A stretch of 64,000 nt of DNA, from the NCBI RefSeq assembly GCF_000194155.1, contig NZ_GL877878.1, forward strand, positions 918,974 through 982,973. The letters are read 5' to 3'. Source of the stretch: Saccharopolyspora spinosa NRRL 18395. Its GTDB lineage: Bacteria > Actinomycetota > Actinomycetes > Mycobacteriales > Pseudonocardiaceae. Positions 1 to 64,000 of this stretch are shown in pieces (positions within the stretch are counted from its first letter, which is position 1; each line of letters begins with the position of its first letter). The notes below the pieces were generated by a model that did no database searches, had not been told where the DNA came from, and saw only the letters and a program-made list of their open reading frames with translations. A program made the translations under genes and the position numbers.

Positions 1-600
1 CTACCTGCAGCAGAACGCCGAAGGCTGAGCGCGGGCAATCGCCGGCGTGACGAACCCCACCGCGCGGCGCGCGGCGCGCGGCTTCGCTGGTCGCGGAGGC
101 GTTGGCGCTGCCCGGCCCGCTCGCGGTGTGGCCGATCGGCGAGGGCGGGGAACACCTGTCGTGCTCGGTGGGCGACCGCCACGTGGCGCGCGGTTCGCCG
201 CGGATGTCGACGCGAGCCACCGGCAACGCCGTGAAATCACGGTCCGAGACCTGCTCCGCGACCGGGCCGGCGTGGCGCTGCCCCGCTCGGCCGCCTTCGG
301 CGAGTGGGCGCCCGGCCGGACGTTCACAGTGGACGAACGCCTGCCCGGGGTTTCCCCCCGAGGATCGGCCCGTCTCCGCAGTTGGCGAACGAGATCTGTA
401 CGCGATGCAGTCCGGGCTGCTGCGTGCAGCGCGGTGAGATCGATCGTCGGGCTGCCGTCGAGCAGCCAGCGCACCAACGGGAGCGGTCATCTGGCGTCCT
501 TCCGCGCTTGGAAGCAGGTGGATGCAACGCTGCATGCAAGTTGATGTGCAGTGCGGGTGGCTGGACAACCGATGTCAACGGGTCGCTGGAGGCGTGGAAT
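1..600. other. No intact gene; possible decayed coding DNA
   Basis: No reading frame here has a convincing start, ribosome site and protein-like composition. Frames on both strands are rich in Arg, Pro and Ala, as expected for shadows in GC-rich DNA. One plus-strand stretch near 235-300 reads ITVRDLLRDRAGV, reminiscent of the ITVRDLLxHxSG segment of serine beta-lactamase-like hydrolases, but nothing else of that family follows in frame. It is best treated as intergenic or degenerate sequence. Confidence 0.4.
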
Positions 601-656
601 TAGCGCGGCGCGCTCGGCGTTGCGCAATAACCACGACATTCCGGTTGGAGGCCGAG

Positions 657-1604
657 ATGGCTTCGGGAGAGCGGTTCGTGGGGCTGGACGCCTACTCGCG
701 GACGGTCGCCGCCGTGGCTTCGGCGATCACGCCGAGCGTGGCGAGCCTGCACTCGTCCGGTGAATGGGGCGACGCGGCCGGGTCGGCGGTGGTGTTCACC
801 GCGGACGGCTTCATGCTGACCAATGCGCACGTCATCGGCCGCGCCACCGGCGGCACCGCGCGCTTCGCCGACGGCACCAGCGCCCCGTTCACGGTCGTCG
901 GTACGGATCCGCTCTCCGACCTGGCCGTGGTCCGCGCGGCTGGCGAGACCCCGCCACCGGTGCAGCTCGGCGACAGCCACCAACTCGTGGTCGGGCAGCT
1001 CGTCGTCGCCGTCGGCAATCCGCTCGGGCTGGCCGGTTCGGTCACCGCGGGCGTGGTCAGCGGGCTCGGGCGGTCGCTGCCCGCACGAAGCGGCAACGCC
1101 GCCAGGATCATCGAGGACGTGATCCAGACCGACGCCGCGCTCAACCCGGGCAACTCGGGTGGCGCGCTGGCGGACTCGCGGTGCGTGGTCGTGGGCGTGA
1201 ACACCGCGGTCGCCGGGGTCGGCCTGGGTCTGGCGATCCCGATCAACGCCACCACCCGCCGCATCATCGGCTCGCTGGTCCGGCACGGCCGGGTCCGTCG
1301 CGCCTTCCTGGGCCTGGTGACGATCCCGGCGCCGCTGCCGGACGAGCTGGCCGAACGCACTGGACAGGACGCCGGCCTGCGGGTCGTGGACGTGGTCCGG
1401 CAGAGCCCGGCGGCCCGGGCCGGGCTTCACCGCGGCGACCTCGTGCTGACCGCGGGCGGCAGCCCGGTGCGCGATGCGCAGGGCCTGCAACGGCTGATGT
1501 TCGCCGAAGCCATCGGGCGGCCGCTGCAGATCACCGTCACCCGCAACGGCGCGCTGGTCGACGTGATCGCGGAGCCCGTGGAACTGCTCGACAGCCCACG
1601 CTGA
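657..1604 (+). CDS. HtrA/DegP-like trypsin-type serine protease with PDZ domain
   Basis: A 315-residue S1C-type protease. The chymotrypsin-fold domain carries the triad: His in LTNAHVIG, Asp in SDLAVV and Ser in NPGNSGGAL. A PDZ domain follows near residues 230-305 (SPAARAGLHRGDLVL, typical carboxylate-binding-loop region). I chose the ATG at 657 because GGAGG lies at 647-651 with good spacing. The frame is open further upstream but that part is not protein-like. No clear signal peptide or membrane anchor is seen with this start, so it may be cytoplasmic, unlike most DegP relatives. Such enzymes degrade misfolded proteins. The gene stands alone before the FetB-like permease. Confidence 0.88.
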   Translation: MASGERFVGLDAYSRTVAAVASAITPSVASLHSSGEWGDAAGSAVVFTADGFMLTNAHVIGRATGGTARFADGTSAPFTVVGTDPLSDLAVVRAAGETPPPVQLGDSHQLVVGQLVVAVGNPLGLAGSVTAGVVSGLGRSLPARSGNAARIIEDVIQTDAALNPGNSGGALADSRCVVVGVNTAVAGVGLGLAIPINATTRRIIGSLVRHGRVRRAFLGLVTIPAPLPDELAERTGQDAGLRVVDVVRQSPAARAGLHRGDLVLTAGGSPVRDAQGLQRLMFAEAIGRPLQITVTRNGALVDVIAEPVELLDSPR

Positions 1605-1633
1605 CCGACCGGGGCGGAGTCCGCGCGGCGGCT

Positions 1634-1639
1634 TAGAGT
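1634..1639 (+). promoter_or_regulatory. Leaderless-type -10 hexamer before FetB-like gene
   Basis: TAGAGT fits the actinobacterial TANNNT -10 pattern and ends six bases before the ATG at 1646. No ribosome-binding site lies between them, which suggests that transcription starts at or next to the start codon. No clear -35 element is seen. Confidence 0.45.
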
Positions 1640-1645
1640 CGGACA

Positions 1646-2413
1646 ATGCCCTCTGCATCCATCCCGGTCACCCCGGCGCTCGGCGTAGCCATCGCGTTGC
1701 TGCTGGTCGCCGCCGCTGCGGTGGCCGGCCTCGGCGGGCTGGCCCGGTACCGCGACGTGCTTTTCGCCGGTCTGCGCGGCGCGGTGCAGTTGCTTGTCGT
1801 CTCGCTGCTGATCGCCTACATCGTCAGGTGGACCGCCCTGGCCGCCGTGTTCATCGCGCTGATGTTCGCGATCGCCGCCCATACCGCCGGGCGCCGCATC
1901 ACCAGCGACCGCACGTGGCTGTGGGCCGGACTCCCGATCGCCGCCGGAGTCGCGCCAGCGGTGCTGGTGCTGGTCGTCACCGGTGCCGTCCCGCTGACCG
2001 GACTGGTGCTGATTCCACTGGTGGGGCAGCTGATCGGCGGAGCGCTGGTGGCGACCGCGTTGGCCGGGCGGCGGCTGCTCGACGAGCTGCAGCAGCGGCG
2101 CGGCGAGGTGGACGCGGCGCTGGCGCTGGGCATGGTGGACCGCGCGGCGCGGCTGGAGATCGCCCGGCCTTTGGCCGGAAGCGCCCTGGTGCCCGCACTG
2201 GACCAGACCCGCACCGTGGGCACCGTGACGCTGCCGGGCGCGTTCATCGGGATGCTGCTCGGCGGTGCCACCCCGATCCAGGCCGGGATCGTCCAGCTGT
2301 ACGTGCTGGTGGCGCTGCTGGCGGTGGAGTCGGTGGCGATCCTGGTCGTGCTGGAGATCGTCGCGCGCGGCCTGCTGACCCGGTCCGGTACGCACTTGTT
2401 CTTCCGGTCATGA
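1646..2413 (+). CDS. FetB/UPF0014 family ABC transporter permease
   Basis: A 255-residue hydrophobic protein with about seven predicted membrane segments. The central GxxxxxALxLGMVDRAARLEIARPL stretch matches the cytoplasmic coupling loop of UPF0014 proteins, and TVTLPGAFIGMLLGGATPIQAG matches the family's C-terminal core. Characterised E. coli FetB pairs with the ATPase FetA in iron export. No ATPase gene is adjacent here, so a partner must be encoded elsewhere or the substrate differs. The start is supported by the N-terminal membrane segment and the -10-like hexamer just upstream. The downstream neighbour is a broken sensor kinase. Confidence 0.82.
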   Translation: MPSASIPVTPALGVAIALLLVAAAAVAGLGGLARYRDVLFAGLRGAVQLLVVSLLIAYIVRWTALAAVFIALMFAIAAHTAGRRITSDRTWLWAGLPIAAGVAPAVLVLVVTGAVPLTGLVLIPLVGQLIGGALVATALAGRRLLDELQQRRGEVDAALALGMVDRAARLEIARPLAGSALVPALDQTRTVGTVTLPGAFIGMLLGGATPIQAGIVQLYVLVALLAVESVAILVVLEIVARGLLTRSGTHLFFRS

Positions 2414-2420
2414 CGCGGTC

Positions 2421-2962
2421 ATGACGCTCCGCCAGCGATGGCCGTTGCAACGGGAGAAGGACGAGGAAGCACGCCGCCGCGCCAGCGACGAGCGGTTCGC
2501 ATCGCGCGTGAGCTGCACGACGTGCTGGGCTACCGCATCTCGCTGATCAACGTGCAGGCGAAGCCGCGCTGCACCGCCTGGACGCCGATCCAGGGCAGGC
2601 CGAACCGACACTGGTGTCCATCAAGCAGGCCAGCAAAGACAGGTTGACGAGGCCGCGCCGACCGCTCCCGCCCCCGGTCTGGGCCGCCTCGACGAGTTGG
2701 TCGAGGCGGCCGGGCCGCCGGGCTCGCGGTGCGCACCGAGGTCGACGGCGAGGTCCGGCCGCTGCCGCCGGAGGTCGACGTCGCTGGGTACCGGATCGTG
2801 CAGGAAGCGCTCCCGAACGTGACACGACATGCCGACGCGCGCACGGCTTTCGTGCGGCTCAGGTATTCCGATCATGATGTGCGGGTGGAGATCGACGACG
2901 ACGGATTTCGCGCGGCGGACCGGAACCCCGGCCGGGGCAACGGGATCAGGGGCATGGACGAT
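2421..2962 (+). pseudogene. NarL-type sensor histidine kinase remnant, frameshifted
   Basis: Pieces of one two-component kinase appear in order but in changing frames. A helical lead-in (QREKDEEARRRASDERF) comes first, then the HisKA_3 phosphoacceptor motif ELHDVLGYRISLINVQA, then DADPGQAEPTLVSIKQASKD, LDELVEAAGPPG, and finally the ATPase N-box YRIVQEALPNVTRHADA and the GNGIRGM G-box. Frame changes fall near 2505, 2560, 2650-2680 and 2720. The N-terminal sensor region and the last residues after the G-box are missing. The 3' end abuts the stop of the dehydrogenase gene on the other strand. No response regulator follows. The several separate lesions mean true decay rather than a single read error. 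Confidence 0.8.
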
Positions 2963-2965
2963 AGG

Positions 2966-4033
2966 TCAGCCCTGCAGTGCGGTGGCGATGGCCTTGCCAA
3001 GGTCCTCGGTGGTTGCCTTGCCGCCGAGGTCCGGGGTGCGCGGCGCAGAGGCATCGGTCAGGACCTGCTCGATGGCCCGAACCACGTCCGCGCCCGCCTC
3101 CGGCAAGCCGAGGTGGTCCAGCATCATCGCCGCCGACCAGATCTGGCCGATCGGGTTGGCGATGCCCCGGCCCGCGATGTCCGGCGCCGAGCCGTGCACC
3201 GGCTCGAACGTCGACGGATAGGTGCGCTCCGGGTTGATGTTGCCCGACGGCGCCACCCCGATCGTGCCGGTAACGCCAGGCCCCAGGTCGGACAGGATGT
3301 CGCCGAACAGGTTGCTGGCGACCACCACGTCGAAGCGTTCCGGCGACATCACGAACCGGGCGCACAGGATGTCGATGTGGTCCTGGTCGACGGTGATCTC
3401 CGGGTATTCGGCGGAAATGGCCGCGAATCGCTCGTCCCAGTACGGCATCGAGTAGTAGATGCCGTTGGACTTGGTCGCCGAGGTGACGTGCGGCTTGCCG
3501 AGCTTGCGGGCCAGCTCGAATGCGTAGCGCATGATGCGGTCGGTGCCGCGCCGGGTGAACGCGGCGGTCTGCAGCACCATCTCGTTCGGCGTGCCTTCGC
3601 CCTGCCGGCCGCCGAGCTGCGAGTACTCGCCCTCGGTGTTCTCCCGGACCACCCAGAAGTCGATGTCACCGGGCTGCTTGTCGCGGACCGGCGGGGTCAC
3701 GCCCGGCAGCAGCCGCACCGGCCGCAGGTTGACGTACTGGTCGAACTCGCGGCGGATCGGCAGCAGCAGACCCCACAGCGAGATGTGGTCGGGCACACCG
3801 GGCCAGCCGACCGCGCCGAGCAGGATCGAGTCGTGGTCGCGCAGCCGGTCCAGCCCGTCGGCGGGCATCATCCGCCCGGTGCTCTGGTAGGTCTCGCAAC
3901 TCCAGTCGAAATGCCGGTAGTCGAACCGCACGCCGTAGTTCGCGCCGATCACGTCCAGCACCCGCAACGCTTCCGGCATGACCTCGTTGCCGATCCCGTC
4001 GCCGGGCAGCACCGCCAGTTCGTACTGCTGCAC
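2966..4033 (-). CDS. Isocitrate/isopropylmalate dehydrogenase family protein, tartrate dehydrogenase type
   Basis: A 355-residue NAD-dependent beta-decarboxylating dehydrogenase. The N-terminus LAVLPGDGIGNEV and the substrate and metal segment ASNLFGDILSDLGPGVTG (paired catalytic Asp residues) are diagnostic of the family, as are VRENTEGEYS and FEPVHGSAPDIAG. The HFDWSCETYQSTGRMMPADGL region is characteristic of the tartrate dehydrogenase/decarboxylase branch (TtuC/Tdh) rather than LeuB. I prefer the GTG at 4033, preceded by GAGGTG, over an ATG at 4078 that would add an Arg-rich tail. The likely reaction is oxidation or decarboxylation of tartrate or D-malate. The exact substrate cannot be read from sequence. 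It appears monocistronic. Confidence 0.85.
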   Translation of the reverse strand: MQQYELAVLPGDGIGNEVMPEALRVLDVIGANYGVRFDYRHFDWSCETYQSTGRMMPADGLDRLRDHDSILLGAVGWPGVPDHISLWGLLLPIRREFDQYVNLRPVRLLPGVTPPVRDKQPGDIDFWVVRENTEGEYSQLGGRQGEGTPNEMVLQTAAFTRRGTDRIMRYAFELARKLGKPHVTSATKSNGIYYSMPYWDERFAAISAEYPEITVDQDHIDILCARFVMSPERFDVVVASNLFGDILSDLGPGVTGTIGVAPSGNINPERTYPSTFEPVHGSAPDIAGRGIANPIGQIWSAAMMLDHLGLPEAGADVVRAIEQVLTDASAPRTPDLGGKATTEDLGKAIATALQG

Positions 4034-4163
4034 TCTGCACCTCGCGCCTCGTCGAGAAGAACGGTTTCTGGCCGCCATCTAACGCCGCGTGCCCGTCCGC
4101 GGCCAAGACCCCACGGAGAATCGCCGGTGGCGCGAAGGCCGGTCGGCGACTAACAAGGACGAC

Positions 4164-5153
4164 GTGGATGCGACACGGGCACTGCGCGAAATCGCGTTCT
4201 GGCTGGAGCGCGAGGGCGCCCCGACCTACCGGGTGCGGGCGTTCCGCCGCGCCGCCGCGATCGTCGACGACCTCGCGGACCTGGACGAACGGGTGGCGTC
4301 CGGCCGGCTGACCGCGCTGGAGGGCATCGGCCGGACCACCGCCGCCGTGATCGAGGCCGCGCACCGCGGCGAAACACCGGAGTACCTGGCGCGCCTGCGG
4401 TCCGAAGTGGACGTTCCGGCGCAAGGGCAGCAGCTGCGCGAGGCGCTGCGCGGCGACTGCCACACGCATTCCGACTGGTCCGACGGCGGCAGCCCGATAG
4501 CCGAGATGGCCACCTCCGCCCGGGCCCTCGGGCACGAGTGGATGGTGCTCACCGACCATTCGCCCCGGCTGACCGTGGCCCGTGGCCTGTCCGCCGAGCG
4601 GCTGCGCCAGCAGCTGGACGTGGTCGCCGAGCTGAACGAGCACCTAGCGCCGTTCCGCATCCTCACCGGCATCGAGGTCGACATCCTCTCCGACGGCGCG
4701 CTGGACCAGGACGAGGATCTGCTCGCGGAGCTGGACATCGTGGTGGCCAGCGTGCACTCCGAGCTGCGGATGGCGGCGCCGGCGATGACGCGGCGGATGT
4801 GCGCGGCGGTGGCCAACCCGCACGTAGATGTGCTGGGGCACTGCACCGGACGCCTGATCGGCGACAGGAAGCGGCCCCAGTCCACATTCGACGCCGTGGC
4901 GGTGTTCGAGGCCTGCCGGGACAGCGTCGTCGCGGTCGAGATCAACTCGCGGCCGGACCGGCTCGACCCGCCGCGCGAGCTGATCCGGCTGGCCCGCGAC
5001 ACCGGCTGCCTGTTCAGCATCGATTCCGACGCGCACGCACCCGGCCAGCTGGACTGGCTGTCCTACGGGTGCGCGCGGGCCGAGGAGTGCGGGATCCCCG
5101 CCGATCTCGTGATCAACACCCGGACCGCGGAAGAGCTGCTGGACCGGCGGTGA
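4164..5153 (+). CDS. PHP-domain phosphoesterase with helix-hairpin-helix N-terminus
   Basis: About 329 residues. Residues 1-75 resemble the DNA polymerase X/HhH region (LREIAFWLEREG, YRVRAFRRAA, LEGIGRTTAAVI). The rest is a PHP metal-dependent hydrolase domain with GDCHTHSDWSDG, LTDHSP, GIEVDIL, VASVHS and SIDSDAHAP supplying metal ligands. It resembles the C-terminal PHP half of bacterial PolX without a polymerase palm. The GTG at 4164, preceded by AAGGAC, is the best start, since the open frame upstream lacks family similarity. The role is probably in DNA repair or phosphate-ester hydrolysis. The substrate is unknown. Confidence 0.82.
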   Translation: MDATRALREIAFWLEREGAPTYRVRAFRRAAAIVDDLADLDERVASGRLTALEGIGRTTAAVIEAAHRGETPEYLARLRSEVDVPAQGQQLREALRGDCHTHSDWSDGGSPIAEMATSARALGHEWMVLTDHSPRLTVARGLSAERLRQQLDVVAELNEHLAPFRILTGIEVDILSDGALDQDEDLLAELDIVVASVHSELRMAAPAMTRRMCAAVANPHVDVLGHCTGRLIGDRKRPQSTFDAVAVFEACRDSVVAVEINSRPDRLDPPRELIRLARDTGCLFSIDSDAHAPGQLDWLSYGCARAEECGIPADLVINTRTAEELLDRR

Positions 5154-5206
5154 GTGCGGGCCGCGGTAGCTAACATCCTCCCGGCAGGCGATGCTGGTCA
5201 CGCATG

Positions 5207-5240
5207 GTATTTGAATGCTCAAATACTCTCGGCGTATGCT
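5207..5240 (+). promoter_or_regulatory. MarR operator and leaderless promoter
   Basis: A perfect inverted repeat GTATTTGA-ATGC-TCAAATAC occupies 5207-5226. Inside it TTGAAT (5211-5216) can serve as -35, and TATGCT (5235-5240) follows 18 bases later as -10. The MarR gene starts with GTG at 5247, six bases after the -10, so the transcript is probably leaderless. An operator covering the -35 of its own regulator is the usual MarR autorepression design. Confidence 0.7.
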
Positions 5241-5246
5241 GTTAGG

Positions 5247-5738
5247 GTGACTGAACCGCGATGGCTGACCGACACCCAGCAGTGCGCCTGGCGGAAGTTC
5301 GCCGCCCTGATGACCGTCGTTCCGGCCGCGCTGGACGCCCAGTTGCAGCGGGACGCCGGGCTGACCCACTTCGGCTACTGGGTGCTGGCGATGCTCAGCG
5401 AGGACACCGAACGCGCGCTGCGGATGAGCGATCTCGCGGCCCGGTCCAACGCCTCGCCGTCCCGGGTGTCGCACGTGGTCGCCCGATTGGAGCAGCAGGG
5501 GTGGGTGCGCCGCCACCGCGCGTGCGGCGACGGCCGCGGCAACGTCGCGGAGCTCACCGAAGCCGGCTACCAGAAGCTCATCGCTTCGGCCCCAGGTCAC
5601 GTGGACAAGGTGCGCGACCTGATCTTCGACGGCCTCTCGGAGACCCAGGTGCGCCACCTCGACGAGCTCTGCGCCGCCGTGCTCGCCCACCTGGACCCCG
5701 AAGGCAGCCTGACCACCGCCCCGCCGCAGAAGGGCTGA
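5247..5738 (+). CDS. MarR family transcriptional regulator
   Basis: A 163-residue winged-helix regulator. FGYWVLAMLSE, MSDLAARSNASPSRVSHVVARLEQQGWVRR and the wing with GDGRGNVAELTEAGYQKL match the MarR DNA-binding core, with dimerisation helices at both ends. It starts with GTG at 5247, directly after a -10 hexamer and a palindromic operator, so it probably represses itself. It is convergent with the ABC exporter whose stop is two bases away. MarR proteins often control drug exporters, so that transporter may be a second target, though the operator sequence is not repeated at its 5' end. Confidence 0.88.
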   Translation: MTEPRWLTDTQQCAWRKFAALMTVVPAALDAQLQRDAGLTHFGYWVLAMLSEDTERALRMSDLAARSNASPSRVSHVVARLEQQGWVRRHRACGDGRGNVAELTEAGYQKLIASAPGHVDKVRDLIFDGLSETQVRHLDELCAAVLAHLDPEGSLTTAPPQKG

Positions 5739-5739
5739 C

Positions 5740-7617
5740 TCACGCGGCTTCGTCGGCGTCGTCCTGCTGCGCGAACTGGGTGCGGTAGAGCTCGGTGTAG
5801 AGACCGCCGCGAGCCAGCAGTTCGGTGTGCGTGCCCTCCTCTGCGATGCGGCCCTCGGCGACCACCAAGATCCGGTCCGCCTCGCGGATCGTGGCCAACC
5901 GGTGCGCGATGACCAGCGCCGTCCGTCCGGAGAGCGCCGTCTTCAGCGCCTTCTGCACGGCCGCTTCGGATTCGGAGTCCAGGTGCGCGGTCGCCTCGTC
6001 GAGCACGACGATCGGCGGCGCCTTCAGCAGCAACCGGGCGATCGCCATCCGCTGCTTCTCCCCACCGGAGAGCCGGTAGCCACGGTCGCCGACGACGGTG
6101 TCCAGCCCGTCCGGCAACGACGAGACGAGGTGTCCCAGCTGCGCCGTCCGCAGCGCCTTGACCAGCTCTTCGTCGGTGGCGCCGGGCCGGGCGAAGGCGA
6201 GGTTGACGCGGATCGTGTCGTGGAACAGGTGCGCGTCCTGGGTGACCACGCCGACCGTCGCGTAAAGCGAGGCCAGCGACGTGTCGCGGACGTCCACACC
6301 CCCGATGCGCACCGCGCCGGAATCGACGTCGTAGAGCCGCCCGGCCAGGTTGGTGATGGTCGTCTTGCCCGCGCCGGAGTGGCCGACCAGCGCGATCGTC
6401 TGGCCAGGGGCGGCGTGGAACGAGATGTCGTGCAGTACGTCGTGCGCGGGCGCATTGTCCTGCCGCGCCACCGATTCCAGCGACGCCAGCGAAACCTCGC
6501 TGGATGCCGGGTAGCGGAACGAGACCGCGTCGAACTCGACGTCGGACGCTCCGGCCGGCAGCGGCTTCGCGTCCGGCTTCTCCTGGATCATCGGACGCAG
6601 GTCCAGCACCTCGAAGACCCGGTCGAAGCTGACGAGCGCCGTCATCACGTCGACGTGCACGTTGGACAGCGCGGTCAGCGGCCCGTACAGGCGGCTGAGC
6701 AGCGTCGCCAACGCCACCAGAGTCCCGAGCTGGAAGGCCCCGGCCAGCACCAGCCCGCCGCCGAGCCCGTAGACAACCGCCGTGGCCAGCGCCGCCAGCA
6801 GCGTCAGCGCCACGAAGAACACCCGGCTGTACATCGCCGACACCACACCCATGTCGCGCACCCGTGCCGCCCGCCGGGAGAACCGCTCGGATTCCTCGTC
6901 GGCGCGGCCGTAGAGCTTGACCAGCATCGCCCCGGCGACGCCGAAGCGCTCGGTCATCAGCGAGCTCATCTCGGCGTCCACCTTCATCTGCTCCCGGGTG
7001 ACCCGCTGCAGCCGCCGCCCGATCCACCGCACCGGCAGCAGGAACAGCGGCAGCAGAGCAAGCGCGATCAGGGTGATCTGCCAGGACAGGGTGAACATGG
7101 TGGCCAGCACCAGCACCAGGCTCAGCACGTTGGACACCACCGACGACAGGGTGCTGGTCAACGCCCGCTGCGCGCCGATGACGTCGTTGTTGAGCCTGCT
7201 GACCAGCGCGCCGGTCTGCGCCCGCACGAAGAACGCCACCGGCATCCGCTGCACGTGGTCGAACACCTCCGAGCGCAGGTCGTAGATCAGCCCCTCGCCG
7301 AGCCGCGCGGAGTACCAGCGCTGCAGCAGCGACGCCGCGGCTTCGAAGAGCGCGACGCCCGCAACCGCCACCGCCAGCCAAACGACCACCGACATGTTCT
7401 GCGGCACGATCCCGTCGTCGATGATCGTTTTGAACAGCAGCGGGTTGACGATGCCGAGTACCGCCGCGAACGCCACCAGCGTCAGGAAGGGGACGATGTC
7501 GCGGGTATAGGGCTTGGCGTAGCGCAGGATGCGCCTGGCCAGGCCGGGGGACAGGCGTTGCCTGGTCACGGATCCGTCACTGGCGAAGGAGCGCATGGTC
7601 TCCCAGCTCACCGTCAT
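5740..7617 (-). CDS. ABC exporter, fused permease and ATPase
   Basis: A 625-residue half-transporter of the MsbA/LmrA type. The N-terminal six-helix exporter domain (about residues 35-330) is followed by an ATPase domain with Walker A GHSGAGKTT, a Q-loop region VVTQDAHLFHDTI, signature LSGGEKQRMAIARLL, Walker B PIVVLDEATAHLD and H-loop IAHRLATI. It would work as a homodimer exporting lipid or drug. The ATG at 7617 has AAGGGGA upstream. An upstream alternative at 7671 adds an unlike, charged tail. It converges with the MarR gene. Confidence 0.92.
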   Translation of the reverse strand: MTVSWETMRSFASDGSVTRQRLSPGLARRILRYAKPYTRDIVPFLTLVAFAAVLGIVNPLLFKTIIDDGIVPQNMSVVVWLAVAVAGVALFEAAASLLQRWYSARLGEGLIYDLRSEVFDHVQRMPVAFFVRAQTGALVSRLNNDVIGAQRALTSTLSSVVSNVLSLVLVLATMFTLSWQITLIALALLPLFLLPVRWIGRRLQRVTREQMKVDAEMSSLMTERFGVAGAMLVKLYGRADEESERFSRRAARVRDMGVVSAMYSRVFFVALTLLAALATAVVYGLGGGLVLAGAFQLGTLVALATLLSRLYGPLTALSNVHVDVMTALVSFDRVFEVLDLRPMIQEKPDAKPLPAGASDVEFDAVSFRYPASSEVSLASLESVARQDNAPAHDVLHDISFHAAPGQTIALVGHSGAGKTTITNLAGRLYDVDSGAVRIGGVDVRDTSLASLYATVGVVTQDAHLFHDTIRVNLAFARPGATDEELVKALRTAQLGHLVSSLPDGLDTVVGDRGYRLSGGEKQRMAIARLLLKAPPIVVLDEATAHLDSESEAAVQKALKTALSGRTALVIAHRLATIREADRILVVAEGRIAEEGTHTELLARGGLYTELYRTQFAQQDDADEAA

Positions 7618-7645
7618 GGTCACAGTCCCCTTCAACCGGGTTCGA

Positions 7646-7687
7646 GGTCTAGCACCATCCTCAAACTTCAAGTCAAGTCGAAGTCAA
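7646..7687 (-). promoter_or_regulatory. Candidate promoter with AAGTC repeats upstream of ABC exporter
   Basis: On the minus strand two TTGACT hexamers occur (7687-7682 and 7676-7671). A weak -10-like TAGACC lies at 7651-7646. The same stretch holds three AAGTC units (7670, 7675, 7681) and an imperfect palindrome ACTTC...GAAGT (7665-7684). This could be the exporter promoter with a regulator site. It is weak evidence by eye. Confidence 0.3.
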
Positions 7688-7922
7688 CGCTGCGGGACGA
7701 GCTTCGATTCCCGCCCGGACGTTCTGGTGCCGCAACGATTCGGCCACGGCGCCGCCTCGGACCGGTGCCGCTCCGGACGGTGATCTTTAACAGCGCTTCA
7801 CGTACGTTACTCTGTGCGCTGATTCGGACACGGTCCGAACTCGGGGGCTGACTGGCAGGGCATGGCGCAGCGTCGGACGGGAGCGACCGCGTGTTGATCG
7901 GCACTTCGGCCGGGGGTGGCCG

Positions 7923-8621
7923 TTGACGGTTTCCGGGCAGGAGCCCACGCGCATCCCGCTGCGCGTGGCAGACCGGTTCTTCCTCGCCGCGCACACCGGT
8001 GAGCAGCGCCTCTCCGCCAGGGTCGACGGCGCGCTGGTGGCGCTGGGCTGCGCCGGCGCGCTGCTGGCGGAGCTGATCCTGGAAGAGGAGATCGCGGTGA
8101 CCCCCAGCGTCCGGCCCAGTGGCAAGGGACGCTGCCCGGACTTCCTGTCCTGGACGATCCTGCGGGAGGTCCGCCAGGAGTCCGGCCACGACATGCGGAC
8201 CTGGCTGGAGTACCTGGGCCAGACCGCCACCGAGAAGGTGCGCGCCCGGCTGACCATCATCGACGTGCTGCGGGAGGTCCCGGTGTCGGGTGGCTGGCGC
8301 GGCGGTACTGCCGCGGCGTGGCAGTTCGCCGAGGACGGCGCCAGCAAGCCGGAAGCGGACCTGGAGGTGCTGTTCACCAGCGTCGAAACCGCCGGCGGCA
8401 GCGGCATGATCACCATCCCTTCCCGGATCGCCGATATCTCCCTGGCGCTGCTGCTGCGGGAAACCGGGGTGCTGCGCCAGATCCGGCTCCCCAAGCACAT
8501 CGCGCGGCAGGGCGAGTACCGGATGGAGTCCTGGGAGCCGCGCATCCCGGGAGCGCTGCGCAGCCTGATCAACGAGGTCAGTGCCGCCCGCGGGCAGGTC
8601 GCGATCACCCCGAGGCACTAA
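7923..8621 (+). CDS. GPP34 family phosphoinositide-binding-like protein
   Basis: A 232-residue soluble alpha-helical protein of the GOLPH3/VPS74 (GPP34) family, expanded in actinobacteria. Signature regions are LRVADRFFLAAHTGEQRLS near the N-terminus, the hydrophobic helix VALGCAGALLAELILEEEIAV, and a C-terminal helix LRQIRLPKHIARQGEYRMESW. Eukaryotic relatives bind phosphatidylinositol-4-phosphate and Golgi glycosyltransferases. The bacterial role is not established. A TTG at 7923 is the best start in frame, with a GGGGGTGG stretch just before it. A perfect hairpin lies 45 bases past the stop. The gene appears to stand alone. Confidence 0.78.
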   Translation: MTVSGQEPTRIPLRVADRFFLAAHTGEQRLSARVDGALVALGCAGALLAELILEEEIAVTPSVRPSGKGRCPDFLSWTILREVRQESGHDMRTWLEYLGQTATEKVRARLTIIDVLREVPVSGGWRGGTAAAWQFAEDGASKPEADLEVLFTSVETAGGSGMITIPSRIADISLALLLRETGVLRQIRLPKHIARQGEYRMESWEPRIPGALRSLINEVSAARGQVAITPRH

Positions 8622-8665
8622 GCGACGTGGCCTAACTGGGAGGTCGCGGCCGTTCAACGGCACCG

Positions 8666-8683
8666 TGGCGCCGGGAGGCGCCA
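8666..8683 (+). terminator. Perfect hairpin TGGCGCC-GGGA-GGCGCCA
   Basis: Seven-base perfect arms with a GGGA tetraloop sit between the GPP34 stop and the start of the permease. There is no U-tract. It may end the GPP34 transcript as a GC-hairpin terminator, or sit in the permease leader as a regulatory structure. Confidence 0.45.
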
Positions 8684-8741
8684 AGCGCGGAATTCGCACC
8701 ACCACGCAACGAGAACCTATTACCTCGTAAGGAGCGAGCTG

Positions 8742-10220
8742 TTGCCACCGTCCAAAGTGTCCGCCGCCCTGGCTCGCGCCCGCTTGGGCGTGACGTCGAT
8801 CGTGTTCTTCACCGTCGCGGCCGCGGCGCCGGAAACGGTGGTCGGCGGCGGCGCGGTCAGCGGGTTCGCGGTGTCCGGGGTGACCGGGATCCCGCTGGGC
8901 TACCTGGCGATCGCGCTGGTCCTCGGGCTGTTCGCGATCGGCTACGTGACGATGTCCCAGCACGTCGAGAACGCGGGCGCGTTCTACGCCTATGTCGCCA
9001 AGGGGCTGGGCAGGGTGACCGGGACCGCGGCCGGTGGCGTCGCGCTGGTCTCCTACCTGATGATCCTGGCCAGCCTGGCCGGAGGTTTCGGGGTCGGTGC
9101 GTCCGACTTCGTGCGGCAGGTCAGCGGTGTCTCGGTGCCGTGGTGGCTGCTCGCCGCCGTCGGCCTGGCGGTGATCGCGCTGCTCGGCGTGCTGCGCGTC
9201 GACGTCAATGGGCGCGTGCTGGGCGTGCTGCTGCTCGCCGAGGTGGCGATCATCCTGATCTTCGACGCGACGTTCGTGTCAGCGCCGTCGGAAGCCGGCG
9301 TCGTGCTGGACACGCTCAACCCCGCCCAGCTGATCACCAGCGCGGCCGGGGTGATCCTGGTGATCGCCTTCACCGGGTTCATCGGGTTCGAGAACTCCAC
9401 GGTACTGGCCGAGGAAGCGAAGAGCCCGCGCACGGTGATCTACGCGACCTACATCTCGCTGGTGGTCATCGGCGGCTTGTACTCGCTGTCGACCTGGGCG
9501 ATGACGGTGGCCACCGGCCCGGGCAACATCGTTTCGCAGGCCGGAACCCACTCCACGGAACTGCTTTTCGTGCTCGCCGGGGAGCGGCTGCCGGGCGCGG
9601 TGGTGACCATCGGCTCGGCGCTGTACGTGACGAGCCTTTTCGCCGCGACGCTGTCGTTCCACCACGTCTGCGCCCGGTACTTCTTCGCGCTGGGCAGGGA
9701 AGGCGTCGGCCTGCGCTGGTGGGGGACGACCAGCTCGCGCACCTCGGCCCCGGCGGCGGGCTCGGTGACCACCACCGCGATCGCGGTGGTCATGGTGGCG
9801 TTGGTGGCGATCACCGGCTTGGACCCGATCACCTACCTGTTCTTCTGGGGAGCTTCGCTCGGCGCGCTCGGCGTGCTGACGCTGGTCCTGCTCACCTCGG
9901 TTGCGGTGGTCGGCTACTTCATCCGCGAGCGCGACCACGGGCACGGCAGATGGCGGACCACCGTCGCACCGGCACTCGCCGCACTGCTGCTCGCGGTGGT
10001 GCTGTTCCTGACGGTGGCGTCGTTCGGCACCGTGCTCGGCGTGGACGACGGCGACTCGGCGGCCTGGATCCTGCCGCTGGGCTTCCTGGTCGTGCTGGTG
10101 CTCGGCGCGATTTGGGGAGCAGTGTTGAAGCGGGCCCGACCGCAGGCGTACGCGCGGATCGGCATGGGTGCCCGCGCCACCACGGTCCAGATGGACAAGG
10201 AGCCGACGGATGTCCACTGA
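8742..10220 (+). CDS. APC superfamily amino acid permease
   Basis: A 492-residue membrane protein with about twelve hydrophobic segments. The N-terminal half contains GVTSIVFFTVAAAAPETVVGG, matching the first helix of APC transporters, and FTGFIGFENSTVLAEEAKSP, the conserved helix-6/loop region with the E-A/K-P motif. It probably imports an amino acid or amine with a cation. The substrate cannot be told. The TTG at 8742 is chosen because AAGGAG (8729-8734) lies seven bases upstream. The last 11 bases overlap the following acetyltransferase gene, implying translational coupling. Confidence 0.88.
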   Translation: MPPSKVSAALARARLGVTSIVFFTVAAAAPETVVGGGAVSGFAVSGVTGIPLGYLAIALVLGLFAIGYVTMSQHVENAGAFYAYVAKGLGRVTGTAAGGVALVSYLMILASLAGGFGVGASDFVRQVSGVSVPWWLLAAVGLAVIALLGVLRVDVNGRVLGVLLLAEVAIILIFDATFVSAPSEAGVVLDTLNPAQLITSAAGVILVIAFTGFIGFENSTVLAEEAKSPRTVIYATYISLVVIGGLYSLSTWAMTVATGPGNIVSQAGTHSTELLFVLAGERLPGAVVTIGSALYVTSLFAATLSFHHVCARYFFALGREGVGLRWWGTTSSRTSAPAAGSVTTTAIAVVMVALVAITGLDPITYLFFWGASLGALGVLTLVLLTSVAVVGYFIRERDHGHGRWRTTVAPALAALLLAVVLFLTVASFGTVLGVDDGDSAAWILPLGFLVVLVLGAIWGAVLKRARPQAYARIGMGARATTVQMDKEPTDVH

Positions 10221-10776
10221 GAACCAGCGGGTGCGCACGCTGCTGCGGGCCTTCGGCGACGACGCCTTCGCCCAGTGGCTGTTACCCGACCAGGAGCATC
10301 GCCACCACGTGTACCGCGAGTGGTTCACGATGGTGCTAGCGCATACCGCAACGGCCGGTCGAGTGATCACTAGCGAGGACGATCTCGCGGTCCAGGTCTG
10401 GCTCTCGGCGCGCACCGGAGCGCCGGACATGCTCGACGAAGCAGGCGTCCAACGCCTGTTGGAGCTGGCGGGACGCCGCGCGCACCGGTTTCGGGAGTTC
10501 GCAGCCATGAGCGCGGAACGCCACCCCCGCGAACCTCACGAGTACCTGGCCCTGATCGGTGTCGATCCCGCAGTGCAGGGCACCGGTGTCGGTTCCCGGG
10601 AACTCGGCGAAACCCTCCGTCGATTGGACGCAGACGGCCTACCGTCCTACCTGGAGGCAAGCAGCACCCGAAGCCGAAACCTCTACCTTCGCCTGGGCTT
10701 CCAACTCCTCGGTGCTCCGATAACGCTCCCCGACGAAGGCCCCCACCTCTACCCGATGTGGCGCCCCGCCCAGTGA
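10210..10776 (+). CDS. GNAT family N-acetyltransferase
   Basis: A 188-residue protein with a C-terminal GNAT fold. EYLALIGVDPAVQGTGVGSRELGETL contains beta-4 and the pyrophosphate-binding Q/R-G-x-G-x-G loop (QGTGVG). YLEASSTRSRNLYLRLGFQLLG gives the N..LY..LGF motif typical of the final helix and strand. The ATG at 10210 overlaps the permease stop and is preceded by AAGGAG, so the two genes form an operon. It may acetylate the amine or amino acid that the permease brings in; that is inference from position only. Confidence 0.85.
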   Translation: MSTENQRVRTLLRAFGDDAFAQWLLPDQEHRHHVYREWFTMVLAHTATAGRVITSEDDLAVQVWLSARTGAPDMLDEAGVQRLLELAGRRAHRFREFAAMSAERHPREPHEYLALIGVDPAVQGTGVGSRELGETLRRLDADGLPSYLEASSTRSRNLYLRLGFQLLGAPITLPDEGPHLYPMWRPAQ

Positions 10777-11060
10777 TCACGCATGGCCTGATGAGAATCC
10801 GGTGGTCTGGTGGACGATCTCGCCCGCTTGCACGACCAAGCGCTGGGGCTTGGTGAAGGCCGTGATGTCCGCCAGCGGGTCGGTGTCCAGGACGATCAAG
10901 TCGGCGTTGGCGCCGGAGGCGAGGGTACTGATCAGGCCGGGCATCCGTACCAGGTCGGCCGCGACCGTCGTGGACCGGATGATGTCCAGCGGCTGCTGCT
11001 TCTCGGCGGAACGCGCCGTTGTCCCAGCATCGCGCCCATGTTGCGCACCGCCCCGGTCGC
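10777..11060 (-). pseudogene. Amidohydrolase C-terminal remnant
   Basis: On the minus strand a continuous frame reads PLDIIRSTTVAADLVRMPG, LISTLASGANADLIVLDTDP and LADITAFTKPQRLVVQAGEI before a stop at 10777-10779. This is the conserved end of imidazolonepropionase-like amidohydrolases, where the AT.NAA..L, G.L..GA.ADL.VLD.DPL and V...G motifs close the beta-sandwich. The catalytic barrel is absent. A short related piece upstream (VRNMGAMLGQ) is in another frame. It is a dead 3' fragment squeezed between two intact genes. Confidence 0.75.
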
Positions 11061-11065
11061 GACGC

Positions 11066-11278
11066 TCAGGTCTCCGCGCCGACGTAGTTGAATTCCCAGG
11101 TTCCGTCCGGTCGCTTCCGGCCGCGCTCGTAGATCAGCAGCGGCGGCACGGCCTGGGCGTTGCGCGCCCGCGCGGGCAACGTGATGCGCGGGACCGGTTT
11201 GCCTGCCGCGTCCGCGGAAACGGCGACCTCGTGACCGTCCTCCGGTCCACCGCGCAGCCGTACCCGGATCTCTGCCAC
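11066..11278 (-). CDS. Small conserved actinobacterial protein, unknown function
   Basis: Seventy residues, starting with GTG at 11278 and preceded by AAGGAG at good spacing. The sequence (AEIRVRLRGGPEDGHEV ... ITLPARARNAQ ... LLIYERGRKRPDGTWEFNYVG) has a regular beta-rich pattern with charged turns. I recall similar small uncharacterised proteins in actinobacteria but cannot give it a family name. No signal peptide, membrane segment or metal motif is visible. It lies downstream of the monooxygenase, separated from it by 148 bases with nothing recognisable. Confidence 0.65.
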   Translation of the reverse strand: MAEIRVRLRGGPEDGHEVAVSADAAGKPVPRITLPARARNAQAVPPLLIYERGRKRPDGTWEFNYVGAET

Positions 11279-11426
11279 GCGAATCTCCTTCGCTCGACCA
11301 AGTACTGCCCTCGACCAACATTGCCGTGATCGGCGCCTCGATCGGCGACGACACTGCTTCGACAGCGGCGCGCGGAACTCGGTTCCGGCTGTCACTGAAT
11401 CGTGTGATCTGGCGGGAAGTCGATCG

Positions 11427-12605
11427 TCAGATCATCTCCGTGATGCTGGGTTCGACGCCGAGCAGCGCGCGGCCGAAGTGTTCGGCGTTGCTGGCCGGGT
11501 GCGCGAGCGCGTGCCGGCTGGCGGTCTGGATGTCGCGCAGGATGGCGTGCAGGGGGTCCGATTCGGACAGCGCCGCCGCGCCGTAGGCGGAGACGAGGCC
11601 GTCGACGGCCTCCCAGCACTGCCGCACCGCGTAGCTGGAGTGCTGCCGCAGCCGGGCGCGCTCCAGGTAGTCCGGATGGGTTCCGGACAGCGCGTGGCCG
11701 TCCACCGCGGTCGCCGATCGGTGTGCGATCAGCCGCGCGACGTCGATCTTCGTCGCCGCCTCCGCCACGGCCAGCTGGAACGCGGTCGAATCGCGCTGGC
11801 GTTTGTACCTGGTGAACGCGATGCCCTTGTGGTCGGCCTGGGACAGCACGTGCGCGAGCGCTTCCTCTGCCATGCCGATCAGCGGGGCGATCAGGAAGGT
11901 GGCCAGCGTTGGGACCAGGGCGGTGCGGTAGCGCGGGGAATCGTTGAGCTCGCGCGGGAACACGCCTCGCGTCGCCGGTTCCCGGCGCAGCACGCGGTGG
12001 TCGGGGACGAATACGTTCTCGCCGATCAGCAGGTTGCTGCCGGTCCCGCGCATGCCGAGGGTGAACCAGGTGTCCTTGACGCGCAACTCGCTCATCGGGA
12101 TCAGGCCGAACGCGGCGCCGGCCGGTTCATGGCCGTGCTCCGGTAACGACATGCCGAGCATGGCCCAGCTGGCGTGCAGGCAGCCGGACGCCGGCGCCCA
12201 GCTGCCGCTGACCTCCCAGCCGCCGTCGACGCGCCGGGCGGCGGCCTTCGGCGCGAGCACCTGGCAAACCTTGGTGTCCGGGTCGGTGCCGAAGACCTCT
12301 TCCTGGGCCTGGTCGGGGAACAGGCCGGTGAGCCAGTCGCCGCAGCCGAGGATCAGGACCAGCCAGCCCGCCGCGGCGTCGCCCCGGGTGACCTCGGCGG
12401 TGGCGTCCATGACGGTGCACAGGTCGGTTTCCAGGCCGCCGAACCGGCGCGGCACCCACACGCGGAACAGGCCGGCCTCGTCGAGCGCGGCAATCGACTG
12501 GTCGGCGAGCCTGCGTTCCTGCTCGCCCTCGGCCCGGTGCTGTTCCAGAAGCGGCCGCAGCGCCGCCGCCCGCTCGACGAGATCCGCCCGCTCGTCGGTC
12601 CCCAT
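11427..12605 (-). CDS. Flavin-dependent monooxygenase, acyl-CoA dehydrogenase fold
   Basis: A 392-residue protein of the group D flavin monooxygenases (HsaA/HpaH/DszC-like). It has an N-terminal helical domain (LADQSIAALDEAGLFRVWVPRRFGG), a central beta domain (WEVSGSWAPASGCLHASWAMLG; FTLGMRGTGSNLLIGENVFVPDHRV) and a C-terminal four-helix domain. These enzymes use reduced FMN or FAD from a separate reductase to hydroxylate aromatic or sulfur compounds. No reductase gene is nearby. GGAGG before the ATG supports the start. A perfect inverted repeat sits just upstream of the ribosome site. The product could also act in secondary metabolism. Confidence 0.82.
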   Translation of the reverse strand: MGTDERADLVERAAALRPLLEQHRAEGEQERRLADQSIAALDEAGLFRVWVPRRFGGLETDLCTVMDATAEVTRGDAAAGWLVLILGCGDWLTGLFPDQAQEEVFGTDPDTKVCQVLAPKAAARRVDGGWEVSGSWAPASGCLHASWAMLGMSLPEHGHEPAGAAFGLIPMSELRVKDTWFTLGMRGTGSNLLIGENVFVPDHRVLRREPATRGVFPRELNDSPRYRTALVPTLATFLIAPLIGMAEEALAHVLSQADHKGIAFTRYKRQRDSTAFQLAVAEAATKIDVARLIAHRSATAVDGHALSGTHPDYLERARLRQHSSYAVRQCWEAVDGLVSAYGAAALSESDPLHAILRDIQTASRHALAHPASNAEHFGRALLGVEPSITEMI

Positions 12606-12621
12606 GCGGCTCCTCCAGAAT

Positions 12622-12642
12622 CACTGATCTTGGTGATCAGTG
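12622..12642 (-). promoter_or_regulatory. Palindromic operator upstream of flavin monooxygenase
   Basis: CACTGATC-TTGGT-GATCAGTG has perfect 8-base arms and a 5-base spacer. It ends 17 bases before the ATG at 12605, overlapping the likely transcription start. No adjacent regulator gene obviously belongs to it. Confidence 0.5.
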
Positions 12643-12686
12643 TGCACGGACCGCGACCTGGGCGGGAGGCCTAGTCCGCAACTGCC

Positions 12687-13331
12687 TCAGCCCGGGCTCG
12701 GGGTGACCAGGACGTGGAGGGTCCGGGGACCGTGGACGCCTTCAACCCGGTTGAGCTCGATGTCGCTGGTGGCGGAAGGTCCGCTGATGAAGGTCATCGG
12801 CCGCGCCGGGTCCAGTCGGTGCAGCGCGACCGGGACGTCGTCGGCGACCTGGGACTCCTCGACGACGCAGATGTGCGCGTCCGGCACCAGCGTCACCGCA
12901 CGGTGGCCCTGGCCGGGGCGGTGGTCGAGCACGATGGTGCCGGTCGACGCGATGCCCACCACAGCCGTGGTGATCACCGCGTTGACGAGCTCCAGCTCGG
13001 TCGTGCCGATGCCCGTGCCGTCAACCAGCTCGAACTCCGCGCGCAACGCATCGCACCACGATTGTGGTACCCCAGTTGGGGTAAGCACGCGGCGGGCGCC
13101 GACGGCGTGCGCGGCGGCCACGATCGCGGCGGGCAGCCCGCCGGGCCCGACCCGGTCCACAGCGGCCCGGTAGTCGGCGACCCGCTCGCAGAACAGCCCG
13201 ACCAGGTCGGCCACCGGGCGTTCGGCGCGGTAGTCGCGGGGAATGCCCGCGGCCGGCAGCCGATCGGTCCCGGCCAGCGCCGAGCGCACCCGGCCCAGGA
13301 TCGCCTCGCGCGCCGAATTCCGAGCGCTCAT
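12687..13331 (-). CDS. lutC: Lactate utilisation protein C (LUD domain)
   Basis: A 214-residue LutC/YkgG-type LUD-domain protein, third subunit of the LutABC complex that oxidises L-lactate to pyruvate. Recognisable parts are the N-terminal ARNSAREAILGRVRSAL helix, GARRVLTPTGVPQSW, the acidic-hydrophobic core VGIASTGTIVLDHRPGQG, and ICVVEESQVADDVP followed by TFISGPSATSDIELNRVEGVHGP, the family's C-terminal signature. Its ATG overlaps the lutB stop by four bases (ATGA). Confidence 0.93.
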   Translation of the reverse strand: MSARNSAREAILGRVRSALAGTDRLPAAGIPRDYRAERPVADLVGLFCERVADYRAAVDRVGPGGLPAAIVAAAHAVGARRVLTPTGVPQSWCDALRAEFELVDGTGIGTTELELVNAVITTAVVGIASTGTIVLDHRPGQGHRAVTLVPDAHICVVEESQVADDVPVALHRLDPARPMTFISGPSATSDIELNRVEGVHGPRTLHVLVTPSPG

Positions 13332-14776
13332 CGCGAATTACCCCCTCGGGTGCGTTCCCACCAGGCGCGGAAGGACTCCTCTGCCGGGGCCGGCGCGTCG
13401 CGCGCATCGGTCCAGCGCGACAGCGGCGGGGGTAGTCGGCCGATGGTGCCCTTGCGGCCCACGACGAGTCGGCTCAGCGACGCCAGCCTCTCCGCCGCGG
13501 CGAGCCGTTTCGAGTTCCCGAACACCCAGGACGCCAGGCTCATCAGGGCGTCCACCGGCTTGGACCGCCAATCGTGCTCCTCGACCACGCGGGTGCGCAG
13601 GTGCACCAGCAGGTCCGGGATGTTGATCGCGACCGGGCACACGTCGTAGCAGGCGCCGCACAACGACGACGCGTACGGCAGCGACTTGTCCACTTCGGAC
13701 GTCGTGCCGCGCAGCTGGGGCGTCAGCACGGCGCCGATCGGGCCCGGGTACACCGAGCCGTAGGCATGGCCGCCGGTGCGTTCGTACACCGGGCACACGT
13801 TCAAGCACGCAGAGCAGCGGATGCAGCGCAGCGCCTGGCGGCCGATCTCGTCGGCGAGCGCGTTGGTGCGGCCGTTGTCCAGCAGCACCACGTGGAACGA
13901 CTGCGGACCGTCGCCGGCGGTGACCCCCGTCCAGGTCGAGGTGTAGGGGTTCATCCGCTCGCCGGTGCTGGAGCGCGGCAGCAGTTGCAGGAAGACCTCC
14001 AGGTCCTGCCAGCGCGGCACCAGCTTCTCGATGCCGACCACGCTGATCAGCGTCTCCGGCAGGGTCAGGCACATCCGGCCGTTGCCCTCGGACTCCACGA
14101 CCACCAGCGTGCCCGTCTCGGCCACCGCGAAGTTCGCCCCGGAGACGGCGACCTTGGCGCGCAGGAACTTCTCCCGCAGGTGCCGCCGCGCGGCTTCGGC
14201 CAGCCGGACGGGCTCGTCGGTGAGGTCCGCGGGCGCGGGCGCCCCGACCTTGCCCATCTCGCGCTGGAAGATCTCCCGGATCTCCGCGCGATTGCGGTGG
14301 ATGGCGGGCACCAGGATGTGGCTAGGGGTGTCGTGTCCCAGCTGGACGATCAACTCGGCCAGGTCGGTCTCCCAGGCGTCGATCCCGGCGGCCTCCAGTG
14401 CCTCGTTGAGCTCGATCTCCTGGGTGGCCATCGACTTGACCTTGACGACCTCGCGCTCGCCGGTGGCCCGCACCAGGTCCACGACGATCCGGTTGGCCTC
14501 CTCGGCGTCCCGCGCCCAGTGCACGGTACCGCCGGCGGCGGAGACCGCGGCTTCGAACTGCTCCAGGTAGTTGTCCAGGTTGGAAAGCGTGTGCGCCTTG
14601 ATCGCCGCCCCGGCCTCGCGCAGCTGCGCCCAGTCGTCGAGCTCGCCGACGACGCTGGCGCGCTTGTGCCGGATTGTCGAGGTGGCGTTGGCCAGGTTGT
14701 GCCGCAGCTGCGAATTCGCCAGCTCCCGCTTCGCGGCCTGCGGAAAGGCGGGCATGCCCAAGTAGGTGCCGGTCAC
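13328..14776 (-). CDS. lutB: Lactate utilisation iron-sulfur protein B
   Basis: A 482-residue LutB. The N-terminal LUD domain (about 60-300) contains MATQEIELNEALEAAGI and GANFAVAETGTLVVVESEGNGR. Two 4Fe-4S cluster motifs follow: CIRCSACLNVCP and CGACYDVCP, typical of electron-transfer subunits. A C-terminal extension ends in the W.RTRGG region. It passes electrons from lactate oxidation toward the quinone pool. The GTG at 14776 overlaps the lutA stop as GTGA. The frame is open much further upstream, but that part is the shadow of lutA. Confidence 0.93.
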   Translation of the reverse strand: MTGTYLGMPAFPQAAKRELANSQLRHNLANATSTIRHKRASVVGELDDWAQLREAGAAIKAHTLSNLDNYLEQFEAAVSAAGGTVHWARDAEEANRIVVDLVRATGEREVVKVKSMATQEIELNEALEAAGIDAWETDLAELIVQLGHDTPSHILVPAIHRNRAEIREIFQREMGKVGAPAPADLTDEPVRLAEAARRHLREKFLRAKVAVSGANFAVAETGTLVVVESEGNGRMCLTLPETLISVVGIEKLVPRWQDLEVFLQLLPRSSTGERMNPYTSTWTGVTAGDGPQSFHVVLLDNGRTNALADEIGRQALRCIRCSACLNVCPVYERTGGHAYGSVYPGPIGAVLTPQLRGTTSEVDKSLPYASSLCGACYDVCPVAINIPDLLVHLRTRVVEEHDWRSKPVDALMSLASWVFGNSKRLAAAERLASLSRLVVGRKGTIGRLPPPLSRWTDARDAPAPAEESFRAWWERTRGGNSR

Positions 14777-15507
14777 CGGTCGGTTCCTTCCGTCGAGGCG
14801 AGGATCTCGGCCAGGTGCATCACCTGGATCCCGGAGCGCTGCCTGGAGAGCAGCCCGCCGATGTGCATCAGGCACGAGCTGTCTCCGGCGCAGAGCACCT
14901 CCGCGTCGGTCTCGCGGACGTGGCGAGCCTTGTCCGCGCCCATCGCCACCGAAACGTCGGGGTTCTTCAGGGCGAATGTGCCGCCGAAGCCGCAGCACTG
15001 GTCGGCCGCGGGGAGCTCGACGAGCTCCAGCGAGCGCACCGCGCGCAGCAGTCGCAGCGGCTTGTCGCCGACCCGCAGCAGCCGCGCGGAGTGGCAGGTG
15101 GGGTGGTAGGTCACCCGGTGCGGGAAGTACGCGCCGACGTCGGTCACCCCGAGCGTGTCGACGAGGAACTCGGACAGCTCGTGGACCTGCGGCGCGATCC
15201 GCGCGACGGCGCGGCTGAGCCGCTTGTCGCCGTCGGCGACCATCGCGTGCTGGTGGCGCACGGAAGCCACGCACGATCCGGACGGGGCGACCACGGCGTC
15301 ATAGTCGCCGAAGGCGTCCACGAAGGTCCGCACCGAGGAGACCGCCTGCTTGCGGTAGCCGGTGTTGGTGTGCATCTGCCCGCAGCAGGTCTGCGCGGCC
15401 GGGAACTCGACCTCGCAGCCGATCCGCTCCAGGATCTGCACCGTCGCTTTGGGTGCCGCCGGGAACATCGCGTCCCCGAGACAGGTCGCGAACAACGCAA
15501 CCCTCAT
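14773..15507 (-). CDS. lutA: Lactate utilisation protein A (CCG domain)
   Basis: A 244-residue LutA with two CCG domains: TCCGQMHTNTGYR near residue 50 and QCCGFGGTFALKNPDVS near 165, each preceded by a further Cys (FATCLG; HPTCHS). These ligate 4Fe-4S or 3Fe-4S clusters, as in GlpC/HdrB proteins. It is the first gene of the lutABC operon. GGAGG lies before the ATG at 15507. It is divergent from the GntR regulator, with a GntR-type operator in the shared 165-base gap. Confidence 0.93.
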   Translation of the reverse strand: MRVALFATCLGDAMFPAAPKATVQILERIGCEVEFPAAQTCCGQMHTNTGYRKQAVSSVRTFVDAFGDYDAVVAPSGSCVASVRHQHAMVADGDKRLSRAVARIAPQVHELSEFLVDTLGVTDVGAYFPHRVTYHPTCHSARLLRVGDKPLRLLRAVRSLELVELPAADQCCGFGGTFALKNPDVSVAMGADKARHVRETDAEVLCAGDSSCLMHIGGLLSRQRSGIQVMHLAEILASTEGTDR

Positions 15508-15585
15508 CCGCGTCCTCCGTTTCGCTCGGGCTGCTGCGGGCACTTCGGAAGCATCCGCGACAGCAAGCCGGACCGCAGCAGTGTA

Positions 15586-15606
15586 GACCATTCTATGGTC
15601 GTACCA
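15586..15606. promoter_or_regulatory. FadR/LldR-type operator between lutABC and its regulator
   Basis: TGGT-CGT-ACCA (15596-15606) matches the TGGTnnnACCA operator known for FadR-subfamily GntR regulators such as LldR and PdhR. It overlaps a second perfect palindrome GACCAT-TCT-ATGGTC (15586-15600). Both lie in the divergent promoter gap, so one site could control both directions. Confidence 0.72.
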
Positions 15607-15672
15607 AAGACTTCGCGGTAACTTGGCGGTAACATGGAGCGCTGCTGGTGGTGTCTCGCAAAAGGGGTTGGA

Positions 15673-16428
15673 TTGTCCGGGTTCGGAACCGATGAGCAGG
15701 GTGGCAGTTGGCGGCCGGTCGCCCGGACGCGCACCTACGAGCTGGTCATCGAGCGGATCGAGGAGCAGATCGTCAGCGGTCAGCTGCACGTCGGCGACCG
15801 GTTGCCCCCGGAACGGGACCTGGCGCAGATGCTCGGCGTGAGCCGGGCGGCGGTGCGCGAAGCGTTCCGCGCGCTGGAAGCCCAGGGCGTGCTTCGGATG
15901 GCGGTCGGCACCGGCCCGGATTCCGGGACCACGGTGGCCGCGCTGCCGAGCCAGGCGTTGACGCGGTTGCTCCGGCTGCACGTCGCGCTGGCGAACTTCC
16001 CGCTGGCCGACGTCGTGCAGGCGCGGATCATGCTCGAATGCGAGAGCGTGCGCAACGCGGCGCAGCGCGCCACCCCGGATGTTCTCGAAGATCTGCGCAA
16101 GCTGCTGGACGCGATGGATGCCCCCGGCTGCGGCCGCGAGCGGTTCAACGACCTGGACACCGAGTTCCACGTGGCCATCGCCGAGGCAGGCGGCAACCGG
16201 CTGGTCGCGGACATGACGATCGCGATCCGCGAGTCGATGCGCCGACCGCTGCTGACAGCCTTCGACGACCTGGGCGAGGAGTGGTTCCCGATCGCCGACG
16301 GGCTGCGCCACGACCACCGGATGATCCAGCAGGCGCTCGAAGCCGGCGACGCCACCGCGGCCGAGGAGCAGATGGAACGCCACATCCGCGGCTTCTACCG
16401 CAACGGCTGTGCGCCGGACCTGGCGTAG
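15673..16428 (+). CDS. GntR/FadR-family regulator of the lut operon
   Basis: About 251 residues. The N-terminal winged helix reads YELVIERIEEQIVSGQLHVGDRLPPERDLAQMLGVSRAAVREAFRALEAQGVL in pattern, the GntR DNA-binding domain. The C-terminal all-helical FCD domain has the metal-binding residues D..FH..IA and H..I. The TTG at 15673 with AAGGGG five bases upstream is preferred, while an ATG at 15634 is also possible. Position and operator suggest an LldR-like lactate-responsive repressor of lutABC. Confidence 0.87.
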   Translation: MSGFGTDEQGGSWRPVARTRTYELVIERIEEQIVSGQLHVGDRLPPERDLAQMLGVSRAAVREAFRALEAQGVLRMAVGTGPDSGTTVAALPSQALTRLLRLHVALANFPLADVVQARIMLECESVRNAAQRATPDVLEDLRKLLDAMDAPGCGRERFNDLDTEFHVAIAEAGGNRLVADMTIAIRESMRRPLLTAFDDLGEEWFPIADGLRHDHRMIQQALEAGDATAAEEQMERHIRGFYRNGCAPDLA

Positions 16429-16432
16429 GCGA

Positions 16433-17224
16433 TCAGCCCCGCCCTACGGCACGGGAGGTCGGTGCGACGGCGAGGTCGGCGCCGATCCGGGCCGCGGTCG
16501 CCAGCAGCGGTGGCAGGAGGTTCTGGCGCGCGTCCTCGGGGCTGCTGCGGGAGGCGTGCGAGGAGATGTTCACCGCCGCGACCACCCGGTTCGAGCGGTC
16601 CCGGATCGGGGCCGCGATCGAGCGCAGGCCCGCCTCCAGCTCCTGGTCCACCAGCGCCCAGCCCTGCTCGCGGATGCGCGCCAGCTCGGCCTTCAACTCC
16701 GCCGGAGTCGTTATGGTGTGCGGGCCCAGTGGCTCCAGGTCTACTTCGGACAGGTAGTCGTCCAGCTCGGCGGGGCCGAGGTCGGAGAGGATGACCCGGC
16801 CCATCGAGGTGGCGTAGGCGGGGAACCGGGTGCCGATGTTGATCGACACCGTCATGATCCGCGAGGTGGGCACGCGGGCGACGTAGACGATGTCCGGACC
16901 GTCCAGCACCGACACCGACGCCGACTCGTGCACCTCCACCACCAGCCGCTCCAGGTACGGCTGGGCGATCTCCGGCAGCGACACGCTGGACAGGTAGGCG
17001 AAGCCCAGCTCCAGCACGCGCGGGGTCAGCGCGAAGGCCCGTCCATCGGTCGATACGTAGCCGAGGTGCACCAGGGTGTGCAGGAACCGGCGGGCCGCCG
17101 CGCGTGACATACCGGTCGCGCGGGCGACCTCGGACAGCGTCATCTCCGGATGGGACTCGTTGAACGCGCGGATCACCAGGAGCCCGCGTGCCAGCGACTG
17201 GACGTAACCGCTCGTGTCGGACAC
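16433..17224 (-). CDS. pcaR: IclR-family regulator, PcaR/PcaU type
   Basis: A 263-residue IclR regulator. The N-terminal winged helix contains VQSLARGLLVIRAF and MTLSEVARATGMSRAAARRFLHTLVHLGY. The C-terminal effector domain has VGTRFPAYATSMGRV-like and LRSIAAPIRDRSNRVVAAVNIS segments. It is closest in style to PcaR/PcaU/PobR. It begins with GTG 26 bases after the pcaC stop as the last gene of the pca operon, so it is likely co-transcribed with its targets. Family members usually activate pca genes with protocatechuate or 3-oxoadipate as effector. Confidence 0.85.
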   Translation of the reverse strand: MSDTSGYVQSLARGLLVIRAFNESHPEMTLSEVARATGMSRAAARRFLHTLVHLGYVSTDGRAFALTPRVLELGFAYLSSVSLPEIAQPYLERLVVEVHESASVSVLDGPDIVYVARVPTSRIMTVSINIGTRFPAYATSMGRVILSDLGPAELDDYLSEVDLEPLGPHTITTPAELKAELARIREQGWALVDQELEAGLRSIAAPIRDRSNRVVAAVNISSHASRSSPEDARQNLLPPLLATAARIGADLAVAPTSRAVGRG

Positions 17225-17250
17225 GGCCTCTGGTCTCCTTTGGTCTCGGG

Positions 17251-17646
17251 TCAGTCGGGCTGCTCTTCGCCGAGGATCGTATTAGCAATCGCGAAGGCGC
17301 TGTTCGCTCGGGGCACCCCGGCGTAGATCGCGACGTGCATCAGCAACTCGCGGATGTGCTCCGGCGGGACGCCGTTGCGATGGGCGGCCTTCACGTGCAT
17401 CGCGAACTCGTCCTCGCAGCCCACCGCCGCCAGTATCGCCAGCGTCAGCAAGCTACGGGTCTGCCGGTCGACGCCGTCGCCGCTCCACAGGTCGCCCCAC
17501 GCGTAGCGGGTGATGAAGTCCTGGAAGCCCTCGGTGAACGGGGTGATCTTGGCGTTGGCCCGGTCCACGTACTCGTCGCCGAGGACCTGCCGGCGCACCT
17601 GCATGCCCTTCGCGTGCCGGGTTTCGTCGTCGAGGCGGTCGGGCAT
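17251..17646 (-). CDS. pcaC: 4-carboxymuconolactone decarboxylase
   Basis: A 131-residue AhpD-like protein. The PcaC pattern is clear: GMQVRRQVLGDEYVDRA, FTEGFQDFITRYAWGDLW, LLTLAILAAVGCEDEFAMHVKAA and the catalytic HVAIYAGVPRAN with HxxxYxGxP. It converts 4-carboxymuconolactone to 3-oxoadipate enol-lactone in the protocatechuate branch. Actinobacteria sometimes fuse PcaC and PcaD as PcaL, but here they are separate, with start and stop sharing one base (TGATG). Confidence 0.94.
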   Translation of the reverse strand: MPDRLDDETRHAKGMQVRRQVLGDEYVDRANAKITPFTEGFQDFITRYAWGDLWSGDGVDRQTRSLLTLAILAAVGCEDEFAMHVKAAHRNGVPPEHIRELLMHVAIYAGVPRANSAFAIANTILGEEQPD

Positions 17647-18407
17647 CACAGGCTCCTCGTGAAGTGGTCCAGCAGCAGCCGGTTGACGGCCTCGGGCTGT
17701 TCGGCGTTGGCCAGGTGCGCCGCCGGGGACAGCACTTCCAGCCGGGCTCCCGCGACGGCCGCGGCGATCTGCTCGGCGTGCGACGGGGGAGTGGCCGGGT
17801 CTTCTGCACCGGCGAACACCAGCGTCGGCGCGGTGATCTCGCCGAGCTTGGGCAGCAGGTCCATGTCGGCGATCGCCTCGCAGCAACCCGCGTAGCCCTC
17901 GTCGTCGGCCGCGGCTAGCATGCCGCCGAATTTCTCGACGATGTCGGCCCGCCCGACCAGTTCCGGCGTGAACCACCTCGGCAGCGATGGCTCGACCATC
18001 GCCTGGGTGCCCTTGTTGCGCACCACCGAGGCGCGGTCCCGCCACATCGACGCCGGGCCGAGGTCGGCGGAGGTGCAGATCAGCGCGAGCCGGTCGATGC
18101 GCTCCGGTGCGTTCTCGGCGAGCCACATGCCGGTCATGCCGCCCAGCGACACCCCGGCGAAGTGTGCCCGGCGGATGCCGAGCGTGTTCAGCAACGCCAG
18201 CACGTCACCGCCGAGTTGCTTGAGCGTGTACGGACCCGGCTTGCCGGTAGTGCCGCCGTGGCCGCGCTGGTCGTATCGCAGCACCTGGAGCTCCTGCGCC
18301 AGGGCCGGAACCTGCTCGTCCCACAACGTCAGGTCGGTGCCAAGCGAGTTGGACAGCACGACGACCGGAGCACCGTCCGGTCCGGTCAGCTCGTAGTTCA
18401 CGTTCAC
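17646..18407 (-). CDS. pcaD: 3-oxoadipate enol-lactonase
   Basis: A 253-residue alpha/beta hydrolase. The oxyanion region is LSNSLGTDLTLWD, the nucleophile elbow is GVSLGGM, the acid is in FAGAEDPATPP and the catalytic His is in SPAAHLANAEQP. It hydrolyses 3-oxoadipate enol-lactone to 3-oxoadipate. The GTG at 18407 has GGAG upstream and overlaps the pcaB stop as GTGA. The open frame continues upstream through pcaB, but that is shadow. Confidence 0.93.
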   Translation of the reverse strand: MNVNYELTGPDGAPVVVLSNSLGTDLTLWDEQVPALAQELQVLRYDQRGHGGTTGKPGPYTLKQLGGDVLALLNTLGIRRAHFAGVSLGGMTGMWLAENAPERIDRLALICTSADLGPASMWRDRASVVRNKGTQAMVEPSLPRWFTPELVGRADIVEKFGGMLAAADDEGYAGCCEAIADMDLLPKLGEITAPTLVFAGAEDPATPPSHAEQIAAAVAGARLEVLSPAAHLANAEQPEAVNRLLLDHFTRSL

Positions 18408-19762
18408 CGGTTCTCCAATTCGGTGTGTGCGGCCAGAGCACGGTCGATGAAGGCGGGGGCGGCACCGAGGTAGTCGGCGGGTTCGGTGGCCGCGACGACC
18501 TCGGCCTCCGAAAGCACCGCCCGCACCTGCGGATCGGCCAGCAGTTCCGCGCGCAGCGTCGTGCCCTCCTGCACCGCGCGGCGGCACAGCCGGGCTACGA
18601 GGTCCTGCGCTTCGGTGCGGCCGAGGCTGGTCATCAGCGGCCCGGTGGCGCTTTCGGCCATCATCAGCCCTCGGGTGAGGTCGAGGTTGGCGGCCATCTT
18701 CTCGGGGCGCACGCGAAGTCCGGCCAGCAACTGCCGGGTTTGCGCGGCCGCTGCGGCGACCAGCCGCAGCAGTTCGGTCAGCGGTTCCCACTCGGACTGC
18801 CAGGCGCCGGCGGCGCGCTCGTACTCCTGCGGCATCGCCGACAGCAGGGTGGCCACCAGGCCGGGCACCCGTCGGGTCGCGGCGGTGCTCAGCACCGCCG
18901 ACACCGGGTTCTGCTTGTGCGGCATGGCGGAAGAACCACCTGCCTTGCCTTCGGCGAGCTCGCCGACCTCGGTCTGCGCGTGAAGTTCGACGTCGAGGGC
19001 GATCTTGCCGAGCACTCCGGCTGCGGTGCCCAACGCCCCGGCGAGCTCGGCGATGCGGGCTCGGTCGGTGTGCCAGGGCACGACGGGTTCGGCCAGCCCG
19101 AGCTCGGTGGCGAGCAGCTCGACCACGCGGACGCCGTCGCGGCCGAGCGAGGCGAGCGTGCCCGCAGGGCCGCCGAGCTGTACCGCAAGCCGTTGGCCAC
19201 GGACGCGGTCGAGCACGGCGGTGGCCTCGTCGAGCGCGGTGAGCCAGCCCGCGCAGCGGTAGCCGAACGTCGTCGGTAGCGCCTGCTGCAGCAGGGAGCG
19301 GGCGATCATCACCGTGTGCCGGTGCTGCTCGGCCAGCCGGGCGCATTCGTCCGCTGCAGCCCGCACATCCGCGATGACCAGGCCCAGCACGTCGCGCGCC
19401 ACCAGCATCGCGGCGGTGTCGATCACGTCCTGGCTGGTCGCGCCGCGGTGCACGTACGGCTTCGCCTCGGTGCCGAGCAGCGCGGTCAGGTCGCGCACCA
19501 GCGGGATCACCGGCGTCGCCGACGACACCGCACGTTCGGCGATGGCGTCGGCGTCGAACAGCTCGGCCCGGCAGTACCGTCCGATCTCCTCGGCGGCCGC
19601 AGCCGGGATGACCCCGGCCTTGGCCTGCGCCGAGGCTAGGGCCGCCTCGAAGTCCAGCATCGCCTGCAACCAGGCGGAACTGCTGGTCCGCCCGGTCGCC
19701 GCAGGCGTGCTGAACATCGGCCCGAACAGGCCGTCAGATCGCGAAGAAGACCGTCTCGTCAT
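18404..19762 (-). CDS. pcaB: 3-carboxy-cis,cis-muconate cycloisomerase
   Basis: A 452-residue fumarase/aspartase superfamily protein. The superfamily signature GSSAMPHKQNP is present, along with HRGATSQDVIDTA and QLGGPAGTLASLG, the PcaB substrate-site segments. It lactonises 3-carboxymuconate. The ATG at 19762 lies 29 bases inside pcaG and is the only good Met before the conserved GLFGPMFSTPA start; the ribosome site is weak, so translation is probably coupled to pcaG. Confidence 0.92.
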   Translation of the reverse strand: MTRRSSSRSDGLFGPMFSTPAATGRTSSSAWLQAMLDFEAALASAQAKAGVIPAAAAEEIGRYCRAELFDADAIAERAVSSATPVIPLVRDLTALLGTEAKPYVHRGATSQDVIDTAAMLVARDVLGLVIADVRAAADECARLAEQHRHTVMIARSLLQQALPTTFGYRCAGWLTALDEATAVLDRVRGQRLAVQLGGPAGTLASLGRDGVRVVELLATELGLAEPVVPWHTDRARIAELAGALGTAAGVLGKIALDVELHAQTEVGELAEGKAGGSSAMPHKQNPVSAVLSTAATRRVPGLVATLLSAMPQEYERAAGAWQSEWEPLTELLRLVAAAAAQTRQLLAGLRVRPEKMAANLDLTRGLMMAESATGPLMTSLGRTEAQDLVARLCRRAVQEGTTLRAELLADPQVRAVLSEAEVVAATEPADYLGAAPAFIDRALAAHTELENR

Positions 19763-20306
19763 CGCCCTGAACCCGGATATCGAAGCGGTAGCCGCGGTCG
19801 TCGGCCGCCGCTACCAGCGTGCCCCGGCGCGCCGGTTCCACTGCGGACAGCACCGGGTCGGCCGCGTTGGCCTGCTCCTCGTCGGGGAAGTAGACGCGGG
19901 TGACCACCCGGTTGAGCATGCCGCGGGCCAGCACGGTCACGTCGATGTGCGGGGCCTCGGTCTCGGCGGTCGGCGTGGGCAGCGGGCCCGGTTTCACGGT
20001 GCGGAACCAGAACTCGCCGTCGGCGTCGGTCGGGCACCGGCCGAAGCCCTGCCACGACGAGGATTCCGGGCGTGGGTCGGAGGGGTGGTCGAACCGGCCC
20101 TGCTCGTCGGCCTGCCAGATCTCGACCAGGCCGTCCGGGATGGGATCGCCGTTGCCGTCAGTGAGCCGCCCGTGCAGCACGAATGCGCCTGGGTTGCCGT
20201 CCGCCACGACCTCGGGACCGTCGGCCCAGAGGATGCCGCCGGGAAGTGCGTAGAACGGTCCGACCGTCTGAGACGGCGTGGTGGCCGGGGGATTGGTGGC
20301 AGCCAT
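19734..20306 (-). CDS. pcaG: Protocatechuate 3,4-dioxygenase alpha subunit
   Basis: A 190-residue intradiol dioxygenase alpha subunit. It opens with the family's TPSQTVGPFYALPGG, followed by GNGDPIPDGLVEIWQADEQGRF and FGRCPTDADGEFWF. The C-terminal APHIDVTVLARGMLNRVVTRVYFPDE lacks the His-x-His iron ligands found in the beta subunit, as expected for alpha. It forms the structural half of the ring-cleaving enzyme with PcaH. Start and upstream stop share one base (TGATG). Confidence 0.94.
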   Translation of the reverse strand: MAATNPPATTPSQTVGPFYALPGGILWADGPEVVADGNPGAFVLHGRLTDGNGDPIPDGLVEIWQADEQGRFDHPSDPRPESSSWQGFGRCPTDADGEFWFRTVKPGPLPTPTAETEAPHIDVTVLARGMLNRVVTRVYFPDEEQANAADPVLSAVEPARRGTLVAAADDRGYRFDIRVQGDDETVFFAI

Positions 20307-21055
20307 CAGTCGTCCTCCTCTTCCTCGTCCTCGAACACCGAGCCCTCCAGGCCCCGCAGCACGATGTCGAACTTGTAGCTCAGCGCCCACTCCGGCACGG
20401 TTGTGTCGAGGTCGAAGCGGGAGATCATCCGTTCCCGGGCCTGCTCGTCGCGCACCGAGTTGAAAATCGGGTCCTGGTAGCACAGCGGATCACCAGGGAA
20501 GTACATCTGGGTGATCAACCGCTGGGTGAAGGCCTGCCCGAACAGCGAGAAGTGGATGTGCGCCGGGCGCCACGCGTTGTCGTGGTTGCGCCACGGGTAG
20601 GCGCCGGGCTTGATGGTGATGAACTTGTAGTTGCCGTCCGAGTCGGTCATGCACCGGCCGCTGCCGGAGAAGTTCCGGTCCAGCGGCGCCGGGTGCCGGT
20701 CGCCCTGGTGCCGGTAGCGGCCCGCGGAGTTGGCCTGCCAGATCTCGACCAGCGTGTTCGGCACCGGCTTGCCGCCTGAGTCCAGCACCCGGCCGCCGAC
20801 GATGATGCGCTCGCCCAGCGGCTCGTCGTCGTGCTGCACCGTCAGGTCGTGGTCGTGCTCGCCGCAGCGGTCCTGGCCCAGCAGCGGCCCGGTGACCTCG
20901 GTGAGGTACTGGGGCAAGTACTGCAGCGGTTGCTTCGGGTAGCGCAGCGCGGTAGAGCGGTACTCGGGGGTGTTCAGCGCCGGGTGGGACTGGTCGTCGC
21001 TGCCGTACTGCGGCAGGATCAGCCCGCCCGGCGACCGGGTCTCATGAGTGGTCAT
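20306..21055 (-). CDS. pcaH: Protocatechuate 3,4-dioxygenase beta subunit
   Basis: A 249-residue catalytic beta subunit. The non-haem Fe(III) ligands are visible: one Tyr in the SAGRYRHQ region, another in KPGAYPWRN, and the two His in RPAHIHFSLFG. VGGRVLDSGGKPVPNTLVEIWQANSAGRYRH in pattern and TQMYFPGDPL complete the fold. The tail is unusually acidic (a Glu/Asp run at the very end). It cleaves protocatechuate to 3-carboxymuconate. It begins 71 bases after the pcaJ stop. Confidence 0.95.
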   Translation of the reverse strand: MTTHETRSPGGLILPQYGSDDQSHPALNTPEYRSTALRYPKQPLQYLPQYLTEVTGPLLGQDRCGEHDHDLTVQHDDEPLGERIIVGGRVLDSGGKPVPNTLVEIWQANSAGRYRHQGDRHPAPLDRNFSGSGRCMTDSDGNYKFITIKPGAYPWRNHDNAWRPAHIHFSLFGQAFTQRLITQMYFPGDPLCYQDPIFNSVRDEQARERMISRFDLDTTVPEWALSYKFDIVLRGLEGSVFEDEEEEDD

Positions 21056-21126
21056 CGCAGCACTCCTTCTGCTTCAAAGCTGTCAGGCATGCGGGACGAC
21101 GGCCAGTCCCCGGCCGTGGACATCGG

Positions 21127-21900
21127 TCATTCGGTGCCTCCGGCGATGGTCGCCTTGAGCTCCCGCAGCACCTTCAGCTCGGTCTCGGTCGGGGTCTGCT
21201 GCACGGTCGGCTCGTCGAGGACCTTCAGTGGCCAGCCCACCGCCTCCCGGGCCTGCTCGACCGTGGCGCCGGGGCTGAGCTGGGTGAGGGTCAGCTCGCA
21301 GGTATCCGCGTCCGGCTCCAGCACGCCCAAGTCGGTGATCACCTTGACCGGGCCCCGGCCGCGCAGGCCGAGCGCCTCCCGATCGCCCTTGGCGGTGCCG
21401 TAGCCGACCGAGGTGATGAAGTCGAGCTTCTCCACGAAGCTGCGCGGGCTCATCCGCATCACGATGAGGACTTCGCCGCAGGACGCGGCGATCTCCGGGG
21501 CGCCACCGGCGCCGGGCAGCCTGACCTTCGGGTTCGCGTAGTCTCCGCCGATCACGGTGGTGTTGATGTTGCCGAAGCGGTCCACCTGCGCGCCGCCGAG
21601 GAATCCGGTGTCGATGCGGCCGGGCTGCAGCCAGTAGTTGAAAATCTCCGGCACGCTGATCACCGAGTCGGCGGTGTCGGCCAGCACGCCGTCGCCGATG
21701 GACAGCGGCAGCCGACCGGGCTTGGCGCCGAGCGTGCCCGACTCGTAGATCAGCACCAGGTTCGGGGCGTGCGTGCGCCGAGCCAGGTTCGCCGCGGTGC
21801 TGGGCAGACCGATGCCGACGAAGCACGCCGCGCCGTCGCGCAGCGACCGGGCCGCACCGATGGTCATCATCTCGTCGGCGGTGAATTCGGGGGAGCTCAT
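21127..21900 (-). CDS. pcaJ: 3-oxoadipate CoA-transferase beta subunit
   Basis: A 257-residue family I CoA-transferase B subunit. The catalytic glutamate segment is LVLIYESGTLG, typical of actinobacterial PcaJ, and FVGIGLPSTAANLAR and GAQVDRFGNINTT are conserved. With PcaI it transfers CoA from succinyl-CoA to 3-oxoadipate. AGGAG precedes the ATG at 21900, which overlaps the pcaI stop as ATGA. Confidence 0.92.
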   Translation of the reverse strand: MSSPEFTADEMMTIGAARSLRDGAACFVGIGLPSTAANLARRTHAPNLVLIYESGTLGAKPGRLPLSIGDGVLADTADSVISVPEIFNYWLQPGRIDTGFLGGAQVDRFGNINTTVIGGDYANPKVRLPGAGGAPEIAASCGEVLIVMRMSPRSFVEKLDFITSVGYGTAKGDREALGLRGRGPVKVITDLGVLEPDADTCELTLTQLSPGATVEQAREAVGWPLKVLDEPTVQQTPTETELKVLRELKATIAGGTE

Positions 21901-22718
21901 CGGGTACTCCTCTCGGCCCCGAAGACCTCGGTCTCCAGCCAGCTCTCGAACTGCTCGCGGTCCCGGCCGATCAGGTCCCATTGCTGGTAATAGGCGTTGT
22001 CGCGCTCGTAGTAGCCCTGCGCGTAGGACGGGACGGCGCCACCGGGGACCTCCGCGACAGCGGTGACCACCCACTGGGGCAGCACGACCGCACCGGGGCG
22101 CGGGGTGAGCTCGTCGACGATCTCCTCGACGGTGACCAGCGAACGGGCCGAGGCCAGCACGGTCTCCTTCTGCACGCCGGTGATGCCCCACATCTGCACG
22201 CTGCCCGCCCGGTCGGCCTGCTGGGCGTGGATGATGCCGACGTCCGGGTTGACCGCTGGCACGGCGGCCAGCCGCTCGCCGGTGAAGGGGCATTCGATCG
22301 TCTTGATCGTGTCGGTCTGCTCGGGCAGGTCGGTGCCTGCGTAACCGCGCAGCACGGCGAAGGGCAGCCCGCTGGCGCCGGCGGCGTAGCGGTTGGCCAT
22401 GCCTGCGTGGCTGTGCTCCTCGATCTCCAGCGGCACCGGCCAGGAGTTCTGGATGGCGTCGCGGAAGCGGTGCAGCGAGCCGACGCCGGGGTTGCCGCCC
22501 CAGGAGAAGATCAGCTTCCGCGCGCAGCCCGCCCCGATCAGCTGGTCGTAGACGATGTCGGGCGTCATCCGGATCAGGGTCAGGTCCTTGCGGCGCTGGC
22601 GGATGATCTCGTGCCCGGCCGCGACCGGGATCAGGTGGGTGAAGCCCTCCAGGGCCACCGCGTCGCCGTCATGGACCAGCTCCGCGATGGCCTCGTCGAG
22701 CTGCAGGATGCGTGCCAC
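21897..22718 (-). CDS. pcaI: 3-oxoadipate CoA-transferase alpha subunit
   Basis: A 273-residue CoA-transferase A subunit. ELVHDGDAVALEGFTHLIPVAAGHEIIRQ contains the CoA-binding loop, and FSWGGNPGVGSLHRFRDA and VPAVNPDVGIIHAQQADRAGSVQ are typical of actinobacterial PcaI. It is the first gene of pcaIJHGBDC-R. I chose the GTG at 22718, since AGGAG lies nine bases upstream; a GTG three codons earlier overlaps that site. The thiolase step (pcaF) is not encoded in this window. Confidence 0.92.
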   Translation of the reverse strand: MARILQLDEAIAELVHDGDAVALEGFTHLIPVAAGHEIIRQRRKDLTLIRMTPDIVYDQLIGAGCARKLIFSWGGNPGVGSLHRFRDAIQNSWPVPLEIEEHSHAGMANRYAAGASGLPFAVLRGYAGTDLPEQTDTIKTIECPFTGERLAAVPAVNPDVGIIHAQQADRAGSVQMWGITGVQKETVLASARSLVTVEEIVDELTPRPGAVVLPQWVVTAVAEVPGGAVPSYAQGYYERDNAYYQQWDLIGRDREQFESWLETEVFGAERSTR

Positions 22719-22754
22719 CCTGACCACTCCTCGCTGTGCGCATAGTGAACATAT

Positions 22755-22797
22755 GTGCTTTCTGCGAACGATACGGCAGTGCGACGGCACGGGTCAA
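22755..22797 (-). promoter_or_regulatory. pca operon promoter with PcaR-like box
   Basis: Reading the minus strand, TTGACC (22797-22792), 18 bases, then TATCGT (22773-22768) form a good promoter about 50 bases before pcaI. GTTCGCAGAAAGCAC (22769-22755) overlaps the -10 and start site and shares 10 of 15 positions with the PcaR box I recall from Pseudomonas pcaIJ (GTTCGATAATCGCAC). An 8-base palindrome ACATATGT (22749-22756) follows. Confidence 0.55.
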
Positions 22798-22875
22798 GGA
22801 CGAATCATGGTTTCGCCAGGTCGGAGGCCCCGAAATGGGCAGAGCGCGGGAGAGGTCGTCACCCTCGGGCGGGCT

Positions 22876-23180
22876 TCAGTGCACGGCCCTGTTAACAACC
22901 CAGCGGTGCTTGCCGAGGCGACGGGTCCGGCTGAACCCAAGTCCCTCGAACATCGACACCGTGCCGTTGTGGAGGAACGACGGAGACGCGCGATCTCGTG
23001 CAGGGCCCCGCTTAGCGCGGCGGAGGCGATGCCCCACCGCCGGCACTTTCTGTCGGTGAAGAAGCCGAACTGGCACCAGCCGACGCAGGTCGGGCCGTCG
23101 TACACGAGGGCGGCGTGAGCTCGCCCTTCTCGCACTCGAGGTTCCTTGCTGGCCCGGTTCTGCGCGGCGTCTTCGTAGGG
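22876..23180 (-). pseudogene. GNAT acetyltransferase remnant
   Basis: Fragments of one acetyltransferase occur in order on the minus strand: REGRAHAALVYDGPTCVGWCQFG, then DRKCRRWGIASAALSGALHEIARL (the acetyl-CoA loop helix), and in another frame SFLHNGTVSMFEGLGF followed by GKHRWVVNRAV before a stop. Family members have a longer insert between WCQFG and FFVDRKHRRRG, and between the two last segments, so internal sequence is deleted and at least one frameshift is present. Apart from this remnant, the gap between the pca operon and the NUDIX gene (22719-23335) holds only the pca promoter. Confidence 0.75.
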
Positions 23181-23335
23181 CTCACGCCCTCGGAGTGGAA
23201 GCCATGCACCAGCAGCCGCCCCACACACCGTTATGCCTGTCGACCAGTTCAGCGAAGTCGGGCCAGGTTCCTTGATCCAGAGCTCGCACCCGCAAGCCTG
23301 TCACGCGGCTCCCCCGACTGCGGCGCGTCCGCGCG

Positions 23336-23821
23336 TCAGAGGTAGCCAGTCTCGGGCAGGTCGGAGCAGGGCAGGTCGAAGACGTTGACCGCCGCCTCGG
23401 CGGCGGCGGCCGCCTGCTGGTAACCGGTCTCGCCCCAGGCGAGCAGGTCGCCGGCCTTGCCCGGGTGGACCAGCAGCCGCCGGTAGATCCGTCCGCTGTC
23501 CGGGTCGGGCTCCGACGGATGCACGGTGGTGATCAGCGCGGCCATCCGGACCTGGGCGTACGGCGAGATGCCGTCGTCCACGCACTGGTAGCCCAGGTAG
23601 TGCGGTTCGCCGATGTCGACGGTGACCTCTTCCAGGGTCTCCCGGCGCAGGATGTCGACGTACTCGACCTCGCCGGGCTCCGGGCGACCGCCCGGGAGAG
23701 AGTGCTTGTTGCCGTCGAGGCGAATCAGCAGCCGCCCGTCCGGGACGAACAGGAACCCGTACACCTGCCGCACCGGCAGGCCCTCGGACACAGCGCTGGT
23801 GTGCCAGGTGAACTTGGGCAT
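23336..23821 (-). CDS. NUDIX hydrolase
   Basis: A 161-residue NUDIX protein. The NUDIX box is present as GGRPEPGEVEYVDILRRETLEE followed by VTVDIG, with the REXXEE core as RETLEE. RLDGNKHSLPGGRPEPG is the strand leading to it. Substrates of the family are nucleoside diphosphates linked to another group; the actual one is unknown. The ATG at 23821 has GGAAGGGA upstream. It is not clearly in an operon. Confidence 0.87.
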   Translation of the reverse strand: MPKFTWHTSAVSEGLPVRQVYGFLFVPDGRLLIRLDGNKHSLPGGRPEPGEVEYVDILRRETLEEVTVDIGEPHYLGYQCVDDGISPYAQVRMAALITTVHPSEPDPDSGRIYRRLLVHPGKAGDLLAWGETGYQQAAAAAEAAVNVFDLPCSDLPETGYL

Positions 23822-23854
23822 CGCTGCAGGTCCCTTCCACGGTGGTGAAAAGGA

Positions 23855-24270
23855 TCACCTTAACCGAGGAACCAGCGGAATCCCCCATTCGCCGCGCGGC
23901 GGCTCAACCGAAATCATCGGCCGGTCTACGACCGCGGGTAGCAGCCGGAAGCTGATGTCCCCCGCGATGCGGGCGTGCTCGGCGTCGCCGCGAGTGCGGA
24001 AAGTGGTGCCGACGAGGCGGACGCGGCGGGGGGGTCCACGTCGATGGTCGATGAACGCCCGCCCGGCCGTCCGGCCTGCACGACGGTTCCACCGATCCGG
24101 CTCGCGGCCACACACCGGTGAGCAACGCGCCACCGACGCGGTCGACGCACTAGCCGTTGGTCGCGGCGAGCGCGGTCGCGACGAGATCGCCGGTACGCGT
24201 GGCCTGCTGGCCGTGCACGAACTGCCCCTGGCTGATCAGGGCGTCGTACGAGATCATCAGCGCCGATGGC
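23855..24270 (-). other. Gap with unassigned coding-like fragments
   Basis: Two short minus-strand stretches look protein-like but have no start and match nothing I recognise: VGTTFRTRGDAEHARIAGDI with FRLLPAVV (ending at 23855), and ISYDALISQGQFVHGQQATR with TGDLVATALAATNG ending at a stop at 24150. They may be remnants of one degraded gene or of two. Confidence 0.35.
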
Positions 24271-24281
24271 AGCGCGGCGGG

Positions 24282-24728
24282 TCAACGAGATTCGCGGCGG
24301 ATGCCCAATTCTGCGCAGGTCGGGGCGTCGAGGTAGTCGAGGGCGAGGCGGCGGAAGACGTAGTCGGGGAGTGAGTGGGCGTACTCGATGTCCGGGTCGG
24401 TCACCGGGCCGCGCGGTTCGAACTGCATGCCCGCGTACTTCGCCACGTACTTCTCCAGCGGTACCCCGTGCTGCAGGCCCAGCGAAACGGCGGCCGACAA
24501 GCTGTCCAGGAAGCCGCTGAGCGGGCTGCCCTGCTGGTCGACGCTCACCCAGACCTCGCCGAGCTTGCCGTCCGGGTAGGCGTTGGTGGTCAGGTGGCCC
24601 GTGACGCCGCCGATGTCGAAGCGGACCGTGTAGCCGCGGCGGCGTCGCGGCGGGTGCTGCCGCGCCGCGCTCTGGTCCATCCGGATGATCCGGCGCGTGC
24701 GCGCCGGGGCGACGTCGGTGCGGGCCAT
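24282..24728 (-). CDS. Stand-alone TSCPD/class II ribonucleotide reductase C-terminal-like protein
   Basis: A 148-residue protein. After a basic N-terminus (PPRRRRGYTVRFDIGGVTGH), the sequence follows the C-terminal region of B12-dependent ribonucleotide reductases: YPDGKLGEVWVSVDQQGSPLSGF, LDSLSAAVSLGLQHGVPLEKYV, AGMQFEPRGPVTDPDIEYAHSLPDYVFRRLALDYL in pattern. The reductase barrel and the usual C-terminal Cys-rich tail are absent. Some bacteria split NrdJ into two subunits (NrdJa and NrdJb), but no NrdJa is near. AAGGAG precedes the ATG at 24728 at a rather long spacing. It may be a regulatory or substrate-binding domain, or a repurposed relic. It is the last gene of a minus-strand run after CapA. 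Confidence 0.78.
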   Translation of the reverse strand: MARTDVAPARTRRIIRMDQSAARQHPPRRRRGYTVRFDIGGVTGHLTTNAYPDGKLGEVWVSVDQQGSPLSGFLDSLSAAVSLGLQHGVPLEKYVAKYAGMQFEPRGPVTDPDIEYAHSLPDYVFRRLALDYLDAPTCAELGIRRESR

Positions 24729-24784
24729 GCCGGGAGGCGCTCCTTCGGATCGGTCGTCCTTTATGGACAATGCGGGACCGTACC

Positions 24785-25906
24785 TCAGCGCTGCGCCGGT
24801 GATGCGCTCGGGCGGCGGCTCGCGTGCAGCGTTCTGTTCGACAGCGCCACGAAAGTGCCGAAACCTGCGCTGATCCGGGCCAACGTGGCGCACAGCCATT
24901 CGGCGTCGGCGGCCGAGGCTGGGTGCAGGCGCATCCGCTTGGCCTGCATCGGCAGCATGCGCAGGTCGACGAGGTCGCCGGAGGGGGCCAGCGACGCTAA
25001 GAACAGCAGGCGCAGGTCGTCCCGGTACTGCTCGTAGCCGGGGATGCCCTCGTAGTCGTCGATGAAGTCGCCGCAGCCGTAGAGCACGAGCCGGTTGCGG
25101 TAGATCTCGATCGGCCGCGGGTGGTGCGAAGAATGCCCGTGCACCACGTGCACCCCGCCGTCGATCAGCCGGTGTGCGAAGCGGACCTGGTCGGCGCCGA
25201 CGTGGTACTGCCAGTTCGTGCCCCAGTGCAGCGAGACGACCACGATGTCGCCGGGGCGGGTCCGCTCCCGGATCTCGCCGGTGATCTCGGCGGCCCAGCG
25301 ATCGGAGAGGTCGGGCAAGAAGTTCACGCCCGACCGGTTCGCGGTCGCCGCCCAGCTCGCCGGGATGCCGCTGCACTCGGCGCCGTAGCCGAAGACCACG
25401 ACCCGGCCGTGCGGGGTGCCGACCACCGCCGGCCGGTGCGCTTCGTCGGCGTCGTGCCCGGCGCCGACCCAGCGCAGGCCCGCCCCCGACAGCGCGTCGA
25501 GCGTGTCGGCCAGTCCCCGGCGGCCGAAGTCCAGGACGTGGTTGTTGGCCAGGCTGCACACGTCCGGCCGAGCGGCGCGCAGGCAATCCACGTTCGCCGG
25601 GTTCATCCGGTAGTGCACGCCCTTGTCCGGGGCGAACTCGCCGCCGCCGGTGATGCTGGATTCGAGGTTGATCACCCGCACGTCCGGCGCGGCCGAGTCG
25701 AGCGCGCGCAGCGCGCCGCCCCAGGGCCAGCCGAAGCCGACCGGGCTGCTGATCGGACCATTCCGCGCTTCGGCCGCCGCGACGTAACTGCGCGCGTCCC
25801 GCAGGTAGTGCTCGTGCAGGACGGGATTGCCGGGATGCGGCAGGATCTGGTCGACGCCACGGCCGGGCATCACGTCTCCGCAGAGGAACAGCCGGATCAA
25901 ATCCAT
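24785..25906 (-). CDS. CapA-family metallophosphatase
   Basis: A 373-residue protein of the PGA_cap (poly-gamma-glutamate CapA) family, related to calcineurin-like phosphoesterases. Motifs in order: LFLCGDVMPGRG near the start, VINLESSIT, SLANNHVLDFG, VVSLHWGTNW and VHGHSSHHPRPIEIY, which supply metal ligands. There is no signal peptide or membrane anchor, unlike capsule CapA, and no capB/capC nearby, so it is more likely a cytoplasmic phosphatase than a capsule gene. It begins nine bases after the DUF3048 stop. Confidence 0.85.
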   Translation of the reverse strand: MDLIRLFLCGDVMPGRGVDQILPHPGNPVLHEHYLRDARSYVAAAEARNGPISSPVGFGWPWGGALRALDSAAPDVRVINLESSITGGGEFAPDKGVHYRMNPANVDCLRAARPDVCSLANNHVLDFGRRGLADTLDALSGAGLRWVGAGHDADEAHRPAVVGTPHGRVVVFGYGAECSGIPASWAATANRSGVNFLPDLSDRWAAEITGEIRERTRPGDIVVVSLHWGTNWQYHVGADQVRFAHRLIDGGVHVVHGHSSHHPRPIEIYRNRLVLYGCGDFIDDYEGIPGYEQYRDDLRLLFLASLAPSGDLVDLRMLPMQAKRMRLHPASAADAEWLCATLARISAGFGTFVALSNRTLHASRRPSASPAQR

Positions 25907-25915
25907 CCCGCCCCC

Positions 25916-26884
25916 TCACGGCGTCAGCACGATCCACACCTGACCGGCCGCTGGCAGCAGCGCCTCGCCCGAAGGCCCGGTGTAGGTGGCGGCTGCGTCC
26001 GGTCCGGGCCGGGACCAGGTGCCGTTGAACGCCTGCCCGTCACGGAGCACCGTGACCGGGCCGCTGCCGACCGTCTCCGCGATCGGCGAGGGGTTGCCCG
26101 CGGCGTCGTGGATCGCCGACTCGCGGACCTTGACCCGCTCGATCACCACGGTCGGCGGGCCGAGCCGGCCGGTGTCGACGGCCGCGTACGGGGCCCCGTC
26201 CATCGACACCAGCCACCGCTGCTCCCCGGCTGACCAGTCGAAGCCGACGGTCGCGGACGGGAAGGTGACTTCGTAGTGGCCCGTCGGGATCCCCCCACCA
26301 GGGGCGGGGCCGGAGGTGAGCTGGTTCTGGCCGGGCCACGGCGCGCCGGGCGGCAACTTCGACGGGTCGACGAACAGGTTGTGCGGGACGGGCCGCGACC
26401 CGTCGCGGGTGAAGGCCGCGGGCTGGTGCGCGTCGGAGGCGTCGGTCACCGGTGCCGCCGCGATGAGCGGCAGGAGCTCGGGCGCCGCGCCGGAATACGC
26501 GAGCGTCGGGTGCCCGAACTGGGGGAGCAGTTCCGCATCGGTCTCCCGGGCGCTGCGCACCGGACCGATCTTCGGCGGCTGGTGCGATCCGAAGATCCCC
26601 AGCAGGCGGCTGTAGCCGCCCTCCACCGGTTCGACGTAGACCACGTCGGCGGCACCGATGCCGACCGGCGGCCGGGCTTCGGGCACGTTGTCGATCTTCA
26701 CCGCGAGCACGGCCGGGCCCGGCGGCGGAGCGGGGGCGGGGGCGGTGGTGGCGGGAGGCGGGGATTCCGGCCGCGAGGGGTACCCGGCGCGCGGCGTCGA
26801 GAACAGGCCACAGGCGGCCGTGCCGAACACCGCGAGCAGGATTAGCGCCGCTGCGAACAGCTCGCGCATGTGCCTGCGCCGCAT
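25916..26884 (-). CDS. DUF3048 (YerB-like) lipoprotein
   Basis: A 322-residue secreted protein. The N-terminus has Arg residues, a hydrophobic stretch (ELFAAALILLAVFGTAACG) and a Cys at about 25 for lipid attachment, then a Pro/Ala-rich linker (residues 35-55). The DUF3048 core follows: LAVKIDNVPEARPPVGIGAADVVY, FGSHQPPKIGPVRSARETDAELLPQF, and a C-terminal domain ending in GEALLPAAGQVWIVLTP. Bacillus YerB is an uncharacterised lipoprotein of this family. It acts outside the membrane; function is unknown. Confidence 0.88.
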   Translation of the reverse strand: MRRRHMRELFAAALILLAVFGTAACGLFSTPRAGYPSRPESPPPATTAPAPAPPPGPAVLAVKIDNVPEARPPVGIGAADVVYVEPVEGGYSRLLGIFGSHQPPKIGPVRSARETDAELLPQFGHPTLAYSGAAPELLPLIAAAPVTDASDAHQPAAFTRDGSRPVPHNLFVDPSKLPPGAPWPGQNQLTSGPAPGGGIPTGHYEVTFPSATVGFDWSAGEQRWLVSMDGAPYAAVDTGRLGPPTVVIERVKVRESAIHDAAGNPSPIAETVGSGPVTVLRDGQAFNGTWSRPGPDAAATYTGPSGEALLPAAGQVWIVLTP

Positions 26885-26952
26885 GGTTTCTCCTGAAATC
26901 CCTCCGAGTTCCAGGCTACGCCCACAACGGGGTCACTTCTGCGGCTACGCGG

Positions 26953-27585
26953 TCAGCGCCAGGCGAAGACCGGCTGTTCCAGGTCGGCCACCCGGGTGTC
27001 CCGGCCGTGGAGGACGACCTCGCGGAACTGGTGCAGGACGGCCGCCGTCGGGGCGTGGACGAGGGTGTCCAGCAGCGGCAGCTGGATGACGGGCCGGTCG
27101 GATTCGGCGATCGCCACGAACCTGGGCGCGACGTCCAGCTCGGTGAGCGTCACCAGGTCGACCCGCGCGACCTCGTCCGGGCTGGGCGACAACTCCGGCG
27201 CCGTGCCGATCCACACCACGATCGGCGTGATGACGTAGCCGGACCTGGTCGCGTAGTCGTCGAGCTGCCCGAGGACGTCCTGCGGCCGCGCGGTAACGCC
27301 GAGCTCCTCGCGCAGTTCGCGCAGCGCGGCCTGCCGGGCGTCCTCGCCGGGGTCGAGGCGGCCGCCGGGCAGCGCGAACTGCCCCGCATGGGCGCGCAGC
27401 GTCGCCGCTCGGCGGGTCAGCCAGACGCCCAGCTCGCCGCCGTCGCTGGCCAGCGTGATAGCGACCGCCGCCGCCCGGCGGCCCAGCAGCGGGATTCGCC
27501 TGGTGCGGAACCGGTCCAGACGATCGGCGATCTGCTGCCTGGCGCCATCGGGCTGGGGCGGCAACGCCGCGAGGTGGTCGCCCAT
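26953..27585 (-). CDS. NUDIX hydrolase, CoA-pyrophosphatase type
   Basis: A 210-residue NUDIX protein of the CoA diphosphatase (YeaB/NudL) type. RRAAAVAITLASDGGELGVWLTRRA leads into the NUDIX box GGRLDPGEDARQAALRELREELGV. The LLTRRA and TPIVVWIG regions fit the CoAse UPF0035 neighbourhood. The likely reaction is CoA to phosphopantetheine plus 3',5'-ADP. The ATG at 27585 is preceded by AAAGGA. The same frame is open upstream, through a dead TetR fragment. It is followed by the DUF3048 gene after 68 bases. Confidence 0.85.
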   Translation of the reverse strand: MGDHLAALPPQPDGARQQIADRLDRFRTRRIPLLGRRAAAVAITLASDGGELGVWLTRRAATLRAHAGQFALPGGRLDPGEDARQAALRELREELGVTARPQDVLGQLDDYATRSGYVITPIVVWIGTAPELSPSPDEVARVDLVTLTELDVAPRFVAIAESDRPVIQLPLLDTLVHAPTAAVLHQFREVVLHGRDTRVADLEQPVFAWR

Positions 27586-27604
27586 CGTGGTCCTTTCGCT
27601 CGGC

Positions 27605-27870
27605 GGTGCCGGGTGCGGATCAGCCAGGTGGCAGGCCGCGTCCCAGCAGTCGAAGGCCTCGTCCAGGAAGTCGTACAGGTCGGTGCCGGGTTCGGCCAGG
27701 TGCCAGGACTGGTGGAGCTGCGTATCGCGGTGATTGCGAGGGATGACAGCAGGCGGGCGTAGCGGTCGTCGTGGTCCCGGCCGAGCCGTTGCGCGAGCCC
27801 GTCGGCCAACGCCGCCTCCAAGGCGCGCGAGGCGAGCACGATCCGCCACCGTGGTTGTTTCCGCGCCGGG
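27605..27870 (-). pseudogene. TetR regulator C-terminal remnant
   Basis: Two frames joined near 27720 give the typical actinobacterial TetR C-terminal domain: RIVLASRALEAALADGLAQR with LGRDHDDRYARLLSSLAITAI, then QSWHLAEPGTDLYDFLDEAF and DCWDAACHLAD. The N-terminal helix-turn-helix is missing and one frameshift is clear. The second piece runs in frame into the start of the NUDIX gene, but the composition change and the ribosome site mark the boundary. Confidence 0.7.
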
Positions 27871-28214
27871 GATGCACCCGGCTGTGGATCGGGTTGCCGT
27901 ACGGCCGGGGCGGACCGCGGGGTGCGACTTCGTGCTGGAGCCCGAGCCGGGGAATCGGCGGGTTGTTGGCGTTCGCTGATCCGGCGCTTTTGGTCCGGCG
28001 TCGTTTTGGGGGTCTGTTTCGAGTTGATCTGCAGCCGGGCTTGGCTTGTGGCCGCGTTTCGCTTATGAGGTGCCGTGATCGTCGCGGGGGCGACCACTTG
28101 CGCACGGACGGCAGGTGGCGGAAGTGCCGTCCCGGCGCGGTCCGTGCGTGTTTCTCGGTGCTGGAGTGGCTGTTTGGGAACGCATTGTGCGGCGATGGTG
28201 TAACTGGTGTGACC
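27871..28214. other. Gap with no recognisable gene
   Basis: No convincing frame, promoter or RNA structure was seen. Frames here are Arg/Pro-rich shadows. The stretch is somewhat T/G-rich compared with its surroundings and leads into the 88-bp repeat. Confidence 0.4.
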
Positions 28215-28401
28215 GGTGTGGAGCGAACGGACTATTCGCGTCGATAGGTGTCATGAACGGGCCGTTCGCTTCGTTCACGCGCTTTCGGGGGTTTGGTTTG
28301 GTGGTGTGGAGCGAACGGACTGTTTGGGTCGATAGGTGTCATGAACGGGCCGTTCGCTTCGTTCGCGTGTTTTCGGGGGTTTTGGGTTGGTGGTGTGGAG
28401 C
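28215..28401. repeat. 88-bp tandem direct repeat with internal palindromes
   Basis: Copy 1 (28215-28302) and copy 2 (28303-28391) both begin GGTGTGGAGCGAACGGACT, and both contain GTCGATAGGTGTCATGAACG and GGGCCGTTCGCTTCGTTC. A third copy stops after GGTGTGGAGC (28392-28401). Periods are 88 and 89 bases. Each unit holds GAACGG-G-CCGTTC, six-base arms with a one-base centre. The repeat is open in both directions (for example MNGPFASF forward), but that looks like chance rather than coding. It ends at the broken lipase fragment. Confidence 0.8.
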
Positions 28402-28640
28402 ACCTGCGCCTGCTCGGCGTCGGGCAGCTGGGGCTGAGCGAGGCCGCGATGCAGCAGGCTCGGAGTTCCTGGCCGACGTCAACGCCGACGGCGAAACCGT
28501 GCCCGGCGTCGACTACCACGTGATCGCCACCCGCGACGAGGTGACCACGCCGTACGAGTCGACCTTCCTGACCGCCGGACCGGGCGCGGCCGTCCGCAAC
28601 ATCACATTGCAGGACGGCGCCGCGAGCTCAACCCGCCGGG
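28402..28640 (+). pseudogene. Truncated secreted lipase (class 2 triacylglycerol lipase) fragment
   Basis: After the repeat, LRLLGVGQLGLSEAAMQQ is followed in another frame by GSEFLADVNADGETVPGVDY and HVIATRDEVTTPYESTFLTA, then GPGAAVRNITLQDG. This is the segment of actinobacterial alpha/beta lipases between the nucleophile and the final His, with the acid residue in the VIATxxDEVVTPY region. The N-terminal half with signal peptide and serine elbow and the last helix are missing, and a frameshift lies near 28460. The repeat boundary coincides with the truncation. Confidence 0.72.
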
Positions 28641-28660
28641 CTTGTGATCCGCCCCAGGTC

Positions 28661-28915
28661 TTACGCGCCGTGGACCCCCTGGCGGTCGATGCCCGGGTGG
28701 CCATTCCGGGGCTGGTCCTCCGCGCCGGGTGGAAACGGGTGCGGGGTCAGGCGGGCGATGTGCTCGTCGATCAGTACGTCCAGCTCCGCCAGGCGGATAC
28801 GCAGCGCCTCGGCGCGGCGGCGGGAGGCGCTCGGCAACTGCGCCGCCAGGTGCCCGTACTCGGCGAGCACCGTGGGCAGATCGTTGCCGTCCTGCTGCCT
28901 GGGGATGTGGTCCAT
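28661..28915 (-). CDS. Possible small hypothetical protein
   Basis: Eighty-four residues from an ATG at 28915. The middle (VLAEYGHLAAQLPSASRRRA, then EALRIRLAELDVLIDEHIARL) looks like a genuine amphipathic helix pair, while the C-terminus is Pro-rich. No clear ribosome site precedes the ATG. I do not recognise a family. It might be a short DNA-associated or toxin-antitoxin-like helical protein, or not a gene at all. Confidence 0.4.
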   Translation of the reverse strand: MDHIPRQQDGNDLPTVLAEYGHLAAQLPSASRRRAEALRIRLAELDVLIDEHIARLTPHPFPPGAEDQPRNGHPGIDRQGVHGA

Positions 28916-29060
28916 TGCTTGATGGTGCGGCCAGTGACGGGATTCGTCGATTCGATCAGTGGCGGCGCCGATGCGCGTGGCGGCTGGGGCCGTTCGACGC
29001 CGGATATGCTCGCCGCATCGGGTTCGCCCGATGGGATGATCTCGGGAGATTGGGGCGGAG

Positions 29061-30254
29061 ATGACCGACAAAGCCGCGCTGGTTCGGGCACGGGCGCTGC
29101 TCGCCGAGCACCCGGTGATCGACGGGCACAACGACCTGGCTTGGGCGCTGCGCGAGCAGGTCGGCTACGACCTGGACCGCTGCGACATCGCCCAGGACCA
29201 GTCGGCGCGGCTGCACACCGACCTGGCCCGGCTGCGCGCCGGCGGCGTCGGCGGCCAGTTCTGGTCGGTCTTCGTCAAGGCCGAGTACCAGGGCGACAAG
29301 GCGGTCAGCGCCACGATCGAGCAGATCGACTGCGTGCGCGCCCTCGTCGCGCGCTACCCGGAACACCTGCAGCTCGCGCGCACCGCCGACGAGTTGGAGG
29401 CCGCCCGCGCCAACGGCCGCATCGCCTCGCTGATGGGTGCCGAGGGCGGTCACTCCATCGCGTGTTCGCTGGCCACCTTGCGCGTCCTGCACGAACTGGG
29501 CGTCCGCTATCTCACGCTGACCCACAACGACAACGTGCCGTGGGCGGACTCGGCCACCGACGAACCGGCCGCGAAGGGCCTGACCCGCTTCGGAGTCGAG
29601 GTGGTGCGCGAGATGAACCGGCTGGGCATGCTGGTGGACCTCTCGCACGTCGCCCCCGACACCATGCGGGACGCGCTGGGCGCCACCCGAGCCCCGGTGA
29701 TCTTCTCGCACTCCTCGTCGCGGGCCGTCTGCGACCATCCGCGCAACATCCCTGACGACGTGCTGGCCGCGCTGCCCGCCAACGGCGGCGTCGCGATGGC
29801 GACCTTCGTGCCGAAGTTCGTGCTTCCTGCGGCGATCGAATGGAGCAGGCGGGCCCAGGACGTGCAGAGCGAGCAGGGCTTCGACCCGCTGGACACGACG
29901 CCCGAGGCATTGGCGGCGCTGCGGGCGTACGAGGCCGCGAATCCGCGGCCGGTGGCCACTGCCGGGACCGTGGCCGACCACCTCGACCACATGCGCGAGG
30001 TCGCGGGCATCGACCACATCGGCGTCGGCGGCGACTACGACGGCACCGCCTTCACCCCGCAGGGCCTGGACGACGTCGCCGGGTACCCGAACCTGATCGC
30101 GGAGCTGATCACCCGGGGCTGGTCCGAGGCCGACCTCGCCAAGCTCACCTGGCACAACACCGTGCGAGTGCTCCGCGACGCGGAGGACGTGGCCCGCGAC
30201 CTCCAGCGCACCGAACGCCCCTCGATCGCGACCATCGATCAGCTGGACGGCTGA
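29061..30254 (+). CDS. Membrane dipeptidase-type (M19) metallopeptidase
   Basis: A 397-residue peptidase family M19 protein. Zinc ligands fit the family: HxD in IDGHNDLAW, the bridging Glu in [10 protein letters not shown], His in [10 protein letters not shown], and [15 protein letters not shown]; the last active-site segment is [10 protein letters not shown]. Length is typical of bacterial dipeptidases, and there is no signal peptide, so it probably acts in the cytoplasm on dipeptides, including some with D-residues. The ATG at 29061 has GGCGGAG upstream. Confidence 0.92.
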
Positions 30255-30290
30255 TGCGGAGCTGATCCGCTAGGCCGGTCGGGCGAGACG

Positions 30291-30332
30291 GTGAGACGGT
30301 TGTTGACCAGCTGTCTCACCGCTCGCTACGGT
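30291..30332 (+). promoter_or_regulatory. TetR-type operator over the MpaB/TetR promoter
   Basis: GTGAGACGGTTG-TTGAC-CAGCTGTCTCAC (30291-30319) has 12-base arms matching at 10 positions, with the outer seven perfect. The 5-base centre is itself the start of a -35 TTGACC (30303-30308), and TACGGT (30327-30332) follows 18 bases later as -10. A repressor bound here would cover the promoter of the MpaB-TetR operon. Confidence 0.65.
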
Positions 30333-30369
30333 CGCGGCAATCGAACACGCGAGACGAGGTGCTTGCGCA

Positions 30370-31260
30370 ATGAGGCGTTTCGACCGGCTGGAGCGGATCC
30401 TCGCGCTCGATCCCGATCGCGACTGCGAGGAGATCTACCGGCTGCTCGCCGAGTACGAATTCCCCTGGGACATCACCAAGGCCCTGGAGTTCGCGCTGTT
30501 CCGAACCTACGCGGTACCCCGTATCGGCCGGCTGCTGGACCGCACCGGCGAATTCACCCGGTCTGCGCAGAAGCGCTACGACGACACCGTGCTCGTCCTC
30601 TACGAGATCTTCCACTGGGGCACCACCAGCGACCGCGGGCGGCAGGCGCTGGAACAACTCAACGCCATCCACGGCCGGTACCGGATCAGCAACGACGACT
30701 ACGCCTACACGCTGTCGACGTTCGTGGTGACGCCGGTGCGGTGGATCGAGCAGTTCGGCTGGCGGAAGCTGCACCCGAGCGAGGTGCGGGCGCTGACCAA
30801 CACCATGCGGCGGCTCGGTGAGGGCATGAAGCTCTCTGGAATCCCGGAGACCTACGCGGAGTTCGAGCGGCTGTTTGACGATTACGAGCGCGAGCACTTC
30901 GCATTCGACGCGGGCGGCCGCCGGGTCGCCGACGCGACGCTGGACCTGTTCGGCTCCTGGTATCCGCGGTTGCTGTCCCCGGCCGTGGCGCGGGCGGCGC
31001 GGTTCCTGATGGAGCCGCACCTGCTGACCGCCTTCGGCTTCCCGCAGGTCGGGAACGTCGGCCGAAAGGCCGCCGAGGCGGCGCTGAAGGTGCGCGCCGA
31101 GCTCGTGCGCGTGGGGCCGGTCCGGCCGGATACCCGCCCGGTCGGGCCCGGTCCGATGTCCTATCCGGACGGTTACGAGATCGCCGACCTCGGGCCGGAC
31201 TCGTTCCACCACTACCGAGCCAAGCACCGGGCGAAGCAGACCTGCCCGGTGGCCACGTGA
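30370..31260 (+). CDS. MpaB/DUF2236-type haem oxygenase-like protein
   Basis: A 296-residue protein of the ER-bound oxygenase MpaB/rubber oxygenase (Lcp) catalytic-domain family. Conserved elements: FALFRTYAVPRIGRLLDRTG, FTRSAQKRYDDTVLVLYEI with the R..KR..DT motif, then the helical core ending in LLSPAVARAARFLMEPHLL. Characterised relatives cleave carbon-carbon double bonds oxidatively (Lcp in polyisoprene, MpaB in mycophenolate biosynthesis). The substrate here is unknown. It shares GTGA with the downstream TetR gene, which probably controls it through the palindrome upstream. Confidence 0.82.
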   Translation: MRRFDRLERILALDPDRDCEEIYRLLAEYEFPWDITKALEFALFRTYAVPRIGRLLDRTGEFTRSAQKRYDDTVLVLYEIFHWGTTSDRGRQALEQLNAIHGRYRISNDDYAYTLSTFVVTPVRWIEQFGWRKLHPSEVRALTNTMRRLGEGMKLSGIPETYAEFERLFDDYEREHFAFDAGGRRVADATLDLFGSWYPRLLSPAVARAARFLMEPHLLTAFGFPQVGNVGRKAAEAALKVRAELVRVGPVRPDTRPVGPGPMSYPDGYEIADLGPDSFHHYRAKHRAKQTCPVAT

Positions 31261-31919
31261 CACCCGGTGCGTTGGAAGGCGCCTTGCAGCGCCCGTTCTC
31301 GGAACCCGCCGATGATCGAGTGCTTGATGCGGCCCGGGAAGCGTTCGAGGACATCGGGATCCAGCGGACGACGATGCGCGATATCGCCCGCCGCGCCGGG
31401 CTCGGGCGCGCCACGGTGTACCGGCGCTTCCCGGACCGGGACGCGGTGGTGAGGGCGGTGCTGTTGCGGGAGGTGCGGGGCTTTATGGCCTGGCTGGACG
31501 AGCGGATCGACCACATCGAGGACCCCGCCGAGCAGACCGTGGAGTGCTTCGTCGCGGTCGTCACAGGGCTGCGCGCGCATTCGCTGCTGAACCGGCTCCT
31601 GACGCTCGAACCGGCGGCGGCGCTACCGGCGTTGACCGTGGACGCCGGTGCCGTGCTCGCGGCCGCCCGCAGCTACCTGGCCGAGAAGCTGCGCCGGCAT
31701 CAGCAGGCCGGTCGGCTGCGGCGCTTCGACCCCGAGCCCGTCGCGGAGGTGTTTGTGCGGCTGGCTCACTCGATGCTGCTCACTCCGCACGGCTGCATCC
31801 CGGCGGAGGACGACGCGCGGTCCCGAGCCTTCGCTCGCGCCCACCTGGTCCCCGTGATCGCCGGTTGGAGCTCCTCGGTCATACGCAATTCGGGGATCCC
31901 CAGTCGAGGCGGCGTCTGA
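31257..31919 (+). CDS. TetR family transcriptional regulator
   Basis: A 220-residue regulator. The helix-turn-helix domain reads VLDAAREAFEDIGIQRTTMR with DIARRAGLGRATVYRRFPDRDAVVRAV, the classic TetR pattern. The C-terminal ligand domain is of the common actinobacterial type. The GTG at 31257 overlaps the MpaB stop, so both are made from one transcript, and the palindrome at 30291-30319 is the natural autoregulatory target. Confidence 0.9.
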   Translation: MTPGALEGALQRPFSEPADDRVLDAAREAFEDIGIQRTTMRDIARRAGLGRATVYRRFPDRDAVVRAVLLREVRGFMAWLDERIDHIEDPAEQTVECFVAVVTGLRAHSLLNRLLTLEPAAALPALTVDAGAVLAAARSYLAEKLRRHQQAGRLRRFDPEPVAEVFVRLAHSMLLTPHGCIPAEDDARSRAFARAHLVPVIAGWSSSVIRNSGIPSRGGV

Positions 31920-31963
31920 GGTTCCGCTACCCGCGCCGCCGTATGAAATGAGCCGGGAACAAT

Positions 31964-32482
31964 TCAGAGCAGTTCGATGTCGTCGATCAGCCAGTGTTCG
32001 TCGACGTGCACCAGGGTCATCTGCATGCGATTGCGGTCGATTCGCGGCTGCGGGCTGTTGACGTTGGTGATCTGCTGGTCGACGAACAACGCCACCACGG
32101 CCCGGTCCTGATCCGATTCGACGATCCCGGCCGACAGCACCGAACCCTGCGAGACCGCCCGGTTCAGCCTGATCAGTTCGGTCAGGCTGGCGCTGATCTG
32201 CTTGTACTGCTCGGCGAACTGGCCGTGCGAGTTCGCGGTGACGGCGGCGAAGTTCCGGTCCAGGTCGTTGAAGTCGTACGTGGACAGATCGGTGGCGTAA
32301 GTCCGGGCCGACTCCAACGCCCTAGTGCGAGCATCGGCCGCCGCCCGTTCTTGGTGCAGCTGAACGCCGAGGTAGCCGGCGATGCCGAGGACCGCGGCCA
32401 CCAGCACGAGCACGAGCAACGGCTTAGGACGCCGCCGGGATCTGGTCTCCTGTTCGGCCGGTTCGGTGTCGGTGTCGGTCAT
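31964..32482 (-). CDS. Mce-associated membrane protein
   Basis: A 172-residue protein with an acidic N-terminus, a stop-transfer RRRPKP, one membrane segment (LLVLVLVAAVLGIAGYLGV) and an extracellular helical-plus-beta domain: ARTYATDLSTYDFNDLDRNF, then HGQFAEQYKQ, and the final IDRNRMQMTLVHVDEHWLID. This matches the Mas proteins found after mce operons, which stabilise the importer. AGGAG precedes the ATG at 32482. It is separated from mceF by 278 bases and may have its own promoter. Confidence 0.85.
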   Translation of the reverse strand: MTDTDTEPAEQETRSRRRPKPLLVLVLVAAVLGIAGYLGVQLHQERAAADARTRALESARTYATDLSTYDFNDLDRNFAAVTANSHGQFAEQYKQISASLTELIRLNRAVSQGSVLSAGIVESDQDRAVVALFVDQQITNVNSPQPRIDRNRMQMTLVHVDEHWLIDDIELL

Positions 32483-32760
32483 CAGCGGACTCCTGTGTGT
32501 CCAGTAGTGATTGGTGGTTGATCTGATGAGTGGTTGACGACGGAATGCAATCGAGCGGTCCGTGACGTGAAGTGAAGCCTGCCGCGTCGTTTGCTGATCT
32601 GTCTGTTTGTGGGTGGGGCGAGGGGGTACCGAGCCCAGAGCAGAAAGGGCGAAGGCCAGGGAAGCGGTGAAGATCGTGGAGGTGCAGTCGTGAAGGACTC
32701 CCCGGCGTAAGGGGCGCGGAACGTTTGGATATGGCGGCACGAAGGCCCTCGGCCCTAACG
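32483..32760. other. Gap between mceF and Mce-associated gene
   Basis: No gene is supported. On the minus strand after the mceF stop a weak stem CCCC-TTACGCC-GGGG (about 32700-32716) could slow transcription. A promoter for the Mce-associated gene is possible, but no strong hexamers stand out. Confidence 0.35.
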
Positions 32761-33972
32761 TCAGTGATCATTCACTACTCCAGTTCCCGACCCGACTGCG
32801 GTGGAATCGAGTGCCCGGAACTCACGGCCGAGCACGGTGCCCTGGCCGCCCGGCGAGCCGAGCTGGAAGCCGGCCGGGGTGTTGCCGGTCGCCGGGTCGT
32901 AGGTGGTCATCGCCGGTCGTGGGCCGAGGTTCGGCTGGTCGGCCGGGCAGTTCCAGTCGAGCCCGGCCGGGCGAGGCGTCACGTCGGTGGGCGAGCGGCG
33001 TTCGGCCGGCGTGGCGCAGACCGGGCCCTGGGTGCCGACCAGGTAGAAGTCCGCGGTGTCGCCGTGCACCACGCCGCCCAGCCCGGAAAGCGCCGCGGGC
33101 AGCGAGATGATCAGCTGTTCCATCGCGGGCGAGCGGACCGTGACGATCTGGCTGGTGGTTACCAGGTTTCCGAGCAGCGCGGTAGCCGCCGGGTCGCTGC
33201 GCGCGAACAGGTCGGCGAGCTGCTGGGCGGTGCCTGGCGCGATGTCCAGGATCCGGTTGATGTCCGGTTCGCGCTGCCGGATCTGGTCGCTCAGCGAGCG
33301 CAGGCCCGCCGCCAGGTCGCGGATCCGCTCGCCCTGCGAGCCGCCGGGGCCGATCAACGTCCGGGTGCCGTCCACGAGGCGTTGCAGCTGCGGTTGCCGT
33401 TCCCGCAGCATCTTCAGCAGGGTCGCGGAGTTGTCCAGGATGCGGGTGAGCTCCGGGCCGGCGCCCTGCAGCCCGGTGGCGAGGGCATCGGTGACCGTCG
33501 CGACGTCCTCCGGCCGCAGCTGCTCGCTGAGCTCGGTGAAGTGCACCAGCATCGTTTCCAGCGGCATGGGCCGTTCGGTCTGCTCCGGTGCGATGACGCT
33601 GCCGTCGCGCAGGAACGGGCCGGTATCGCCGGCGGGCTGCAGGTCGACGGTCTGCAGCGCCAGCGGCGTCGCCATGCTCACGACCGCCCTGGTGGCGGCC
33701 GGAATCCGGACGTCCGGGTTCAACGCCAGCCGCACCGAAACCCCGCCGCCGCCCGGGTCGATCCGCACGTCGGAAACGGTGCCGATCACTACGCCCCGGT
33801 AGGTGACCTGGGAGGTCGGCGTGATCGAGCTGCTGTCGGCCATCCGCATCGTGACCCGGACCGGTTCGCGCAGCGCCTGCGGGCCAGCCACGTTCGTCAC
33901 CACGTAGTAGGCGCAGGCGATGCTTATGACCAGGAACAGCGCGATTTGTGCTGTGGCGCGGCGGCGGTTCAT
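32761..33972 (-). CDS. mceF: MCE family protein MceF
   Basis: A 403-residue Mce protein: N-terminal membrane anchor (IALFLVISIACAYYVVTNV), MlaD/MCE domain (about 38-115; VTYRGVVIGTVSDVRID, LALNPDVRIPAATRAVV), then a long helical region thought to form the substrate tunnel. Its place as sixth and last in the mce set defines it as MceF. The C-terminal tail is Pro/Gly-rich. It overlaps mceE as ATGA. Confidence 0.9.
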   Translation of the reverse strand: MNRRRATAQIALFLVISIACAYYVVTNVAGPQALREPVRVTMRMADSSSITPTSQVTYRGVVIGTVSDVRIDPGGGGVSVRLALNPDVRIPAATRAVVSMATPLALQTVDLQPAGDTGPFLRDGSVIAPEQTERPMPLETMLVHFTELSEQLRPEDVATVTDALATGLQGAGPELTRILDNSATLLKMLRERQPQLQRLVDGTRTLIGPGGSQGERIRDLAAGLRSLSDQIRQREPDINRILDIAPGTAQQLADLFARSDPAATALLGNLVTTSQIVTVRSPAMEQLIISLPAALSGLGGVVHGDTADFYLVGTQGPVCATPAERRSPTDVTPRPAGLDWNCPADQPNLGPRPAMTTYDPATGNTPAGFQLGSPGGQGTVLGREFRALDSTAVGSGTGVVNDH

Positions 33973-34994
33973 CGGGTGCCTCCTCGCAGGATGGAGCCCA
34001 CGCCGCCTTGGCCGGGCGGCGGCATCGGGGTGCCGGGGGCCAGCAGCTGGACGACGGTGCCGGGGACGTCGAGCGTGCCGTTGAACAGCAGGTAATCGCC
34101 TGGCGTGGCCTGCTGGAACAGCCCCGAGAACCGGCGCAGCGACTGCACGGTGGTGCCGAGGTTTCCGTCCAGCGACTGCAGGTCCGCCAGCACCGGCCGG
34201 AACTGCTCGACCTGGCGGGTCAGGGATTCGCCGGTCTGGTCCAGCAGGGCCGTTGTGGCGTCGCTCAGATCCGCGGTGTTGGCCAGCAGTGTGGTGAACC
34301 GCTCGCGTTCGGCCAGCAGCGCGTCGATCGCGGGCCGCACCTGCGTCAGCGCCGCGTCCAGGGTGGTCTGGCTCGCCGCCAGGTCTTGCGAGGTGGCGTG
34401 CATCGAGTCGATCAGCCCGGTGATCTCGGCGCGGTGCCGGTTCAGCGACGCCAGGATGTGCTCCAGCTGCCCCAGCAGGTCGCGAACCCGCTGTTCGCGG
34501 CCGTCGAGCGCGGTGTTGAGCTCGGTGACGATGGTCCGGGCCTGGTCGAGGCCGGAACCGTTGAGCAGGGTGCCGACCGCGGCGAGCGCGTTCTCGATGT
34601 CCGGACCGCGGGAGGTCCGCTCGATCGGGATCACCGAACCGTCGGCGAGCGACTCGCCCTCCAATGTGGACGGGGGCTGCAGGACGACGAACTCCTCGCC
34701 CAGCGGGGAGGCGAGCTCCAGGCGCGCGGTGGTGCCGGCGGGCAGCCGGACGTCCCGGTCGATGTCGAGCTCCACCACGGCACGGAAGTCCTGGGTGCCG
34801 ATGGCCGACACATGACCCACCACGGCCTGCCCGAGCCGCACCGCGCCGCCCTTCGGCAGCTGCCCGACATCGGAGAACACCGCGGTGACCTGGTACCCGG
34901 ACGTGCCGTTGCCGACGGGCAGGTTCTGCAGGCTCAGCCCGCACGAACTGGTCAGCAGCACGACAGCGAGCACCCCGGGCGCGGACCGGTTCAC
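33969..34994 (-). CDS. mceE: MCE family lipoprotein MceE (LprN-like)
   Basis: A 341-residue Mce protein starting with a short signal sequence and a Cys at about 18 (LLTSSCG) for lipid attachment, as in MceE/LprN proteins. The MCE domain follows (VFSDVGQLPKGGAVRLGQAVVG, VELDIDRDVRLPAGTTARL), then helices and a C-terminal GDYLLFNGTLDVPGT. The GTG at 34994 overlaps mceD as GTGA. Confidence 0.9.
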   Translation of the reverse strand: MNRSAPGVLAVVLLTSSCGLSLQNLPVGNGTSGYQVTAVFSDVGQLPKGGAVRLGQAVVGHVSAIGTQDFRAVVELDIDRDVRLPAGTTARLELASPLGEEFVVLQPPSTLEGESLADGSVIPIERTSRGPDIENALAAVGTLLNGSGLDQARTIVTELNTALDGREQRVRDLLGQLEHILASLNRHRAEITGLIDSMHATSQDLAASQTTLDAALTQVRPAIDALLAERERFTTLLANTADLSDATTALLDQTGESLTRQVEQFRPVLADLQSLDGNLGTTVQSLRRFSGLFQQATPGDYLLFNGTLDVPGTVVQLLAPGTPMPPPGQGGVGSILRGGTR

Positions 34995-36064
34995 CGGCCA
35001 CCCCCGAGTATCGCGCGCAGCGGTTCGATGTCCGGCGGGAACGGGATCGGGTTGGTGATCCCCGCGCCAGTGCACAGCGGGAGCGGCAGCTGGCGGCACA
35101 GTTGCGCGGTGGTGTCGAACTGGCTGAGGTTGGTGGAGATGTTCAGCCGGATGCGGAGGCGTTCGTCGTCGGTGATCGCGCGGTCGAAGTTGTCCATCGC
35201 CAGCGGCATCGTGTCCAGCGTTTCGGCGAGCTCCCGCTGCCGTTCGGCGAGCGTGCCGGCGAACTGGGCGAGCTGGGAGACGTCGCCGCCGAGTTTCTCG
35301 CCGTGCCGCCGCAGGAGGTCGTCGACGGCGACCAGCACAGCGGACAGCTTGCCGATGGCATCGCCGATTTCCTGCTGCTGGGCCTGGAAGTCCGCGCCCG
35401 CCTGGGCGGTCGAGGCAGCCAGCGAGTCGACTGCGTCCCGGTGCTGGAGGAGAACCCGGACCAACCGGTCGAGGTTGTCCAGCACCGCGCCGAGATCGCC
35501 GCTGCCGCCCGCCAGCACCTCGCTGGCCTGGGCGACGTCGGTGATCGCATCGCGAATCCGCGGGCCTTGCCCGTCCAACGCCGACGCGCTGCTGCGCAGC
35601 AGCCGGTCGAGCACGCCGGGATCGCCGCCGGAGGGCCCGAAGGCGGCCAGCAGCAAGTCCAGCGACCGGGACAGCTGGTCGAAGCGGATGGGGGAGTGGG
35701 TTCGCTGCACGGGGATCACCGCGCCGTTGGTCAGCCGGGGGCCGCCGGTGTAGGCGGGGCCGAGCTCGACGTAGCGGTCGCTGATGATCGCCGGGCTCAT
35801 GATGTATGCCTGCGCATCGGCGGGCAGCGCGGTGTCGGCGGGCATGCGCACCCGCACCCGCACCGTCGCGCCCTGCGGCTGCACCGATTCGACCCTGCCG
35901 ACCTCGACGCCCAGGATGGCGACCCGGTTGCCGGGGAAGATGCCGTCCGCATAGCTGAAGTCGGCCGACACTTCCAGTCCGGGGCGAGGCGCGAGCACGC
36001 TGAACCAGCCGCCGGTGACGAGCGCGACCAGCACGATGCATGCGATCAGCGTTCTGCGGCTCAT
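34991..36064 (-). CDS. mceD: MCE family protein MceD
   Basis: A 357-residue Mce protein with one N-terminal membrane segment (LIACIVLVALVTGGWFSVL), an MCE domain (FSYADGIFPGNRVAILGVEVG; RMPADTALPADAQAYIMSP) and a helical C-terminal region with RLNISTNLSQFDTTAQLC. It is the fourth mce gene. Stop and start are shared with its neighbours by four bases each. Confidence 0.9.
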   Translation of the reverse strand: MSRRTLIACIVLVALVTGGWFSVLAPRPGLEVSADFSYADGIFPGNRVAILGVEVGRVESVQPQGATVRVRVRMPADTALPADAQAYIMSPAIISDRYVELGPAYTGGPRLTNGAVIPVQRTHSPIRFDQLSRSLDLLLAAFGPSGGDPGVLDRLLRSSASALDGQGPRIRDAITDVAQASEVLAGGSGDLGAVLDNLDRLVRVLLQHRDAVDSLAASTAQAGADFQAQQQEIGDAIGKLSAVLVAVDDLLRRHGEKLGGDVSQLAQFAGTLAERQRELAETLDTMPLAMDNFDRAITDDERLRIRLNISTNLSQFDTTAQLCRQLPLPLCTGAGITNPIPFPPDIEPLRAILGGGR

Positions 36065-37038
36065 CGGCACCTCTTGAACAGTCCGGCGACGCACAGCACG
36101 TTGTCGGGGACCGGACCCAGCGGCGCCGATACCTCGCCCCACGGGCCGTTCCCGGTGGCGTTGGCGAGGTATCGGCTGGCCGGGCCGAGCCGGCGCAGGC
36201 TCTCGTCGATGGCCAGGTCGTTGCGCTCCAGCGAATCGGTCAGGGCGTGCAGGTCCGCCAGCAGCGGGTCGAGGACGTCCCGGTTCTCCCGGAGCAGCCG
36301 CTCCAGTTGGTCGACGACGGTGTGCACGTCGGTGCTGAGCTGGCGGATGACGGTCCGGCGTTGTTGCAGCGTGTCGACGATCAGCTGCGCGTCGCCGAGC
36401 AACGTGACCAGCGTGTCCTGCTGCTCGACCAGCGTCGTGGTCAGCATTCGGGTACCGCGCAGCAGTTCCTGCATCTGCTCGCCACGTTCTCCGACGATCG
36501 CCGAGGCCGTGGCGATGCCGTCGAGCACGTTGCCGAGAAGCTGCGGATCGTCTGGCGAAACCTCGTCCACGGCGTCGATCATGGCGCGCAGCCGGGGCAG
36601 GTCCAGGCCTTCGGCGGTGGATTTCGCGGCGGATTGGAGCTCGTCGAGGCTGTAGGGCACCGAGGTGTGCGACAACGGGATGGTTCCACCGGGGGAGAGC
36701 CGTGCGGGACCGGCGGATTCCACGCTCAGATAACGGGTTCCGAGCACGGTCCGCAGCTTGATCGCGGCGCGGGTGTCGCGGCCCAGGGAATGCGCGTCGT
36801 CGAGCCGGAACGAGACGCGAACCCGGTCCCCGGCCAGCGCTACCTCGGTCACCCGGCCCGCGGGCACCCCGGCGACCATGACCTGCGTGCCCACCTCGAG
36901 CCCGGCGGCGTTGCCGAACTCGGCGTGGTACTCGTTGGTGCGCAACAGGAACAGCACGCGGGGCACGGCGATCGAACCGGCCAGCAGGAGCAGCACCACG
37001 ACCGCGCCGATCGCGCCGTTGACCAGCACCTTCCTCAT
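36061..37038 (-). CDS. mceC: MCE family protein MceC
   Basis: A 325-residue Mce protein. It has a membrane anchor (AIGAVVVLLLLAGSIAV), an MCE domain (NAAGLEVGTQVMVAGVPAGRV and RLDDAHSLGRDTRAAIKL) and a helical tunnel region. I chose the ATG at 37038, which overlaps mceB as ATGA and has GGAGG upstream, over a GTG two codons earlier. Confidence 0.9.
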   Translation of the reverse strand: MRKVLVNGAIGAVVVLLLLAGSIAVPRVLFLLRTNEYHAEFGNAAGLEVGTQVMVAGVPAGRVTEVALAGDRVRVSFRLDDAHSLGRDTRAAIKLRTVLGTRYLSVESAGPARLSPGGTIPLSHTSVPYSLDELQSAAKSTAEGLDLPRLRAMIDAVDEVSPDDPQLLGNVLDGIATASAIVGERGEQMQELLRGTRMLTTTLVEQQDTLVTLLGDAQLIVDTLQQRRTVIRQLSTDVHTVVDQLERLLRENRDVLDPLLADLHALTDSLERNDLAIDESLRRLGPASRYLANATGNGPWGEVSAPLGPVPDNVLCVAGLFKRCR

Positions 37039-38036
37039 CGGCACACCTCCGTGTGCGGGCCCACGCCGAGGTCGACGGGATCACCGGCGACCTGGACGCT
37101 CAGATTGCAGAGGTAGACGTTCGCCCACGACCCGTAGCCGGTGACGCGGTCGAGGGTGTCGAGGAACGCGGGCATCTCCTGCACGGCAACGTCGATCTGC
37201 TGCTGGTTGCGCACCAGCATCGCGGTGATCTCCTGCACGGAACGCACATCGCGCGACAGGCCGGGCCCGACGTCGCCCAGCAGCTTCGCCAGCGAGTGGG
37301 CCACCGCCGAACCGCTGTCGATGGCAGCCGCGATCTGCCCGCGACTGGCGGCCGTTTCGGAAGCCAACCGGCCGAGCCCGTCGAGGAGTGCGCGCAGCTC
37401 CTCGCGCCGCCGGTTCATGGTGCCCAGCACGGCGTTGAGGTTGTCGACGACTTCGCCGATCACCTCGTCGCGGCTGGCGAGCGTGGCGGTCAGGGAGACG
37501 ATCCGCGACAGCAGCGCGTTGACGGTGCCGCCTTCGCCTTGGAACACCGCGGCGATCTCGGCCGCCAGCTGGTTGACCTGCCCCGGTTCCAGCGCCTTGA
37601 ACAGCGGCTTGAACCCGTTGAACAGGGCGGTGAGATCGAACGCGGGGCGGGTGCGCTCGACCGGGATCGTGGCGCCGGGTTCCAGCGGCGGCCCACCCTG
37701 CCCCGGGGTCAGCGACAGCGCGCGGGCGCCGGTGAGGTCGGCGTAGCGGATGACGGCCAGTCCGGTGGCGGGAATCCGCTGTTCTGCGGCCAGGTCGAAG
37801 GACACCTGAGCCAGTCCGTCGTGTGCGGTGACCTCGGAGACCTCCCCGACCCGGACCCCGGCGATGGTCACGTCGCTGCCCGGCTGCAGCCCGGCTACGT
37901 CGGTGAACACCGCGTGGTAGGTCACCGAGCGCCGGGTCATCGGGTCGGTCAGCGTGTTCACCACGACGATGCCCGAAAACACCGACACGGCAACGAAAAC
38001 GACGAGTCGGACGTGCGCGGAGCGGGTTCGTGTCAC
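37035..38036 (-). CDS. mceB: MCE family protein MceB
   Basis: A 333-residue Mce protein. It has a membrane anchor (LVVFVAVSVFSGIVVVNTL), an MCE domain (VFTDVAGLQPGSDVTIAGVR; DLAAEQRIPATGLAVIRYA) and ALFNGFKPLFKALEPGQVNQ, a very conserved MceB landmark. A C-terminal WANVYLCNL segment is also typical. It overlaps mceA by four bases. Confidence 0.92.
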   Translation of the reverse strand: MTRTRSAHVRLVVFVAVSVFSGIVVVNTLTDPMTRRSVTYHAVFTDVAGLQPGSDVTIAGVRVGEVSEVTAHDGLAQVSFDLAAEQRIPATGLAVIRYADLTGARALSLTPGQGGPPLEPGATIPVERTRPAFDLTALFNGFKPLFKALEPGQVNQLAAEIAAVFQGEGGTVNALLSRIVSLTATLASRDEVIGEVVDNLNAVLGTMNRRREELRALLDGLGRLASETAASRGQIAAAIDSGSAVAHSLAKLLGDVGPGLSRDVRSVQEITAMLVRNQQQIDVAVQEMPAFLDTLDRVTGYGSWANVYLCNLSVQVAGDPVDLGVGPHTEVCR

Positions 38037-39244
38037 GGCGTCACGACCTCCGATCCGCGCACCACCGGCCCCAGCAGGAGGCCGAGCACGTCAGGCGACG
38101 GCGGGGGAGCAGCGGGCGGGGTGGGCAGCAGGGGCGCCAACTGCCGCATCGCGTCGAGTTCCTGCGGGCTGCCGCCCACCGGACCGATCGGCCCTTCGGG
38201 CGGCCGCGTGCCGCAGTTGGGGCCGTCGAGTCCGGGGTAGCGCGGGCAGTCCGCGGGCGAGTACGGGTAGGGGCGGTCCAGGGTGCCGGCCATGCGGATC
38301 TTGAAGAACCCGGTGGAGAAAGCGCGATTCGCGCCGTCCAGGAATGCGTCCAGGGCATCCACACCGTCGCGCACCGCGTGCGGGTACCGGCCGAGGACCT
38401 CGGCGACCGGGCCGGTGGCGCGCACGATGCGGATGATGCGCTGCGCGTTTTCGTCGACGAACCGCTGCGACCGGTCGGTCAGCGCCAGGCCCGCGCCGAG
38501 GAGGTCGCCGATCGCCTGCTTGCGCCGCACGATCGTGCCCGACAGCGCGACGGCGTTGTCCAGGGCTTGCACCGCATCCGGTGCGGCGGCGGCGAGGTCG
38601 GCGCTGAGCGCGGAGAACGTGTCCAAGTGCTCGCCGAGGTTGTCGAACGGCGGGCTCCCGGCCAGCTGCGCGGCATCGTCGAGCACGCTGCCGAGCTGGT
38701 TGCCCCGGCCGCGCAATGCCTCGGCTAGAGCCGAGAAAGCGGTCTGGAGGCGGGCCGGTTGCAGGGATTCGACCAGCTGGTAGAGGCGGGTGTACGCGTG
38801 GTAGAGCTGCATCGTCGGGCGTGAGTCGTCAGCCGGAACCTCCGCCCCGGCAACGAGTTCGGTTCCGTTCGGCGCTTCGGGAACGGTGAAGTCGAGGTAC
38901 TGGTCGCCGAAGATGGTGCGCGGCATCAGCCGCACCCGGACATCCCCCGGGATGTCCACCAGCTTGTCGGACTCCAGCCGCAGTGTCAGCCGCGAACCGC
39001 CGATTCCGGGGTCGACATCGGCCAGCCGCCCAACGCGGACACCGCGGTACTGCACCGGTGTTTCCGGCCGGACCAGCCCGGCGGCAGCGGGCAACACCGT
39101 GGTGACCTCGGGGTCCGACCGGAATAGTCCGGCGCCGCCGAGTACGGTCGCGACCGCGGCGACGAAGAGCGCCAGCAGCGCGGCGAATCCACGAACGGCC
39201 AGCGCGTTGTGGCGACGCGCGGGTAATCGTTGCGGCTTGGCCAT
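38033..39244 (-). CDS. mceA: MCE family protein MceA
   Basis: A 403-residue Mce protein, first of the six. The N-terminus is basic, then one membrane segment (ALLALFVAAVATVLGGAGL), the MCE domain (PETPVQYRGVRVGRLADVDP; VRLMPRTIFGDQYLDFTVP) and helices with DRPYPYSPADCPRYPGLDGP, a region often seen in MceA. The Pro-rich C-terminus (PTPPAAPPPSPD) is free outside the membrane. It follows the second YrbE gene by two bases. Confidence 0.9.
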   Translation of the reverse strand: MAKPQRLPARRHNALAVRGFAALLALFVAAVATVLGGAGLFRSDPEVTTVLPAAAGLVRPETPVQYRGVRVGRLADVDPGIGGSRLTLRLESDKLVDIPGDVRVRLMPRTIFGDQYLDFTVPEAPNGTELVAGAEVPADDSRPTMQLYHAYTRLYQLVESLQPARLQTAFSALAEALRGRGNQLGSVLDDAAQLAGSPPFDNLGEHLDTFSALSADLAAAAPDAVQALDNAVALSGTIVRRKQAIGDLLGAGLALTDRSQRFVDENAQRIIRIVRATGPVAEVLGRYPHAVRDGVDALDAFLDGANRAFSTGFFKIRMAGTLDRPYPYSPADCPRYPGLDGPNCGTRPPEGPIGPVGGSPQELDAMRQLAPLLPTPPAAPPPSPDVLGLLLGPVVRGSEVVTP

Positions 39245-39246
39245 CG

Positions 39247-40098
39247 CTATATCCCCAATGCGGGTAGCGTCGGTCGCAAGCCCCAGAACGCGATGCTCAG
39301 CAGCACATCGGCGATGGTGATGGCGACGATGCTGGTGCGCAGCGCGCGGCCGGCTGCCTTCCCGACGCCTTCCGGGCCGCCTGCGGCGTAGTAGCCGTAG
39401 GCGCAGTGCACCAGCGTCACGACGATCGCGAACGCCACGGCCTTGAGCAGCGAGAACAGCACGTCCTCCGGCGTCAGGACCAGTCGGAAGTAGTAGTTGT
39501 AGGTGCCTTCGGAAACGCCGTTGAGGTACACGACCGCGACCCCGGTGGCCAGGTAGGAGGCGAACAGCCCCACCAAGTACAGCGGAATCACCGACAGGAA
39601 CGCCGCCACCATCCGGGTGCTCACCAGGTACGGCAGCGAGCGCACCGACATCGCCTCCAACGCGTCGATCTCCTCGGAGATGCGCATCGCGCCCAGCTGC
39701 GCGGTGAAGCCGGTGCCAACCTTCGCGGCGAGCGCGATGCTGGCCACCAGCGGGGCGATCTCCCGGGTGCTCACCAGCGCCGCCGCCAGCCCGGTCATCG
39801 GCGACAGTCCCAGCAGGTCCAGGCCGCGGTGCCCCTCCAAGCCCACCTGGGTGCTGGAGACGAAAGACATCGCGAACACCACGCCGATGGTCCCGCCGCC
39901 GGCCAGCAGCGACGCCGAACCGAGGCTGATCTCGCCGACCAGCCGCGCCACGTCGCGCCCATGCCGCCCCAGCACGTGCGGGATCGCCGCGATCGCCCGC
40001 AGGTAGCAGGTGAAGTGCAACCCCACCGCCGCCAGAGCGTCCACAATGGAGCCGAGTCGGGCTGCGGCGAACCGGGTGACTGCCGGCGGCAGCGCCAT
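39247..40098 (-). CDS. yrbEB: MlaE/YrbE-type ABC permease, YrbEB
   Basis: A 283-residue permease of the Mce importer. Conserved MlaE motifs: HRGLDLLGLSPMTGLAAALVSTREIAP, with the EIAP/L coupling segment, GTGFTAQLGAMRISEEIDALEAM and a C-terminal run of membrane helices. Two YrbE proteins form the membrane core, with an Mce ATPase (Mkl) usually encoded elsewhere; none is in the window. It shares one base with yrbEA (TGATG). Confidence 0.92.
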   Translation of the reverse strand: MALPPAVTRFAAARLGSIVDALAAVGLHFTCYLRAIAAIPHVLGRHGRDVARLVGEISLGSASLLAGGGTIGVVFAMSFVSSTQVGLEGHRGLDLLGLSPMTGLAAALVSTREIAPLVASIALAAKVGTGFTAQLGAMRISEEIDALEAMSVRSLPYLVSTRMVAAFLSVIPLYLVGLFASYLATGVAVVYLNGVSEGTYNYYFRLVLTPEDVLFSLLKAVAFAIVVTLVHCAYGYYAAGGPEGVGKAAGRALRTSIVAITIADVLLSIAFWGLRPTLPALGI

Positions 40099-40907
40099 CA
40101 GTACTCCCCCTTCGCCGGGACGAGCACCGGGTACAGCTCGGTCATCACCGTGTTCGCGACGAAGACCAGCACGAAAGAGATCACCACGGCCTCGTTGACC
40201 GCGGTTGCCACGCCGCCCGGCCCGCCCTTGGCGGTCAGCCCCTTGAAGCAGGACACCACCGCGGTGATCACCGCGAACACCGCGGCCTTCAGCAGCGCGA
40301 CGACGAAGTCCGGCACCCGGGAGAACTGCGTCAGCGTGCGCAGGAAAGCGCCCGGCGCGTCGCCGAGCACCCACATCTGGAACAGGAAGGTGGTGGCGAT
40401 GCCGACGAGCAGCACGATGCACGCCAGCAGGGTGTTCACCACGGCCGCGGCCACCACGCGCGGCACCACCAGGCGCTCGACGACCGGCAGCCCCATCACC
40501 TCCAGGGCGTCGATCTCGTCGCGGATCTTGCGGGCGCCCAGGTCGGAGCACATCGCGGAGCCGCCGACGCCGGAGATCATCAGGGCGCAGATCAGCGGGG
40601 CGGCCTGGCCGACGATCACGAACGCGACCACCGCCCCGCCGTAGCCCTGTGCGCCGAGCTGCCCGGCCAGCGAGCCGACGTTCAGCGCCACCACCACGCC
40701 TAGCGGGATGGTCACCAGCAGCGCGGGCAGCGTGGTGACGGCGGCCAGGAACGAGGCCTGCTGCAGGAATTCCGACCAGCCGAAGCGCGCCCGGCACACC
40801 GCCCGGAAACCGGCCGCCGCGGTGCGCACGGCGAAATCGAGCAGCAGGCCGGTCTGCAGCAGCGCGTCGCCGATCGGACCTCGGGCGGTGGGCAAGCCCT
40901 GGTACAC
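40098..40907 (-). CDS. yrbEA: MlaE/YrbE-type ABC permease, YrbEA
   Basis: A 269-residue permease. GQAAPLICALMISGVGGSAMCSDLGARKIRDEIDALEVMG is, in pattern, the MlaE coupling region, and five membrane segments follow. It starts with GTG at 40907, 27 bases after the TetR stop, and opens the transport part of the operon fadD-tetR-yrbEA-yrbEB-mceABCDEF. Confidence 0.92.
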   Translation of the reverse strand: MYQGLPTARGPIGDALLQTGLLLDFAVRTAAAGFRAVCRARFGWSEFLQQASFLAAVTTLPALLVTIPLGVVVALNVGSLAGQLGAQGYGGAVVAFVIVGQAAPLICALMISGVGGSAMCSDLGARKIRDEIDALEVMGLPVVERLVVPRVVAAAVVNTLLACIVLLVGIATTFLFQMWVLGDAPGAFLRTLTQFSRVPDFVVALLKAAVFAVITAVVSCFKGLTAKGGPGGVATAVNEAVVISFVLVFVANTVMTELYPVLVPAKGEY

Positions 40908-40934
40908 GAAACGCTCCCTCCAGGTCGGGTCGGC

Positions 40935-41573
40935 TCAGGACCTCGGACGAGCGTTCGGGCCGGCCTGCTCGCGCACCGCGGGGTACACGTCTTGCAGCAG
41001 GTGCAAGGCAGACCGGGTCAGCATGATGTGCAGATCACCGCGGCTGAGGGTGCCGCGGACCAGCCATTCGCGGGACGCGGCCTTGAGCATCGTGCCGTAG
41101 GCGCGGATCATCGCCCGCAGCTGTTCGCGGCCCTCGACGACGTCGGTCATCATCGCCGCCTCCAGCACCCGGTCGGCGGCCACCTCGTCGGATTCCAGCA
41201 GGACCTGGTCGAGGTCCTCGTCCAGACCGATGCCCTCGCCTATCGCGGACAGCCACATCTCCCGGTTGTGTTCGACTACGTCGATCCACCGGTCCACCAC
41301 TATCGAGATCCGCTCCTGCGGGTTGGTGCGCGGCAGGTGTTCGGTGACGGAGACGGGCGTCACCAGCATCTGCCGGACGACCTCCAGGTACAACTGGCGC
41401 TTGCCGCCGAAGTAGTGGTTGATCAGCGGCCGGGCCACCCCTGCGGCCCTTGCGATGTCCGATGTGGACACCGACGAGTAGCAGCCCTGGCCGAACAGCC
41501 GCCGGGCGACCGCCAGGATCTGCTTCCGCCGCTGGTCCGGTGCCAGCCGCTGCCGCTTGGCGGGTGTGGTCAT
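40935..41573 (-). CDS. TetR family regulator in the mce operon
   Basis: A 212-residue regulator: LAPDQRRKQILAVARRLFGQ with GCYSSVSTSDIARAAGVARP and LINHYFGGKRQLYLEVVRQM form the TetR DNA-binding domain, with ligand-binding helices after it. It overlaps the fadD stop as ATGA and precedes yrbEA by 27 bases, so it is made with the genes it most likely represses. The inducer may be an acyl-CoA or steroid-CoA; that is inference from context. Confidence 0.9.
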   Translation of the reverse strand: MTTPAKRQRLAPDQRRKQILAVARRLFGQGCYSSVSTSDIARAAGVARPLINHYFGGKRQLYLEVVRQMLVTPVSVTEHLPRTNPQERISIVVDRWIDVVEHNREMWLSAIGEGIGLDEDLDQVLLESDEVAADRVLEAAMMTDVVEGREQLRAMIRAYGTMLKAASREWLVRGTLSRGDLHIMLTRSALHLLQDVYPAVREQAGPNARPRS

Positions 41574-43402
41574 CGCCGGGATTCGGTGTAGAGCCGGTCG
41601 ATCTCGGCGGCATAGCGTTCGGCTATGACCCGCCGCCGTAGGCTCAGCTTCGGGGTCAGCTCGCCGGATTCGGCGGTCCAGGCGACGCCGAGCACCCGGT
41701 GCGCCTTGACCTGTTCGGCGCGGGACAACGCTTTGTTCGCCTGCACGACGGCGTGGTCGACCTCGCGCAGCACGGCGGGATGCGCGGCCAGCGATGCGGG
41801 GTCGACGGCGTCGATGCCGTGCGCCTTCGCCCACGCCGGTGCGGCCTCCTCGTCCAGCACGACCAGCGCCGTGACGTACGGCCGGCGGTCACCGATCGCG
41901 ACCGCCTGGCCGACCAGTGGGTGGGCCCGCAGCAGCGATTCGACCCGGGTCGGGGCGATGTTCTTGCCGCCCGAGGTGATGAGGATTTCCTTCTTGCGGT
42001 CGGTGACCCAGACCAGGCCCCGCTCGTCGACCCGGCCGATGTCGCCGGTGGCGAACCAGCCGTCGGCGTCCGTCGCGTCGTCCAAGCCGCCATTCGCGCG
42101 GAGGTACCCGCGGAAGACCACCGGACCTCGCACCAGCAGCTCGCCGTCGTCGGCGCACCGCACTTCCATCCCGGGCGCGGCCGCGCCCACGGCGCCGAAC
42201 GCGAACGCCTCCGCTGTGCTCACGGTCGCGCAGCCGCTGGTCTCGCTGAGCCCCCACACCTCGTACACCGGAAGTCCGATGCTGGCGAGGAATTCGAGCA
42301 CGCTCACCGGAACGGGTGCCGCACCGCTGAAGTTCTGGACCGAGGCGTCCAGCCCGATGGCGGCGCGGATCTGCTTCAGGAACGGGTCGGCCTGCTCGAA
42401 CTGCGCCGCCAGCTCGGCCGGGACCTCGGCACACCGAGCCCGCAGCCGGAACACCTGCGATGCCACGGCCCGCGCCTGCTGGAGCAGCGCGGCCTGGTCT
42501 TCGGGCAGCGACGCGAACTTGGCCTGCAGCCCGGCCACCATCTTCTCCCAAACCCGTGGCACGCCGAACAGTCCGTGCGGCCGGACCGCCACCAGGCTGT
42601 GCAGTAACGCGGCCGGATCCGGGCAGATCGTGACGTGGCCCGCCGTGCAGATCGGCAGGTAGATGCTCAGCATCCGCTCGGCGATGTGCGCCATCGGCAG
42701 GTACGACACCGAGCGCGGGTGCTCCGGCGCCGGCACCAGGAAGTCCTGCATGACCGCTTGGTGGATCACGTTGCGGTGCGAGAGCACCACGCCCTTCGGG
42801 TCGCCGGTGGTGCCGGAGGTGTACACGGCGCACAGCGCCTCGTCGGGGGCCGTGGCGTCGGTGAGTTCTTCGAAGGTGTCGCGGAAATCCCCCACATCGC
42901 CGCTGCCGCGAAGGTCCGCGTACGTGACGAAGCGCGGATCGCCGGGCGGGATGATCGACGGATCCAGCGCCACCACGGTGCGCAGGTCGGGCAGGTCGTC
43001 GATGATCGGGCGCCACCGGGCCCACTGCGCGGCACCCTCCAGCACGACCACCGCTGCCGCGCTGTGCCGGGCGATGTAGCGGATGTGGTCGGTGGTCGAC
43101 GTGTCGTAGAGCGTGCAGGAGATCGCCCCGAGGTGGGCGGCGGCGAGGTCGGACGCCCAGAGCTCGGGTCGCTTGGGCATGGCGATCAGCATGCGGTCGC
43201 CGCGGCCGAGGCCGTGTGCCGAGAGCCCACTGGTGACGGCGGCGACCTCGTCGCGCAGCGCGGACCAGCTGAGGGTGGTGGCGCCGGGGCCGATCCCGGT
43301 GGTGAGCGCGGGCCGGTCGGTGTGGTCGCGGGCGTTGCGGCGGAGGAGTTCGGTGATGGTCAGGCCCTCGACGGCGGCATGGACCTGCTCTGCTGTCGTC
43401 AC
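41570..43402 (-). CDS. Long-chain fatty-acid-CoA ligase (FadD-like)
   Basis: A 610-residue AMP-binding enzyme. The P-loop is YTSGTTGDPKG, followed by SYLPMAHIAERM, VFRGYLRANGGLDDATDADGW, FATGDIGRVDERG and DRKKEILITSGGKNIAPTRVE, the canonical A-loop and C-terminal motifs of long-chain acyl-CoA synthetases. It would activate imported fatty acid or sterol side chain to CoA. Similar ligases (FadD5) flank mycobacterial mce operons. The GTG at 43402 has AAGGGA upstream. Confidence 0.92.
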   Translation of the reverse strand: MTTAEQVHAAVEGLTITELLRRNARDHTDRPALTTGIGPGATTLSWSALRDEVAAVTSGLSAHGLGRGDRMLIAMPKRPELWASDLAAAHLGAISCTLYDTSTTDHIRYIARHSAAAVVVLEGAAQWARWRPIIDDLPDLRTVVALDPSIIPPGDPRFVTYADLRGSGDVGDFRDTFEELTDATAPDEALCAVYTSGTTGDPKGVVLSHRNVIHQAVMQDFLVPAPEHPRSVSYLPMAHIAERMLSIYLPICTAGHVTICPDPAALLHSLVAVRPHGLFGVPRVWEKMVAGLQAKFASLPEDQAALLQQARAVASQVFRLRARCAEVPAELAAQFEQADPFLKQIRAAIGLDASVQNFSGAAPVPVSVLEFLASIGLPVYEVWGLSETSGCATVSTAEAFAFGAVGAAAPGMEVRCADDGELLVRGPVVFRGYLRANGGLDDATDADGWFATGDIGRVDERGLVWVTDRKKEILITSGGKNIAPTRVESLLRAHPLVGQAVAIGDRRPYVTALVVLDEEAAPAWAKAHGIDAVDPASLAAHPAVLREVDHAVVQANKALSRAEQVKAHRVLGVAWTAESGELTPKLSLRRRVIAERYAAEIDRLYTESRR

Positions 43403-43767
43403 GTTGCGTTCCCTTCGTCGCGAACCAACGGGCGGACCTGGGAGAGTGCGGACAACGGTCTTGGGTTGTTGCTCGGATGTCAATGCACGCCACCCGATTG
43501 TCGGCGCAGGGGAATCGGTGCCGGAGCGGCTATGACCGGCGGATTGTTGACGTCGTGTCAGTTCGGTCGGAGCGGGCTCGGCGGCCCCGCCCGGTCCACT
43601 GTGGTGATCGTCCCTGCGTCCTATGTAGACCACGGCGCTCCGCTGGTCGAACAACGTTACGAATCATGGGAAAACTCGGCGCGTCGTTGCTCGCCCTGCG
43701 GTGCCGCATGGGGGCTCATACGATGCCGAATGCGCCTCCTGGTCGGCGGGGATAGGAGGAGGGTTCG
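43403..43767. other. Divergent control region between mce and hopanoid operons
   Basis: No gene is supported. On the minus strand TTCGAC, 18 bases and TACATA (about 43650-43621) make a plausible fadD promoter. On the plus strand only the hpnC ribosome site AGGAGG (43754-43761 region) is clear. No strong palindrome for the mce TetR was found, apart from short GACCA...TGGTC arms near 43628-43650. Confidence 0.4.
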
Positions 43768-44676
43768 ATGGTCTTGTCGCTGCCTGATAGCGCGATGTCC
43801 GGCGGGGATTCCGAAAACTCGGACGGGATGCCACGTTCGGGTGACTTTCCGCGGAGTGCCGCGGTGCTCGCCCGGATGCGGTCGGAGAACTTCCCGGTCG
43901 CCGCCCGGATCCTGCCACACGGGCTGCGGCGGCACCTGCACGCCCTGTACGGCTTCTTCCGGCTGGTCGACTACGCCGGCGACGAGGCTCCCGGCAACCG
44001 CGCGGCGCTGCTCGACTTCCTCGAAATCGATCTCAAGCGCGCCTACCAGGGAACGGCTCGGATTCCGATGCTGCGTGCGCTGACACCGACGGTCGCCGAG
44101 TGTGCCATTCCGCACGAGGTGCTGGTCAAGTTGATCGACGCCAACCGGCAGGACCAGCAGGTGCGGCGCTACCGCAGCTTCCCGGACCTGCTCGACTACT
44201 GCGCCCTGTCCGCGAACCCGGTCGGGGAAGCGGTGCTGCACGTCTTCGGGCGGGCCGAACCCGCGCTGATCACGCTGTCCGACCGGATCTGCAGCGCGCT
44301 GCAGATCCTGGAGCACTGCCAGGACATCGCCGAGGACTACCGCCAGGACCGGGTGTACCTGCCGACCGACGACATGCAGCGCTTCGGCTGCGAGGAACCG
44401 GAACTGGTCGCCGACCGCGCCTCGACGATGCTCTGCGGGCTCGTGAAGTACGAAGTGGACCGCGCGCGCCGGATGCTCGACGCCGGCGCACCGCTGGTCA
44501 GGGAGCTGTCCGGGATGGCCCGGATAGCGGTAGCCGGTTATGTCGCGGGTGGACGTGCCACGGCGGCCGCGTTCGCAGCGGCGAAGCACGATCCGCTCGG
44601 CTTCGACGTGCGGCCGGGGCGGGGGCGAACCTTCGCCGAATGGGGGCGGTTGTACGTGTTGGGAGGCATCTGGTGA
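43768..44676 (+). CDS. hpnC: Squalene synthase HpnC
   Basis: A 302-residue trans-isoprenyl diphosphate synthase of the HpnC type. It has ENFPVAARILPHGLRRHLHALYGFFRLVDYAGDEA in pattern (first Asp-rich site DYAGD), NRQDQQVRRYRSFPDLLDYC and the second site EHCQDIAEDYRQDRVYLP. HpnC converts presqualene diphosphate to hydroxysqualene. AGGAGG lies before the ATG. It is the first gene of the hopanoid operon and overlaps hpnD by four bases. Confidence 0.93.
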   Translation: MVLSLPDSAMSGGDSENSDGMPRSGDFPRSAAVLARMRSENFPVAARILPHGLRRHLHALYGFFRLVDYAGDEAPGNRAALLDFLEIDLKRAYQGTARIPMLRALTPTVAECAIPHEVLVKLIDANRQDQQVRRYRSFPDLLDYCALSANPVGEAVLHVFGRAEPALITLSDRICSALQILEHCQDIAEDYRQDRVYLPTDDMQRFGCEEPELVADRASTMLCGLVKYEVDRARRMLDAGAPLVRELSGMARIAVAGYVAGGRATAAAFAAAKHDPLGFDVRPGRGRTFAEWGRLYVLGGIW

Positions 44677-45518
44677 CCGATTGGGCCCGGATCCGGGACG
44701 CCTACCTGGAGTGCGAGCAGATCACCCGGGAACAGGCGCGAAACTTCTCCTACGGGATCCGGCTGCTGCCCGGCCCGAAGCGGCGGGCGCTGTCGGCGGT
44801 CTACGCCTTCGCCCGCCGCGTGGACGACATCGGCGACGGCGACCTGCCGCGCGAGGAGAAGCTGCGGCGCCTGAAGCAGGCCCGCGAGGCGATCCACGCC
44901 GCCAGCATCGGCGCCGCTGACCCGGTGCTGGCGGCGCTGGCGGACTCGGCGGCGCGCCTGCCGGTGCCACTGGCGGCCTTCGACGAGCTCATCGACGGCT
45001 GCGAGGCCGATGTCCGCGGCGTGCGCTACGGCACCTTCGAGGAGCTGCTGAACTACTGCCGCTGCGTGGCCGGATCGATCGGGCGGCTGTCACTGGGCGT
45101 GTTCGGCACCATCGACCCGCCCACGGCCGAGCGACGCGCGGACGCGCTCGGTGTCGCGCTGCAGCTGACCAACATCCTGCGCGACATCCAGGAGGACCAG
45201 CTGGCCGGGCGGGTCTACCTGCCTGCCGAGGACCTCGAGAGGTTCGGCGTTCGGCTGGAGCCGGGCAACGGGCGGGCCGAGGACCCGGAGAGGTGGGACC
45301 GGCTGATCCGATTCCAGGCCGCCCGCGCCGAGCAGTGGTACGCCGAAGGGCTTCGGCTGCTGCCGATGCTCGACCGGCGCAGCCGGGCTTGCTGCGCGTC
45401 GATGGCGGGCATCTATCACGAACTGCTGGCCCGCATCGCCGCCGACCCGCGTGCGGACCTCGCTGTCCGGCTGGCGGAAGGCGGGCGTCGCGGCCCGGTC
45501 GCTGGCGGGGATGGCACC
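44673..45518 (+). CDS. hpnD: Presqualene diphosphate synthase HpnD, 3' end frameshifted into hpnE
   Basis: The catalytic part is intact: REQARNFSYGIRLLPGPKRR, the first Asp-rich site RRVDDIGDGD and the second NILRDIQEDQLAGRVYLP. It condenses two farnesyl diphosphates to presqualene diphosphate. The normal HpnD ending, SGWRKAGVAARSLAGMAP and stop TGA (45520-45522), is present in the +1 frame. The frame in use changes near 45450 after MAGIYHELLARIAADP. As sequenced, therefore, HpnD reads without a stop into HpnE, making one 735-residue frame (44673-46880). Ancestrally the two overlapped as GTGA. Confidence 0.85.
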
Positions 45519-46880
45519 GTGAGCCGGGGGCGCGTGGTGGTGGTCGGCGGCGGCTTGGCCGGGGTGACGGCGGCGCTGCGCTGCGCCGAACTGGGATTCG
45601 AGGTCGAGCTGCTGGAGACGCGCCCCAGGCTGGGCGGCGCGACTTACTCCTTCGTGCGCGGCGACCTCGTGGTGGACACCGGGCAGCACGTCTTCCTGCG
45701 CTGCTACACCGCCTACACCGGCCTGCTGCAGCGGCTCGGCGTCGCCGACTCGATCAGCGTGCAATCCCGGTTCCACGTCCCGGTGCTCAGCCCCGGCGGC
45801 CAGGCTTCGGTGCTGTGCCGCTGGAACCTCCCGGCACCGGCACACCTGACCCCGACGCTGCTTGGGTACCGGATGCTGACCGCGGCGGAACGGATGCGGG
45901 TGGCGCGCACCGCGCTGGCGCTTCGGCGGCTCGATCCGGCCGACCCCGCGCTGGACGACATCAGCCTCGGGCAGTGGCTGAGGCAGCGCGGCGAGTCGCC
46001 GCGCGCCGTCGATGCGCTGTGGGGGTTGTTGGCGTTGGCGGCGCTCAACGCCGAGCCCGCGGACGCGTCGATGGCGTTGGCGGCCAAGGTGTTCCGGTTC
46101 GGCGTGCTGGACACCACCGACAGCGCCGACATCGGGATTCCCCAGGTGCCGCTGGGACAATTGCATGGCGAAGCCGCCCACCGCACGTTGCTGGAAGCGG
46201 GTGTCGGCATCCGGCTCCGCTGCAAGGCTCGGGCGATCCGCCGCTCCGGCGAGGGTTTTCAGGTCCCGGTGCGCGAGAACACCGGGGAATCGGTGCTCAC
46301 CGCGGACTCGGTCGTCGTCGCGGTCCCGCACCGCGCGGCGGCGACGCTTGTGGCGGACCTCCCGATACCGGGCGTGGCGACGTGGGCGAAGCTGTCCGCA
46401 GCGCCGATCGTCAACGTGCACGTGCTCTACGACCGGCCGGTTACCAGCCTCGAGATGGCCGCTGTCCTGGACTCCCCGGTGCAATGGGTCTTCGACCGGA
46501 CATCCATCTCGGGCGCACCCCGCGGGCAGTACCTGGTCGTCTCGCTTTCCGCCGCCCAAAAGCACGTCCAGGCGCGCACCGATTACCTGCACGACCTGTT
46601 CATCCCCGCGCTGCGGCAGGTCTTCCCGCACGCCCGCAGCGCGCGGGTCCTCGACTTCTTCGTCACCCGCGAGCCCAGCGCGACCTTCCGGCAGGCGCCC
46701 GGCACCGGCGCGCTCCGGCCGCAGGCCCGCACCGCGGTGCCCGGCCTGGTGCTCGCCGGGGCGTGGACCGCCACCGGATGGCCCGACACGACGGAGGGAG
46801 CGGTGCTCAGCGGTACCCGCGCCGCCGAGGTAGTGGATCTGGACCAGCGCTCGCAACACGGCGTGGAGGTGACCGCATGA
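45519..46880 (+). CDS. hpnE: Hydroxysqualene dehydroxylase HpnE
   Basis: About 453 residues from GTG at 45519. The N-terminal FAD-binding Rossmann motif is VVVVGGGLAGVTAALRCAELG, followed by LLETRPRLGGATYSF and GQHVFLRCYTAY. The C-terminal FAD segment is VPGLVLAGAWTATGWPDTTEGAVLSG. It reduces hydroxysqualene to squalene. The sequence is complete. Because the upstream hpnD stop is out of frame, it may be made as an HpnD-HpnE fusion or from its own GTG. It overlaps the next gene as ATGA. Confidence 0.92.
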   Translation: MSRGRVVVVGGGLAGVTAALRCAELGFEVELLETRPRLGGATYSFVRGDLVVDTGQHVFLRCYTAYTGLLQRLGVADSISVQSRFHVPVLSPGGQASVLCRWNLPAPAHLTPTLLGYRMLTAAERMRVARTALALRRLDPADPALDDISLGQWLRQRGESPRAVDALWGLLALAALNAEPADASMALAAKVFRFGVLDTTDSADIGIPQVPLGQLHGEAAHRTLLEAGVGIRLRCKARAIRRSGEGFQVPVRENTGESVLTADSVVVAVPHRAAATLVADLPIPGVATWAKLSAAPIVNVHVLYDRPVTSLEMAAVLDSPVQWVFDRTSISGAPRGQYLVVSLSAAQKHVQARTDYLHDLFIPALRQVFPHARSARVLDFFVTREPSATFRQAPGTGALRPQARTAVPGLVLAGAWTATGWPDTTEGAVLSGTRAAEVVDLDQRSQHGVEVTA

Positions 46881-47875
46881 CGACCGTTCTGCCACCAGCC
46901 CTGCAAACCGCCAGGGAAGCGGTGGATCCGGTGCTGCGCAACGCAGTGGACCGACTCGACCCGGACACCCGCCGGGTGTGCGAGTACCACTTCGGCTGGA
47001 GTGACGCCGACGGCTCCCCGGGCGGTGGTGGTGGCAAGGCCCTGCGGCCGGCGATGGTGCTGCTGTCCGCGCGCAGCGTTGCCACCGCGGGGGATCCGGT
47101 CGTCGCGGCGGCCGCGGTGGAACTCGTGCACAACTTCTCCCTGCTGCACGACGACGTGATGGACGGCGATACCTCCCGCCGCCACCGGGCGACCGCGTGG
47201 ACCGTCTTCGGAAAACCGGCAGCGCTGCTCGCCGGGGACGCGTTGCTGGCGCTGTCCAACGAGATCTTGCTGGAATCGCCGTCGCGCCATGCGGCGGCAG
47301 CGGCCCGGTCGCTGTCCATCGCGACCCGCGTCCTGATCGCCGGGCAGGCCGCCGACCTGGACTTCGAGTGCCGCGCCGAGGTCGGGCTCGACGAATGCCT
47401 GCAGATGGCGCACGACAAGACCGCCGCGCTGCTCGCCTGCGCCTCATCCATCGGCGCGCTCCACGTCGGCGCGCGGCGGGAAACCGTGGCCCGGCTGCAC
47501 GCCTACGGCACCGAACTGGGGATGGCCTTCCAGCTCGTCGACGACCTGCTCGGCCTGTGGGGCGACCCCGACGTCACCGGCAAGCCCGTGCTGTCCGACC
47601 TGCGAGCCCGCAAGAAGTCGGTGCCGGTCGTGCACGCGCTGAGCTCCGGGACCGCCGCCGGCGATCGGCTGCACCGGCTGTACGTGCAGGCCGAACCGCT
47701 CACCGAGGACCAGCTGCAGGAGGCCGCCGAAATGGTGCAGCGGGCCGGCTCGGCGGACTGGACCCGCCAGGAGTGCGAGCGGCGGCTGGCCGCCGCCGAC
47801 GAGTACTTGCCCGATGGCGACGCGACCGAGTCGTTGACCGAGCTGGCCGAGTTCATCGTACGGAGGAAGCTTTGA
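46877..47875 (+). CDS. Polyprenyl diphosphate synthase of the hopanoid operon
   Basis: A 332-residue trans-polyprenyl synthase. The substrate site is GGKALRPAMVLLSARS, the first Asp-rich motif is LLHDDVMDGD with RRHRATAW after it, and the second is FQLVDDLLGLWGD. It probably supplies farnesyl diphosphate (or geranylgeranyl diphosphate) to HpnD; chain length cannot be decided by eye. It starts inside the hpnE stop and ends four bases into shc. Confidence 0.9.
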   Translation: MTTVLPPALQTAREAVDPVLRNAVDRLDPDTRRVCEYHFGWSDADGSPGGGGGKALRPAMVLLSARSVATAGDPVVAAAAVELVHNFSLLHDDVMDGDTSRRHRATAWTVFGKPAALLAGDALLALSNEILLESPSRHAAAAARSLSIATRVLIAGQAADLDFECRAEVGLDECLQMAHDKTAALLACASSIGALHVGARRETVARLHAYGTELGMAFQLVDDLLGLWGDPDVTGKPVLSDLRARKKSVPVVHALSSGTAAGDRLHRLYVQAEPLTEDQLQEAAEMVQRAGSADWTRQECERRLAAADEYLPDGDATESLTELAEFIVRRKL

Positions 47876-49766
47876 CCGATCAGTTGCAGCAGCCCATCCG
47901 CACCGGAGTGGTTTCCGCGTCCGGCGCGCGAGCCGATGCCCGGACCGCGCTGGCCGCCGGCCGCGACTACCTGCTCTCCCTCCAGCACCCCGACGGCTGG
48001 TGGAAGGGCGAGCTGGAGACCAACGTGACGATGGACGTCGAGGACCTGTTGCTGCGGCAGTTCCTGGGCATCCGCACCGCCACCGAGACCGAGCAGGCCG
48101 CCCGCTGGATCCGCTCGCAGCAGCGCCCCGACGGCACCTGGGCAAACTTCTACGGCGGACCCGGCGACCTGTCCACCACGGTGGAGGCCTACACGGCGCT
48201 CAAGCTCGCCGGTGACGACGTCGACGCCGAGCACATGGCGGTGGCGCGCGACTGGATCCTGGCGTGTGGCGGGCTGGAGGCCACCCGGGTGTTCACCCGG
48301 ATCTGGTTGGCGCTGTTCGGCGAATGGTCCTGGGACGAACTCCCCGCGATGCCGCCGGAACTCGTGCTGCTGCCGAAGTGGTTCCCGCTGAACGTATCGG
48401 ACTGGGGGTGCTGGGCGCGGCAGACCGTCGTCCCGCTGACCGTGGTGTGCACGCTGCGACCATGCCGCAACCTCGGCATCGACGTGCGCGAACTGCGCAC
48501 CGGACGCGCGGCGGGGCAGGTCCGTCCACAGTGGTCGTGGAAGTACGGTTTCCACGCCCTGGACCGGGTTCTGCACGGCTACCACCGACGCCCGCTCAAG
48601 GGGCTGCGCAAGCACGCGATGCTGCGCGCGGCGGAGTGGATCGTGGCGCGGCAGGAAGCCGACGGCTCCTGGGGCGGGATCCAGCCGCCGTGGGTGTATT
48701 CGCTGCTGGCGCTGCACCTGCTCGGCTACCCGCTGGACCACCCGGTGCTGCGGCACGGGCTCGCCGGGTTGGAGGGTTTCCTGATCCGCGAGCAGACCCC
48801 GGCCGGTCCGGTGCGGCGGCTGGAGGCCTGCCAGTCCCCGGTGTGGGACACCGTGCTCGGCATGCAGGCGCTGCGCGATGCGGGGGTGCCCGCCGACCAC
48901 CTGTCGCTGCGCCGGGCGACTGATTTCCTGCGTCGGTGCGCCGCCCGAACCTGCCGCCCGGGGGCGGCTGGGCGTTCGAGTTCGACAACGACGGCTACCC
49001 GGACATCGACGACACCGCCGAAGCGCTGCTCGCGCTGAACCGGGTCGAGCACCCGGACCGGGAGGTGGTGCGTGGCGCCATCGAGCGTGGTGTCCGCTGG
49101 TTGCGCGGCATGCAGTCCCGAGACGGCGGCTGGGGCGCTTTCGACGCCGACAACACCCGGGCGCTGGCGCGCAAGCTGCCGTTCTGCGATTTCGGCGAGG
49201 TGATCGACCCGCCGTCGGCCGACGTGACGGCGCACGTGGTGGAGGCGCTGGCCGCGCTGGGGCACGACGATCGGGTGGTGCGACGGGGCGTGAAGTGGCT
49301 GCTGGACAACCAGGAGAAGGACGGGTCCTGGTTCGGCCGTTGGGGCGCGAACCACGTATACGGCACCGGAGCCGTGGTCCCGGCGCTGGTCCGGGCGGGC
49401 CTCGAACCCGATCACCGGGCACTGCGGCGGGCGGTGCGGTGGCTGGAACGCCACCAGAACGCAGACGGTGGCTGGGGCGAGGACCTGCGCTCCTACCGCG
49501 ACCCGAAGTGGATCGGCCGGGGCGATTCCACGGCGTCGCAAACCGGCTGGGCGTTGTTGGCGCTGCTGGCGGTGGGCCGGCACGGCACCGATGCGGTGCA
49601 GCGCGGCACGCAGTACCTGGCCCGCACCCAGCGGGTGGACGGCGGTTGGGACGAACCGCAGTTCACCGGCACCGGGTTCCCCGGCGACTTCTACATCAAC
49701 TACCACCTGTACCGGGTGATCTTCCCGCTCACCGCGCTCGGGCGGTACCAGCGTGCTGGGGACTGA
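47872..49766 (+). pseudogene. shc: Squalene-hopene cyclase, disrupted by deletion and frameshift
   Basis: The N-terminal part (47872 to about 48933) has the QW repeats and SHC landmarks: LQHPDGWWKGELETNVTMDVE, WARQTVVPLTVV, EADGSWGGIQPPWVYSLLAL. At 48930-48936 the frame changes, and about 11 codons found in other SHCs between the ATDFLR and VRRPNLPPGG segments are missing. The C-terminal part (48936-49766) is in another frame and holds the catalytic DxDD (YPDIDDTAE), FDADNTRALARKLPFCDFGE, GSWFGRWGANHVYGTG and the final FSINYHLYR-type segment. The two halves together make a full cyclase that would turn squalene into hopene. As read, the N-terminal frame stops at 49038. Either hopanoid synthesis is lost, or the deletion is an assembly fault. 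Confidence 0.85.
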
Positions 49767-49767
49767 G

Positions 49768-50400
49768 ATGACTGCGATGCGACTGCTGGTCTGCGCCCCG
49801 TTGGGCCTCGAAGCCCGAGCCCTCCAGGAGGCGCTTGGTCCTGGAACCGTGCGCCGCACGGGCTACGGGCGGCACCGCAGCGCCCGCAGCGCGGCTTCGC
49901 TTGCGGGGGCGGACTTCGACGTCTTGGTCGTCGCTGGTCTCGCCGGCGGGGTCGGCGCCGAGGTATGCACCGGCGATGTGATCGTGGCCGATGAGCTCCG
50001 CGGTCAGCGCGGCACCGTGCGCTGCCCAGCGGCACCGTCGTTGGCAGCGGAGTTGCGCCGCGCCGGGTTCCCGGTGCGGCGCGGGCCGATCGCCACTGCC
50101 GGTCGCGTGGTGCACGGCGCCCAACGTGCCGAGCTGGCCCGTGCTGGCGTGCTCGCCGTCGACATGGAGTCGGCATTGCTGGCCGAGGCAGCAGCGGGAC
50201 GTCCGCTCGGCGTCGTGCGGGTCGTGGTGGACACCGCACGGCAACCGCTGCTCCGGCCCGGCACGCCGGGTCGCGCGCTGACCGCGCTCGCCCGGCTGCA
50301 CGCCATCGGCTCGTGCCTGCCGCGGTGGGGCCGCACCGTCCTGCGGGATCGCACCGTCCCGCCCGAAATCCGATCCGCCGCACCCGAGGAGGTGTCCTGA
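49768..50400 (+). CDS. hpnG: Adenosylhopane nucleoside phosphorylase-like HpnG
   Basis: A 210-residue purine-nucleoside-phosphorylase-like protein. It has FDVLVVAGLAGGVGAEVCTGD (phosphorylase glycine-rich segment) and ARAGVLAVDMESALLAEAA, with the nucleobase-recognition MES. HpnG removes adenine from adenosylhopane to give ribosylhopane. The start ATG follows directly after the cyclase stop. It ends with TGATG sharing a base with hpnH. Confidence 0.88.
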   Translation: MTAMRLLVCAPLGLEARALQEALGPGTVRRTGYGRHRSARSAASLAGADFDVLVVAGLAGGVGAEVCTGDVIVADELRGQRGTVRCPAAPSLAAELRRAGFPVRRGPIATAGRVVHGAQRAELARAGVLAVDMESALLAEAAAGRPLGVVRVVVDTARQPLLRPGTPGRALTALARLHAIGSCLPRWGRTVLRDRTVPPEIRSAAPEEVS

Positions 50401-51401
50401 TGGGCATTCCGATGCGCCAGGCGATCCGCGTCGGCGCTTACCTGGTGAAGCAGAAGCTCGCGCGCCGCGAGAAGTTCGCCCTGACCTTGGAGCTGGAGCC
50501 GCTGTTCGCGTGCAACCTGGCCTGCGCGGGCTGCGGCAAGATCCAGCACCCGGCGAACGTGCTCAAGCAGCGGATGCCGGTCGAGCAGGCCGTCGCGGCG
50601 GTGGAGGAGTGCGGCGCGCCGGTGGTTTCCATCGCCGGCGGCGAGCCGCTGATGCACCCCGAGATCGAGCTCATCGTCGACGAGCTGGTCAGGCGCAAGA
50701 AGTTCGTCTACCTGTGCACTAACGCGCTGCTGCTGCCCCGCAAGATCGACAAGTTCCGGCCGTCGCCGTACTTCGCGTGGGCCGTGCACATCGACGGGCT
50801 GGAGGAGCGGCACGACGAGTCGGTGTGCAAGCAGGGCGTGTTCGCGCAAGCGGTGGACAACGTCAAGGAGGTCCAGCGGCGCGGGTTCCGGGTGACCACC
50901 AACTCGACGTTCTTCACCTCCGACACCCCGCAGTCGGTCATCGAGGTGCTGGAGTACCTCAACAACGACCTCCGGGTCGACCAGATGATGCTCTCGCCGG
51001 CCTACGCCTACGACAAGGCACCCGACCAGGAGCATTTCCTGGGCGTGACGGAGACCCGCGAGCTGTTCCGGAAGGTCTTCGCCGACGGGCGACGCAAGAA
51101 GTGGCGTTTCAACCACTCGCCGCTGTTCCTGGACTTCCTGGAGGGCAAGGTCGACTTCCAGTGCACGGCCTGGGCCATCCCGTCGTACTCGTTGTACGGC
51201 TGGCAGCGGCCGTGCTACCTGATGAACGACGGATACGTGGGGAGCTACCAGGAGCTGCTGGCCGACACCGACTGGTCCGCCTACGGGCGCGGCCGTGATC
51301 CGCGTTGCGCCAACTGCATGGCGCACTGCGGCTACGAACCGACCGCCGTGCTGGCGACTATGGGCTCGCTGCGCGAGTCGATCCGCGCGTTGCGCGGGTG
51401 A
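50400..51401 (+). CDS. hpnH: Adenosylhopane synthase HpnH (radical SAM)
   Basis: A 333-residue radical-SAM protein. The 4Fe-4S motif CNLACAGCGK (CxxxCxxC) is near residue 37, then VSIAGGEPLMHPEIE, the SAM-binding GGE, and YFAWAVHIDGLEERHDESVC. A C-terminal DPRCANCMAHCGYEP Cys cluster is also typical. It adds 5'-deoxyadenosine to diploptene. GAGGAGG lies before the ATG. It is the last gene of the operon and converges with the short-chain dehydrogenase ten bases on. Confidence 0.94.
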   Translation: MGIPMRQAIRVGAYLVKQKLARREKFALTLELEPLFACNLACAGCGKIQHPANVLKQRMPVEQAVAAVEECGAPVVSIAGGEPLMHPEIELIVDELVRRKKFVYLCTNALLLPRKIDKFRPSPYFAWAVHIDGLEERHDESVCKQGVFAQAVDNVKEVQRRGFRVTTNSTFFTSDTPQSVIEVLEYLNNDLRVDQMMLSPAYAYDKAPDQEHFLGVTETRELFRKVFADGRRKKWRFNHSPLFLDFLEGKVDFQCTAWAIPSYSLYGWQRPCYLMNDGYVGSYQELLADTDWSAYGRGRDPRCANCMAHCGYEPTAVLATMGSLRESIRALRG

Positions 51402-51411
51402 CCGGCCGCAG

Positions 51412-52137
51412 TCAGCCGAAGCGGCGGGCGAGGCGGTGGAAGGTGCCGGGCAGCAAGCCCTGCAGCCGGGCGGGCGCGATGAGCCACTTTGGGACGAACA
51501 CCTCTTCCGCGTCCCGCTCCACGCCGCGCACCAGAGCCGCGGCCACTTCCTGCGGGCTGACCATGCGCGGGAAGCGGCGGTCGTAGCGTCGCCCGGCGAA
51601 GAAGGGCGTGCGGACCGCGCCGGGGAACACCGTGGTCACGCCGATCCCGTCGCGGTTGCGGAGGCTCGCGCCGAAGGCCCGCAAGCCCGCTTTGGTCGCC
51701 GAGTAGACCGCCTCGCCGGGCACGCCCACCACGGCGATCGAGGCGACGAACACGACGTGCCCGCACCGCCGCCGCAGGTCGGGGAGCGCCGCGCGGGTCA
51801 GCAGCATCGGCGCGGTCAGGTTCACCGCCGTCAGGGCCTCGATCCGCTCCGGCGGCATCGCGCTCAGGTCGCCGGCCCAGCCGATGCCCGCGCTGTGCAC
51901 CAGCAGATCGACCTCGCGGGCGGCCGCGGCGGCCCGGTCGAGCCCGGTCGGATAGGTCAGGTCGGCGGGCACCGGTTCGCCGCCGGTGCGCTCGGCGACC
52001 TCGGCAAGCCGCTGCTCGTCGCGGCCGACCAGCACGACCCGGCACCCTAGCGAGCTCAGCTCGGCGGCGGTCGCCGCGCCGATGCCCGAGGACGCACCCG
52101 TCACCAGCGCGGTGCGCCCGCGCACCGTCAGCCCCAC
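51412..52137 (-). CDS. Short-chain dehydrogenase/reductase
   Basis: A 241-residue classical SDR. The cofactor site is TALVTGASSGIGAATAAELS with an Arg in VLVGRDEQ suggesting NADP(H). The catalytic residues are Ser in FVASIAVVG and the Tyr-x-x-x-Lys YSATKAG. VFPGAVRTPFF closes the fold. It is the third gene of the operon with the glycosyltransferase/acyltransferase fusion and the DMT gene, overlapping the latter by ten bases. The C-terminal LIAPARLQGLLPGTFHRLARRF is common in SDRs tied to lipid or wax metabolism. Confidence 0.88.
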   Translation of the reverse strand: MGLTVRGRTALVTGASSGIGAATAAELSSLGCRVVLVGRDEQRLAEVAERTGGEPVPADLTYPTGLDRAAAAAREVDLLVHSAGIGWAGDLSAMPPERIEALTAVNLTAPMLLTRAALPDLRRRCGHVVFVASIAVVGVPGEAVYSATKAGLRAFGASLRNRDGIGVTTVFPGAVRTPFFAGRRYDRRFPRMVSPQEVAAALVRGVERDAEEVFVPKWLIAPARLQGLLPGTFHRLARRFG

Positions 52138-53050
52138 GACGAATCCGTCGTGCCGTCGTTGCGCTCGCGTTCCTCCATCGCCCGGCGCAGCTGCTCGCCC
52201 CGGCGAGTCAGCACCACGATCCCGCCGATGATCACCACGACGGAGATCACCTCGCCGACCAGGATCGTGGGGGAGGACTCGATACGCTCGCCCAGCCAGT
52301 TCACCCCGATCGCGGCCGCCACCAGCGGATCCACCGTGGTGATCACGGCCAGCGGGGGCGACATCAACCGGCCTCGCTGGAAGGTCTGCTGGCTCAGCAG
52401 GACCCCATCGGCCCGATCACGCACACCGCGTACAGCGACCAGTGGTGAAACGGCTCGGCGAGCCCGCCGCTGCGGAAGTGCCCAGCCACGACCTTGATCA
52501 GACCGGCGGGGACGTAGAACACGCCGGTGCCCCCAGCCATGCCGATCACCCCGACCTCGCCGGGCAGCCACCGCGCGGCCAGCAGCGAGACCACTATGAG
52601 CAGCCCGAGCGTCAGCGCCAACGGCACGATCGACGCCCCGGTGAACTCGTTACCCTGCCCGGACGGCCGCCCCAGCACCAGGAACGCGGACAGTCCGCCG
52701 ACGCAGGCCAGCCCGCCCAGCGCCAGCACCAGGTCCAGCTTGCGGTGCGCCAGCCATGCCGCGAACGCCGCGCCGAAGAGCACCGAGGTCACCAGCAACG
52801 GCTGCACCAGCACCAGCGGGCCGAAGGCCAGCGCCACCACCTGCAGCGACAGCCCGATGATCACGGTGCCGATGCTGAGCACCCAGATCGGCTTGCGGAC
52901 GAGGTCGAACAGCAAGCGGGGGCTCATCGTGCGCACCTTCGGCACCTGCTTGGTGACGCGGTGCTGGATCGCGCTGGCCAGCCCGAAGCTGGCCGCACCT
53001 AGGACGGCCGCCGGAACGGCCACGACGAGCACGGTGCCCTGCGCGCTCAC
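52128..53050 (-). pseudogene. DMT/EamA-like transporter with one missing base
   Basis: A DMT-superfamily protein of about 306 residues, ten membrane segments. The N-terminal frame (from GTG 53050) reads VAVPAAVLGAASFGLASAIQ through LYAVCVIGPMG and then meets a stop. In another frame the protein continues FLLSQQTFQRGRLMSPPLAV-like, with TTVDPLVAAAIGVNWLGERI, to the stop at 52128. Around 52395-52405 the minus strand has GGGG where one more G would restore ATG-GGG-GTC-CTG-CTG. This is the classic pattern of a homopolymer sequencing error, so the gene may be intact. It overlaps the fusion gene as GTGA. Confidence 0.8.
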
Positions 53051-55422
53051 CGCCGGTCTCCTCGCAGCTCGTCGAAGGCGTCGCGGAGGTGACCGGCGAG
53101 CTCGGTGGCCTCCGGCGCCAGCCCGGTGTCGGTGGTGATCCCGAACCCGATCCGCTCGCCCCAGCTGACAGCGCCGATCGCCACGCCCACGCCGTCTGCC
53201 AGCGACAGCACCGGCACGACCCCCGCGATGAGCGTCTCGCCGAGGTGGGTCGGACGACGCTGTCCCGGCATCACGGACACCACGGCGTTGAAGAAGCGAC
53301 GCTGGTAGATCTGCCGCACGACCCAAGCGTGCAGCGGCGCGGGCAGTACGCCAAGTGCCGCGAGCACGGCGCTGGTAGCGGCGGGCTGGCCGGTGCGGTC
53401 CGGCTCGGCAAGTCCGGCGGTGACCTCGGCGAGGCGGCGAGCTGGCACCATCGGCCCGACCGGCAGGTCGAGCGACAGCGAAACGGTGTGGTTGCCGGGC
53501 ACGCCGGTGCCCGCGCCGCCCCGCCCGGTGCGTGCGGTGCGCGGAACCATGACCCGGAACCGCTGGCCCGGTGCGGTGTCGCCGAGCGTCCGGTGCAGCG
53601 CCTCGGCCACCATGCCGAGCAGGAACGCCGTGCTGCTCACCCCGTGCGCGCGTGCGCAGGCGCGCACTTCGGCGGCCGGGAGCTCGACCTCCGCGTACGA
53701 CCGGTTTGGTGTGCTGCGCCCTGCCAGGCGGCTGGTCGGCGCGGGTCCGGCCCCCGTCAGACTCACCAATCCGCGCGCGACCTTCCGGGCTCGGCGGTAC
53801 CACGGCTGGTCGGCGCGACTCGGCGATGTCGCCGGATGCGGGCCGTCGCTAAGCAACCGCAGCAGCGTGCTGGTCACCGCGACACCGTCGCCCAGCGCGT
53901 GGTGCATCTTCGCCAGCAACGAGGCGTGGCCGGTGCCGGCGTCGTTGAGCAGCAGCAGCTCCCACGGTGGCAGATCCGTGCGCACCGGGGTGCCGAAGAA
54001 CTCCTCGATGATCGGATCCGCGCTCTGCCCGCCGTTCAGCTCGCGGCACCGCAGGTGATCACCGGCGTCGACCGCGTCGCTGTGAATCCACTGTGGCCGA
54101 TGACCGCGTCGCACGATCAGCCGTCGGGTCAGCATCGGCAATCCCGCTGCACGTTGGGAGATTCGCCGACCGATTGCTTCGCAGAGGTCCGATGTGGAGC
54201 GCTGCGGTCCTTCCATGTGCAGGACCGCGCCGGTGTGCTGGGAGATGACCGGGGTGGTGGCGTACACGAAGAACGCGTCCTGCGGGCGTAGCGGGCGGCG
54301 GCCGTGGTGGCGGGGCAGGTGCGCCAGCGCGGCCACCTGGTCGGTTAACTCGGCGGCCTGGCTGTGCTTGAGCGCCCGGTGTTCCCGCTGCGCGAGCTCG
54401 TCCGGCTCGGCCGCCCAGCGGCGCAACGTCCCGGTCAGATCGCTCTCCCGCAGGCACAGCTCGGCCAGCTCGGCGTCGGCCATGAGCTCGGCGTTCGCGC
54501 GCCCGTGCCCGGCGATCGGTTCGAACATCACCACGGCACGCCCGCAGGCCAGCGCCTCCAGCGCCGTGGCCCCGCCCGCGTTGGTCACCACCACGTCCGC
54601 GGTGGCCGTCAAACCGGGCATGTCAACGACCCAGCCCAGTGCGACGATCCGGTCGTCCGCGCGGTCGGCGAAGCGCCGTCGCAGCGCCGCGTTGCGACCG
54701 CAGGCCACGACGACGCGGTCGACTCCCTCGGCCAGCAGCGCCGCATCCACCGCGCGCTCGACGGAACCGAACCCGAGCGAGCCGCACGAGATCAGCACCG
54801 TGAAACCGGATTCCGGGAGCCCGAACGACCGCCGCGCCGCGGCCCGGTCGGCGGGCCGGAACGACGACACGACCGGCGGCACGCAGACCGCGCCGACGGC
54901 GTCCGGTTCCGCCCGCCGCATCGCCCGCAGGCTCGCCTCGCTCATCACGTAGTGCAGGTCGACCTCGGGGTAGACCCAGAACGGGTGCGGCGAGAAGTCC
55001 GACACGATCGCCGCCACCGGCATGTCCAGGCCGCCTCTGCGGCGCAGCCAGTCGAGCCCGGCGGTGCCCAGCGGATAGGTCGAGACGATCAGGTCCGGGG
55101 CGTGCTCGGCGATGGCCCGGCGCAGCAGCCGCCCGCTCCACGCGCCGACGAACCGGCGGGAGGCGTTGGCGAACCAGCGGTAGCGCCACAGCGACTCGTA
55201 GAAGAAGTCGTAGAGCCACGGCGTGGATTCGACGTTGGTGACGTAGATCCAGTTGAACGTCGCGGGCACCCACCGGCCCATCGTGCGCAAGGCGTCCAAC
55301 CAGGCGATTTCGCACCCCGGCCACACCCGCCGGGCCGCCTCCTCGACGGCGCGGGCGGTCGCGTTGTGGCCCTCGCCGATGGTGGCGCTGATCAGTAGCA
55401 CTCGACGCGGCTGGACGGTCAC
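53047..55422 (-). CDS. Glycosyltransferase (GT28/MGDG-type) fused to WS/DGAT acyltransferase
   Basis: A single 791-residue frame. Residues 1 to about 370 are a UgtP/MGDG-synthase-like glycosyltransferase: VLLISATIGEGHNATARAVE (acceptor/lipid loop), PDLIVSTYPLGTAGLDWL, VLISCGSLGFGSVERAVDA, and TNAGGATALEALACGRAVVM with FEPIAGHGRANAE (nucleotide-sugar site). From about 377 a complete wax ester synthase/diacylglycerol acyltransferase follows: RPLRPQDAFFVYATTPVISQ at its start, the catalytic HHxxxDG as KMHHALGDGVA near residue 507, VMVPRTARTGRGG, GNHTVSLSLDLPVGP and a C-terminal LADGVGVAIGAVSWGERIGF. There is no stop or frameshift between them. The predicted protein would glycosylate a lipid and acylate it, or another acceptor, with acyl-CoA. 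It is the first gene of a three-gene operon facing the hopanoid genes. Confidence 0.88.
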   Translation of the reverse strand: MTVQPRRVLLISATIGEGHNATARAVEEAARRVWPGCEIAWLDALRTMGRWVPATFNWIYVTNVESTPWLYDFFYESLWRYRWFANASRRFVGAWSGRLLRRAIAEHAPDLIVSTYPLGTAGLDWLRRRGGLDMPVAAIVSDFSPHPFWVYPEVDLHYVMSEASLRAMRRAEPDAVGAVCVPPVVSSFRPADRAAARRSFGLPESGFTVLISCGSLGFGSVERAVDAALLAEGVDRVVVACGRNAALRRRFADRADDRIVALGWVVDMPGLTATADVVVTNAGGATALEALACGRAVVMFEPIAGHGRANAELMADAELAELCLRESDLTGTLRRWAAEPDELAQREHRALKHSQAAELTDQVAALAHLPRHHGRRPLRPQDAFFVYATTPVISQHTGAVLHMEGPQRSTSDLCEAIGRRISQRAAGLPMLTRRLIVRRGHRPQWIHSDAVDAGDHLRCRELNGGQSADPIIEEFFGTPVRTDLPPWELLLLNDAGTGHASLLAKMHHALGDGVAVTSTLLRLLSDGPHPATSPSRADQPWYRRARKVARGLVSLTGAGPAPTSRLAGRSTPNRSYAEVELPAAEVRACARAHGVSSTAFLLGMVAEALHRTLGDTAPGQRFRVMVPRTARTGRGGAGTGVPGNHTVSLSLDLPVGPMVPARRLAEVTAGLAEPDRTGQPAATSAVLAALGVLPAPLHAWVVRQIYQRRFFNAVVSVMPGQRRPTHLGETLIAGVVPVLSLADGVGVAIGAVSWGERIGFGITTDTGLAPEATELAGHLRDAFDELRGDRR

Positions 55423-55564
55423 CAGGCTGGATCCTTTCGCCCGATCCGTGCCTTCGAGGCTAACGTGACCGACCGGGATCGGCTGGCCGAGCGGCCGTGC
55501 CCAGAGATGTCCAAAGTGGATGCCGACAGGCGGCCACAGTGGATCCCGAGTGCCGAGAGGGGGG

Positions 55565-56194
55565 TCAGTCCGCGGGCAGCAGCGGACCGTGGCTGCCGAC
55601 GAGCCGGACGGTGCCGTCGGTGAGGCGGTAGGAGAGCCCGGCCACCGCGCAGCGACCCTCGGCCACCGCGTTGGCCAGCAGCGCGGAGCGCTCCAGCATC
55701 AGGTCACCGGTGCGCTGGATGTGCACGTCCACGATGTCGTCGACCTCGGTGACGCCGCCGGCGCGGGCAGCCAGCACGCTCGGCGTCACCCGCTCCACGA
55801 CGTCGCGGATGTAGCCGTGCGGCGCGGTGCCTTTGATGCACGCTTCCCGCGCGGCCGTGACCGCGCCGCAGGAGTCGTGCCCGAGCACCACGACCAGGGG
55901 CGCGCCGAGCACGCCGACGCCGTATTCGATGCTGCCGAGCACCTCGGAGCCGATGACGTGGCCGGCCGTGCGGACCACGAACAGATCGCCGAGCCCCTGG
56001 TCGAAGATGATCTCGGCGGCCAGCCGGGAGTCAGAACAGCCGAAGAGGACTGCGAACGGCCGCTGCGCCGGAGCCAGGGCGGCGCGGTGGTCGGCGTCCT
56101 GGTTCGGGTGCAGGCGGGCGTTGTCGACGAACCGGCGGTTGCCCCCCAGCAGTACTTCGTAGGCTTCGGCGGGCGAGGACGGCGGATTCGACAT
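55565..56194 (-). CDS. Beta-class carbonic anhydrase
   Basis: A 209-residue beta carbonic anhydrase. Zinc ligands: Cys and the Asp-Arg dyad in FGCSDSRLAAEIIFDQG, then VVLGHDSCGAV with His and Cys. VVRTAGHVIGSEVLGSIEYG is the usual helix-strand between them. It interconverts CO2 and bicarbonate in the cytoplasm. The ATG at 56194 is chosen. It is divergent from the ChrB-like gene. Confidence 0.93.
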   Translation of the reverse strand: MSNPPSSPAEAYEVLLGGNRRFVDNARLHPNQDADHRAALAPAQRPFAVLFGCSDSRLAAEIIFDQGLGDLFVVRTAGHVIGSEVLGSIEYGVGVLGAPLVVVLGHDSCGAVTAAREACIKGTAPHGYIRDVVERVTPSVLAARAGGVTEVDDIVDVHIQRTGDLMLERSALLANAVAEGRCAVAGLSYRLTDGTVRLVGSHGPLLPAD

Positions 56195-56288
56195 GTCGAA
56201 AAACTACCGCACGCAGGTTCGAAGCGATGCCGCTCAGCCCCCCATATGGGGTAGGTCACGTCGGCCGCGCGGCGCAGCAAGAGGTCCG

Positions 56289-56307
56289 ATGTAACGCGTG
56301 ATACATT
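56289..56307 (+). promoter_or_regulatory. Extended -10, leaderless promoter of ChrB-like gene
   Basis: TGATACATT (56299-56307) is an extended -10 (TGnTANNNT), and the GTG start lies seven bases beyond it. An imperfect palindrome ATGTA-ACGCGTGA-TACAT (56289-56306) covers it and has an ACGCGT core. This could be a regulator site, possibly for the ChrB-like protein itself. Confidence 0.5.
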
Positions 56308-56314
56308 TGTCCTC

Positions 56315-56863
56315 GTGACGGACGATCAGGTGATGAGGTGGCTGGTTCTCGTCGTGCGGCTGCCCGCGCAGCCATCGCGGCACCGCGTGGCGGTGTGGCG
56401 CGAGTTGCGCCGGGTCGGTGCGCTCTCGCTGGGCCAGGGCACCTGGACGCTCCCGGACGTGCCTGGCGTCGCCGCCGGCGTGGCGCGGGCCATCGAGCTC
56501 GCCGAGCGGGGCTCCGGTGAGGTCGTGGTGCTGGCTGCCACCGGGCGCGACGAACCCGATTCAGCTCGGCTGACGGAGATGTTCACGGCCGAGCGGCAGG
56601 AGGAGTGGACGGAGTTCCTGGCCGACTGCGGCAAGTTCGACGCCGAGATTGACAAGGAACTACGCAACGGCAAGCTGACAATGGCCGAGCTGGAAGAGGA
56701 GGAGCAGAGCCTGGAGCGGCTGCGCCGTTGGTACCGCGAGCTCAAAGCGCGCGACGTATTCGGCGCCTCGGCGGCCGCCGAGGCCCAGCAGCAGCTGCAG
56801 CACTGCGCCGACCGGTTGGCCGACTACACCGAGCAGGTCTTCCAAGCACTGCACCAGATGTGA
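56315..56863 (+). CDS. ChrB N-terminal-domain-like protein
   Basis: A 182-residue protein. The start VMRWLVLVVRLPAQPSRHRVAVWRELRRVGAL with GQGTWTLPDVP resembles the N-terminal domain of chromate-resistance protein ChrB. The C-terminal half is an acidic amphipathic helix (LRNGKLTMAELEEEEQSLER), again as in ChrB-related proteins. The ChrB C-terminal rhodanese-like domain is absent. ChrB relatives regulate or support metal export. A downstream MFS gene lies 38 bases away and may be co-transcribed. Confidence 0.72.
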   Translation: MTDDQVMRWLVLVVRLPAQPSRHRVAVWRELRRVGALSLGQGTWTLPDVPGVAAGVARAIELAERGSGEVVVLAATGRDEPDSARLTEMFTAERQEEWTEFLADCGKFDAEIDKELRNGKLTMAELEEEEQSLERLRRWYRELKARDVFGASAAAEAQQQLQHCADRLADYTEQVFQALHQM

Positions 56864-56900
56864 CCAAACGCGCCGAAGTGGACGACGAGGAGGTGGCCGG

Positions 56901-58066
56901 ATGTCCGGCACCGAGCAGGTGACCGGTCAACGCGCCGGGCAGGTTCTCCCGCTTTACGCGGCCGGATTCGTGACCGCCTTCGGCGCGCACAGCATCGCCG
57001 CCGGGCTGGGCGCCTACACGGGTTTCGCATCCCTGCTGGCACTGGGCCTGCTGCTGGCCGTCTACGACGGCGCCGAAGTGGTCCTCAAGCCGGTCTTCGG
57101 CGCGGTCACCGACCGGATCGGCCCGCGACCTGTGCTCTTCGGCGGGCTGCTCGCGTTCGCGGGCGCCTCGGCGGCGTTCGTCCTCGCCGGTGACCCGGCT
57201 GCGGTCGGTCTCGCGCGTTTCGGCCAGGGCGCGGCGGCCGCCGCGTTCTCCCCGGCCGCGGGGGCGCTGGTCGCCCGGCTGGCGCCGGACTCCCAGCACG
57301 GCCGCGCCTTCGGCAGCTACGGCGCGTGGAAGGGCCTCGGGTACACCCTCGGCCCGGTCCTCGGCGGCGTCCTGATCACCTTCGGCGGGTTCGACCTGCT
57401 CTTCGGCACGCTCGCCGGGCTCGCGCTCGCGGTGCTCGCGTGGGCGGTGCTGGCCGTGCCGGCGGTGCCGCCGCTGCCCGCCAAACCCTGTTCGATTTGG
57501 CCCGCCGGTTGGCCGCTCCCGGGTTCCTGCGGCCGACCGCGGCGCTGGCGGGCGCGACGGCGGCGCTGGCGGTGGGCGTCGGGTTCCTGCCGGTGGTGGG
57601 CGCGGTCGGTGGGCTGGGCCCGTTGGCAACCGGCGCGGCGGTGTCGGTGCTCGCGGCGACCGCGGCGTTGGTGCAGCCGTGGGCGGGCCGAGCGCGCGAC
57701 GCGGGGCGGCTGCCCGATGTGCCCGGCATGGCCGGCGGCCTAGCGGTCGCGGTGGCCGGATTGCTCGTGGCCGCGGTCGTTCCCGGGCTATTCGGGGTCC
57801 TCGTGGCCGCCGTTGCGATCGGTTTCGGCACCGGGGTCGTGACACCGTTGGGTTTCGCGCACCTGGCCGCCTCGACGCCGCGGGAGCGGCTTGGCCAGAC
57901 GATGGGATCGGCGGAGGTCGGGCGCGAACTGGGCGACGCGGGCGGCCCGCTGCTGGTCGGCGTGCTCGCCGCCGCTGCCTCCCTGGGGTGGGGCCTGACC
58001 GGTCTGGCGGTCGTCCTGTCGGTGCTGGTCGTGGCGTTGTGGGTGGGCGCCGCGAGCCGCCGGTGA
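56901..58066 (+). pseudogene. MFS transporter with a single-base frameshift
   Basis: A complete major-facilitator protein of about 388 residues is split over two frames. The first (ATG 56901, GAGGAGG upstream) holds helices 1-6 and the loop DGAEVVLKPVFGAVTDRIGP, the MFS motif A region. After VPAVPPLP near 57480 the sequence continues in another frame as ARQTLFDLARRLAAPGFLRP through the second six helices and STPRERLGQTMGSAEVGREL to the stop at 58066. One base added near 57485 would restore the frame. It may be real decay or a sequencing error. Substrate unknown; probably an exporter related to the ChrB-like gene beside it. Confidence 0.82.
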
Positions 58067-58375
58067 GCGATTTTTTGATCTCGCAACTACCGCCATCGCG
58101 GCGTATCGTTGTCGAGCGGTGATTCGTTCCCGGACCTCGGCGAAGAGTGGATGTCGGGGCCGTTGAGCGGTCGGCCGCGGAATCACGGGATGCTCGCTTG
58201 GTGTCCGGAGTCCGGACATGCCCTCGCGAACACCCGACAACCGGGGCGGCTCCCGCGTCGTGCGCGACGCGATGTGGCCCACCGGCTGGCGGTTTGTTCA
58301 CTGGGGGTAGCCACCAGTCGAGCTGGCCGGTGGTGAGACGGGCGAGGGGGCCGCCTCACCACCGGCGCTTCCCGG
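58067..58375. other. Convergent gap with no gene
   Basis: No frame looks coding. The last third holds the long hairpin that probably ends the LCP gene transcript. Confidence 0.5.
58326..58366 (-). terminator. Long perfect hairpin after the LCP gene
   Basis: GCCGGTGGTGAG (58326-58337) pairs perfectly with CTCACCACCGGC (58355-58366), 12 base pairs around a 17-base loop. It begins nine bases after the LCP stop codon on the minus strand. There is no T-run, as is common in actinobacteria. Confidence 0.72.
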
Positions 58376-59881
58376 TCAGTTGACGCACGGAACGCCGTTG
58401 GCGGTTATCGAGTCCGGGCTGGAACCGGCGTTCTGCTGCCGGTGCGCCCCGTCGAGCTGCACGGCGCGCGGCGGCGCGAAGCCAGGCGCGGCCGGCCCGT
58501 GGTAGTCGTCGCCGATGACCACCTGGACCCGGCCGCGGCGCAAGGACTCGTCGGACTCGATCGGCAGGCCCCCCAGCAGCGCCGAGATCCGGTTGGCGGC
58601 AGCGTCGCCCTCCGGGCCGTGGCGCACCACGGACTTGGTCCGCGCGGGCGCGTTGCCGACCTGGCCCACCTGTTCGCCCCGGTTGGCGAGTTCGGTCCGC
58701 ACGCGCTGGGCCAGCCCCGGTGTCTTCGTCGCGTTCAGCACGTCCACCCTCGCGGCCGGGGACTGGGACTTCGTCTCGCCTGGCTGCCCGGCTTCGGCCG
58801 CCGACGGGTCGATCGTGCTGCTGATCGCGGCCTTCACCTTGCGGGGATCGACCAGGATGGCGTCGCCGTCCTCGGGGGTCTGGTAGTCGGCGTTCTCGAT
58901 GGGGATGGTGGTGAACCGGACCGCGCCGCCGGCCAGCCCGCGCAGCCGGTCGGCGAACGCCAGCACGTCCCAATCCCGGTCCAGCACCACGGATTCCTGC
59001 AGCGACCCGATCAGTTCGCGCAGCCGAGACGGGTTGGCCAGCACACCGCCGGAGAGCACCGATTGCGTGAGCCCGGCCAGGAACGCCTGCTGGCGCACGA
59101 CGCGGTCCAGGTCGCCGCGCGGCAGCCCGTGCCGCTGGCGCACGAACGCAAGCGCGTCCGGGCCGGAGATCGTCTGCGGCCCGGCTGGGAAGTTCGCGCC
59201 CGAGTAGGAGTCCCGGGCGGGCGTCAGCAAGCACACCGGGACGCCGCCGACGGCCTCCGTGATCCGCGCGAAGCCGAGCAGGTTGACCTCGGCGTAGTGG
59301 TCGACCGACACGCTGGTCAGCTGCTCGACGGTGCGCACCAGCAGCTTTCGCCCGGCGTCGCCGCCGAGCCGCGCCAGCTCCGGGGGGTCGGTGGTGCCGC
59401 GCTTGGTCTGCGTGGCGATGGCGTCGTCCTTGCCCCTGCCGTAAGCGGAATTGATCTTGTGGCGGCCGAAGCCCGGGATCTGCACGTAGGCGTCGCGGGG
59501 GAAGGAGAACCCGACGGCGCTGGATCCGTCATTGGGGATGTGCAGCAGGATGATCGTGTCGGTCAGCGCCGCGTCGTTGGCCCCGGCGTGCAACTCCCGG
59601 AGCACGTTCTCGGGCAGCGGGTTGCCGTGCGCGTCGGTTCGGCTGTCCATGCCGACCAGCAGGATGTCGGTCGCCCCGTCGGCCCCGGCCCCGTCGGTGA
59701 CGTCGCTGGTCGCGAGGCCGTTGAGCAGGTGCCGGTAGTTGGACCACGCGTATCCCGTCACCGCCAGGACCGACCAGCACAGCACGGTCACCGCGGCGCG
59801 AGCGCTGGCGCGGGCGCGGTCCGCGGGTCGGCGGCTCGCGGGCCTGCTGGCGGCCGCTCGGGCGTTGCGGTGCGGTGGCAC
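58376..59881 (-). CDS. LytR-CpsA-Psr (LCP) family protein with LytR C-terminal domain
   Basis: A 501-residue protein. A basic N-terminus and one membrane segment (AAVTVLCWSVLAVTGYAW) lead to an extracellular LCP domain (about 70-330): DILLVGMDSRTD, IPNDGSSAVGFSFPRDAYVQ, KINSAYGRG, VNLLGFARITEAVGGV and DALAFVRQRHGLPRGDLDRV, with the Arg and Asp residues that bind polyprenyl pyrophosphate. A LytR_C domain follows (VDVLNATKTPGLAQRVRTEL). Such enzymes attach arabinogalactan or other polymers to peptidoglycan. GGAGG precedes the GTG at 59881. Confidence 0.9.
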   Translation of the reverse strand: MPPHRNARAAASRPASRRPADRARASARAAVTVLCWSVLAVTGYAWSNYRHLLNGLATSDVTDGAGADGATDILLVGMDSRTDAHGNPLPENVLRELHAGANDAALTDTIILLHIPNDGSSAVGFSFPRDAYVQIPGFGRHKINSAYGRGKDDAIATQTKRGTTDPPELARLGGDAGRKLLVRTVEQLTSVSVDHYAEVNLLGFARITEAVGGVPVCLLTPARDSYSGANFPAGPQTISGPDALAFVRQRHGLPRGDLDRVVRQQAFLAGLTQSVLSGGVLANPSRLRELIGSLQESVVLDRDWDVLAFADRLRGLAGGAVRFTTIPIENADYQTPEDGDAILVDPRKVKAAISSTIDPSAAEAGQPGETKSQSPAARVDVLNATKTPGLAQRVRTELANRGEQVGQVGNAPARTKSVVRHGPEGDAAANRISALLGGLPIESDESLRRGRVQVVIGDDYHGPAAPGFAPPRAVQLDGAHRQQNAGSSPDSITANGVPCVN

Positions 59882-59961
59882 GGATACCTCCGGCGGGTGC
59901 GCCCCAGGCGCTGCTCGGACCTCGGTGACGCCTTCAGCATCCCACTCACCAGGGCATTCAG

Positions 59962-59987
59962 CAGATCATCCGATAGCGGATGATCTG
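59962..59987. repeat. Perfect 11-bp inverted repeat upstream of LCP gene
   Basis: CAGATCATCCG-ATAG-CGGATGATCTG, 11-base arms and a 4-base spacer, about 80 bases before the LCP start and 67 past the acetyltransferase stop. Spacing and symmetry suit either an operator or a compact hairpin. Confidence 0.6.
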
Positions 59988-60013
59988 ACGACGCACCGTA
60001 ACAGATATGTTCG

Positions 60014-60046
60014 TCCACTGCGGACGGTGCGAAAGGCCACAGTGGA
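60014..60046 (-). terminator. Stem-loop after acetyltransferase
   Basis: TCCACTG (60014-60020) pairs with CAGTGGA (60040-60046) over a 19-base loop, just after the acetyltransferase stop on the minus strand. A plausible but weak terminator. Confidence 0.35.
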
Positions 60047-60053
60047 TTTTCGG

Positions 60054-60620
60054 TCAGTCCTGGGGCGCGCCGAGTGTCGGTCCGCTGGGCAGGTCCCCCT
60101 GCCGGATGCGGTAGACCTGCAGCGAGGTGTCGTAGTACTTGGTCGTTTCGCCGACCCACTCCATGCCGATGCGTTCGGCGGTGGCGATGGCGCGGGTGTT
60201 GTCCGGCAGCGCCAGACCGAAGACCGCGTCGATGTCGAAGGTGAACGCCCAGCGCAGCAGTGCGGAGGCGGCCTCGGTGGCGTAGCCGTGGCCCCAGACC
60301 TCCGGGCGCAGCTGCCAGGTCAGTTCCAGGTCGTGGTCGTACGGCGGGAGCATCCGCAGCACCAGTCCGCCGACCACCACGTCGTCGGACCGGCGCTGCA
60401 TCGCCCACCGCCCGGTGGGCGGCACCAGGTTCGGCTGCGACTCGATCCAGGCCTGCACGACGGCGCGCATCGCGGCGAGATCGGCGACGTTGGCGACGAC
60501 GGGAGTGAGCCACTCGGTCACCTCGGGGCGGCCGTAGAGCGCGAGCGCGGCCTGCACGTCGCTGTCGCTGGTGGTCCAGTCGCGCACGATCAGGCGGTCG
60601 GTTGTCAGGGGAGACTGCAT
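60054..60620 (-). CDS. GNAT family N-acetyltransferase (RimJ/RimL-like)
   Basis: A 188-residue acetyltransferase of the Acetyltransf_3 type. It starts TTDRLIVRDWTTSDSDVQAA, then VVGGLVLRMLPPYDHDLELT, WQLRPEVWGHGYATEAASAL with the acetyl-CoA loop PEVWGHGYATEA, and ALPDNTRAIATAERIGMEWV. It may modify a protein N-terminus or a small amine. The ATG at 60620 is chosen. A promoter is not obvious. Between it and the DUF5313 gene lie about 170 bases with nothing clear. Confidence 0.87.
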   Translation of the reverse strand: MQSPLTTDRLIVRDWTTSDSDVQAALALYGRPEVTEWLTPVVANVADLAAMRAVVQAWIESQPNLVPPTGRWAMQRRSDDVVVGGLVLRMLPPYDHDLELTWQLRPEVWGHGYATEAASALLRWAFTFDIDAVFGLALPDNTRAIATAERIGMEWVGETTKYYDTSLQVYRIRQGDLPSGPTLGAPQD

Positions 60621-60794
60621 GACGGCCCTCGCCTTCGGCGACGCTGGGGGGAAGCACTCCTGATTCTAGTTCGCGCACGTCGGCGGACATTCTGTCGATT
60701 ACATCTATTTCGTCAGTGTCGACTGAAATAAACTGTAGCTTGCGCGGTCGCCGACCGGTGGGCCAACGCACGCGCCTACCCGGGGAGTGACTGG

Positions 60795-60929
60795 TCAGTG
60801 ATCGGCCCGCAGCGGGGGCAGGGTGCCTGCGGCGTCGAAGCCCCAGTCTTGGGGTTCGCCGAGCGCGATCATGTCGGGGTGGCCGGCGACCTCTTGGGCG
60901 TAGGCCTCGGAGACCTCGATGCGGGGCAT
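60795..60929 (-). CDS. Possible small protein or 3' remnant
   Basis: Forty-four residues from ATG 60929 (PRIEVSEAYAQEVAGHPDMI then ALGEPQDWGFDAAG), with a protein-like composition. The same frame continues upstream as LLPRGCPACNTLS, so this may be the end of a lost Cys-containing protein. No ribosome site is clear. I do not recognise it. Confidence 0.3.
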   Translation of the reverse strand: MPRIEVSEAYAQEVAGHPDMIALGEPQDWGFDAAGTLPPLRADH

Positions 60930-60975
60930 CGACAGGGTGTTGCACGCGGGACATCCTCGTGGCAGGAGCCGGCCG

Positions 60976-60981
60976 TAGGCT
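60976..60981 (+). promoter_or_regulatory. Leaderless-type -10 before DUF5313 gene
   Basis: TAGGCT ends six bases before the ATG at 60988, with no Shine-Dalgarno between. Same arrangement as at several other genes here. Confidence 0.4.
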
Positions 60982-60987
60982 GGGCGA

Positions 60988-61386
60988 ATGCCAGTGAAGC
61001 GCCCGAATCCCGCCCGGTGGCTGCGCTACCAGTACGGCGGCAAGCTCCCCGAGCGTTACCGGGAGTGGGTGCTGCGCGACGCCACTTGCAAGACGTGGGT
61101 GCTGCGGGTGCTGATCCGGGGCCTGATCCAGATCGTGCCGCTGGGACTCGCGCTGTTCCTCGGGCTCGGACTGCTGGGCGGGTCGTGGCCGATCGCCGCG
61201 GGCGCGCTGCTGCTGGGCATCCTCGTGGTGGGTCGAATCGTGGTGACCAGCGCGGTGGACAGCGTCGACGCGCGGCTCGTCCGCTACGGCTATCCACCCG
61301 GCCACGGCTCGGCGGTTCGGAGGCAGCGCGATGCCGAGGCCGCCGACCGGTACCGCGCCGTCTGGCGCCAGCCGCCGCAGGCGTAG
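60988..61386 (+). CDS. DUF5313 family membrane protein
   Basis: A 132-residue protein. PNPARWLRYQYGGKLPERYREWVLRDATCKTWVLR is, in pattern, the DUF5313 start, then two membrane segments (VPLGLALFLGLGLLGGSW and AGALLLGILVVGRIVVT) and a basic C-terminus with VRYGYPPGHG. Function unknown; found widely in Pseudonocardiaceae and mycobacteria. Likely leaderless. Convergent with the stress-protein gene six bases on. Confidence 0.85.
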   Translation: MPVKRPNPARWLRYQYGGKLPERYREWVLRDATCKTWVLRVLIRGLIQIVPLGLALFLGLGLLGGSWPIAAGALLLGILVVGRIVVTSAVDSVDARLVRYGYPPGHGSAVRRQRDAEAADRYRAVWRQPPQA

Positions 61387-61392
61387 CGCGAA

Positions 61393-62217
61393 CTACCCGC
61401 CACGGGTGCGGATCACCGCCACCGGGCACGGTGCGTGGTGCAGGACGCCGTTGGCGACCGAGCCGAGAAGCAGTCCCGCGAAGCCACCACGGCCGCGGTG
61501 ACCGACCACGAGCAGCTGGGCCTGCCAGGCGGCCTCGCACAGCGTCGCGACGGGGTGCTGGTTGGCCACCTCGCGCCGCACCGTGACGTCCGGGTAATCC
61601 GCGCACCAGCCGGAGAGCTGTTCGGCGAGGTGCAGGTCGGCCCGGTTCTGGATCTCCTGCCGGTCGGGCAGGGGGTAGGTGCCGACGGTGAAGAAAGCAT
61701 CGGGCAGCGCCTGCACCGCGATCAGGCCGGTGTGCCGCCGGTTCGCGGCGTCGAAGGCGTAGTGCACCGCGACGTGGCTGCCCGGCGAGTTGTCGACACC
61801 GACGACGACCGGGCCTGACGCCGCTGCGTCACCGCGCACCACGACGACCGGGCTGCGGGCGTGCGCGGCCACCGAAGTGCTGATCGCGCCGAGCAACACG
61901 TCCCGGAAGACGCCGTGCCCGCGAGAACCGACGACGACCAGCTGGGCGCTTTCGGAGCGGTGGACCAGCTCTTCGGCCGGGTGTCCGACGGCGACCTCAT
62001 CGGTGATCGTCAGATCGGGCCGCTCGCGATGGCAGCGCTCGGCGATGTCGCGGACCGCCTGCTTGGCGAACCCCTCCCGCGCCGGATCGTCGTTGACCAC
62101 GACCAGGTGCACCGGAACGGCCAGCCGCGTCGCCTCGGCGGTGGCCCACCGCGCCGCCTGCGCTGACGATTCCGAACCGTCGACTCCCACCACGACCGAC
62201 TGCTTCGTCCTGGCCAT
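61393..62217 (-). CDS. Tandem universal stress protein (two UspA domains)
   Basis: A 274-residue protein of two Usp domains. The first (about 6-140) starts SVVVGVDGSESSAQAARWA and ends with the ATP-binding GSRGHGVFRDVLLGAIS. The second (about 150-270) starts PVVVGVDNSPGSHVAVHYA and ends GHRGRGGFAGLLLGSVANG. Such proteins respond to stress, dormancy or energy state in actinobacteria. ATG 62217, with GAGGGGG upstream. Divergent from threonine dehydratase. Confidence 0.92.
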   Translation of the reverse strand: MARTKQSVVVGVDGSESSAQAARWATAEATRLAVPVHLVVVNDDPAREGFAKQAVRDIAERCHRERPDLTITDEVAVGHPAEELVHRSESAQLVVVGSRGHGVFRDVLLGAISTSVAAHARSPVVVVRGDAAASGPVVVGVDNSPGSHVAVHYAFDAANRRHTGLIAVQALPDAFFTVGTYPLPDRQEIQNRADLHLAEQLSGWCADYPDVTVRREVANQHPVATLCEAAWQAQLLVVGHRGRGGFAGLLLGSVANGVLHHAPCPVAVIRTRGG

Positions 62218-62325
62218 TTCCGACCGCCCCCTCAGCACCACCATGCGCATCCGCCAGCGTGCGGTAGTAGGGCCGATGGGCCCCGCGCCGACACACCCGA
62301 ACGGAGGCTTGCCGACCAGCGCATT

Positions 62326-62331
62326 TAGTAT
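62326..62331 (+). promoter_or_regulatory. Leaderless-type -10 before ilvA
   Basis: TAGTAT ends six bases before the GTG at 62338, with no ribosome site between. This supports GTG 62338 over the adjacent TTG. Confidence 0.5.
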
Positions 62332-62337
62332 CGGTTG

Positions 62338-63588
62338 GTGTCCGATGAGCTGACTCCCGCAGCGATCTTCCGCGCCGGTACCCGCCTGCGGCAGGTGGTT
62401 CGGCGAACTCCGTTGGAAACGAGCAGCCGCCTGACCGGCGAACTTGGCATCCCGGTTCGGTTCAAGCGGGAGGATCTGCAGGTCTGCCGCTCCTACAAGG
62501 TGCGCGGCGCGTACAACCTGATCTCCTCGCTCGACGCCGGCGAGCGCGAGCGCGGGGTGGTGTGCGCGAGCGCCGGCAACCACGCGCAAGGCGTGGCGTT
62601 CGCCTGCCGCGAGCTGAAGATCAAGGGCCGGGTGCACCTGCCTGCGAACACGCCTCGGCAGAAGCGCCGGCGGATCGCCGAGATCGGCGGCGCATGGGTC
62701 GAGCCGGTGATCACGGGCAGCTCCTTCGACGAGGCCAGCGCGGCGTCCAAAGCGGACAGCGAGCGCACCGGTGCGGTCTACGTGCACCCCTTCGACGATC
62801 CGCGGACCATTGCCGGGCAGGGCACGGTCGGACTGGAGATCGCGGAGCAGCACGACGGCCCGATCGACACCGTGATCGTCCCGGTCGGCGGCGGTGGGCT
62901 GCTGGCCGGCGTGGTGCTGTGGCTCAAGGAGCATTTCCCCGAGGTGCGGGTGATCGGCGCCGAGCCGGCCGGGGCGGCCAGCATGCGCGCCGCTCTGGAC
63001 CACGGCGGGCCGATCGCCCTGCCGTCGGTGGACACCTTCGTCGACGGCGCTGCGGTCGGGCGCGTCGGCGAAGCCGGCTTCCGCGTGGTGCGCGAACTGG
63101 TCGACGAACTGGTGGCGGTGCCCGAAGGCGCGGTGTGCACCGAGATGATCGAGCTGTACCAGACCGAGGGGATCATTGCCGAGCCCGCCGGGGCGCTGGC
63201 CAGCGCGGCGGCCCGGCTGCCGCTGGTGCGCCCGCCCCGGGGACCGGTGGTGTGCGTGGTTTCCGGCGGCAACAACGACCTCAGCCGCTACGGCGAGGTC
63301 GTCGAACGCTCGTTGGTGCACGAAGGACTCCGGCACTACTTCCTGGTCACGTTCCCGCAGGAGCCGGGAGCGCTGCGGCACTTCCTGGACGATGTGCTCG
63401 ACGACGGCCAGGACATCGTCGCGTTCGAGTACGTGAAGAAGAACAACAGGGAGACCGGCCCGGCGCTGGTCGGCATCGAGCTCGACCGCGCCGACGAACT
63501 GCACGGTCTGCTGACGCGGATGAAGGGCTCCCCGCTGCAGATCGAGCAGGTCTCCCCGGGCTCCCCGCTGTTCTCGTTCCTGGTCTGA
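62338..63588 (+). CDS. ilvA: Threonine ammonia-lyase
   Basis: A 416-residue PLP enzyme, shorter than biosynthetic E. coli IlvA. The PLP lysine is in CRSYKVRGAYNL, the cofactor loop is CASAGNHAQG, and VPVGGGGLLAG binds phosphate. The C-terminus has one ACT-like segment (YFLVTFPQEPGALRHFLDDV) as in the actinobacterial type. It deaminates threonine to 2-oxobutyrate for isoleucine. Likely transcribed leaderless. Confidence 0.92.
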   Translation: MSDELTPAAIFRAGTRLRQVVRRTPLETSSRLTGELGIPVRFKREDLQVCRSYKVRGAYNLISSLDAGERERGVVCASAGNHAQGVAFACRELKIKGRVHLPANTPRQKRRRIAEIGGAWVEPVITGSSFDEASAASKADSERTGAVYVHPFDDPRTIAGQGTVGLEIAEQHDGPIDTVIVPVGGGGLLAGVVLWLKEHFPEVRVIGAEPAGAASMRAALDHGGPIALPSVDTFVDGAAVGRVGEAGFRVVRELVDELVAVPEGAVCTEMIELYQTEGIIAEPAGALASAAARLPLVRPPRGPVVCVVSGGNNDLSRYGEVVERSLVHEGLRHYFLVTFPQEPGALRHFLDDVLDDGQDIVAFEYVKKNNRETGPALVGIELDRADELHGLLTRMKGSPLQIEQVSPGSPLFSFLV

Positions 63589-63619
63589 TCTGGCTGTTGC
63601 CGCGTGCCGGGCGGTGCTG

Positions 63620-63715
63620 CGCCGTTAGGCGTTGTCGCCGGCAGGCTGATGGTGAAGGTCGCGCCCAGGCCCACCCGGGTTCCGGGTACACGCGGAGTTT
63701 CCGGCATCGGCCTGG
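63620..63715 (-). pseudogene. Possible sensor kinase C-terminal remnant
   Basis: GLGATFTISLPATTPNG on the minus strand resembles the final strand of a histidine-kinase ATPase domain (GxGATFTVxLP). The rest of the domain is absent. Between it and the last gene a short stretch VDTSGEDGERDLLLQHLIDD is protein-like but unassigned. Confidence 0.4.
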
Positions 63716-63811
63716 GCTAGGTCCTGCAGTCGTCGATCAGGTGCTGCAACAGCAGGTCGCGTTCGCCGTCCTCGCCGGAGGTGTCCACAAGGGATAGTTC
63801 ACTGTGTTTGA

Positions 63812-64000
63812 TCAGGTGGGTTGGGCTCCGGTGCTCAGGAGAATCGCGACGTCGAGCAGGGCGACGAGGACGACGGCGTGGAACGCGGTGCGGGAACCCG
63901 GGCGGCGGCCGAGCACGAGACCAGCACCGAGCACGGCCGCCGCCAGCGGCAGGATCACCCATGAAACGTCCACCAACGTCGCTGACGCGGCCAGGACCAG
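63812..64000 (-). CDS. Partial membrane protein, C-terminal end
   Basis: The last 63 residues of a protein whose start lies beyond the window. Two membrane segments are visible (VSWVILPLAAAVLGAGLVLG and AFHAVVLVALLDVAILL) with a basic loop GRRPGSRT between. It ends at a stop at 63812-63814. No family can be named from this piece. Confidence 0.55.
   Translation of the reverse strand: MVLAASATLVDVSWVILPLAAAVLGAGLVLGRRPGSRTAFHAVVLVALLDVAILLSTGAQPT

Follow-up and report, generated by a model that had tools for sequence, protein, structure and literature searches.

A glycosyltransferase-WS/DGAT acyltransferase fusion tied to hopanoid gene clusters: a candidate bifunctional hopanoid side-chain enzyme

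WS/DGAT proteins are usually read as storage-lipid enzymes, and hopanoids are bacterial counterparts of cholesterol, membrane lipids that also serve as geological biomarkers. In a stretch of 64,000 nucleotides from Saccharopolyspora spinosa NRRL 18395 (contig NZ_GL877878.1; hereafter the window), a minus-strand frame of 791 codons, running from a GTG start at 55422 to the end of its stop codon at 53047, joins a glycosyltransferase to a WS/DGAT acyltransferase beside a hopanoid gene cluster (Table 1), raising the question of which lipid such a protein would modify. The first-pass annotation of this DNA had reported the unbroken frame and the two enzymes in one polypeptide, both of which we confirm, and had proposed diacylglycerol as the acceptor, or a switch of diacylglycerol between glycolipid and triacylglycerol. 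Comparative genomics points instead to a bifunctional hopanoid side-chain enzyme that would glycosylate and acylate the C35 hopanoid side chain, a reading to which we assign a probability of roughly 0.6.

Domain search of the full protein, as the annotation had suggested, found four Pfam domains over their cut-offs. The glycosyltransferase half (approximately residues 1-360) carries MGDG_synth (19-169, 2.5e-17) and Glyco_tran_28_C (208-350, 1.7e-8), placing it in the UgtP/MGDG-type superfamily, and the acyltransferase half (378-791) carries WS_DGAT_cat (378-544, 5.1e-21) and WS_DGAT_C (643-786, 1.5e-15), which with the HHxxxDG motif place it in the WS/DGAT superfamily. In the A2 protein set (n = 50), MGDG_synth was found in all 50 proteins and Glyco_tran_28_C in 45 at E 0.001. 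The GEGH, EPIAGHGRAN (residues 301-310) and HHALGDG motifs lie where they had been placed. The accompanying statement that all WS/DGAT landmarks are present is slightly too strong, as RPMWE and SNVPGP of the solved WS/DGAT 6chj correspond to PPWE and SVMPGQ in the window protein.

Table 1. Features of the fusion gene and the adjoining hopanoid cluster (window coordinates)
Feature	Position	Strand	Evidence or remark
GT28/MGDG-synthase-type glycosyltransferase + WS/DGAT acyltransferase fusion, 791 aa	53047..55422	-	open frame, Pfam
Glycosyltransferase part, residues 19-350	54373..55368	-	Pfam span MGDG_synth + Glyco_tran_28_C
GEGH motif, residues 16-19	55366..55377	-	G16, G18, H19 in 73/73 aligned fusions
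WS/DGAT part, residues 378-786	53065..54291	-	Pfam span WS_DGAT_cat + WS_DGAT_C
HHxxxDG motif (HHALGDG), residues 507-513	53884..53904	-	H508, D512, G513 in 73/73, H507 in 72/73 aligned fusions
DMT-family membrane protein	52128..53050	-	overlaps fusion gene end
Short-chain dehydrogenase/reductase, third cassette gene	51412..52137	-	adh_short 1.8e-37
HpnH, adenosylhopane synthase	50400..51401	+	TIGR03470 522.9 bits, cut-off 225.05
HpnG-like phosphorylase	49753..50400	+	best NCBIfam match TIGR03468 HpnG, 68.5 bits, below cut-off 187.1
Squalene-hopene cyclase, two overlapping frames	47872..49766	+	TIGR01507 326.6 and 397.7 bits per piece, cut-off 431.1
Polyprenyl diphosphate synthase	46877..47875	+	NCBIfam isoprenyl diphosphate synthase models, all below cut-offs
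HpnD + HpnE in one frame	44673..46880	+	TIGR03467 HpnE 404.4 bits, cut-off 283.05
HpnC	43864..44676	+	TIGR03464 262.3 bits, cut-off 250.45

The fusion is not a sequencing error, because it is intact in a single full-length frame in 72 of 79 named loci. It aligns without a gap to its counterpart in a 95% identical relative (G005), and 28 genomes of a 61-genome sample of relatives each encode a full-length homologue as a single open frame; on these grounds an assembly or frame error was dismissed. A single genus dominates the sample with 22 genomes, all of which carry the fusion, as do six of the other 39. The survey of other Pseudonocardiaceae that the annotation had called for found the same architecture there and beyond. 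Its refuting case was that relatives encode the halves as separate genes and that resequencing reveals a stop or frame change between them: the first half of this is borne out, with separate genes at two loci (L104, L113), but the fusion itself is no sequencing error. The further possibility that one half lacks essential residues is contradicted by motif residues retained in 72-73 of 73 aligned fusions and by purifying selection on both halves, which also dispose of a degenerate half. Across ten pairs, omega was 0.13-0.29 for the glycosyltransferase and 0.20-0.41 for the WS/DGAT half, the latter evolving faster in all ten. A working acyltransferase is argued by the invariance of H508, D512 and G513 in 73 of 73 fusions together with omega below 0.42. 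A plasmid-borne gene was also considered, and the fusion had no match in a plasmid collection at E 1e-60.

In the window, the fusion gene, the gene for a DMT-type membrane protein and that for a short-chain dehydrogenase form a cassette adjoining hpnC-D-E, shc, hpnG and hpnH. Several frames here differ from those of relatives: the DMT frame is broken into pieces of 218 aa (52394-53050) and 98 aa (52128-52424) and is intact in relatives at about 305-308 aa; the squalene-hopene cyclase frame is broken and is intact in G005; and HpnD and HpnE, two genes in G005, share one frame, which scores 276.0 bits with the HpnD model TIGR03465, just under its cut-off of 278.6.

This arrangement recurs. Within 11 kb of the fusion we found hpnH in 63 and shc in 62 of 74 fused loci, any hopanoid-type gene in 67, the dehydrogenase in 68 and the DMT protein in 71. 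Neighbour labels derive from an in-house gene caller and from BLAST/Louvain clusters that take their names from genes of the window, so a few genes of carotenoid type may have entered the count for any hopanoid-type gene, and the counts for hpnH and shc are the firmer ones. Among the relatives, HpnH exceeded its cut-off in 28 of 28 genomes with the fusion vs 4 of 33 without it (Fisher p 2.6e-13, a test that ignores phylogeny), and by genus in 7 of 7 vs 4 of 31 (p 2.6e-5), the one count in which phylogeny is considered. In all 28 genomes the fusion and hpnH share a contig, with a median separation of 1.8 kb and, in 27 of them, no more than 12 kb between the two genes, and the association is kept despite varied gene order and orientation, for example in Saccharopolyspora, Pseudonocardia and Micromonospora. 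Linkage to hpn/shc genes across lineages is thus above chance, and the fusion co-occurs with the pathway at the genome level. Seven fused loci have no hopanoid gene nearby; HpnH is encoded elsewhere in five of these genomes, and the exceptions are two MAG loci (L085, L105), in neither of whose genomes HpnH was found. The genomic tie of the fusion to the hopanoid pathway is strongly supported. Some observations weigh against the hopanoid reading. Glycosyltransferases of this family are also encoded away from hpnH: the homologues of L035/L036, L121 and L122 lie outside hopanoid clusters, and in the part of a class-wide survey that was compared, 8 of 14 same-contig pairs of a family member and hpnH had separations of 54 kb to 5.7 Mb. 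Hopanoid genes in turn occur without the fusion, HpnH being present in 83 and the fusion in 2 of the 345 genomes of that survey, with only the top two candidates per genome scored.

Other loci combine the same parts differently. In Planosporangium (L104), separate glycosyltransferase and WS/DGAT genes from the same clades as the fusion halves adjoin hpnC; in two Amycolatopsis loci (L099, L100) only the glycosyltransferase part is retained; and seven loci (L116, L118, L123-L125, L128, L129) have the glycosyltransferase without WS/DGAT adjoining hopanoid clusters. Two HpnH-positive genomes without a match among those listed (G380, G218) likewise have a family glycosyltransferase beside the cluster. 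At L117 and L126, a related WS/DGAT half adjoins hopanoid genes, with a PucR regulator adjacent, and is fused to a PAP2_3 membrane domain where the window protein has its glycosyltransferase. Of seven class-survey regions, the five other than those of G380 and G218 were picked for a match near HpnH and are therefore not independent support. In a quick tree without bootstrap that has only three outgroup rows and leaves out L002, the fusion WS/DGATs together with the PAP2-linked copies split, at 100% SH-aLRT, from the outgroup of three ordinary WS/DGATs encoded by the same genome; the glycosyltransferase tree was of the same quick type.

What acceptor, then, would the fusion use? Among solved structures, its glycosyltransferase half is nearest to diacylglycerol glycosyltransferases, the processive diacylglycerol glucosyltransferase 9wde and MGD1 4wyi (profile E 1e-40 and 1e-34), sharing with this UgtP/YpfP and MGD1 group both Pfam domains and an aligned GxGH motif, and its acyltransferase half to the wax ester/triacylglycerol synthases 6chj and 7nxg, sharing WS_DGAT_cat, WS_DGAT_C and HHxxxDG. 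These likenesses are what speaks for the fusion glycosylating and acylating diacylglycerol or derived glycolipids, or switching diacylglycerol between glycolipid and triacylglycerol, with the hopanoid adjacency reflecting co-regulation of membrane lipids. However, in 73 of 73 fusions HG replaces the QE of the GQE stretch in 9wde and 4wyi, and the window protein falls far below the cut-offs of the diglucosyl-diacylglycerol synthase models PRK13609 (115 bits vs 500) and PRK13608 (63.5 vs 557) and of the wax ester/triacylglycerol synthase subfamily model TIGR02946 (186.8 vs 309.95). Four more WS/DGAT genes in the same genome could serve storage lipid, and, unlike its solved relatives, this glycosyltransferase is joined to an acyltransferase in a hopanoid context that is strong and repeated. 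Because hopanoid genes adjoin the fusion in most loci and HpnH is present in every fusion-bearing genome among the relatives, the more likely acceptor is a hopanoid polyol, and since the gene usually sits with hopanoid genes, hopanoid decoration is favored over storage-fat handling. The diacylglycerol proposal of the first-pass annotation is probably wrong, and we regard it as unlikely.

Acylated carotenoid glycosides are known compounds, and the hpnC/D/E and polyprenyl synthase families are common to carotenoid and polyprenyl pathways, as would suit a fusion whose substrate is a carotenoid, a polyprenol or some other isoprenoid lipid derived from shared precursors; the linked HpnH and squalene-hopene cyclase are hopanoid-specific, and we consider this highly improbable. 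Also rather improbable is a hopanoid-pathway protein of which only one half works on the hopanoid: for instance, the glycosyltransferase could make a glycoside while the acyltransferase acts elsewhere or serves just to anchor the protein in the membrane or to bind a partner, or a hydroxyl of the unglycosylated polyol could receive the acyl group. The loci with a glycosyltransferase or a PAP2-linked WS/DGAT alone, the two Amycolatopsis remnants and the faster evolution of the WS/DGAT half are consistent with such a division, as is bacteriohopanetetrol (BHT) directly esterified with fatty acids, a known compound in the accessible part of PMC12583986, but the invariant motif residues and low omega of the acyltransferase speak against it.

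In the favored bifunctional hopanoid scheme, HpnH and HpnG would supply ribosylhopane, which the neighbouring short-chain dehydrogenase, a candidate ribosylhopane reductase found beside the fusion or hpnH in most loci, would probably reduce to BHT or a comparable polyol. With a nucleotide sugar as donor, the N-terminal half is predicted to glycosylate this polyol, and the C-terminal half, drawing on acyl-CoA, to place a fatty acyl group either on the sugar or on a side-chain hydroxyl that is still free. Taken in this presumed order, the steps would yield an acylated hopanoid glycoside, which the DMT-type protein may carry across the membrane.

Plant acyl steryl glucosides and Helicobacter acyl cholesteryl glucosides arise by glycosylation of a sterol-like lipid followed by acylation of the sugar, the sequence proposed here, but there the two steps fall to distinct enzymes from different families, whereas a single fused protein would serve a presumed hopanoid acceptor in our case. 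HpnI has a GT2 fold, unlike the fusion's glycosyltransferase, and carries no acyltransferase. As described in the accessible text of PMC12583986, the HpnI-HpnK-HpnJ route, likewise encoded in a hopanoid cluster, adds a sugar to BHT and leads to BHT glucosamine and cyclitol ether. No sign of this cyclitol-ether route was seen among the relatives: the HpnJ model matched none of the 61 genomes, nor did the HpnI model TIGR03472 at E 1e-40, a search without a positive control, as none of 14 controls matched either. N-acylglucosaminyl-BHT is a known compound as well (PMC8537080, accessible part), and with the fatty-acid-esterified BHT it speaks for the favored scheme.

The annotation had known of no described enzyme of this build, and neither a glycosyltransferase-WS/DGAT fusion nor a hopanoid-linked WS/DGAT was found among the papers listed in searches of an open-access library, most subscription papers lying outside its scope. 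The available portions of two WS/DGAT genome surveys present no such architecture (PMC10351704, PMC6355812); the literature consulted also included a Streptomyces orphan-protein paper (PMC13118837). According to the accessible sections of a 2025 study, the enzyme converting ribosylhopane to BHT is not established, and the word acyltransferase is absent from its main text although BHT fatty-acid esters are reported, Hypericibacter terrae being a producer of acylated BHT (PMC12583986). The cassette offers one candidate for each step: the dehydrogenase for reduction, the WS/DGAT half for acylation and the glycosyltransferase half for glycosylation. Tentatively, and at somewhat less than even odds, the fusion may be an undescribed hopanoid glycosyltransferase-acyltransferase whose products, acylated hopanoid glycosides, would be the bacterial equivalent of the acyl steryl glucosides. 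It would then represent one form of a modular scheme for building head groups, encoded in actinobacterial hopanoid clusters, that pairs one WS/DGAT lineage with either a GT28-type glycosyltransferase or PAP2_3, and the linked dehydrogenase would be the missing ribosylhopane-to-BHT reductase. Our results suggest that the WS/DGAT proteins include a hopanoid-tailoring branch.

The unbroken 791-codon frame reported in the first-pass annotation, together with the motifs listed there, is present in the window, and a domain search of its product returned glycosyltransferase (GT) and WS/DGAT domains with all four Pfam matches over cut-off. Against curated whole-family models of diglucosyl-diacylglycerol synthase and wax ester/triacylglycerol synthase the fusion scores below both cut-offs, indicating that the two halves are divergent superfamily members. 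Among solved structures the GT half is closest by sequence to the processive diacylglycerol glucosyltransferase 9wde and MGD1 (4wyi), and the acyltransferase half to the WS/DGATs 6chj and 7nxg. Whereas 9wde and 4wyi carry the QE of GQE, the fusion family has HG at the same place, in a region that presumably contacts the donor sugar; the replacement is no more than a hint that donor or geometry may differ. The window's own genome holds four more WS/DGAT-like places, none with a GT match.

The GT-WS/DGAT fusion is real and old. The survey of relatives proposed earlier found a full-length, single-frame match in 28 of 61 genomes, comprising all 22 of the window's genus (its own genome counted) and 6 of the 39 others. 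Scanning named genomes left 79 loci, by title all from Actinomycetota, in genera including Saccharopolyspora, Actinopolyspora, Halopolyspora, Kutzneria, Prauserella, Pseudonocardia, Micromonospora and Actinopolymorpha; 72 encode the full-length fusion, two (L105, L111) a fusion truncated by the contig end, and five (L099, L100, L104, L113, L114) a stand-alone GT. Residues G16, G18, H19, E289, H306, G307, N310, H508, D512 and G513 are invariant across 73 aligned fusions, and H507 changes once (L083). Comparison of ten close pairs gave omega values of 0.13-0.29 in the GT half and 0.20-0.41 in the acyltransferase half. Of the 50 proteins in alignment A2, every one matched MGDG_synth and the two WS/DGAT domains, and 45 matched Glyco_tran_28_C.

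The genes around the fusion suggest a link to hopanoids. In the window, genes for a DMT-type membrane protein and a short-chain dehydrogenase lie 3' of the fusion on the same strand, the three being convergent with hpnC, hpnD/E, a polyprenyl synthase gene, shc (squalene-hopene cyclase), hpnG and hpnH. An 11-kb distance from the fusion takes in hpnH at 63 of 74 fused named loci, shc at 62, any hopanoid-type gene at 67, a dehydrogenase of the cassette type at 68 and a DMT protein at 71. Since gene order and orientation vary from lineage to lineage, the association has outlived rearrangement. HpnH is encoded elsewhere in the genome for five of the seven fused loci lacking a nearby hopanoid gene (at a distance of 48 kb in L067 and about 22 kb in L080); it was looked for and not found for L085 and L105, both from MAGs. 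In the relatives sample, HpnH scored over cut-off in 28/28 fusion genomes versus 4/33 fusion-less ones, with hpnH within 12 kb of the fusion in 27/28 (median 1.8 kb), and squalene-hopene cyclase, whole or in pieces, likewise co-occurs. An independent survey of the class (345 genomes, best two candidates per genome scored) found HpnH in 83 genomes and the fusion in two, the window's own and one (G269) in which it lies 1.7 kb from hpnH.

In the window, hpnD and hpnE run into one frame and the shc and DMT frames are broken, while all four are intact, ordinary separate genes in a 95% identical relative; either assembly errors or cluster decay in the S. spinosa strain may be responsible. The best model for the polyprenyl synthase is a family-2 encapsulin cargo polyprenyl transferase (414.3 bits, under the cut-off of 450). 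Elsewhere, an HpnG-type phosphorylase is joined to LytB/IspH (domain scan of L101 alone), with frames of similar length and start in its 33-locus cluster. Pseudonocardia hopanoid clusters (L090 and 20 other loci of neighbour-gene cluster C16) hold an additional GT of this family that stands alone, is divergent from the fusion and perhaps adds a second sugar. A DUF3159/IspA-like membrane protein (DUF3159 score barely under cut-off) adjoins hpnH at Pseudonocardia and some other loci, and a PucR-type regulator lies between the fusion and hopanoid genes at L065 (nine loci in cluster C33).

Coordinates of the fusion, its domains and associated features
Feature	Location	Strand	Remarks
GT-WS/DGAT fusion gene	window 53047-55422	minus	one open frame, 791 codons, GTG start
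MGDG_synth	fusion residues 19-169		Pfam, over cut-off
Glyco_tran_28_C	fusion residues 208-350		Pfam, over cut-off
WS_DGAT_cat	fusion residues 378-544		Pfam, over cut-off
WS_DGAT_C	fusion residues 643-786		Pfam, over cut-off
hpnD/hpnE	window 44673-46880		joined frame
Polyprenyl synthase	window 46877-47875	plus	
Squalene-hopene cyclase	window 47872-49766		broken frame
DMT gene	window 52128-53050		broken frame
PAP2_3-WS/DGAT	L117 13345-15336	minus	adjoins hopanoid genes
PAP2_3-WS/DGAT	L126 5945-7942	plus	adjoins hopanoid genes
HpnG-LytB/IspH	L101 15664-17175	minus	
Second GT	L090 8814-9944	minus	
DUF3159/IspA-like protein	L090 8116-8790	plus	
DUF3159/IspA-like protein	L037 14042-14704	minus	
PucR-type regulator	L065 8715-9929	plus	
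GT with unrelated C-terminal part	L035 721-2427	minus	
GT with unrelated C-terminal part	L036 697-2487	minus	
WS/DGAT-like places, own genome (G000)	C1:1599-2348; C2:1897218-1898330; C5:81855-83192; C1:3223962-3225236		

The first-pass annotation had considered that relatives might encode the halves as separate genes. This holds at two loci, Planosporangium L104, where GT and WS/DGAT genes lie with DMT genes beside hpnC, and a MAG (L113), where the GT gene lies next to, and converges with, a partial WS/DGAT, but not at the 72 loci where the fusion is intact in one frame. The two L104 proteins cluster with fusions from Micromonospora (SH-aLRT 99 and 98), suggesting that the fusion was later split and both parts retained, and two Amycolatopsis stand-alone GTs cluster with the fused protein of an Amycolatopsis MAG (SH-aLRT 99), similarly suggesting loss of the acyltransferase. 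Of the genomes with HpnH and no fusion, G047 and G060 (L116, L118) carry a stand-alone GT, two DMT genes and a dehydrogenase beside the cluster, and in G041 (L119) the region ends early on a short contig. In G057 and G104 (L117, L126), hopanoid genes are accompanied by a relative of the fused WS/DGAT that carries a PAP2_3 membrane domain in place of the GT, perhaps combining a phospho head group with acylation. A dehydrogenase of the cassette type is present in eight of ten fusion-less hopanoid regions fetched (L116-L119, L123-L126, L128, L129; absent from L119 and L126), making it a wider member of the hopanoid cluster than the fusion; the choice of regions was not neutral throughout, five in one batch of seven having been taken because a match lay near HpnH.

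Some observations count against a hopanoid acceptor. The closest characterised relatives of the GT half use diacylglycerol as substrate, GT homologues occur with other partners (L035, L036, L121, L122), and in the compared part of the class survey 8 of 14 same-contig pairs place the GT family 54 kb to 5.7 Mb from hpnH. A search with the HpnI model, run without any positive control, matched 0/61 genomes of the relatives sample. The L035 and L036 proteins, both family members outside hopanoid-linked fusions, combine a related GT half with an unrelated C-terminal part that contains what looks like a membrane segment.

GT28-type enzymes of the MGDG group work at the membrane surface, where they glycosylate lipid hydroxyls with nucleotide sugars as donors; WS/DGATs acylate lipid hydroxyls from acyl-CoA with the HHxxxDG histidine as base, and the hopanoid side chain starts with HpnH and HpnG, giving ribosylhopane. 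In the simplest scheme, built on predicted activities and with genomic context as its direct evidence, ribosylhopane would be reduced by the short-chain dehydrogenase of the cassette, a sugar and then a fatty acid would be added by the GT and WS/DGAT halves of the fusion, and the product would be moved by the DMT protein. The enzyme converting ribosylhopane to bacteriohopanetetrol (BHT) is stated as not established in an excerpt of one source, which also records BHT bearing one or two ester-linked fatty acids in Hypericibacter (PMC12583986), and an excerpt of another records N-acylglucosaminyl-BHT in Alicyclobacillus (PMC8537080); thus, sugar and acyl decoration of hopanoids both exist.

The GT family, the WS/DGAT family and the hopanoid pathway are known; in the open-licence literature searched, we found no report of GT and WS/DGAT in one hopanoid-linked protein or of a PAP2 domain exchanged for the GT on a WS/DGAT. 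With the fusion cassette, open steps in hopanoid side-chain assembly acquire named candidate genes.
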